The notes under the pieces were generated by a model. It ran no database searches, had not been told where the DNA came from, and saw only the letters and a program-made list of their open reading frames with translations. From Thermodesulfobacteriota bacterium (lineage in GTDB: Bacteria; Desulfobacterota; Thermodesulfobacteria; Thermodesulfobacteriales; Thermodesulfatatoraceae), in NCBI GenBank assembly GCA_013153725.1, contig JAADDY010000021.1, forward strand, positions 1 to 32,824: a stretch of DNA of 32,824 nt, written 5' to 3'. The translations under genes were made by a program, and so were the position numbers. This document shows, piece after piece, positions 1 to 32,824 of the stretch (its first letter is position 1; each line of letters begins with the position of its first letter).

Positions 1-503
1 GAGACCCGCACCTCACCCTCGTAACCCGCAAGCCTCGCCCGCAGGGGATAAACTTTGGCCTCCTCGATGAGCCGCCTCACCTGCGAAAAATAATCGCTCC
101 CGGCTTCCTTCCGCGGGGCAGAGGCCGGCTTCACACCGCTTTGGGGAAGGGCCGGGATTTCTTCCGCAGAAAAACCACCCCGCAGAAGGAGGTCTTTTTC
201 GATCTTGATTTCTCTTACCATAGAAAGGGCCTGCGTAGCCTTACGGGGCAAGGTCTTTGCGACAGGTGTCACCCTCTCCACCGCAGGGATTTCAGAAGGC
301 CGGGGAAGCGGCTCCGGGCTCAAAGAGGGCCTTGCCATGGGAGGGAGGCTTGTTTCTTCGGCACTTACAAGTTCAAAAGAGACCTCGGTGTTTTGGGGAA
401 GCGAAGTTTCCTTCCAGGAGAGAAAGGCCAAAAATAGGAAGTGGAGGAGAAAGGACCCCAACAAAAAATAGAAAAAAGGAGGCTCACCTTGCCGAATCCT
501 CAA
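1..503 (-). CDS. tonB: TonB-family energy transducer, partial (3' end outside window)
   Basis: About 167 codons are visible; the C-terminus lies beyond the left edge. The N-terminus has one hydrophobic segment (residues about 10-30, FYFLLGSFLLHFLFLAF), followed by a Pro/Glu/Ser-rich linker and then the start of a TonB C-terminal domain: SDYFSQVRRLIEEAKVYPLR followed by ARLAGYEGEVRV, which matches the family signature of Tyr-Pro, Ala-Arg and Gly-x-x-Gly. TonB spans the periplasm and passes proton-motive energy from ExbB-ExbD to an outer-membrane receptor. The start is a TTG (503-501), chosen because it lies 2 nt past the exbD stop, has an AGG-like site upstream and keeps the membrane anchor; no ATG before the anchor exists in frame. 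It is last in the visible EF-repeat/exbB/exbD/tonB operon. TolA is the alternative, but the C-terminal motif favours TonB. Confidence 0.85.
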   Translation of the reverse strand, partial: MRIRQGEPPFFYFLLGSFLLHFLFLAFLSWKETSLPQNTEVSFELVSAEETSLPPMARPSLSPEPLPRPSEIPAVERVTPVAKTLPRKATQALSMVREIKIEKDLLLRGGFSAEEIPALPQSGVKPASAPRKEAGSDYFSQVRRLIEEAKVYPLRARLAGYEGEVRV

Positions 504-505
504 AG

Positions 506-910
506 CTACCTCGTCACCCTTACGGTTTTCACCAAAACGTTCTTGAGCCCCGCCTCTTTGGCGGCTTCCATGGCTCTCACCAGCCATTGCACCCTGGCCT
601 CCCGGTCCGCCTCAAGGTGAACACGCGAGATGGCCCTCTCCGCGGCAATCCGCTTAAGCTCCTCCTCCAAAAGAGCGGGCGAGACCTTTCTCTGATTGAC
701 GAAAAAATCTCCCTCCCTGGTAATGGTGATGGTCAAGGCCTCCTCCACCACCTGCCCTCGGGAGGTGGTTTCAGGAAGCCTTACCTTGAAGGCCTCCTGC
801 TCCACGAAGTGGCTGGTGAGCAGAAAATAGATGAGGAGCAGAAAGACGATATCGATGAGAGGTGTGACGGGGATCTCGACCCCTTTTCCTTTAAGGCGTT
901 TTCTTCTCAT
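506..910 (-). CDS. exbD: ExbD/TolR-type biopolymer transport protein
   Basis: A 134-aa inner-membrane protein with the family layout: basic N-terminus, one transmembrane helix (about residues 15-32) opening with the [17 protein letters not shown] motif that contains the conserved proton-channel Asp, then a periplasmic domain. It works with ExbB to turn proton flow into motion of TonB. The start overlaps the 3' end of exbB by 20 nt, which points to translational coupling. Length is typical for ExbD/TolR. ExbD is preferred over TolR because the next gene is TonB-like and no tolB/pal is visible. Confidence 0.9.
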
Positions 911-1511
911 CGGTCTCGCTAAAGAGGGCCTTTATGAGGCGAAGGGCAAGAAGCTCAAGTGATTCCTCGTAGTTTTCAAGGGAGCTCAGAAGATAGCGAT
1001 GCCCTACGATCAGGGGAATGGCCACCGCAAGCCCCACCGCGGTGGTCAGCATGGCCTCCCAGATGCCACCGGCCAGCATGGCGGCGTTTACCTTTCCGCC
1101 GGCTCTTTCCACCACCATGAAGGCCTTGATGAGTCCCGTAACCGTCCCCAAAAGGCCCAGCAAAGGTGCAATGGAGGCGAGTGTTGCCAGGTGGTCGAGA
1201 TAGCGGGAGACCTTGGCGATCTGCTGGTCGATGAGGTGGCCCAGGAGAGATTCGAGAAAGGCCCGGTCCTTACAGCAAACCGGGGCGATCTCTCGGGCCA
1301 TGCGGGCAAGAATCCCGTCTCCCGCAGCCAGCCGGGACAGATCCTCCGGCCCCAGCCTCTTCCACGGAAAATGGTAGAGGGCCTCTTCTTTTTTGAGGTT
1401 CCGTAAGACCACGAGACGATTCAGGAAGATGGCAAGCCCCAGGACCGAACAAAAGAGAAGAGGCCAGATGAGAAAACCGCCCTTTTGGAGGAAAGCCCAG
1501 ATAGCCATCAT
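891..1511 (-). CDS. exbB: ExbB/TolQ/MotA-family proton channel protein
   Basis: About 206 aa with an N-terminal membrane helix ([26 protein letters not shown]), a cytoplasmic stretch and two further helices in the order expected for MotA/TolQ/ExbB, including the conserved [18 protein letters not shown] region and a [13 protein letters not shown] helix. It forms the pentameric stator around ExbD. Two adjacent ATGs (1511 and 1508) overlap the stop of the upstream gene (TGA at 1510-1508) as ATGATGG, so either gives tight coupling; a further in-frame ATG at 1520 is possible. It is the second gene of the EF-repeat/exbB/exbD/tonB operon. Confidence 0.9.
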
Positions 1512-2344
1512 GGAAGACACCGTTTGCGAAGGGATTCGAGACTCAGCGGGGGAGACAACGACCCCCAGGATTTAGCTTTAAAATCATATTCTCTTTCAAA
1601 TTTTTGGTCTCCGTCGGCATCCTCAAAGCCCTTAAGCAAAATTCCATCCTGGTAGAGGAAGGCCTCCGTCTTCTTCGGGCCCTTCTTTATCAGGAGGCAG
1701 CGCTTGCCGGCCTTCAATATTTCCTCCATTTCAAAAAGGCCGTCTCCGTCCTCATCCACCAGTCTTTTGAAGGGCACCTTTTCGCGGTAGTAGATTCTGG
1801 ACCAAACTCTCGGGGATCGGCAATTTTTGGGCTCTCCAAACTTCTTGAGAAGGACGATCCGCTGCCCACCATCAAGCCTTTCTTCCTGCTCCAAACACCC
1901 GTCGTGGTCGAGATCGCGCTTCACGAGACGCGGGCGGGCGTGAGGGCCAAGCTCTGCTTCGAGATCCACCCGGCCGTCGAAATTTTCGTCCTCCCGCAGG
2001 AGATAAGGCCTTCCCTCACGATAGAACTGCCACTTATCGGGTCTCCCGTCTCCGTTCCGGTCCAGACGCAGCTCCCGGGGCCTTCCCTTCTCGTCAAAGA
2101 GGAGCTCTTCTTCCGAAGCCCCGTCCCCGTCAGCGTCCCTGAGCTGCAAATAAGCCTGGCCATCCCTGTAGAGCACCCTGGTCTCAAAACGACCGTCGCC
2201 ATCGGCATCCTTCAACAACTCCAGGGGTTTGCCCCTGGCGTCGAAAAAGAGGACCTTCCGCGCCCCTGCCGGGACCCGAACCTCTCTGGCCCAGGAAGGA
2301 GAGAATAACCCGCCCAGAAGCACCAACAGCAAAACGAAACGCAT
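1508..2344 (-). CDS. Secreted protein with EF-hand-like Asp repeats, first gene of the exbBD-tonB operon
   Basis: A 278-aa protein with a clear signal peptide ([19 protein letters not shown]). The mature part contains at least seven Asp-rich loops of the D-x-D/N-x-D-G type at regular spacing: [54 protein letters not shown] and DADGDQKFE. Such loops bind Ca2+ in EF-hand, dockerin and thrombospondin-type-3 repeats; calcium binding here is inferred. The ATG at 2344 is preferred over the in-frame ATG at 2389 because it places the signal peptide at the N-terminus, although no strong ribosome site precedes either. Its stop overlaps the exbB start, so it should be made together with the Ton motor, perhaps as a periplasmic or surface partner. 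I do not recognise the family. Confidence 0.75.
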
Positions 2345-2477
2345 GGAAAATGCATAACACTTAAAAATAATTTGTGCTACCCCAAACATTTTTCAAAAGA
2401 TTGCATTTGATACGGAGAAAAATTCGCAGGTTGCAGAAAATTTTTGCCTCTATGCCGCAGTTTTTGGAGATAAGTCC

Positions 2478-2505
2478 TTGATTTAGGTTTTAACCTTCAT
2501 ACTTT
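2478..2505 (+). promoter_or_regulatory. Candidate sigma70-type promoter of the universal stress gene
   Basis: TTGATT at 2478-2483 and TACTTT at 2500-2505 are separated by 16 nt, about 24 nt before the ATG at 2529. A strong GAGGAG ribosome site follows. The rest of 2345-2528 holds no gene that I can see; it must also contain the leftward promoter of the exb operon, for which only a weak candidate is visible. Confidence 0.5.
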
Positions 2506-2528
2506 AAAAGAAAAAGAGGAGGAGTATC

Positions 2529-2993
2529 ATGGCCTGGCAGATTCAAAAAATTTTGTTCCCGTATGACGGCTCCGAAGATTCGGCTCTGGCCTTGGAGCCG
2601 GCCCTTCACCTGGCCCAGAAGGAAGGGGCCGAAGTCCTCTGCCTCTATGTGATCCATCTTCCCACCATCTGGGCGACTCCCATCGACATTTCGCGCGAAG
2701 ACCTGGTAGAAAGCCTCAAGCCCGAGGCCGAAAGAGTGCTCAACGAAGTGGCGCAAAAATTCGAAGCCGCCGGGGTGAAGACGAGAAAGATCATCCGCGA
2801 GGGCTCGCCGGTCTCCGAGATCGTGAGAACGGCTTCCGAAGAAGACGTCGATCTCATCGTGATGTCCAGCCACGGAAGCCACAGCACCAAAGATTATCTC
2901 GGAAGCGTGACCAGGGGTGTGCTCGACCGCACCAACAAGACCGTCCTCATCGTAAAACCACCCGAACTTCCCGATCCTTTTGCTGTTCCCTAA
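2529..2993 (+). CDS. Universal stress protein (UspA family)
   Basis: A 154-aa single Usp domain: it begins IQKILFPYDGSEDSALALEPA (Asp of the nucleotide site in PYDGS) and ends with the beta-strand region DLIVMSSHG, then DYLGSVTRGVLDRTNKTVLIV. The usual ATP motif G-2x-G-9x-G(S/T) is altered: the first Gly is Ser (SSHG) and the spacer before the GS is 8 rather than 9 residues, so ATP binding is uncertain. Strong ribosome site (GAGGAG) and its own promoter and terminator suggest a single-gene unit. Usp proteins form cytoplasmic dimers induced by stress; the exact role is unknown. Confidence 0.93.
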   Translation: MAWQIQKILFPYDGSEDSALALEPALHLAQKEGAEVLCLYVIHLPTIWATPIDISREDLVESLKPEAERVLNEVAQKFEAAGVKTRKIIREGSPVSEIVRTASEEDVDLIVMSSHGSHSTKDYLGSVTRGVLDRTNKTVLIVKPPELPDPFAVP

Positions 2994-2999
2994 AAACCA

Positions 3000-3026
3000 G
3001 GGGGCGCAAGCCCCCTTTTGCTTCTT
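3000..3026 (+). terminator. Rho-independent terminator after the universal stress gene
   Basis: A 6-bp GC-only stem, GGGGGC at 3000-3005 and GCCCCC at 3010-3015, closes a GCAA (GNRA-type) tetraloop and is followed directly by TTTTGCTTCTT. It lies 7 nt past the stop codon. Confidence 0.85.
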
Positions 3027-3051
3027 AACCTGTTCTTTTTCTCCCCATTGG

Positions 3052-3060
3052 TGTTAGAAT
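3052..3060 (+). promoter_or_regulatory. Candidate extended -10 promoter of the mrp operon
   Basis: TGT followed by TAGAAT (3055-3060) forms an extended -10 box; no good -35 is visible at the right distance. The mrp ATG lies at 3116, preceded by a strong AAGGAGGAG site at about 3104-3112. Confidence 0.35.
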
Positions 3061-3115
3061 ACGCCCAGCTTATTTAAATTCGTTCGCAATTAGTGACGGC
3101 GGAAAGGAGGAGTCC

Positions 3116-4216
3116 ATGCCCACAGAAAAGGAAATCATGGAGGCCCTGAAAGGGGTAAAAGACCCGGAGCTTAACCGCAGCCTGGTGGACCTCGGGATGA
3201 TTCGCAAGGTCGAGATCCAGGACGGCAAGGTGAAGGTGGTGGTGGCCCTTACCATCGCCGGCTGCCCCATGAAAAAGCGCATTGCCGAAGACGTAAAACA
3301 GGCCGTGGCCAAGGTTCCCGGGGTCGAGGAGGTAGAAGTGGAGCTCACCACCATGACACCCGAGGAGCGCGAAAAGATCTTTGGCAAGAAAAAGAAGGTG
3401 GGGGAGAAAAAGGCCCTCAAGGATGTTCGCCACATCATCGCCGTGGCAAGCGGCAAGGGGGGCGTTGGCAAGACCACGGTGGCGGTAAATCTCGCGGTGG
3501 CCCTTGCCAAGAAGGGGTACAAGGTGGGAATTCTCGATGCTGACATCTACGGCCCCAACGTCCACATCCTGATGGGGCTTGAAGGCGAAAGGCCTTTCTC
3601 CCGCGACCAGAAACTCATCCCCCTTGAAAGATGGGGAATCAAAGTCATGTCCTTTGGTTTCCTGGCCCCTGAGGGGCAGCCCATCATCTGGCGTGGCCCT
3701 CTCGTACACCGGGCGCTTTCCGAGCTGGCCGAGGTGATAGACTGGGGTGTTCTCGACTTTCTGATCATAGATCTCCCCCCTGGCACCGGAGACGCCCCCC
3801 TCACCGTAGCCCAGGTCTTCCCTCTGAGAGGGGTGATCGTGGTCACCACACCGCAAAAGATCTCCGTGGCCGACGTGGTGCGCTCCATAAACATGTTTCA
3901 GGAGCTCGGCACCCGCATCATGGGCATCATCGAAAACATGTCCTATTTCAAGACCATCGGCCCCGATGGCAAGGAACAGATCATCCCCGTCTTTGGCGAA
4001 GGGGGAGGAGAGAAACTTGCCAGAGACCTGAGAGTTCCCTTCCTGGGGAAGATCCCTCTTGATCCCAATCTCTCCAAGAGCGGCGAGACCGGAAAGCCCG
4101 CGGCCCTTGATCCCGAAAGTGAGATCGGCAAGGTCTTTGCCGAAATAGCGGACAAGGTGGTGGAAAAGGCCATAGAACTCGAGAAACTTGGTAGCTGCGG
4201 CCTCAAAAAGGCATGA
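3116..4216 (+). CDS. mrp: Mrp/ApbC-type Fe-S cluster carrier ATPase with N-terminal DUF59 domain
   Basis: A 366-aa protein. Residues 1-80 are a MIP18/DUF59 domain with the conserved Cys50 in TIAGCPMKK. Residues about 105-355 are the Mrp/NBP35 P-loop domain with the deviant Walker A GKGGVGKT (113-120), LDADIYGPNVH (140-150), and DLPPGTGD (219-226). Family members carry and transfer [4Fe-4S] clusters in the cytoplasm. Unusually, the C-terminal CxxC that bridges the cluster in ApbC/Mrp dimers is missing: after ENMSYF the sequence reads KTIGPDGKEQ instead of a CPxCG-like motif. The only late Cys is 361. Cluster binding by the standard mode is therefore doubtful. Stop overlaps the next start (ATGA), so it is coupled to the DUF364 gene. 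Confidence 0.92.
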   Translation: MPTEKEIMEALKGVKDPELNRSLVDLGMIRKVEIQDGKVKVVVALTIAGCPMKKRIAEDVKQAVAKVPGVEEVEVELTTMTPEEREKIFGKKKKVGEKKALKDVRHIIAVASGKGGVGKTTVAVNLAVALAKKGYKVGILDADIYGPNVHILMGLEGERPFSRDQKLIPLERWGIKVMSFGFLAPEGQPIIWRGPLVHRALSELAEVIDWGVLDFLIIDLPPGTGDAPLTVAQVFPLRGVIVVTTPQKISVADVVRSINMFQELGTRIMGIIENMSYFKTIGPDGKEQIIPVFGEGGGEKLARDLRVPFLGKIPLDPNLSKSGETGKPAALDPESEIGKVFAEIADKVVEKAIELEKLGSCGLKKA

Positions 4217-4956
4217 AGGTCTACGAAAGGCTCCTAGAGAAGGCTCTTTCCCGGGGGCGCGGGCGCCTGGTGGAAGACGCAAGGATCGGGCTCGGCTATA
4301 CCGCCGTCAAGTTGAGCGACGGCCGGCTCGGCCTGGCCTACACCGTGCTCGAAGAAAAAAAGACCTGCAACCTTCTGGAGCCGGAAGTGTATTTCGCCAA
4401 CCGCCCGGCGGATCTCGTGGCGCGCGGGTTCCTCTCTTCCAATCTCCTCGAAGCCGGAGTCGGCCTTGCCACCATCAACGCCATCCTGAACCAGCCCCGG
4501 GAAGACTTTTTGCGGGAAGATCCGCTGGAGCTGATTTCCCTTGAACCCGAAGACCGGGTGGCCATGATCGGTTACTTCGAACCCCTGGCCCGCAAGTTGA
4601 GAGGCCGGGTGGCAGAGCTCTGGGTCTTTGAGCGGACCGAGGGGCGTCTGGCCGAAGCCTTGAGTGAAACCGAAATGTTCACCCATCTTCCAGAAGCGAC
4701 CGTTGCCATCGTGACCGCCGTCACCCTCATCAACAAAACTTTCGAAGAGATAATCTCTCTCCTGGAAGGGGCCCGGGAGATAATCCTCCTCGGCCCCAGC
4801 ACCCCTCTCGAACCCGAGGTCTTTGAAGGCTACCCGGTAAGCCTTCTTTCGGGAGTCCTGGTCAAAGATGAGGGCATCTTGCAGCCGGTAAGCGAGGCCA
4901 AGGGGATGCGGGCTTTCGGGCCTTTCATCGAGAAGGTAAGTTTAAGGCTGAAATGA
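4213..4956 (+). CDS. DUF4213/DUF364 protein (putative metal-chelation domain)
   Basis: A 247-aa cytoplasmic protein. The N-terminal part (about 10-95: VEDARIGLGYTAVKLSDGR, then GLAYT) fits DUF4213, and the C-terminal part (about 110-245: EPEDRVAMIGYFEPLARKL, ETEMFTHLPEATVAIVTAV, IILLGPSTPLEP) fits DUF364, a Rossmann-like fold described as a putative heavy-metal chelation domain. Function is not established for the family. Starts with ATG overlapping the mrp stop and ends overlapping the next start, so it is co-translated with an Fe-S carrier, consistent with a metal or cofactor role (inference). Confidence 0.75.
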   Translation: MKVYERLLEKALSRGRGRLVEDARIGLGYTAVKLSDGRLGLAYTVLEEKKTCNLLEPEVYFANRPADLVARGFLSSNLLEAGVGLATINAILNQPREDFLREDPLELISLEPEDRVAMIGYFEPLARKLRGRVAELWVFERTEGRLAEALSETEMFTHLPEATVAIVTAVTLINKTFEEIISLLEGAREIILLGPSTPLEPEVFEGYPVSLLSGVLVKDEGILQPVSEAKGMRAFGPFIEKVSLRLK

Positions 4957-5261
4957 ACTGGCCCAATTTCACTCTCAAAGAGAAGCTACAGCTCCTCCTC
5001 GCGGTCTTCCTCTGTATCCTTTTCAGCATCCGCTATTATCCTGGAAACCTCGAAAAGACCCTTCTGGATTCCGCCCGCTGGATATTCAGCTTCTTCTTCT
5101 ACAGCGGAGTCTTCACCTATATGCTGAGAGGACTCTCTCGAAAGGTGTTTAAGCGGACCTTTTCCTTGAAAACAGCCATCAAGATGACCGTCTGGCTGGC
5201 CCTTCTCTCCTCAATTACCCAGTCTCTTCACGAAGCCTTCAAGATCCAGCAAGGCCCTTAG
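4953..5261 (+). CDS. Small membrane protein of unknown function
   Basis: A 102-aa protein with about three hydrophobic segments (LQLLLAVFLCILFSI; WIFSFFFYSGVFTYML; MTVWLALLSSITQSL) separated by short basic loops. I do not recognise a family. It is judged real because its ATG overlaps the stop of the DUF364 gene (ATGA) and because it fills the space to the convergent M16 peptidase gene, with which its 3' end overlaps by 4 nt. Confidence 0.65.
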   Translation: MNWPNFTLKEKLQLLLAVFLCILFSIRYYPGNLEKTLLDSARWIFSFFFYSGVFTYMLRGLSRKVFKRTFSLKTAIKMTVWLALLSSITQSLHEAFKIQQGP

Positions 5262-7897
5262 TCTGCAAGAGGCCCTACGGTTACCAACACATAGGCCTTG
5301 CTCTCAAGATATTTCTTGGCCACCGTTTGCACATCCTGAAGAGTTACGTCCTGGATCTTCTGAATGTAACGCAGACCGTAGTTGTAGCCGAGACCGAGGA
5401 CCTCGTTTACGGCCTGTTCCATGGCCTGAGAGCTGTTAGTTTGTAGCCCGGTAAGATAACGCCCCACGAGCCAGTGCTTGGCCCTCTTTAGTTCCTTGTC
5501 TTTCACCCCTTCCCGGTTGACCCGCAAGATCTCGCGCCAGAGGCCGGAGAGGGCCTGTTTCCGCTTGGAAGGCTCGGTGGCGATGTAAAAGCCGATTCCT
5601 CCCACGTCCACCCCGATGGTGAGAAAGGAGGTCACGGTATAGGCCAGGGCCTCCTGATCTCTCAGGGTTTTGAAGAGCCTGCCGCCCTGCCCTGCCAGAA
5701 TGGCGTTCAGCACTTCCATGCCGTACCGGTCTTCGGAAAAGAGATGCGGCCCTCGGAAACCCAAAATCAGATGCACCTGCTCGCGGTCCACGTTGATGGT
5801 GGAAAGACGGGGTTCCAAAAGTTCGGCCGGGGCCTTTTCTTCCGGTGGCGGTGCTCCAGGTTTTTGCCAGTTTCCAAACCATCTCTCGACGAGGGAAAAG
5901 ATCTTTTCTTCGTCTACGTCTCCCACGATAGCGAGAACAGCCCTACCGGGAACGGCAAAACTGTTGTAGGCGGCACGCACGTCCGTGGCTTTTAGCCGCT
6001 CAATGACCTCACGGGAGCCCAGGATGTTCAACCCGTAAGGATGAGGCTCGAAAAGCAGGCGATAATATTCTCGGATGGCGAGCTGCAAGGGGTCGTCTTC
6101 TTGACGAGCAATGGCTGAGAGGAGCTCGGGCTTCAGTTTGGCAAGCTCTTCTTCCTGAAGAGCTGGTTTCAGAGCGATTTCGGCAAAGAGGTCGAAAGCC
6201 CTCTCAAGGCCATCCGAAAGGAAAGTGGCCTTGAGACCAAAGGTGTTCCGCCCAGAAAAACCCTCGATCTCGCCTCCGAGAGATTCGATGAGGGCTGCCA
6301 CGAGGTCCGCCGATTTTTCTTCGGTGCCCTTGGTCCACAAGGCGGCGAGAGTTCGGAAGAGACCATTGGTCTCTTTGGTCTCGTAACGCAAGCCTCCGGG
6401 GAAGATGAGGACCATAGAAAAAGAGGGAACATCTTTCTGAGGCGTCACCAGCACGGTGAGCCCGTTAGGAAGGACCTTCTTGATGGTGGGGCTCACCCAG
6501 CCTTCCTCCTCAGAGGAGACTCCGGACGCCTCGAGCTCGGCTTCCTCCACCAGGGCCTTCAGCTCTTCAGGAGAGATGATCTCCCCTGCCCCGCGGGCCA
6601 GAAGCCCCGCCACCACCGCCTTCGGGGTGAAGTACTTCCGGGCCACGTCTCTTACAGCTTCTGCGGTTACGGACTTGACCGCCTTCAAATATTCTTCAGC
6701 CTTCAGAGGGTCGCCGGTTAGCATCTCAAAGGTGCCCAGCTTCCGGGCCTCTCCCTGCATCGTTTCACGGCTGTAGACGAAGCTCGCCGCCACCATGGTC
6801 CTGGCTTTGGAGAGCTCTTCGGGAAGAACCATTTCATATTTCAGCCGAAAGAGTTCTACCAGGGCCTCTTTCAAGGTCTCTCGCAAATTTTCCGGAGAAG
6901 CCGTGCCCGCAACCTCGAAAAGCCCCGGCCCCATGGGGGTAAAGGTGTAGGCGTAAATCGTGTGCACGATTCCTTTCTCGCGGCGAAGGCTGCGATAGAG
7001 ACGGGAAGACTCTCCCTGCCCCAGGAGGGCGGCCATGACGTCTACCACCGGGGCCTCGGGCTCCAGGAGACTGGGCCCGGGAAGGGCGAGGTGGAAGTAT
7101 CCTTCCTGGACGTCTTTTTGGAGAGCTACCAGAACGGGTTCCTTTTTGGGAGGTTCCTCAGGAAACTTGACCTTCTCCGGGGGCTTTTTGGGGGCCTTAC
7201 CAAACGCAGCCGCGGCCTTGGAGAGCGCGGTCTCAGCCTTTATGTCCCCCACGATGACCACCGCCATGTGGGGAGGCCGATAGCGACGAGCCATATAGTT
7301 GAGGATGTCCTGCCGGGTGATGGCCTTTACCGTTTCTTCGTAGCCGATGATGGGGCGGCGATAGGGATATTTGACATAGGCCTTGGACATCACCGCTTCG
7401 GCCAGGGCCAGAGCGGGTTTGTCACGCCGCATCCGCATCTCTTCCAGCACCACCTGTTTTTCCCGCTCAAGCTCTGTCGGATCGAAAACGGAGTGGAAGA
7501 CGGCGTCGGAGAGCACGTCAAGCGCCGTTTCCAGGATCTCCAGGGGGCCGGTAACGTAGTAACAGGTGTAATCGTAGGAGGTAAAAGCGTTGATGGTGCC
7601 CCCGAAACTCTCGATGATGGCCGCGATCTCTCCGGGCTTGTACTTCTCGGTCCCTTTAAAGATCATGTGCTCAATGAGATGCGTGATGCCTGCTTCGCGG
7701 TCCTTTTCGTAAACGCTTCCAGCTTTTACCCAGACCTGGACCGCTACCACCGGAGCACGGTGATTCTCTTCCACGATGACAGTGAGCCCGTTGTCAAGCT
7801 TCGTCTTGTGAAGACCGGGGGCTATTTCCATGGCTTGCACTCCTCTCAAAAGAACGTAAAAAAGGAAAAATATCAAAAGAAGATACCCTCTTTTCAT
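5258..7897 (-). CDS. Secreted M16-family zinc metallopeptidase (two-lobe, pitrilysin-like)
   Basis: An 879-aa protein from the ATG at 7897, chosen because it follows an excellent AAGGAGGG site and starts a signal peptide (MKRGYLLLIFFLFYVLLRGVQA); an ATG at 7960 would bury the signal. The N-lobe carries the inverted zinc motif HLIEH (about His73, Glu76, His77) with a downstream Glu in QVVLEEM (about 152-153), then an M16_C domain. The second half repeats the fold (LPNGLTVLVTPQKDVPSFSM onward) without the zinc motif, as usual for the inactive lobe. Both lobes, often two genes (PqqF/YmxG type), are here fused. Probably a periplasmic peptidase for short peptides. Monocistronic, divergent from the sulfur cassette. 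Confidence 0.93.
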   Translation of the reverse strand: MKRGYLLLIFFLFYVLLRGVQAMEIAPGLHKTKLDNGLTVIVEENHRAPVVAVQVWVKAGSVYEKDREAGITHLIEHMIFKGTEKYKPGEIAAIIESFGGTINAFTSYDYTCYYVTGPLEILETALDVLSDAVFHSVFDPTELEREKQVVLEEMRMRRDKPALALAEAVMSKAYVKYPYRRPIIGYEETVKAITRQDILNYMARRYRPPHMAVVIVGDIKAETALSKAAAAFGKAPKKPPEKVKFPEEPPKKEPVLVALQKDVQEGYFHLALPGPSLLEPEAPVVDVMAALLGQGESSRLYRSLRREKGIVHTIYAYTFTPMGPGLFEVAGTASPENLRETLKEALVELFRLKYEMVLPEELSKARTMVAASFVYSRETMQGEARKLGTFEMLTGDPLKAEEYLKAVKSVTAEAVRDVARKYFTPKAVVAGLLARGAGEIISPEELKALVEEAELEASGVSSEEEGWVSPTIKKVLPNGLTVLVTPQKDVPSFSMVLIFPGGLRYETKETNGLFRTLAALWTKGTEEKSADLVAALIESLGGEIEGFSGRNTFGLKATFLSDGLERAFDLFAEIALKPALQEEELAKLKPELLSAIARQEDDPLQLAIREYYRLLFEPHPYGLNILGSREVIERLKATDVRAAYNSFAVPGRAVLAIVGDVDEEKIFSLVERWFGNWQKPGAPPPEEKAPAELLEPRLSTINVDREQVHLILGFRGPHLFSEDRYGMEVLNAILAGQGGRLFKTLRDQEALAYTVTSFLTIGVDVGGIGFYIATEPSKRKQALSGLWREILRVNREGVKDKELKRAKHWLVGRYLTGLQTNSSQAMEQAVNEVLGLGYNYGLRYIQKIQDVTLQDVQTVAKKYLESKAYVLVTVGPLAD

Positions 7898-7983
7898 GGC
7901 TCCCTCCTTGCTTCGCCTAAAAAACTGCACCTCGCAGAGGTTGACAAGTTCTCCTCCCAAAAATCTTAATTGTTATCGTTGGG

Positions 7984-8004
7984 AGTACGACAATCTGTCA
8001 TACT
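7984..8004. promoter_or_regulatory. Near-perfect palindrome, candidate operator
   Basis: Arms AGTACGACA (7984-7992) and TGTCATACT (7996-8004) are complementary at 8 of 9 positions around a 3-nt centre (ATC). A further outer pair, TTGTTA (7970-7975) and TAACAA (8004-8009), is also inverted. It lies between the divergent M16 peptidase gene and the sulfur cassette, and overlaps a weak leftward promoter candidate (ATGACA, 18 nt, GATAAC on the minus strand). The size fits a dimeric repressor site; the regulator is unknown. Confidence 0.4.
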
Positions 8005-8060
8005 AACAAGGTTTCACTCAAATAGATAATCATCGGAGAGGGAATATTTCAGGGCTCATT

Positions 8061-8100
8061 TGAGGGGATAAACCCCTTTAAAAGCCCCTTTGAGGGGTTT
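8061..8100 (+). repeat. Nested GGGG/CCCC inverted repeats upstream of yedE
   Basis: The order is GAGGGG, AAACCCC, GCCCC, GAGGGGTTT. Alternative pairings are possible: 8063-8067 with 8073-8077 (loop ATAAA), 8084-8088 with 8094-8098 (loop TTTGA), or a longer 9-bp hairpin 8070-8078 with 8092-8100. TTTGAGGGG occurs twice. The rest of 7898-8148 shows no gene. Role unknown: attenuator, terminator of an upstream transcript, or protein site. Confidence 0.4.
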
Positions 8101-8148
8101 AATTGTCCATTTTTTCGTAAAAATGTTTTTTTCGTCTCTTCAATATGT

Positions 8149-8176
8149 TTGACACTTACATTCAGTTTTGTTAGAG
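8149..8176 (+). promoter_or_regulatory. Candidate promoter of the sulfur cassette
   Basis: A perfect -35 hexamer TTGACA lies at 8149-8154. The best-spaced -10 is weak (TTAGAG, 8171-8176, 16-nt spacer), which would suit an activated promoter. The yedE ATG follows at 8223 behind a strong AAGGAGGGG site. Confidence 0.45.
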
Positions 8177-8222
8177 CCAGCCTACTGGAAAAGGACTAAT
8201 TCAACCTTTGAAGGAGGGGTAA

Positions 8223-9392
8223 ATGTCAGAGTTCAAAGAGTCCGTCTCAAGATGTTGGAAGAGTTTTGCCCTTTCCAACTGGTCCCCGATGATGGGTGGC
8301 GTGATGCTAGCCTTTTTCGCCATCCTTCTGGAGACCTGGTATCGCCCCTGGGGTATCGTGGGTGGTATCAGAAACTGGGCAGATTGGCTCTTCTACGCCA
8401 TCGGTTTTTATGAAGATGCTCCCCCGCATCCTCTGGAATTTTCATCTTCTGTTCTGGATATCGGCTTTATCTGGGGAGCCGCCATTTCTGCCTTTCTGGC
8501 CCGGGAATTCGGCCTGCGATTCCCTCCCAAGATCGAATACATCAAGGCCATCGTGGCCGGCATCCTCATGGGGATCGGTTCGGCGCTTGCCATCGGGTGT
8601 AACGTAGGCGGCTTCTACGTTGCCCTTCACAATCTGGCTGCCAACGGGCTGGCCATGATGGTGGGGCTCATCTTCGGCGTAATCGTTGGGATCAAATATC
8701 TCTACTGGGAGCTTGAACACTTCCCCAGCGCTGGTGGCTTTGAAATAAGTCTTCGTAAGGTGGGGCCCTATATTGGCTTTCTTCTCCTGGTAGGTCTGAT
8801 CGTGGCCACCTACGCCTACTTTGGAAACGAGGAGATCGAAAACGCCGAAGTCTTGGGAGGCTGTCTCATCATCACGGCTGGCATCGGCTACATCATGCAC
8901 CGGAGCCGTTTCTGCATGGTCAACGCCCTCCGGGAGCCCTTCATGACCGGTGAAGCTGCCATGGGGAAGGCTCTCATGGTGAGCATCATCCTGGGGGCAA
9001 TTGGCGTGGCCATCCTGAAATATCAGGAGATACAGCCTGAAATGGCCTACGTTGTCCCGGCCTTCGGCTGGGGAGCCCTGGTGGGTGGTTTCATCTTCGG
9101 AGCAGCGATGGTCGTCGCCGGTGGGTGAGGGTCCGGCAGCCTTTGGCGGGTCGCCGAAGGACAGATCAAGCTCGTAGTGGTAACCATCGTCTTTGCCCTC
9201 ACCAACTCCATCATCCGCTACTATTTCTCCGAGTACGACGTCATTGAAGAAGGCTATCTGGGGAAAGCGGTCTTTCTCCCGGAATATCTCGGATACGGCG
9301 GAGCGCTTTTCCTGATCACCTTGATCGCGGTAGTGTGGTATGTAATCATTGACTGGAACGAAGAATCTAATAAGCTGGTGATCGAGATGTAA
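8223..9392 (+). CDS. yedE: YeeE/YedE-family sulfur permease with in-frame UGA read as selenocysteine
   Basis: Read through the TGA at 9126-9128 the protein is 389 aa with about nine to ten membrane segments. Visible family motifs: ALAIGCNVGG (Cys126), RSRFCMVNALREPFMTG (Cys231) and GG-U-GSGSLWRVAEGQ, where U302 stands at the position of the conserved Cys of GGC(G/A)SG-(S/T)L-(W/F)R. The frame stays open for 87 more codons, including further membrane segments, to a TAA at 9390-9392. A SECIS-like hairpin follows the UGA. In the related YeeE thiosulfate importer, conserved pore cysteines pass the substrate through the membrane; by analogy U302 would be one of these. First gene of a YedE-TusA-DsrE cassette. 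Alternatives: sequencing error (TGC/TGT to TGA) or a truncated gene; the preserved frame and motif argue against decay. Confidence 0.85.
9129..9162 (+). promoter_or_regulatory. Putative bacterial SECIS element
   Basis: Directly 3' of the UGA. Upper stem UUUGGCG (9142-9148) pairs with CGCCGAA (9152-9158), including one G-U pair, and exposes a GGU apical loop (9149-9151); opening the last G-C pair gives a GGGUC loop. A lower helix GUCC (9131-9134) with GGAC (9159-9162) extends it. The GGU starts 20 nt after the UGA, close to the 18 nt in E. coli fdhF, whose SelB-binding loop is also built around GGU. Confidence 0.75.
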
Positions 9393-9408
9393 CCTGACCT
9401 TGGTCAGG
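9393..9408 (+). repeat. Hairpin between yedE and tusA
   Basis: CCTGAC (9393-9398) and GTCAGG (9403-9408) form a perfect 6-bp stem with a CTTG loop immediately after the yedE stop. It is followed by AAAATTTAATTTG, not a U-run, so it looks more like an RNA-processing or stabilising hairpin, or a weak terminator, than a full terminator. Confidence 0.45.
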
Positions 9409-9439
9409 AAAATTTAATTTGTTTGAAGGAGGTTTTAAT

Positions 9440-9697
9440 ATGTCCGACATCAAAATCGCACCAGAAGGTATCAAGCCCGACATGACCATCGATTGTAAAG
9501 GTCTGTCTTGCCCCATGCCCCTTCTCAAGACCAAGAAGGCCATCCAGAAGCTTCAAAGTGGGCAAATCCTGGAAGTTCTGGGCACAGATCCTGGTTCCCG
9601 TAACGACATCCCGGGATGGTGTGAACGCGCTGGTCACGAGTACCTCGGTGAGCGCGAAGATTCTGGTTTCATCCGTTTCTACGTAAAGAAAGGCTAA
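9440..9697 (+). CDS. tusA: TusA-family sulfur carrier protein
   Basis: An 85-aa protein with the TusA/SirA signature CKGLSCPMPLLKTKKAI: Cys24 of the CPxP motif is the persulfide-carrying residue. Cys19 and Cys61 are extra. TusA proteins shuttle sulfane sulfur in the cytoplasm. The start at 9440 is chosen for its strong AAGGAGG site; an upstream TTG at 9419 is less likely. It lies between the YedE permease and DsrE-like proteins, so it probably accepts sulfur entering through YedE. Codon use (GGT, CGT, GCT) hints at high expression. Confidence 0.93.
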   Translation: MSDIKIAPEGIKPDMTIDCKGLSCPMPLLKTKKAIQKLQSGQILEVLGTDPGSRNDIPGWCERAGHEYLGEREDSGFIRFYVKKG

Positions 9698-9718
9698 TTT
9701 CCTGACTGGAGGTGTATC

Positions 9719-10051
9719 ATGGCTAAAGATCCGGACAAGCTTGGCATTTTCGTAACCAACCCCCAGTACATGGGGCATTTGATGAAAATCGTGGAGGCTG
9801 CCCAGCGGGCAGGCAAGAAAGTCAAAATCTTCTTCACCTTTAAGGCCGTTCATCTCACCAAACAGCCTGATTTCCCCAAACTCGTCAAAATGATCCCCGA
9901 ACCTGATCTGGCTATCTGTGCCGACTCCTACACCTGTGAAGGTTTTGACGTCGAAACCGATATCCCCGGTGGTCTCACTCCCAAGCAGATGCGTACCCAG
10001 GCTTATCATGGTGAGATCCTGGACGAGTGCGGCAAATATTTCGTGCTTTAA
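9719..10051 (+). CDS. DsrE-like sulfur relay protein
   Basis: A 110-aa protein with a DsrE/DsrF-like fold: it opens KLGIFVTNPQYMGHLMKIVE, has an AQRAGKKVKIFFTFKAVH strand-helix, and a Cys-bearing segment LAICADSYTCEGF (Cys67, Cys73), plus Cys104. DsrE-family proteins carry or exchange sulfane sulfur with TusA. Good ribosome site (GGAGGTG) before the ATG. Third gene of the cassette. Assignment rests on overall pattern and neighbourhood. Confidence 0.8.
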   Translation: MAKDPDKLGIFVTNPQYMGHLMKIVEAAQRAGKKVKIFFTFKAVHLTKQPDFPKLVKMIPEPDLAICADSYTCEGFDVETDIPGGLTPKQMRTQAYHGEILDECGKYFVL

Positions 10052-10070
10052 AAAATAAAGGAGGTCCGTT

Positions 10071-10439
10071 ATGGCTGAATCTTTGAAGGTATACTTCCTG
10101 GTAGCCAATCGCATCTATATCGGCGACTGTATCCGCTCCACCCTGGGGCTCTCTGTAGAAAACCACTACTCCCATTGCTGCGTCTTCTACAACAAGATGC
10201 CCCGTCTTACCGAATACGTCAAAGAAAATATCGACTGGATCCGCGACATGGAAGGAGACGTCTTTTGTGTCGTGGATACCATCGAAGACGAAGAAGCCAA
10301 AAAGTACAATCTGGAAGAAGCTGGGCTTACGCCCATCACTCTGGAGGAGCTCGCCCAGAAGCTCAGAGAAGCTGATGTCATCATCGGTTACGGGCTTCCC
10401 AAACAGAAGCATGCTCCTCCACCAGCCTGTGCTGACTAA
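10071..10439 (+). CDS. Small Cys-rich conserved protein of the YTD sulfur cassette (possibly DsrE/DsrF-like)
   Basis: A 122-aa protein beginning LKVYFLVANRIYIGDCIRST with Cys20, a Cys-Cys pair at 36-37 (YSHCCVFY), Cys66 and Cys120. The alternating strand-helix pattern and C-terminal READVIIGYG suggest a DsrE-superfamily fold, but I cannot name a family from sequence alone. Strong AAGGAGG site, 19 nt after the dsrE-like gene. The several cysteines and the location point to sulfur transfer (inference). Confidence 0.75.
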   Translation: MAESLKVYFLVANRIYIGDCIRSTLGLSVENHYSHCCVFYNKMPRLTEYVKENIDWIRDMEGDVFCVVDTIEDEEAKKYNLEEAGLTPITLEELAQKLREADVIIGYGLPKQKHAPPPACAD

Positions 10440-10465
10440 TCCAAATCGACGAGAGGAGGCCTAAA

Positions 10466-10645
10466 ATGAAGCTTCTCCACGTATATCGAACCGAACCCAA
10501 CGAAGAAGTAAAAAAGCTCGTCCAAATCCTGAACGAAGGCAACGAAGCGATGGAATTCAAGCTCTACGAAGCCAAAGAGGACGCTGATTACGACAAACTG
10601 ATCCAGATGATCTTCGAAGCCGATAAGACCATTAGCTGGTGGTAA
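10466..10645 (+). CDS. 59-aa conserved-looking small protein, last gene of the sulfur cassette
   Basis: Encodes MKLLHVYRTEPNEEVKKLVQ..., ending ADKTISWW, 59 aa with no Cys. An AGAGGAGG site 6 nt before the ATG, 26-nt spacing from the previous gene and a terminator 5 nt after the stop support translation. The LLHVYRTEPNEEV opening recalls DsrH/TusB, the short third partner in TusBCD-type complexes, but half is missing compared with TusB; this is a weak resemblance. Likely the fifth gene of the YTD cassette. Confidence 0.7.
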   Translation: MKLLHVYRTEPNEEVKKLVQILNEGNEAMEFKLYEAKEDADYDKLIQMIFEADKTISWW

Positions 10646-10650
10646 AGAGA

Positions 10651-10676
10651 AGGGGAGGTCCTGGCCTCCCCTTTTT
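10651..10676 (+). terminator. Rho-independent terminator of the sulfur cassette
   Basis: AGGGGAGG (10651-10658) pairs with CCTCCCCT (10665-10672) around a TCCTGG loop and runs into TTTTT. It sits between the end of the 59-aa gene and the end of the convergent 46-aa gene. Confidence 0.88.
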
Positions 10677-10816
10677 CATTTCTGTGGTAGATTCTCAAGC
10701 ATCCTGGACCACAAGAAAAGCTTGAAGAGCAACAAAGCCAACCCTATCCTCAAAACCCACATGTACCACGGGCTGTTCCTGAAATAGTGCCAGACAAATC
10801 TCAAAAAATTCTTCAT
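10676..10816 (-). CDS. 46-aa single-span membrane protein
   Basis: Encodes [18 protein letters not shown], then a hydrophobic helix (MWVLRIGLALLLFKLFLW) and a short tail. Its ATG overlaps the hpt stop (ATGA), so it is translated from the same message. No family recognised. A longer version from an upstream in-frame codon (10918) would run inside hpt and is less likely. Confidence 0.55.
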   Translation of the reverse strand: MKNFLRFVWHYFRNSPWYMWVLRIGLALLLFKLFLWSRMLENLPQK

Positions 10817-11340
10817 TTCTCCCTCACAATCTCGTAAATTCCCGGAAGATGGCGATATTTCTCCGCAAAATCGAGCCCGTAGCCCACCAGGAACCCTTTG
10901 GGAATCTCGAAGCCGCAATAATCTATTTTGATCTTCGCCTTTCTCCTCTCTCCCTTATCCACCAAGCAGCAAATCTTCACAGAGCGGGGCTCGTGGAGTT
11001 TTAGTACTTCCTGGAAGTACTCCAGGGTGTAGCCGGTATCAACGATGTCTTCCACCACGATGACGTCCTTACCCTTGATGGTGAGCTCGATATCTTTGGT
11101 GATCTGGATCTCTCCACTCGAAGTATCGCTTCTGCCATAACTTGCCAGGCGGACGAAATCTATCTCCAGATCGGGTATCTCCACAGCCCTGATGAGATCT
11201 GCCAGAAAAACAAAAGCGCCCTTCAAAATTCCGATGAAAACGACCTCTTTGCCGGTGTAATCTTTTGTGATCCGGGCGCCTATTTCTTTCACCCGGGCGG
11301 CGATTTCCTCGGGAGAAACAACTAACCTGAGCTCCGCCAT
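10813..11340 (-). CDS. hpt: Hypoxanthine phosphoribosyltransferase
   Basis: A 175-aa purine-salvage enzyme converting hypoxanthine or guanine plus PRPP to IMP or GMP. The PRPP-binding loop [14 protein letters not shown] (93-106) with its two acidic residues is intact, as are the flexible-loop region [12 protein letters not shown] (68-78) and the base-recognition region [20 protein letters not shown]. Length is standard. Start supported by AGGAGG upstream. Promoter candidate on the minus strand is TTGGAA, 17 nt, CATAGG, within 11341-11400. Confidence 0.95.
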
Positions 11341-11414
11341 AAGACCTCCTCGCTCTTTTGCCTATGCTTTAACAAAAAAACTCTTCCAACCCAACTCTTT
11401 CTTCGTCAGTTCCT

Positions 11415-11443
11415 TTGCAAAGAGGGGCAAAACTGGCTAAGAT
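11415..11443 (+). promoter_or_regulatory. Candidate promoter of the yebC-ruvCAB-panB operon
   Basis: TTGCAA (11415-11420) and TAAGAT (11438-11443) with an ideal 17-nt spacer, 38 nt before the yebC ATG. Confidence 0.6.
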
Positions 11444-11481
11444 TTGAGCCGAAATCACGACTTCTCAGCAGAGGTGATCTT

Positions 11482-12240
11482 ATGGCGGGACATTCCCACT
11501 GGGCCCAAATAAAACGTAAAAAAGCAGCTCAAGACGCCAAGAGAGGAAAGCTCTTCACGAAACTCATCCGGGAAATCATGGTAGCAGCCCGCCTGGGGGG
11601 AGGAGACCCCAGCACCAATCCACGGCTTAGGGCGGCCATCCAGGCGGCCAAAGCCGCCAATATGCCCAAGGAAAACATCGAACGCGCCATCCGCAAAGGA
11701 ACCGGTCAGGAGCCCGGGACCACCTGGGAAGAGGCGGTCTACGAGGGCTATGGCCCGGGTGGAGTGGCGGTCCTCATAAAAAGCGTTACGGACAACAAAC
11801 GTCGGACGGTCTCCGAGCTGCGCCATATCTTTGGCAAATGTGGTGGCAACCTTGCCGAGCCCGGAGCGGTCTCCTGGATATTCGAACAGAAGGGGCTCAT
11901 CATCGTCTCCCGCGATGGGATAGACGAGGAAAAGCTGCTCGAGGTGGCCCTCGAAGCCGGGGCCGAAGATATTCGTGAATACGAAAGCGAATTCGAGGTC
12001 ATCACGGCTCCGCAAGACCTGGAACCGGTACAAAGCGCCCTAAAAGAGGCGGGGTTTGACATCCAGTCCTCAAAGGTGACGATGGTCCCCAAGACCACGG
12101 TAAAGCTCGAAGACGAGAAAACCGTTCAACAAATGCTACGCCTGATGGAGGCCCTGGAAGACCACGACGATGTCCAGCAAATCTATGCCAACTTTGATAT
12201 TCCCGACGAAATCATGGAACGCGTAAGCGCCAAAATGTAA
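11482..12240 (+). CDS. yebC: YebC/PmpR-family protein
   Basis: A 252-aa protein with the family start [20 protein letters not shown], then [12 protein letters not shown] and the [20 protein letters not shown] region, followed by the second domain with [20 protein letters not shown]. Family members are reported as transcription regulators and, more recently, as factors that relieve ribosome stalling. Stop and next start overlap (TAATG), coupling it to ruvC, a common arrangement. Confidence 0.96.
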
Positions 12241-12710
12241 TGCGAGTCTTGGGAATTGATCCGGGCTCCCGGGTCATGGGATACGGCATCATCGAAGCTC
12301 CTCAAAAGCCTCTTGCCTGGGGAGCTCTTCGACTAAAGGAAAGCCCTCTTCCCCTGCGCCTGCGCACCATTTTCCACGAAATCACAGCCCTCATTGCCGA
12401 GTACAATCCGGAAGCCGTGGCCCTGGAAGATGTCATTCCACAAAGCTTTCCCCATGCCGCTCTGAAACTGGGCCAAGCCCAGGGGGCAGCCATCTTAGCC
12501 GCTGTCACCGCGGAAAAACCGGTCTTTTTCTATCACCCTCTGGAGGTCAAAAAGGCCCTCACCGGTTACGGGAGCGCCCCCAAGGAACAGCTCCGTTTCA
12601 TGGTCTGCACTCTGCTCGAGATTTCTTCCGATTTGCCCACCGACGCCTCCGACGCCCTGGCGGTGGCCCTTTATCACTTGCAGAGGTCCAAATATGCTGG
12701 CCCAAGTTGA
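12240..12710 (+). CDS. ruvC: Holliday junction resolvase RuvC
   Basis: A 156-aa endonuclease that cuts four-way DNA junctions with RuvAB. The acidic catalytic set is in place: Asp7 (GIDPGS), Glu63 (ALEDV), Asp135 and Asp138 (TDASDALAVAL). Starts at the TAATG overlap with yebC and overlaps ruvA by 17 nt. Confidence 0.96.
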   Translation: MRVLGIDPGSRVMGYGIIEAPQKPLAWGALRLKESPLPLRLRTIFHEITALIAEYNPEAVALEDVIPQSFPHAALKLGQAQGAAILAAVTAEKPVFFYHPLEVKKALTGYGSAPKEQLRFMVCTLLEISSDLPTDASDALAVALYHLQRSKYAGPS

Positions 12711-13263
12711 AGGCCTGCTCCAGAACAAAGAGCCCGGAAAGGTGTTCCTCAAATGCGGGCCCTTTGTTCTGGAGATTCTTACCCCTTTTTCTCTCGCAGA
12801 AAGGCTCCCTCCGAAGGGAGAAAGATGCTCCCTCTACGTCTCATTGAGAATCAGAAACGAAACACCGGAACTCTACGGCTTTCTGGATCTGGAAGCGCGG
12901 GAGCTCTTTGAGAGATTACAGCAAGTTTCACGCCTTGGGCCCCGTCTGGCCCTCAACATTCTGGGGGTCTTCGAACCCAAGGAATTTCTGGAAATCATTG
13001 CCCAGAACGATGTCAAAAGTCTGGCGAAGGTCCCGGGGATCGGGCCTCGTCGGGCAGAACGTCTCTGCGTGGAACTGCGTTCCCGCCTGGGGCTCCGCAA
13101 GACCTCTCCAAGCCCGCTTTTTGAAGAGGCCCTTTCCGCCCTCCTCAATCTGGGATTTTCTCCGGAAGAGGCCCGATCTGCCCTTGAAAAAAGCTTCCAA
13201 GAGGGAGAAGATCTCTCAGAGATCATCAAAAAGGCCCTTAAAAAGCTTTCAGCATCCTCATGA
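12694..13263 (+). CDS. ruvA: Holliday junction branch-migration protein RuvA
   Basis: A 189-aa protein with the OB-fold N-domain, helix-hairpin-helix region ([20 protein letters not shown], about 110-130) and C-terminal three-helix domain ([20 protein letters not shown]) that contacts RuvB. Forms the tetramer that holds the junction. Ends overlapping ruvB by 4 nt (ATGA). Confidence 0.96.
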
Positions 13264-14228
13264 ACACCCATGAGATCCGCCCCAAAAGGCTGGCTGATTA
13301 CGTAGGGCAAGAGGAAGTCCGGAAGGAGCTTTCCGTCTATCTTTCCGCCGCCGCCACCCGGGGAGAGGCTCTGGATCACGTCTTGCTCACCGGCTACCCG
13401 GGGCTTGGAAAGACCACCCTGGCCCATATCATTGCCGAGGAGTTGGGTAGCAAAATCCACGTCACTTCTGGAGCGGTCCTTGAAAGGCCGGGGGATCTCG
13501 CCGCCATTCTCACCAATCTCTCCGAAAGAGATGTCCTCTTCATCGACGAGATACACCGTCTCCCCGCCGCCGTGGAGGAGATCCTCTACCCTGCCATGGA
13601 AGACTTTCGGCTCGACCTGGTGGTGGGGAAAGGTCCCGGGGCAAGGCTTCTCAAGCTCTCTCTCCCGCGGTTCACCCTGGTGGGAGCCACCACCAGAAGC
13701 GGTCTCCTCTCTGCTCCTCTGCGGGATCGCTTCGGCATCACCTTTAAGCTCGACTTCTATCGCGAAGAGGAGCTCCAGGAGATCCTCCTCCGCACCGCCA
13801 AAGTTCTCCAGATCGAGCTGGAACCAGAAGGCGCGCTTGAAATAGCCAAAAGGGCTCGCGGCACCCCGCGCATAGCCAATCGCCTCTTGCGACGCATCTG
13901 GGATTTCGCCCTGGTTGAAGGGAAGAGCACCATCGATGCTTCTCTGGCACAAAAAGCCCTGTGCTTGATGGATCTCGACGACTGGGGGCTCGGCCCCTTC
14001 GATCGCCTTCTCATTCAAACTATTATGGAAAAGTTCGACGGTGGTCCGGTCGGGCTCGACACCCTGGCCACCGCCCTTTGTGAAGATCCGCGTACGCTCG
14101 AAGACGTTTACGAGCCCTTTCTTATCCGCTGTGGTTTCTTACGGCGCACCCGAAGAGGGCGTGTAATAACCAGCAAAGCTTACGAATATCTCGGTAAAAG
14201 GAGCCTCAAAGATGGCCGCTTACTCTAG
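13260..14228 (+). CDS. ruvB: Holliday junction branch-migration ATPase RuvB
   Basis: A 322-aa AAA+ motor. Walker A is GYPGLGKT (45-52), Walker B LFIDEIHR (93-100), sensor region [20 protein letters not shown] with the arginine finger, and a C-terminal winged-helix domain ([19 protein letters not shown]). Most RuvBs have GPPGLGKT, so Tyr46 replacing Pro is odd. The N-terminus is shorter than usual, starting at [11 protein letters not shown]. Overlaps panB by 17 nt. Confidence 0.96.
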
Positions 14229-15051
14229 ACTCACAATTCCAGACATCCAGGTCAAAAAAGGTCGTGAAAAGATAACCGCCCTGACCGCTTACGATGTCCT
14301 CTGGGCCCGACTGCTTGACGAAGCCGGGATCGATCTCATCCTCGTGGGAGATTCTGCCGCCATGCTGGTGCTGGGGTACGAAGACACCATCCCCATCACC
14401 ATGGAAGAGATGCTCGTCTTTGCGAAGGCCGTCTCTCGTGGTGCCAAGAGGGCCCTGATTGTGGCGGACATGCCTTTCCTCTCTTACCAGACCAGTATCG
14501 AAGAGGCCATCCGCAACGCCGGCCGGTTTCTGAAGGAGGGAGGCTGTCAGGCGGTCAAAATCGAAGGCGGCAAAGAGGTGTGCGACATCATAAAGGCCAT
14601 CGTGAGGGCCGGTATCCCCGTGATGGCCCACATCGGGCTCACGCCCCAAAGGGCAAGCTCTCTGGGAGGGTTCAAAGTGCAGGGGCGCGACATCACCTCC
14701 GCCCGCAAAGTTCTTGCCGATGCGCAAGCGGTAGCGGAAGCAGGGGCCTTTGCCGTGGTCCTGGAATGTGTGCCCAAGGAACTTGCCGCCCGTATTACCT
14801 CCACGCTTTCCATCCCCACCATCGGCATCGGCGCCGGGCCAAGTTGTGACGGGCAAATCCTCGTCTTGCCGGATCTTTTAGGGCTCTTTGAAGGCTTTCG
14901 TCCCCGATTCGTCAAAAGGTATGCCAACTTCGCGGAGGAAGGGCGAAAAGCCATCCAAAAATTCATTAGCGAGGTAAAAGAGGGCATCTTCCCGGGGGAA
15001 GAACACTCCTTCAACCTTTCAGAAGAAATAAGAAAGGCTCTTGGCCTTTGA
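14212..15051 (+). CDS. panB: 3-methyl-2-oxobutanoate hydroxymethyltransferase
   Basis: A 279-aa TIM-barrel enzyme that makes ketopantoate for pantothenate/CoA synthesis. Metal ligands Asp47 (LVGDS) and Asp86 (VADMPF) and the catalytic Glu185 (VLECVP) are present, with the family segments HIGLTPQ and [15 protein letters not shown]. It overlaps ruvB by 17 nt, so pantothenate synthesis is tied to the DNA-repair operon by position only. Last gene before the convergent lipoprotein gene; only 15 nt separate them and no terminator is seen. Confidence 0.96.
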
Positions 15052-15066
15052 GTTGAGACTCAAGGG

Positions 15067-15729
15067 TCACCATTTGAGCTCCCAGGAGAACCTCTTGAAC
15101 CCCCTGGGTATCACCAGGGTGGGCTTACGGGGATCTTCGACGAAGTTTACGGTTTCAAAAACCAGTCTTCCCCTGGAACGAACCGGGGGCACCTCCCAGA
15201 GGACTTCTTTTGATCCCCTGTAAGAGAGACGCAGAAGGGTCCTCTCTTTCTTGACGGTTACCTCCTTGAGAACGCCTTCTTTGCTAAACTTTGCCAGAAT
15301 TCGAAAGGCACCCGCCTCCTTTTTGAGGAGATAGAAATTTTTCGTCTCGAAGAGGAGGGCCTCCTGGAGGAAAGAAGCGGGGAGTCTCCCCAAGAGGAGC
15401 TCGCCCCAGGCCCCGGCAACTTCTTCCGGAAGATGGAATCTCAAAAGGTAGGCTTCTCTCTTTGGAAAGAGCACCAGTTGCGCTTCCTGGTCTTCGAGTA
15501 AGCCCTGAAAAAGCGCAAACCCAAAGGGAGAGAGCCCTTCGAGGTAAAAAAAGCTGCGCCCTGCCACAAAGAAACTCTCCCCCTCAAATTTCCCTCTAGG
15601 GGTCGAAACTTCAAAGAAAAGGCGCCCCTTGGCCCCGGAGAAGGGGCTCAGAGATGGTTGCCACTTCGTAGGATGTGGAAGAGCACAACCCGCAATTATC
15701 AGGAAGAGGAGCAGGAAAGTTTGGCGCAC
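15067..15729 (-). CDS. Outer-membrane-type lipoprotein, LolB/DUF4292-like
   Basis: A 220-aa protein with a lipoprotein signal, MRQTFLLLFLIIAGC, the lipobox Cys being residue 15. The mature part is rich in beta-strand pattern (GRLFFEVSTPRGKFEGESFF, FYLEGLSPFGFALFQGLL), resembling LolB or DUF4292 lipid-carrier lipoproteins. LolB inserts lipoproteins into the outer membrane; a LolB-like role is an inference. Starts 31 nt inside the 3' end of the TPR gene, indicating coupling. Confidence 0.7.
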   Translation of the reverse strand: MRQTFLLLFLIIAGCALPHPTKWQPSLSPFSGAKGRLFFEVSTPRGKFEGESFFVAGRSFFYLEGLSPFGFALFQGLLEDQEAQLVLFPKREAYLLRFHLPEEVAGAWGELLLGRLPASFLQEALLFETKNFYLLKKEAGAFRILAKFSKEGVLKEVTVKKERTLLRLSYRGSKEVLWEVPPVRSRGRLVFETVNFVEDPRKPTLVIPRGFKRFSWELKW

Positions 15730-17393
15730 AGTTTCTGGATCTTCTCCTGAAGACGTTTTCGATCCCGCTCTTTTTTGGCCAGAGAAAGCGCTTTACGATA
15801 GGCGGAAAGGGCTTCTTTTTCTTTCCCCAGAGCCAGAAGGATATCACCGTGGTGTTCGTGAATGATGGGATCATCGGGAGAAAGCTTGAGGGCCTTCTTG
15901 ATCTCCTGGAGGGCCTTTTCGTACTGGCCTTTACGGTAGTAGACCCAGGCCAGGCTATCGATGATGTAGCCGTCATCGGGCTTGAGGGCCAGAGCACGGC
16001 GGATGTATTCTTCGGCTTTGGCAAGGTTCTCATTAAGATCGGCATAGGTGTAGCCGACGAAATTGAGAAGAGTGGGGTTTTGAGGATACTTCTCAAGTAA
16101 GGGCTCAAGAAGCTTTACCGCTTCCCTCTCTTTGCCCTGACAAATCAACAAAAGGCCAAGCGTGACCGCCAAATCGGGATCATCCGGGAATCTCTTGAGA
16201 CCTTTCTTGAGGATGGTTTCTCCGAGATCGCAGGCGTCGAGTTCTTCGAAGATGGTACCGGCCAGAAGATAAAGATTTTTGTCGTCTGGCCTTTGAGAAA
16301 GGGCCTGGTTGATGAGGCTGTAAATCTCCTGCGGATCCTCAAGGAGCTGGGCCAAGCGCCGCACCGCCAGCGGGAAGAGTTCATCCTGGGGAGGAATGGC
16401 CTTGAAGGCCCGGATGGCTTCCTTTTTCTTTTCGAGCTTCTCATAAGCCAGCCCGAGATAAAAATAGGCGGCGTAGTTCTGAGGATCTTGCTTGATCAGA
16501 TCTTGGAGGATTTTCACCGCCTCTTCGGTGCGGTTGAGATCCAGGTAGATGAGGGCCTTCCGCAACAACAGACGCGGATTGGGCCCGGTCTCTTTCTCTA
16601 TTTCCTCCAGGATCGAGAGAGCCTTTTCGAATTGTTCCTGGCGAAGGTAGAGCCTCAGGAGGGCCTCGTAAAGATGGAAGGCATGGGGAGCTTCTTTCAA
16701 ACCCCGGCGATAGACCTCCTCGGCTTTGGCAAAGGCCCCGATCTTTTCGAGAAATTCCCCGTACTCCAGATAGAGATCCTGTTTTTGAGGGGCCAGCGAG
16801 AGGGCCTTCTCGTAATATTCTCTGGCCTTTTCGAAATCTCCCTGGCGTCGATAAAGGCGGGCAAGCTCCAGAAATATGGCCGCATTCTTGGGATTTTTAG
16901 CTGCCAAGCGTTCAAGGGCTTCGATGGCGCCCTTTAAATCCTTTTGCTGAAGATAGAGACTTGCCAATACCGAAAGCGCCTCTTCGTAATCCGGGTATTT
17001 CTCGAGGAGGGCCTCCAGGGTCTCGATGGCACGGGCGTAGCGTTTTTGGGCCCAATAGAGCTTGGCCAGGATGAACAACACTTCTTTGTCGTCAGGGGCC
17101 TGCTTCAGGATCTCTTTTGCCAGGGAAATGGCCTTTTCGTAATCTCCGCTTTCGGCGTAAACCTTCATTAACTCTTTGCGGGGATAGAGGGCCTTCGGGT
17201 CACATTCTATGGTCTTTTCAAGCTCTTTGCGGGCCTCCTGGAGGCGCCCCTTGGCGAGCAAATACTCTGCCACCAGGAAATGGAAATAACTTTCGCCTCG
17301 TGAACAAGCCGCCCACACACCCGTCTGTAGAACTATCCCGAAGAGAACGCTGAGACTAAGAAGCTTCAATGGCCAGAGGGTAGTTTTCCGCAT
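15699..17393 (-). CDS. Secreted tetratricopeptide-repeat protein
   Basis: A 564-aa protein with an N-terminal signal peptide (PLKLLSLSVLFGIVLQTGVWA) and then TPR units over almost its whole length, about 14-15 repeats of the A-x-x-x-Y/F-x-x-A-L type (for example AKLYWAQKRYARAIETLEAL, LGLAYEKLEKKKEAIRAFKA). TPRs are protein-docking scaffolds. With the following lipoprotein it may form an envelope-assembly pair. The start overlaps the 3' end of rpoH by 38 nt. Confidence 0.9.
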   Translation of the reverse strand: MRKTTLWPLKLLSLSVLFGIVLQTGVWAACSRGESYFHFLVAEYLLAKGRLQEARKELEKTIECDPKALYPRKELMKVYAESGDYEKAISLAKEILKQAPDDKEVLFILAKLYWAQKRYARAIETLEALLEKYPDYEEALSVLASLYLQQKDLKGAIEALERLAAKNPKNAAIFLELARLYRRQGDFEKAREYYEKALSLAPQKQDLYLEYGEFLEKIGAFAKAEEVYRRGLKEAPHAFHLYEALLRLYLRQEQFEKALSILEEIEKETGPNPRLLLRKALIYLDLNRTEEAVKILQDLIKQDPQNYAAYFYLGLAYEKLEKKKEAIRAFKAIPPQDELFPLAVRRLAQLLEDPQEIYSLINQALSQRPDDKNLYLLAGTIFEELDACDLGETILKKGLKRFPDDPDLAVTLGLLLICQGKEREAVKLLEPLLEKYPQNPTLLNFVGYTYADLNENLAKAEEYIRRALALKPDDGYIIDSLAWVYYRKGQYEKALQEIKKALKLSPDDPIIHEHHGDILLALGKEKEALSAYRKALSLAKKERDRKRLQEKIQKLCAKLSCSSS

Positions 17394-18474
17394 CTGGAAG
17401 CCTTTCTTTGAGATACTTGCGAAGTTTTTTGAGGAGCCGTTCCTCTATCTGACGAACCCTTTCACGGGAAATCCCAAAACGCTGGCCAATTTGCTGCAGG
17501 GTCAAGGGCTCCTCCGAAAGGAGGCGCTCGTAAAATATTACCCGCTCCTTGTCCTTCAAGTCTTTGCCAAACTCTTCCAGGATGGAACGCAGCTTGTCCA
17601 GGACCTCTCTTCTGGCCACCTGGTCTTCCACCTTGGGGCCGGGGTCCGCCAGGAAGTCGCGGTGCAGTTCGTCGGAATCGTCTTTGATGGGAGCGTCAAG
17701 GCTGATTTCCCCACCGCTCAGACGCTGCTCCATCTCGATGACGTCTTCTTCCCGCACGTTCAGACGCTCGGAGATCAACTTTGGTGCGGGCTCAAACCCC
17801 ATGGCGTCCAGGCGCTCCTTTTCCTTGCGCAAATTATAGAAGAGCTTGCGCTGGGCCTGGGTGGTCCCGATCTTGACGAGCCGCCAGTTGTCCATGATGA
17901 ACTTGAGGATGTACGCCTTTATCCAAAAGGACGCGTAATAAGAGAATTTCACCCCCCGATACGGGTCGAACTTCTTCACCGCCTGCATGAGACCGACGTT
18001 CCCTTCCTGGATGAGGTCCAAAAAGTTTTGCATCCAGAACTTCTGAAAATCAAGGGCTATCTTCACCACCAGACGAAGATTCGAGGTCACGAGACGATAA
18101 GCGATCTTCGGATCTTTGGTCTTGTAATACTCCTTGGTGAGCTTTTCCTCCTCCTCGCGTGTAAGGAGGGGATATTTGCTGATCTCTTTCAAGTATTGCT
18201 GAAGGGGATCAAGAAGAACCGGGGCCTTTTCCTCTTCCGGAAGGGCGGGAAGCTTGGGTTCTTCTTTTTTCTCTTCCTTCTTCCCCTTGGCCTCGGCCTT
18301 TTTCTTCCGGGGACGCCCCCTTTTGCGCTTCTCCTCCTGTTTGAGGGGTCTTTCTTCAGAAGTTTCCGGAGGGAGATCTACGGGTACGGCCAGTGTCGGT
18401 TCTTCAACCTTTTCAGGTTTCACCTCTTCAATTATTTCTTTGGCTTCTTCGCGAACTCTTGTTTCCTGTGCCAT
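17356..18474 (-). CDS. rpoH: RpoH-type alternative sigma factor (sigma-32) with basic N-terminal extension
   Basis: A 372-aa sigma70-family factor. Region 1.2/2 is at about 87-200 (DPLQQYLKEISKYPLLTREE; FLDLIQEGNVGLMQAVKKFD; YASFWIKAYILKFI), the RpoH box QRKLFYNLRK is at 208-217, and region 4 with ISRERVRQIEERLLKKLR at 335-352. It should direct RNA polymerase to heat-shock promoters. The first 85 residues are an unusual charged tail containing an AT-hook-like RKRGRPRKKK (50-59) amid Lys/Glu repeats. Ribosome site GGGAAGG before the ATG; 18 nt downstream of mnmG. Confidence 0.9.
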   Translation of the reverse strand: MAQETRVREEAKEIIEEVKPEKVEEPTLAVPVDLPPETSEERPLKQEEKRKRGRPRKKKAEAKGKKEEKKEEPKLPALPEEEKAPVLLDPLQQYLKEISKYPLLTREEEEKLTKEYYKTKDPKIAYRLVTSNLRLVVKIALDFQKFWMQNFLDLIQEGNVGLMQAVKKFDPYRGVKFSYYASFWIKAYILKFIMDNWRLVKIGTTQAQRKLFYNLRKEKERLDAMGFEPAPKLISERLNVREEDVIEMEQRLSGGEISLDAPIKDDSDELHRDFLADPGPKVEDQVARREVLDKLRSILEEFGKDLKDKERVIFYERLLSEEPLTLQQIGQRFGISRERVRQIEERLLKKLRKYLKERLPDAENYPLAIEAS

Positions 18475-18492
18475 TTTACACCTTCCCTCAAC

Positions 18493-20388
18493 TTATGCGG
18501 CCTCTTTTACCGGCCGCCAACCCCGTTTCTTCAGATATACTTGAATGGCTGTAATTGCCGCCGGAGTAACGCCAGAAATCCTTAAAGCCTGCCCCAAAGA
18601 CCTCGGCCGCACCGCGGAAAGCTTCTCACGAATTTCCGTGGAAAGGCCGGGAATCTCCCAGTAATTGAGGTCTTCGGGCAGAAGCATCTCTTCCCAGCGC
18701 TTGAACCTCTCTATTTCTTGACGCTGCCGATTGACATAACCGGCATACTTGGTCTCTATTTCGATCTGCTCCAGAATCTCTTCTGGCAACCGGTCCAAAA
18801 AACTAAATAATTTTTTCATCTCCTCAAGGGGGACTTCCGGCCGTTTCAAAAGATCAAAAAGACTCTGCGCCTGCTTGAGTGGCGTGGAACCCAACCGCAA
18901 AAGGAGCGGGTTAACCTCCTCCGGCCGAACCCTTATCTTGCGGAGTTCCTCAAGGGTCTTCGAAAGGAGCTCCTTTTTAGCCAAAAACCGCCTGTAACGC
19001 TCCTCTGGAACCAACCCCAGACGGTAACCGAGCTCGGTGAGACGAAGATCAGCATTGTCCTCCCGCAAAAGGAGGCGGTATTCGGCCCGGGAAGTGAACA
19101 TGCGATACGGTTCTTTGGTCCCCTTGGTGACCAGATCGTCGATGAGGACCCCGATGTAGGCCTGGGAACGGTCCAGAAGGAAGGGCTCCTCTCCCTGCAC
19201 GTAGCGGGCGGCATTGATGCCCGCCATGAGCCCCTGGGCCGCGGCCTCTTCGTAACCCGAGGTGCCGTTTATCTGGCCTGCCAGAAAGAGCCCGGCGATC
19301 TTTTTGGTCTCAAGAGAAGGCTTGAGCTGAATGGGATTCACGTAGTCGTATTCGATGGCGTATCCCGGACGCATGATCTCGGCCCTCTCAAGCCCGGGGA
19401 TGGACCTCACCATGGCCCACTGAACGTCGATGGGAAGGCTCGTACTGATCCCGTTGGGATAGACTTCCACCGTATCGAGGCCCTCGGGTTCCAGGAAGAT
19501 CTGGTGACGGGGCTTGTCAGGGAAACGAAAGACCTTGTCCTCGATGGAGGGACAATACCTTGCCCCCACACCCTTGATGATCCCGGTAAAAAGCGGGGAA
19601 CGATCCACCGCTCCGCGAATGATCTCGTGGGTCTTTTCGTTGGTATAGGTGATGTAACAGGGAACCTGGGGGAGAGGAGGTCTCTTGCCCTGGTTGTCGT
19701 AGGAAAAAAGCGGGGGAGGCACATCACCCCACTGCACCTCGAGACGGGAATAATCGATGGTGCGCCCGTCAAGCCGCGGGCAGGTACCGGTCTTCAGACG
19801 ACCGATCTCAAAGCCGAGCTCTCGGAGGCAATCCGAAAGTTTGTTGGACGGAGGGTCTCCCATCCGCCCGGCAGGAAAGTTTTTGAGACCGATATGGATA
19901 AGGCCCTTGAGAAAAGTCCCGGTGGTGACCACCACCGCTCTGGCGTAGAAGATCTCACCGACAGAAGTCTCCACCCCTTCCACCCGCTCGTCTTTTACCA
20001 GGATGCGGTCCACCATGGCCTGCTTGAGGGTGAGGCGGGGGGCACGCTCGAGCAGCTGTTTCATGTAGGCCTGGTAACGCCAGCGATCAGCCTGGGCCCG
20101 GGTGGCCCTCACCGCTGGCCCCTTGCGGGTGTTCAACTTCCGGAACTGGATGCCCGTGGCGTCAATGGCCTTCGCCATCACCCCGCCCAGGGCGTCGATC
20201 TCCTTCACCAGATGCCCTTTGGCCAGCCCTCCGATGGCGGGGTTGCAACTCATGGCTCCGATGCGATCAAGGTTGATGGTCAGAACCAGAGTTCTGCAAC
20301 CAAGTTTGACAGCCGCCATCGCAGCTTCGATCCCGGCGTGGCCGGCACCGATGACGATGACATCGAATTTTTCAGGATAGACCGCCAT
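18493..20388 (-). CDS. mnmG: tRNA uridine-5-carboxymethylaminomethyl modification enzyme MnmG (GidA)
   Basis: A 631-aa FAD enzyme that, with MnmE, modifies wobble U34 of several tRNAs. FAD-binding motif [12 protein letters not shown] (12-23) and the GidA signatures [27 protein letters not shown] and [21 protein letters not shown] are intact, with the C-terminal helical domain that binds MnmE and tRNA ([14 protein letters not shown]). Normal length. First gene of the mnmG-rpoH-TPR-lipoprotein run. Confidence 0.97.
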
Positions 20389-20479
20389 GGCCTTTGACTT
20401 CCAAAGAGAAATTTTTTACCTTGCTAAAGGAAATACTCAAAAATACCGAAGGCAATCCCAAAAGGGCAGGAGTAGCAAA

Positions 20480-20842
20480 ATGAAAATCCATGAACGTATC
20501 ATACAAGAAATTTCCACGCCTAGTCAAAACTTAAACCAAAACCCCAAAAAGGCAGATTTCAAGGCCCAGCTCGAAAAGGCGTTGCGCCTCCATCAGACCG
20601 AAGAGGCACCCTCTCCGCTTACCGAAGAGCTGGATAGAGCCCTTGGACTCGCCGAAGAAATCATGCGGCTCCTCGAAATGGTTAGCCAGGGGCAAAAAGA
20701 GGTCCTTTCAAGCCTCGGTGAAAAAGCACAATCACTTTCCGAGGCTTCCAAGAAATTCTCCGGCACCACCAGATATTTCCTGGAAGAGCTCTCTCTGGTG
20801 GCCGCTGTGAATGCCGCCAAAGCCCAAGAGGGTTTCATTTAG
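20480..20842 (+). CDS. Small hypothetical protein, helical
   Basis: A 120-aa protein from the ATG at 20480, which has a GGCAGGAG site upstream; a longer reading from 20387 would overlap the mnmG start. The sequence is nearly all helical and charged, with a heptad-like stretch (LTEELDRALGLAEEIMRLLE...; EKAQSLSEASKKFSGTTRYF). No signal peptide or membrane span. Family not recognised. The stop overlaps the convergent CBS gene by 8 nt. Confidence 0.6.
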   Translation: MKIHERIIQEISTPSQNLNQNPKKADFKAQLEKALRLHQTEEAPSPLTEELDRALGLAEEIMRLLEMVSQGQKEVLSSLGEKAQSLSEASKKFSGTTRYFLEELSLVAAVNAAKAQEGFI

Positions 20843-22085
20843 ACGGCTCACTTTCATCTTTTGAGGGCCGCTTGACCCAGATCTCCAGTTCGTCGAGGCC
20901 CATTTGGGAAGCCCGACGTACGCGGATCTTTACCCCGTCGAATTCAAACTCTTCCCCCACCTTGGGAATACGCCCCGCAAGCTTCAGGACGAACCCACCG
21001 ATGGTCTCATAGTCTCCCGGAGGAATGTTCAGCCCCAGCTCTTCGTTGGCACGCTCGATTTCGAGCCAGGCCTTCACCAAATAGTGGTCTTCTGAAAGCT
21101 TGACGTATGGCACAAGCTTTTGATCAAACTCGTCCCAGAACTCTCCCAGAACCTCTTCCACCAGGTCCTCGATGGTAACGATCCCTATGGCCTGCCCATA
21201 TTCGTTAACCACCACACAGAGGGTCTGGCCACTTCGTTGCATCTCCGTCAAAAGCTCGGAGGCGGGCTTAAAGGCGGGAACGTAGCTCACCTCCCGCATA
21301 AAACGAGAAACCGGCTCCTTCCTGGTTTCCACTCCCAGGAGATCCAGGGCCAATACGACCCCGATGATATGGTAAGGATACTCGCGGTAAACCAAGAGCC
21401 TCGAATACCCCGTTTGAACGAAAAGCTTTAAGGCCTCCTCTACCGGAGCAAACTCCTCCAGGGCCTTCACCCAGGCCAGCGGAATCATCACCTGCGCCGC
21501 GGTCTTGTGGGTGAAGTCTATGAGTTTGGCAATGAGACGCCTTTCTCCAGGGTCAAGCATCTCATCAGAAGAAACCAAGAGCCTGATCTCCTCCCTGGTA
21601 ATGGCTGGGAGCTTGCGACCTTCGCCTTCCTCCCGCGTAAAGAGGGAAATCAGCCCGGCCACGGCCCATATGAGAGGATAAAAGATGCGACTTACCAGGT
21701 AGACCAGGGGAGCCACCTTCGGAGCCCAGAAAAGGGCCCTCTGCTGAGCAATACTTTTGGGGATCATCTGGCCGAAAAGGAGCATCATCGGAGGCAACCC
21801 CAGGATGGCGACAATTCCGCCGTAGCGCGGAAAGGTCTCCAGCAAAAAGCCCGTGGTGAGGACGCTGTTTCCGATCACGGAGAGATTGAGCCCCAGGAGG
21901 GTGGTGGTAAGGAGCCACTCAGGATTGGCCAGGAGCTTGAGTGCCAGACGTGCTCCAAAACTGGTGCGAGCCATCTTCTTGAGTTTTGTTTCATCAGCTG
22001 CCACCAGCGCAATTTCTGCCCCGGCAAAGAAAGCCTCCGAAAACAGCAAAAACAGGAAGATTAAGAGTCCCTGCAGATAATTCAT
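20835..22085 (-). CDS. CNNM/CorC/HlyC-type membrane protein with CBS domains (second copy)
   Basis: A 416-aa protein: DUF21 membrane domain with about four spans (1-180, e.g. LLIFLFLLFSEAFFAGAEIA), a CBS pair (about 190-320, TAAQVMIPLAWVKAL and VVVNEYGQAIGIVTIEDLVEEVLGE) and the C-terminal CorC_HlyC domain (about 330-412). The family is linked to Mg2+ or Co2+ export and ion homeostasis. The start overlaps the stop of the upstream paralog (ATGA). Diverged clearly from its neighbour. Confidence 0.9.
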   Translation of the reverse strand: MNYLQGLLIFLFLLFSEAFFAGAEIALVAADETKLKKMARTSFGARLALKLLANPEWLLTTTLLGLNLSVIGNSVLTTGFLLETFPRYGGIVAILGLPPMMLLFGQMIPKSIAQQRALFWAPKVAPLVYLVSRIFYPLIWAVAGLISLFTREEGEGRKLPAITREEIRLLVSSDEMLDPGERRLIAKLIDFTHKTAAQVMIPLAWVKALEEFAPVEEALKLFVQTGYSRLLVYREYPYHIIGVVLALDLLGVETRKEPVSRFMREVSYVPAFKPASELLTEMQRSGQTLCVVVNEYGQAIGIVTIEDLVEEVLGEFWDEFDQKLVPYVKLSEDHYLVKAWLEIERANEELGLNIPPGDYETIGGFVLKLAGRIPKVGEEFEFDGVKIRVRRASQMGLDELEIWVKRPSKDESEPSK

Positions 22086-23344
22086 GAGAGCTTTTCCACC
22101 CTGATACTCACAAGCCTTGTACCCCTGATCTTTTCCACCACGAAGCGGAACCCAAAGGCTTCCAGGGCCTGACCTTCTTGAGGCAGTTCCCCGAAAAGAT
22201 AGAGGACAAGCCCCCCGATGGTCTCGAAATCTTCCGAGGGGAGATCGGCCCCCGTGGCCCGGTTAAATTCTTCTATCCGCACCCGGGGAGAAACCCGCCA
22301 GACCCCCGGGGCGATCTCCTGTATTGGTTCGCGTCGGACGTCAAATTCATCGTAGATCTCACCGAAAAGCTCCTCCAGCACATCCTCCAGGGTCACCAAC
22401 CCCACGATGGTGCCATACTCGTCCACCACCAGGGCGAACTTGAGGCGCCTCTTTTGAAATTCTTCCAGCAAGGTGCGAACCTTCATCATTTCGGGCACAA
22501 AAAAGGGCGGACGTACCAGGTCAGCCAGGCGCTTTGCTCGTCTTTCAAGCTGCCAGCGCAGAAGATCCTTCACGTGGAGAACGCCTATCACGTGGTCTAA
22601 GTCTCCACGATACACGGGGATACGGGAAAAGCGCCTCTTTTTGATGATGTGCAAGAGTTCCTCGGTGATGGGGCCGTCCTCCAGGGCAAAGATATCTCTG
22701 CGAGGGGTCATGATAGCGGACACGGGAACATTTTCGGATTCCAGGAGGCCATAAATGAAGCGCTTCTCTTGCTCCCCCAGGAGTCCGGAGCGATAGCTCT
22801 CCTCCACCAGATGGAGGAGGTCCTCCTCGGAAAGACCTGCTTCCTCCCGGGTAGGAAGCCCAAAAAGCCTTAGAAACGCGTTTGTAAAGGAAAGCATGAG
22901 GACCCTTATGGGAGAGAAAACGTAGATGAAGGTTTTCATGACCGGGGCCAGGAAGCAGGCCATCCTTTCCCGCTTGCGAAAACCGATCACTTTCGGAATC
23001 AAATCTCCGGCCAGGAAGAGAACAATCGTCATAAGAGGGTAAGCAATCAATTCACCGCGGGGGCCGAAAAGATCGACAAGAAGCATCGTGGCCACGGAGG
23101 AGGATATGATGTCGGAAAATTCGTTTCCGATGAGGATGGTTGCCAGAACTTGCCGGGGGCTTCTCAGGAGCTCCACTGCCAGCCGGCAGGACTTGCGGGG
23201 GTGTTCTTTCAAACGTAGCTGGTCAAGACGCGAAAGGGAAAAGAGAGCTGTTTCCGAGCAAGTGAAGAAAGCGGAAAAGACAATTAAAATACAGATCAAA
23301 AGGAGTTCGAGATAAATTTCTATTTCTGGGACTAAAAAACTCAT
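22082..23344 (-). CDS. CNNM/CorC/HlyC-type membrane protein with CBS domains (first copy)
   Basis: A 420-aa protein with DUF21 (LICILIVFSAFFTCSETALF at the N-terminus), CBS pair (VPVSAIMTPRRDIFALEDGP; LVVDEYGTIVGLVTLEDVLE) and CorC_HlyC domain. The MTPR sequence at the CBS entry and DEYG-x-x-x-G-x-V-T-x-E-D-x-L are the hallmark motifs. Same role as the following paralog, perhaps forming a heterodimer. Upstream 87 nt are shared with the divergent kinase gene. Confidence 0.93.
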   Translation of the reverse strand: MSFLVPEIEIYLELLLICILIVFSAFFTCSETALFSLSRLDQLRLKEHPRKSCRLAVELLRSPRQVLATILIGNEFSDIISSSVATMLLVDLFGPRGELIAYPLMTIVLFLAGDLIPKVIGFRKRERMACFLAPVMKTFIYVFSPIRVLMLSFTNAFLRLFGLPTREEAGLSEEDLLHLVEESYRSGLLGEQEKRFIYGLLESENVPVSAIMTPRRDIFALEDGPITEELLHIIKKRRFSRIPVYRGDLDHVIGVLHVKDLLRWQLERRAKRLADLVRPPFFVPEMMKVRTLLEEFQKRRLKFALVVDEYGTIVGLVTLEDVLEELFGEIYDEFDVRREPIQEIAPGVWRVSPRVRIEEFNRATGADLPSEDFETIGGLVLYLFGELPQEGQALEAFGFRFVVEKIRGTRLVSIRVEKLS

Positions 23345-23387
23345 GTAAAGTTAAGGCTCAAACGGTATTTTTGCCCGGAATAGAAAA

Positions 23388-23393
23388 TATAAT
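23388..23393 (+). promoter_or_regulatory. Candidate -10 box of the kinase operon
   Basis: A perfect TATAAT lies 38 nt before the kinase ATG; no convincing -35 is visible at 16-18 nt. The region 23345-23431 is otherwise empty and serves two divergent genes. Confidence 0.35.
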
Positions 23394-23431
23394 CCTTTGC
23401 GATTTAACATTTTACCTAGTAGGACAATTCT

Positions 23432-24550
23432 ATGAATCTCAAACATCCGGACACCCAAAACAAGCTCTTTTTTGCCGTCTCGACAGAACGGGTCTGTTCC
23501 CCCGCGTGTCTCCAGAACCTCCTGGAAATCGCCGAAGAAAAAATAATCATCTGCAATGGTGAGGGAGATGTTCTCCTTGCCAATATCTTCCCTTCCAAGC
23601 CAAACATTTTTACCTGGTTTGTCTCCCCTGATGAAGGGAAAAAATTTAAAGAACTTTTGAAAAAACACAAACGGTTGAAAGGCTTTCAAACCACGCTTGT
23701 CTACGATTCTTCTCCTCAAAGGGTCTCTCTGAACGCTGTTCTCCTTCCTGAAACCGATGAGCTTATCATTACTTTCAGTGAATCGGAAATCCTTTCCAGG
23801 CTGGCAGAGCAACTTTCTCACTCGGAAAAACTGGCTGCCATAGGCCAGATGGCCGCGGGAATCGCTCACGAACTTAATACTCCCCTGGGCATCATCCTGG
23901 GGTACACCCAGCTTCTGGAGGAGGACCTAGAGGGCCAGGAAGAAGTGTATGAGATGCTCAAGAAGATCGAAAGTCAGGCCCGGCTCTGCAAACGCATCGT
24001 AAAGGGGCTGCTGAAGTTTGCGAGGGAAGAAGAGAAAAAGACCCTGACGGAGATAGACCTCAACCAGCTCATCGACGAAGTGCTTTCGCTTGTGGAACAT
24101 ACCCTGGCCATGGACTTCATCGAGGTGGTGCGTCGTTACGACCCGAATCTTCCCAAGATAAAGGGAGATCCGGAAAAGTTAAAACAGGTCTTCATGAACC
24201 TCATAACCAACGCCCAACATGCCATCGGCGAGAAAGGGAAAATCTACATCACCACCCGTTATGATCCTGAAAAAGGCGAGATCATCGCCGCGGTGGCGGA
24301 TACCGGTTGTGGCATTCCCCCGGAAATTCAAGACAAGATTTTCGAACCCTTCTTTACCACCAAGGGAGAAGGAAAGGGAACAGGCCTCGGGCTCGCCGTA
24401 GTAAAGGCCATCCTTGAAGAACACGGAGCCAGCATTGAATTCCAGTCTCCGGTGGAAGATGAAACCCTTGGAGAGGCGGGCAAGGGCACTGTTTTCATCA
24501 TAAGATTTCCCGTCAAAAATACATCCAAAGGAGGAGAGAAAGATGGCTAA
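23432..24550 (+). CDS. Soluble sensor histidine kinase
   Basis: A 372-aa protein without membrane helices. Residues 25-120 form a PAS-like sensor with several Cys (22, 26, 41). The kinase core is complete: H-box GIAHELNTPLGIILGY with His146, N-box NLITNAQHAI (Asn260), G1 DTGCGI (290-295), F-box FEPFFTTK and G2 GTGLGL (316-321). It autophosphorylates His146 and should phosphorylate the response regulator encoded next, whose ATG lies 8 nt before its stop. The stimulus is unknown. Confidence 0.93.
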   Translation: MNLKHPDTQNKLFFAVSTERVCSPACLQNLLEIAEEKIIICNGEGDVLLANIFPSKPNIFTWFVSPDEGKKFKELLKKHKRLKGFQTTLVYDSSPQRVSLNAVLLPETDELIITFSESEILSRLAEQLSHSEKLAAIGQMAAGIAHELNTPLGIILGYTQLLEEDLEGQEEVYEMLKKIESQARLCKRIVKGLLKFAREEEKKTLTEIDLNQLIDEVLSLVEHTLAMDFIEVVRRYDPNLPKIKGDPEKLKQVFMNLITNAQHAIGEKGKIYITTRYDPEKGEIIAAVADTGCGIPPEIQDKIFEPFFTTKGEGKGTGLGLAVVKAILEEHGASIEFQSPVEDETLGEAGKGTVFIIRFPVKNTSKGGEKDG

Positions 24551-24905
24551 CATTTTGGTACTCGACGACGTAGAGGACGCTGTAGAACTCATCAAGCGCA
24601 TTTTGAGGAGAAAGAAGCACCAGGTCTTCGATTTTACAGAAGAAGACGAAGCTATCGAATTTGCCAAGCAAAATCCCATTGATCTTGCGATTTTAGACAT
24701 TAAACTCAAAAAAATGAGTGGCGTTGAGGTCTTGAGAGAACTGAAAAAGATCAATCCCGATATCAAGGCCATTATGCTGACAGGTTACCCTACCGTAGAA
24801 ACGGCCAAGGAATCTCTTGAGCTCGGCGCCTCGGAATATTGCATCAAGCCCATCGACAAGGACGAACTGGAAGAAAAAGTGGCCAAAGTACTGGGTATCA
24901 ACTAA
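24543..24905 (+). CDS. Single-domain response regulator (CheY-like)
   Basis: A 120-aa receiver domain alone: acidic pocket Asp8-Asp9 (VLDDV), phosphoacceptor Asp52 (AILDIK), switch Thr80 (MLTGYP) and Lys102 (IKPID). It lacks any output domain, so it must act by protein contact or as a phosphate relay. It sits between a complete kinase and a protein carrying only a histidine phosphotransfer domain, suggesting a three-part relay. Confidence 0.95.
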   Translation: MANILVLDDVEDAVELIKRILRRKKHQVFDFTEEDEAIEFAKQNPIDLAILDIKLKKMSGVEVLRELKKINPDIKAIMLTGYPTVETAKESLELGASEYCIKPIDKDELEEKVAKVLGIN

Positions 24906-24913
24906 CAGAGATC

Positions 24914-26593
24914 ATGCACAGTAAGGAAAAGACTTATTTAGATCTATTCCTGGAAGTAGCCCGGACCATATCGTCAACCCTTGAAATCGACAAAGTCCTC
25001 GATCTGATCGTCAAGAAAGTGGCAGAGGTGGTAGGTGTAGAGGCTGCCACCATCCGTCTTCTCGACCCCACAGGGAAAAAGCTCTACTTGGCAGCTGCTT
25101 ACGGTCTATCCCAGGAATACCTGAACCGCGGCCCGGTGGACGCAGAGAAGAGCATTGCGGAAGCCCTGGCCGGAAACCCCGTGGCCATCTTCGACGCCGT
25201 TCATGATCCACGGGTGGCCTATTCGGAAGCGGTCCGAAAAGAAGGGATCAAGAGCATTCTGGCTGTTCCCATCCAGATCCGGGGGCGAGTGATCGGTGTC
25301 TTGCGCCTCCTCTCCCGTAAACCTCGTCTCTTCACCGACGATGAAATCGAATTCGCCGCGGCCCTGGCGGAACAGTGCGGGATCGCCATCGAAAATGCCC
25401 GCATGTACGAAGCCCAGCGAAAACAGCTGCGCTACTTCGAAACCCTCAACGAAATCGGAAAGGCTCTGAACTCTATCAGGGATCTCAAAGAGATCCTCAA
25501 CCTCATCGTCACCAAGCTTCCAGAGGTGATGAACCTCAAAGGCTGTACCATCAGGCTTCTGGATCTTTCCGGGCAAAAGCTGGAACTGGTGGCTTCACAC
25601 GGCCTGAGTGAAGAATATCTTTCCCGGGGCTCCATTGATGACGAGCTCAGCACTCATCAGGCCCTCAAGGGAGAACCCGTGGTCATCTATGACGCCACCA
25701 CCGACCCCCGGGTGCGCTATCAAGAGGAAGCCCGAAGAGAGGGTATTGCCAGCATCCTGGCCGTACCAATCATCGTTCACAACCGCATCATCGGGGTCCT
25801 GCGGCTCCATTCCGCCGAGCCAAGGCACTTTGACGAAGCTGAGATCAACTTCGTGATGGCGGTAGCCGAACAAAGCGGCATCGCTATCCAGAACGCCCTC
25901 TACTACAAAAAGATCAACAACATCCTCACCCAGCTCGAAGAGGAGCACAAGTTCCTGGGCACGGTAATAGACTCCCTTGCAGCGGGGCTCGCGGTCATCG
26001 ACCGAAAGAAACACCTCGCCATGGTAAACAAACGCATTCTGGAGGAACATGGCCTCAAATACGAGGAAACCGTGGGCCGAAAATGCTACGAAGTGCTGGA
26101 AACCTGCCGGCGTGACCTTTGCCCCATGGAAAGTGTACGCCAGAAAAAAGAAGCCCTCTCCTACACCACCACCCTGAAAAGAGACGGTGAGGAGCGACAC
26201 TACGAGGTCACTCTATCGCCGGTAATCGGCGCCTCAGGTGAGGTGGAACACATCATCGAAATCGTGAGAGACGTTACCGCCCAGATGAAACTTCAGCAGG
26301 AACAGATGGAAAGGGAACGCCTCGAAGGGGTCCTCCAGCTCGCCCGCACCGTAGCCCACGAGCTCAACACCCCCATGTTTGCCGCCCTCGGAACCGCCCA
26401 GCTCGCCCTTTCAGATCTCGAAGAAGATGATCCTCTCCACGAAGACCTGGAAATCATCGTCCGCAACCTCAAGAAAATGTCTGAACTCACCAAAAAGATG
26501 GCCCAAATTACCCATTACGAAACGAAAGAATACGTGGGAGACGTGCAAATCCTGGATTTAGAGAAGGCTTCAGACGGCGGAAAGAAATCATAA
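24914..26593 (+). CDS. GAF-GAF-PAS protein with a DHp domain but no kinase ATPase domain
   Basis: A 559-aa soluble protein from the ATG at 24914, 8 nt after the response-regulator stop. GAF 1 spans about 10-165 and GAF 2 about 175-330; they are similar in sequence (AVRKEGIKSILAVPIQIRGR versus EEARREGIASILAVPIIVHNR) and look duplicated. PAS spans about 340-455 with a Cys cluster, RKCYEVLETCRRDLCPMES (Cys391, 398, 403). The end is a HisKA-like helix pair with the H-box TVAHELNTPMFAALG (His482). The protein then stops at 559 without N, G1, F or G2 boxes, and the next gene begins at once. Not a frameshift that I can see. It could accept phosphate from the complete kinase or the response regulator. 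Confidence 0.88.
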   Translation: MHSKEKTYLDLFLEVARTISSTLEIDKVLDLIVKKVAEVVGVEAATIRLLDPTGKKLYLAAAYGLSQEYLNRGPVDAEKSIAEALAGNPVAIFDAVHDPRVAYSEAVRKEGIKSILAVPIQIRGRVIGVLRLLSRKPRLFTDDEIEFAAALAEQCGIAIENARMYEAQRKQLRYFETLNEIGKALNSIRDLKEILNLIVTKLPEVMNLKGCTIRLLDLSGQKLELVASHGLSEEYLSRGSIDDELSTHQALKGEPVVIYDATTDPRVRYQEEARREGIASILAVPIIVHNRIIGVLRLHSAEPRHFDEAEINFVMAVAEQSGIAIQNALYYKKINNILTQLEEEHKFLGTVIDSLAAGLAVIDRKKHLAMVNKRILEEHGLKYEETVGRKCYEVLETCRRDLCPMESVRQKKEALSYTTTLKRDGEERHYEVTLSPVIGASGEVEHIIEIVRDVTAQMKLQQEQMERERLEGVLQLARTVAHELNTPMFAALGTAQLALSDLEEDDPLHEDLEIIVRNLKKMSELTKKMAQITHYETKEYVGDVQILDLEKASDGGKKS

Positions 26594-26596
26594 TTC

Positions 26597-27694
26597 ATGC
26601 AACGACACTTTATTTCCACCATCATAGGTTTTCTCCTCGCCGCAACCGTCATTTTCCTTACTCTGCGCCTCTACCTTCCTTTCTTTCAACCCATCGCCTG
26701 GGCCGCGGTGATAGCCCTTTTCCTTCACCCCCTGAACCGGCTCCTGAGAAAGGGACTCGGAGGAAGAAAGGGGCTCGCCGCCCTCATAATGTGCCTTCTC
26801 TTCGTGTTGCTGGTCTTCGTGCCCCTGGTCTTTGCCCTCACCAACCTCACTTCTCAGGCGGTAGAAATTCTCACAAATCTCAAAACCCAACTCGAAAAGG
26901 AAAGCCTGACTTCCATCCTTACACCAGACCCGGAAAAATACCCCCGCCTTTACGCCCTGGGAAAGATCTTTTTCGAAAGACTCGCCGTCTATGAAAAAGA
27001 AATCCAATCCGCTCTGCTCTCTATAGCCTCTTCTGCCGGGCAGTTCCTCCTCTCCCGGGGGACCACCATCTTCCGCAACACCGTAAACCTCATTCTCCAG
27101 GTGGTCTTCATGCTCTTTACCCTCTTCTATCTCTTTCGCGACGGAGATTACTTCGTGGAAGGCATCAAGGGGCTCCTGCCCGTACATCCAGAAGAGGCCA
27201 ACCGCATCATAGAGAAAGTCCAGCAGGTTATCGAAGCCACCCTTTACGGCTCCATACTCACCGCGCTGGCGCAGGGCGGCCTTGCCCTGATCATCTACCT
27301 CATTCTGGGAGTGAAATCCCCCTTCCTCCTGGGGCTCCTCACCGCTCTTGCTTCTTTCATTCCCCTGGTGGGAACGGCCATCGTCTGGCTCCCGGTGGTG
27401 CTCTATTTCGCCTTTTCGGGAGCATATATCAAAGCCGTCATCCTTCTGGCTTATGGGTCTCTCTTCATCAGCCAGATAGACTCCCTCATTCGCCCCTATT
27501 TCATTGGCGGGCGCACCGAGATCCACAATCTTTTCATCTTCTTCAGTATCCTCGGAGGGCTCAAATTTTTCGGGTTCCTGGGGGTATTTTTGGGGCCGAT
27601 CCTGGTGGCCCTTACGATTTCCATCATCGAAATCTATCACACCAAGCTGGCCGAGGAGATCTATGCCGGAACTCCCGGAAGTGGAGACTATTAA
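26597..27694 (+). CDS. AI-2E-family transporter (PerM/TqsA type)
   Basis: A 365-aa membrane protein with about eight hydrophobic segments and the family pattern: N-terminal pair (IIGFLLAATVIFLTLRLYLP; IAWAAVIALFLHPLNRLLRK), a long loop, then LFYLFRDGDYFVEG and the C-terminal ALASFIPLVGTAIVWLPVV and FLGPILVALTISI motifs. The substrate is not predictable; named members move AI-2 or Na+/H+. It starts 3 nt after the GAF-PAS gene and overlaps mutM by 32 nt. Confidence 0.93.
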   Translation: MQRHFISTIIGFLLAATVIFLTLRLYLPFFQPIAWAAVIALFLHPLNRLLRKGLGGRKGLAALIMCLLFVLLVFVPLVFALTNLTSQAVEILTNLKTQLEKESLTSILTPDPEKYPRLYALGKIFFERLAVYEKEIQSALLSIASSAGQFLLSRGTTIFRNTVNLILQVVFMLFTLFYLFRDGDYFVEGIKGLLPVHPEEANRIIEKVQQVIEATLYGSILTALAQGGLALIIYLILGVKSPFLLGLLTALASFIPLVGTAIVWLPVVLYFAFSGAYIKAVILLAYGSLFISQIDSLIRPYFIGGRTEIHNLFIFFSILGGLKFFGFLGVFLGPILVALTISIIEIYHTKLAEEIYAGTPGSGDY

Positions 27695-28475
27695 GCGGAC
27701 CCTTTCCAAACATCTTCCCAGCCGCCAAATAAAGGGTTGCGAAATAAGGCTCCCCAAGCTCGTTCTCCCAGCCCCCGAGGAGTTCTCCCGAACCGTCGTG
27801 GGGCAGAAGGTCCTGGAGCTTGAAAGGCGCGGAAAGTTCCTCCTGCTCCATCTTTCCGGGAACCTCTCTCTCCTCTGCCATTTTCGCCTCACCGGCCAGC
27901 TTATTTATCTCCCGGATGGCCAGGAAGAACCACCGCACACTCACCTGCGCTTCATCCTGGATCAGGGAAACCTCCTCTACGCCGATCTGCGCCAGTTCGG
28001 AAAACTCGAGCTGCTGAAGCGGGAAGAGATCTCCAGGCATCCGAGCCTTCTCAAGCTGGGCCCCGAACCCTGGGAACTCACGCCCGAGACCTTCTGTCAA
28101 CTCCTTCAAAGAAGTCATCGCCAACTGAAAGCCCTCCTCCTCGACCAGAGTGTCATCGCCGGCCTGGGAAACATCTACGTGGACGAATCGCTCTTTCGCG
28201 CGGGCCTTCATCCCACCCGCAAGGCCTCCTCTCTTTCCCCAGAAGAGGCCGTCAAACTCCACCATATCATCTGTGAAGTTCTAAAAGAGGCCATCGCCAC
28301 CGGAGGATCTTCGGTGAGAAACTACGTGGATGGAGAGGGAAAGAGCGGAACATTCCAGGAAAGGCATCTGGTTTACGGCAGGAGGGGGCAGCCTTGCCCC
28401 CGTTGCAAAACCCCCATCGCTTACACCACGGTGGCCAGCCGTGGCACCCACTTTTGCCCTGTTTGCCAGAAATAA
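27663..28475 (+). CDS. mutM: Formamidopyrimidine-DNA glycosylase (Fpg)
   Basis: A 270-aa base-excision repair enzyme for oxidised purines. The catalytic N-terminus MPELPEVETI (Pro2, Glu3), the H2TH domain with LLDQSVIAGLGNIYVDE, Lys58 (RRGKF) and the C-terminal zinc finger CPRCKTPIAYTTVASRGTHF with the second pair CPVC are all present. The ATG at 27663 is required for the N-terminal proline nucleophile; an upstream in-frame reading would block it. Confidence 0.97.
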   Translation: MPELPEVETIKRTLSKHLPSRQIKGCEIRLPKLVLPAPEEFSRTVVGQKVLELERRGKFLLLHLSGNLSLLCHFRLTGQLIYLPDGQEEPPHTHLRFILDQGNLLYADLRQFGKLELLKREEISRHPSLLKLGPEPWELTPETFCQLLQRSHRQLKALLLDQSVIAGLGNIYVDESLFRAGLHPTRKASSLSPEEAVKLHHIICEVLKEAIATGGSSVRNYVDGEGKSGTFQERHLVYGRRGQPCPRCKTPIAYTTVASRGTHFCPVCQK

Positions 28476-28538
28476 ACTTTGCTTTGGCCCTAAAAGTGTT
28501 ACTCTTTTGATTATAGAATAATTTTTCTTTCTTAAGCC

Positions 28539-30719
28539 ATGGAAAAAACTTACATTGTTCGCTTGAGCGATATCTTAGATCAAATCCAATCCTATCTTCC
28601 CGGGGCCGATACCCGCCTCGTGGAGAAAGCCTATGTTTATGCCGCAAGGGCCCACGCCGGCCAGGTAAGACGCTCGGGAGAACCCTATCTCTCACACCCC
28701 CTTTCGGTGGCCTACATCCTGGCCCAGATGAAGCTTGATCTTCCCACCATCGCTGCGGGGCTTCTTCACGATACGGTGGAAGACACCAACGTCACCATCG
28801 ATGAAATCCGGCACATCTTTGGCGACGCCGTGGCAGACATCGTGGATGGGGTCACCAAGATCAGCCATCTTCCGGTGAAGAGTAAGGTCCACAAACAGGC
28901 CGAAAACTTTCGCAAGATGCTGCTTGCCATGGCGGAAGACCTGCGGGTGATCCTGGTGAAGCTGGCGGATCGGCTCCACAACATGCGCACCCTGGAATTC
29001 ATGCCAGAGCACAAACGGCAGCGCATCGCCCGGGAAACTCTGGAAATCTATACTCCTCTTGCCAGCCGCCTGGGGATCGACTGGCTCAAGAGGGAGCTCG
29101 AAGACCTCTCCTTCATGTATCTCTATCCTGAGGAATACCGCCGGTTGAGAGAAGAAGTAGAAAAAGTGGTCGCCGCCAGGCAGGACTTCATCGAGGAAGT
29201 GAAGAAGATCATCGCAGAAAAACTGGAGGAAGAAGGCATCGAAGGCCGGGTGCTGGGCAGAAGAAAACACCTCTACAGCATCTTCCGTAAACTCCAGCGA
29301 AACAATCTCACCATAGATCAACTCTATCTCATTTACGACATCATCGGTTTGCGTGTGATCGTGAAACAGATCAAGGAGTGCTACCAGGTCCTCGGTATCA
29401 TTCACTCTCTATGGAAGCCCATCCCAGGGCGTTTCAAAGATTACATTAACCTGCCCAAACCCAACATGTATCAATCCCTCCACACCACGGTCATAGGCCC
29501 CGGTGGTCGGCAGATGGAAATCCAGATTCGTACCGAAGAGATGGACCGGGTGGCAAACGAAGGTATCGCCGCCCACTGGCTCTACAAGGAAGACAAGATC
29601 ATCTCATCCACTTCCGTCAAAAGCGGGCAACTGGAATGGCTCGAACGCTTGATCGAACTCCAGAAAGAGCTTCAAAACCCCCGGGATTTCATCGAGTCCC
29701 TTCGTATGGATCTCTTCCCCGACGAAGTCTACGTCTTCACTCCTCAGGGCGACATCAAAGTTCTCCCCAAAGGCGCCACACCCATCGACTTCGCCTATGC
29801 CATCCACACGGAAGTGGGGCACCACTGTGCCCGGGCCAAGGTAAACGGTCGCCTCGTACCCCTCGACTACGAGCTGCAAACCGGAGACATCGTCGAAATC
29901 GTCACCGCTTCCAACCAGAAACCCAGCCGCGATTGGCTCAAGTTCGTCAAGACGAGCAGGGCCAAGAGCCGCATCAAACAGTGGCTCAAACAGGAGGAAA
30001 AGCAACGCATCATTGCTGCCGGTCGTGAAATCTTGGACCGCGAGCTTCGGAAGGCCAAACTCACCCTTTCCAGTTTCCTGGACGACGAAAAGGCCGAAGA
30101 AATCGCCAGGAGCCTTTCCTTCAAAGACGTTGAAGAACTGATCATAGCGGTGGGTTACGGAAAGGTCACCCCCCAGCAGGTGGTAAAACGCTATCTCCTG
30201 GAACAGAAAAAAGAAGAGGACATCGAGGATGAAGAGCAGGAGCTCCTCCAGCGCAAACGCATCCATCACCAGAAGGGGCCGGAGTCTCTTTCCGTTGAAG
30301 GAACCGAAGACGTCTTATTCCATCTGAGTGGTTGCTGCAAACCCTTGCCAGGAGACGAAGTGGTAGGCTACATCACCCGCGGGCGGGGTATCACAGTCCA
30401 CCGGGCGGACTGCCCCAACCTAGAAAATCTGGACCCTGAGCGCCTCATCGACGTGAAATGGGAGGCCGGGGACGGCGCAAGTTACACCGCCAAAATTTGG
30501 GTCCTCACCATAGACAAGAAGGGGATGCTTGCCTCGATCTCTGGAGCTATCAGCGCCACCGAGGCCAACATCCTTCAGGCAGAACTCAAGACCACCCAGG
30601 ACAAACGGGCCCTTTTCAATTTTGTCCTGGAGGTTTCCAACAAGGCCCATCTGGACCGGATTATAAACAACGTCCGCCAGATAGACGGGGTGATTCGCGT
30701 GGAAAGAAAACTCGCCTAG
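28539..30719 (+). CDS. spoT: Bifunctional (p)ppGpp synthetase/hydrolase (Rel/SpoT)
   Basis: A 726-aa protein controlling the stringent response. HD hydrolase domain at about 20-180 with His53 and HD at 77-78 (LLHDTVED), synthetase at about 235-345 with PGRFKDYINLPKPNMYQSLH: RFKD is the RxKD form of bifunctional enzymes rather than ExDD of RelA. TGS domain at about 395-455 (DEVYVFTPQGDIKVLPKGAT), the Cys-containing ZFD/RIS region (LSGCCKPLPGD) and a C-terminal ACT domain follow. The ATG has no clear ribosome site, which may mean weak translation. Own transcript likely, since 63 nt separate it from mutM; the upstream TATAGA/TAGAAT region is only a weak promoter. Stop overlaps the rpmB stop by 4 nt. 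Confidence 0.95.
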   Translation: MEKTYIVRLSDILDQIQSYLPGADTRLVEKAYVYAARAHAGQVRRSGEPYLSHPLSVAYILAQMKLDLPTIAAGLLHDTVEDTNVTIDEIRHIFGDAVADIVDGVTKISHLPVKSKVHKQAENFRKMLLAMAEDLRVILVKLADRLHNMRTLEFMPEHKRQRIARETLEIYTPLASRLGIDWLKRELEDLSFMYLYPEEYRRLREEVEKVVAARQDFIEEVKKIIAEKLEEEGIEGRVLGRRKHLYSIFRKLQRNNLTIDQLYLIYDIIGLRVIVKQIKECYQVLGIIHSLWKPIPGRFKDYINLPKPNMYQSLHTTVIGPGGRQMEIQIRTEEMDRVANEGIAAHWLYKEDKIISSTSVKSGQLEWLERLIELQKELQNPRDFIESLRMDLFPDEVYVFTPQGDIKVLPKGATPIDFAYAIHTEVGHHCARAKVNGRLVPLDYELQTGDIVEIVTASNQKPSRDWLKFVKTSRAKSRIKQWLKQEEKQRIIAAGREILDRELRKAKLTLSSFLDDEKAEEIARSLSFKDVEELIIAVGYGKVTPQQVVKRYLLEQKKEEDIEDEEQELLQRKRIHHQKGPESLSVEGTEDVLFHLSGCCKPLPGDEVVGYITRGRGITVHRADCPNLENLDPERLIDVKWEAGDGASYTAKIWVLTIDKKGMLASISGAISATEANILQAELKTTQDKRALFNFVLEVSNKAHLDRIINNVRQIDGVIRVERKLA

Positions 30720-30913
30720 TGAACTGCCTTCTGGACCTTCCCGGCCTTAAGGCACCGTGTACAGATCTTCATGCGGCGCACCTGGCCGTTGGGAAGCCTG
30801 ACACGCACCTTTTGAATGTTGGGGTACCACCATCTACCGGATCTTTTGTTGGAGTGGCTTACCTTATGCCCAGTATTGGGTTTCTTGCCACATATCTCAC
30901 AAATCTTGGACAT
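30716..30913 (-). CDS. rpmB: 50S ribosomal protein L28
   Basis: A 65-aa L28 with a zinc-ribbon form: CEIC (Cys5, Cys8) and CTRC (Cys51, Cys54), plus GHKVSHSNKRSGRWWYPNIQ. The Cys+ version suggests zinc is bound. AGGAGG ribosome site and strong promoter. Convergent with spoT. Confidence 0.97.
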   Translation of the reverse strand: MSKICEICGKKPNTGHKVSHSNKRSGRWWYPNIQKVRVRLPNGQVRRMKICTRCLKAGKVQKAVH

Positions 30914-30945
30914 TCTCTCGACCTCCTAGCTCCATGTGTCCGCAC

Positions 30946-30974
30946 TTTATAACGGGAACTTCAAAGCTTAGCAA
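30946..30974 (-). promoter_or_regulatory. Strong candidate promoter of rpmB
   Basis: On the minus strand TTGCTA (30974-30969) and TATAAA (30951-30946) are separated by 17 nt. The box overlaps the 3' end of the upstream ferredoxin-ATPase gene. The rpmB ATG is about 33 nt downstream. Confidence 0.7.
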
Positions 30975-31746
30975 GGTCAAGAAAGGCAGACAGGGCCTTT
31001 CGCAGACCATCTTCCGCTTCCTGAGGAGAGGGATGATGGGGCACTTCAGCCACGAGCTCAAACTTTTTCCCCTCTCCTTTATCCTTGATCTGAGATACCA
31101 GAGGGTCCTCTTCGCGGATCCTGTTGAGCACCAGATAGACCCTGGCCTTGGGAGCGAGGAAAGAAACACGATCCAAGAGATAGAGGGCCGGCTCTTCGGG
31201 AGTTACCAAGAGAACAACTTCGCGGGCCTCTTCGAGAGCGGCGGCCAGAAACTCTCCATAGCGGGCAGGAACATCCAGAACGACATCTCCATCACCACGG
31301 TATCTTTCTCGCAGCGCTCGCAGGAGGCGGGGAGCTCCTCTCGCGCCGGAGAAGAGCTTCCCGGAGAAGAACTTCCTCTCACCAGCCTTGCCCTCGATTA
31401 TTTCTCCGATCTGCATATTGGCGAGCTGAAGGGCCCTATTCGGACAATTTTTCACACACACCCCACAGCCTTCACAGAGAAAGGGATCGATCCAGAGATC
31501 CTCCTCCCAGATGGCCCCGAAAGGACAGCTTTTCTGACAGAGGGCACAGCCAGCACAGAGCATGAAGTTTCTAATGGGAACGGCGATTTTGAAAGGCTCT
31601 TTCTGGGTCTCGGCAAATCCGTGAGGAAGCGAAGGGAGCTCAAATTCGGCGCAGGCCCCTCCCACGGAAGGCCTTTCTTCCCAGAGAAGACGACAAAAGG
31701 TGGATTTACCACTCCCCGGGGTACCGACTACCACGATCTCGCGCAT
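30961..31746 (-). CDS. MinD-like P-loop ATPase with inserted double [4Fe-4S] ferredoxin (second copy)
   Basis: About 261 aa from the ATG at 31746, preceded by GGGAGG; it lies 4 nt after the upstream gene. P-loop GTPGSGKST (8-16), then an inserted ferredoxin with two full cluster motifs: Cys64, 67, 70, 74 (CAGCALCQKSCP) and Cys91, 94, 97, 101 (CEGCGVCVKNCP). The second half continues the ATPase fold (VVLDVPARYGEFLAAAL; VVLLVTPEEPALYLLDRV). Proteins of this type (MinD superfamily ATPase with ferredoxin domain) are common in strict anaerobes and are thought to aid metal-cofactor or redox-enzyme assembly. The P-loop lacks the usual KGGxGKT lysine. Confidence 0.88.
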   Translation of the reverse strand: MREIVVVGTPGSGKSTFCRLLWEERPSVGGACAEFELPSLPHGFAETQKEPFKIAVPIRNFMLCAGCALCQKSCPFGAIWEEDLWIDPFLCEGCGVCVKNCPNRALQLANMQIGEIIEGKAGERKFFSGKLFSGARGAPRLLRALRERYRGDGDVVLDVPARYGEFLAAALEEAREVVLLVTPEEPALYLLDRVSFLAPKARVYLVLNRIREEDPLVSQIKDKGEGKKFELVAEVPHHPSPQEAEDGLRKALSAFLDLAKL

Positions 31747-31750
31747 ACTC

Positions 31751-32542
31751 TTATCCTCCCCACCCACCCTGAATTAAATTGGAAAAAACACTCTCGATCG
31801 CAGGATAGGCCTCCCGGAGCCCGCGGGAAAGATCGTCCAGTGGTGGCACCTCTCCCGCCCAAAAGAGCCCGGAAGATTCCGCCTGAGCCCGGATCTCTTC
31901 TCCCCTTTCCGTCGAGAAATTTAGAAGAACCGCCCCCGGAAGCCCTATTCCCTGCATGATCTCCGCAAAGAGGGGAATCTCCCCGGAAGCGTCCGGAGTG
32001 GTTAGCAAGACAAAGAACTCCGCCTCCTTTACCGCTTGGAGGCTTTCTCCGTTAAGACCTGTCGGGGCCTTCAAAATGGTCTTCTCTTCAAAGGGGTATT
32101 TTTCATACAGCCGGCGCCAGAGGACCCCTTCCACGGCTCCACCCCTCACGAACCTCGCGGCGTAAATCGGCCCCCATCCTTTCGTCTCTTTCGCGATTTC
32201 TCCGAGCTTCACCTCTTTCAGCAAAATGGCCCTGCGCGGGCATATCTCTTTGCACAACCCGCAGCCTCGACACCGATGGCCGCGATGTTTGATGACCTCC
32301 CCTTCTCTTACCAGGGCACCAAACTGGCAATTCTTGACGCATTCCTCACAGAGATCACATTTGCGGCGGTCGAACCTTGAAAGCCTCCAGTTAACGGGCT
32401 CCAGGTCTTCGGGTTCGGAAGGCCAAAGCTTGGGGAAGCCCAGTTCCAGCTCGTAGAGGGAAGCTCCCCAGAACTCGGCCAGAGCAAGTGCTATCGTGGT
32501 CTTCCCCACGCCACCCCTTTGTGACAAAATGGCAAGTCGCAT
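31751..32542 (-). CDS. MinD-like P-loop ATPase with inserted double [4Fe-4S] ferredoxin (first copy)
   Basis: A 263-aa protein: P-loop SQRGGVGKTT (7-16), where the signature lysine of the MinD/Mrp deviant Walker A is Arg, then two [4Fe-4S] motifs at Cys62, 65, 68, 72 (CDLCEECVKNC) and Cys91, 94, 97, 101 (CRGCGLCKEICP), then the C-terminal ATPase half (FFVLLTTPDASGEIPLFAEI). Strong GGAGGAGGG site. It makes a pair with the following gene, probably a heterodimer as in other anaerobes (inference). Confidence 0.9.
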   Translation of the reverse strand: MRLAILSQRGGVGKTTIALALAEFWGASLYELELGFPKLWPSEPEDLEPVNWRLSRFDRRKCDLCEECVKNCQFGALVREGEVIKHRGHRCRGCGLCKEICPRRAILLKEVKLGEIAKETKGWGPIYAARFVRGGAVEGVLWRRLYEKYPFEEKTILKAPTGLNGESLQAVKEAEFFVLLTTPDASGEIPLFAEIMQGIGLPGAVLLNFSTERGEEIRAQAESSGLFWAGEVPPLDDLSRGLREAYPAIESVFSNLIQGGWGG

Positions 32543-32603
32543 CCACCCTCCTCCGTGGGCTATTTCTTAGAAGTTAGGGATTCAGAGAGGGAGGCACAAG
32601 AAG

Positions 32604-32824
32604 TTAATACAATTGCGCTACAGCAGCGTGTTCTTCGTCCAGATTGGCAAAGGTGGAATACTGGGAAAGGAAGGCCAGCTTCACCACGCCCGTAGGGCCA
32701 TTTCGTTGCTTTCCGATGATGAGCTCCGCCACCCCCTTTTCAGGGCTATCCTTGCGGTAGACCTCGTCGCGGTAGATGAAGATGATGACGTCGGCATCCT
32801 GCTCTATGGCCCCTGATTCCCGCA
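32604..32824 (-). CDS. dnaB: Replicative DNA helicase DnaB, C-terminal fragment
   Basis: Only the last 73 codons are in the window: [20 protein letters not shown], then [18 protein letters not shown] and the end [11 protein letters not shown], matching the C-terminal core of DnaB. The gene continues beyond the right edge. DnaB unwinds DNA at the replication fork. 61 nt separate its stop from the ferredoxin-ATPase start. Confidence 0.95.

Follow-up and report, generated by a model that had tools for sequence, protein, structure and literature searches.

We propose that the YeeE/YedE-family permease gene yedE, carried in a window of 32,824 nucleotides (the whole stretch of DNA analysed, from contig JAADDY010000021.1 of a thermophilic sulfur bacterium of the Thermodesulfobacteriota), encodes a full-length selenoprotein: its in-frame UGA at codon 302 is very probably read as selenocysteine (Sec), which would place selenium in the core of the channel. 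The basis for this reading is comparative, namely selection on the read-through frame, exchange of Cys and UGA among relatives, a conserved SECIS-like hairpin, and the presence of selA, selB and selD. Taken jointly, the reading in which a full-length permease of a YTD-type cluster would receive Sec302 by way of SelB, tRNA-Sec and the hairpin, and would hold it mid-pore in a relay of sulfur anions to TusA, has in our estimate a probability of roughly 94%. Sec insertion itself is inferred, and so are the substrate and any gain in rate that the selenol might bring.

The yedE reading frame and the history of codon 302

The yedE gene lies on the plus strand at 8223..9392, begins with an ATG at 8223 downstream of a Shine-Dalgarno-like AAGGAGG (8211..8217) and, with the UGA taken as Sec, encodes a permease of 389 aa (Sulf_transp, PF04143) that ends at a TAA stop (9390-9392). 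As the original prediction had it, the frame that starts at this ATG meets a TGA at 9126-9128, in the context VVAGG-U-GSGSLWRVAEG, and continues for 87 further in-frame codons to 9392; this is the only in-frame TGA, and the frame is otherwise open. It was likewise correct that standard ORF calling splits the gene, into products of 301 aa (8223-9128) and 71 aa (9177-9392), and yedE will be cut short by any annotation software that takes UGA as a stop. By itself the segment after the TGA matches the PF04143 family model with E = 8.5e-4. Against this model the score is 163.4 bits (cut-off 27) for the read-through protein and 122 bits for the truncated form. Other TGA-ended ORFs with open extensions also occur in the window.

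The window's genome is a draft assembly of 1.6 Mb, 81% complete, from a genus that is Thermodesulfatator by its named members. TGA stands at codon 302 in five genomes of this genus, the window's included, and the five encoded proteins are 90-95% identical; TGC or TGT stands there in three same-genus genomes, including that of the cultured T. autotrophicus S606 (L056), and in all other relatives examined. Across 132 homologous loci, a count in which some genomes are entered under two locus ids, the codon is Cys in 123 and TGA in nine, all nine from the five genomes. Cys/UGA exchange at residue 302, originally suggested as a check, is present in the aligned homologs. In a protein tree the five TGA genes are monophyletic (100/98) and sister to the Cys-bearing proteins of the same genus. 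Since they form one clade inside a Cys background, the simplest history would be a single Cys-to-Sec change in the ancestor of the five Thermodesulfatator-clade genomes. Past the TGA the codons evolve under strong purifying selection, with dN/dS of ~0.02-0.07 among the TGA genomes, as strict as before the TGA. Plasmid records searched for YedE held distant YedE proteins only.

A putative SECIS hairpin and the selenocysteine machinery

A putative bacterial SECIS hairpin follows the TGA on the plus strand (9140..9160), in which 9140-9148 would pair with 9152-9160 as a 9-bp stem around an apical GGU loop at 9149-9151 (CCUUUGGCG-GGU-CGCCGAAGG in the RNA), the loop lying 20 nt past the UGA. Published bSECIS rules ask for a loop of 3-9 nt, a G among its first two nucleotides and a distance of 16-37 nt (PMC13188914), and the GGU loop at 20 nt agrees with them. 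Taken in one sequence the hairpin is mildly unusual but not exceptional (P ~0.03 by synonymous reshuffling, z = -1.2 by dinucleotide shuffling) because some pairing is to be expected from the conserved peptide. With single-sequence statistics this weak, we rely on how the hairpin compares among species. Of its degenerate codons, none of seven varies across the five TGA genomes, against 256 of 305 (84%) elsewhere (hypergeometric P = 4e-6), and in the three same-genus Cys genes four of the same seven vary. Judged by eye, two Cys relatives retain much of the pairing, since it is partly dictated by the conserved peptide. Being invariant across the five TGA genomes, the stem has no compensatory changes. 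The SelD of the window's genome (L044, G000:C106:3460-4383) has an in-frame UGA of its own, followed by a hairpin (GCCAAC-GGU-GUUGGC) also 20 nt away; as a predicted selenoprotein it serves as an internal positive control for the hairpin geometry.

The original prediction had also pointed to the sel genes, and here the protein genes were found and the tRNA gene was not: the window's genome encodes selA (643.8 bits), selB (384.2) and selD (383.4), all above cut-off, and no tRNA-Sec was found in its incomplete, 81% complete assembly. The tRNA-Sec-like matches checked there are tRNA-Ser genes (gct, tga), hence not selC. A tRNA-Sec scoring 82.9 bits is present in all seven same-genus genomes searched besides the window's; one same-genus genome has, beside its main match of 82.9 bits, a second strong one of 67.7 bits (G004:C6:94758-94853). 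In two of the genomes (L170, G001:C117; L169, G002:C67) the tRNA-Sec gene sits close to a contig end, directly next to a pair of tRNA-Ser genes and the gene for the small SRP RNA. SRP RNA is essential in bacteria. The small SRP RNA was not found in the window's assembly either, and the tRNA-Ser genes present there have anticodons that differ from those beside tRNA-Sec in the two genomes. Since this essential neighbour is missing too and the tRNA-Ser anticodons differ, the absence of tRNA-Sec is best read as an assembly gap that removed the whole tRNA-Ser/tRNA-Ser/SRP RNA/tRNA-Sec locus.

Other accounts of the TGA fare poorly against this evidence. That it is a true stop, in a gene that is decaying or yields a 301-aa product, is what standard ORF calling would imply, yet we consider this extremely improbable, because the same codon is TGA in five genomes, purifying selection is equal on both sides of it, a truncated protein would lack the last predicted transmembrane helices, and no relative examined ends at codon 302, as the original prediction had allowed that homologs might. 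A sequencing or assembly error that turned TGC or TGT into TGA might be suspected where every one of the five genomes is a draft and the majority are labelled MAGs; its probability seems to us close to nil, as five separate assemblies concur on TGA at 9126-9128 and constraint on the hairpin codons is confined to the TGA group. Decoding as an amino acid other than Sec, through a reassigned code or near-cognate read-through, would suit the failure to find tRNA-Sec in the window's assembly. We judge it very improbable given selA, selB and a UGA-containing selD in the same genome, tRNA-Sec in all seven other genomes of the genus, and a Cys codon at the site in all other relatives examined, which is what would be expected for Sec. 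The claim that YedE is a selenoprotein with UGA at a conserved pore cysteine is thus strongly supported by the Cys/UGA exchange, selA, selB and selD, the hairpin and the selection on the frame.

Pore cysteines and a proposed sulfur relay

The AlphaFold model of YedE (pLDDT 89.6) has a YeeE fold with three pore positions, C126, U302 and C231, and its best PDB matches are the StYeeE entries 8k1r and 6lep (Foldseek E = 3e-5 to 8k1r). In alignments the Cys126 codon (TGT, 8598..8600) is the equivalent of StYeeE Cys293, the 'first' pore cysteine, the putative Sec302 (TGA, 9126..9128) that of Cys91, the 'second', and the Cys231 codon (TGC, 8913..8915) that of Cys22, the 'third'; the C91A form is labelled inactive in PDB entry 6lep. 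The three StYeeE cysteines form a row through the membrane, and the ion is picked up at the cytoplasmic face by a TusA-like partner (PMC11073785). YeeE pore cysteines are taken to relay sulfur anions across the membrane, by a mechanism that is debated, with a hydrogen-bond relay and covalent transfer as the alternatives (PMC11582611).

Downstream of yedE, on the same strand, lie genes for a TusA-family sulfurtransferase with a CPMP motif (9440..9697; PF01206, E = 2.3e-27), conserved beside yedE in relatives; for orf110, a cluster protein of 110 aa with a weak, below cut-off DsrE-like match (9719..10051; PF02635, E = 0.077); and for orf122, a conserved cluster protein of 122 aa with no significant Pfam match (10071..10439). 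The last two are also conserved neighbours, and the order yedE-tusA-orf110-orf122 is kept in many relatives. Compared with the YTD set of YedE, TusA, a DsrE-related protein and two CHPs, the window has YedE, TusA, the weakly DsrE-like orf110 and one further conserved protein, while no fifth member was recognised, and in its gene content it resembles a YTD-type cluster. The YTD cluster has been linked with sulfur disproportionation (PMC9751629, PMC8780430), a link through which Sec302 would tie selenium supply to that metabolism.

We propose the following model. SelB and tRNA-Sec, steered by the hairpin just past the UGA, would insert Sec at residue 302, the second of the three pore positions. 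Along these positions a sulfur anion, either thiosulfate or some sulfane-sulfur species, would pass inward from the outside, and TusA would receive it on the cytoplasmic side. Judging from the StYeeE cysteine alignment and the tusA neighbourhood, Sec302 most likely occupies the central step of a relay that passes sulfur anions on to TusA. As the original prediction suggested, a selenol at this site might lower the pKa and quicken persulfide exchange. The swap of Cys for Sec between sister species at a single pore position would then offer a ready-made probe of relay chemistry.

A second YTD-type yedE with an in-frame TGA, still unconfirmed, lies in a genome of the same phylum and another family (L153, G198:C14:6122-7384, minus strand; assembly 82% complete). 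Its TGA falls at the equivalent of C126 and StYeeE C293, the first pore cysteine, rather than at 302; its neighbours are tusA-orf110-orf122, and a modest hairpin (CAGCC-AGUU-GGCUG) lies 22 nt after the UGA. The genome has selB (385 bits). Since no tRNA-Sec was found in this 82% complete assembly and none of the relatives searched shares the TGA, a sequencing error may explain this second case. That Sec entered the pore relay of YTD permeases at least twice and at two positions, the middle cysteine in Thermodesulfatator and the first in the second genome, is in our view an even chance. If true, two entries would suggest selection for a selenol in the YTD sulfur-transfer path.

Comparison with known permeases

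The original prediction knew of no established Sec-containing permease of this type, and in this it has to be amended: at the level of the family, a Sec-containing YeeE/YedE protein with the motif GUxSG (WP_012471001.1) is already catalogued as a prediction (PMC13188914, PMC9312934). That protein belongs to the same Pfam family, and its motif fits the G-U-G-S-G at residue 302; the comparison is by family and motif as named in those two papers. The main texts of the primary papers that they cite do not name YeeE/YedE. Sec-containing YeeE/YedE proteins as a kind are therefore already known, as a prediction, and what may be new is the YTD-cluster setting, the recent Cys-to-Sec switch and the second, unconfirmed YTD YedE with a TGA; our search of the open-access literature turned up no paper that connects Sec with the YTD cluster, or selenoproteins with sulfur disproportionation.

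Sec within a YedE is a matter separate from selenium transport by YedE/FdhT proteins, which are thought to move selenium. The selenium-metabolism YedE/FdhT models (NF033796, TIGR04112) share the superfamily and a similar domain order with the window's YedE, which nevertheless scores far below their curated cut-offs (114.7 bits against 350 and 42.2 against 200). It also falls below both TsuA models (NF052577, 94.7 bits against 400; NF041049, 81.1 against 645). The YeeE/TsuA of Spirochaeta thermophila (6leo, 6lep, 8k1r) has the same fold, a trio of pore cysteines at the aligned positions of C126, U302 and C231, and a TusA-like partner, YeeD. It differs in having Cys instead of Sec and, by alignment, in the swapped order of its two halves, and the resemblance is distant (a low 18% identity, TM ~0.5). 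Far closer are the YTD YedE proteins of sulfur disproportionators such as Thermosulfurimonas dismutans (L057), which is 74% identical and has the same neighbours, tusA-orf110-orf122, but carries Cys at 302.
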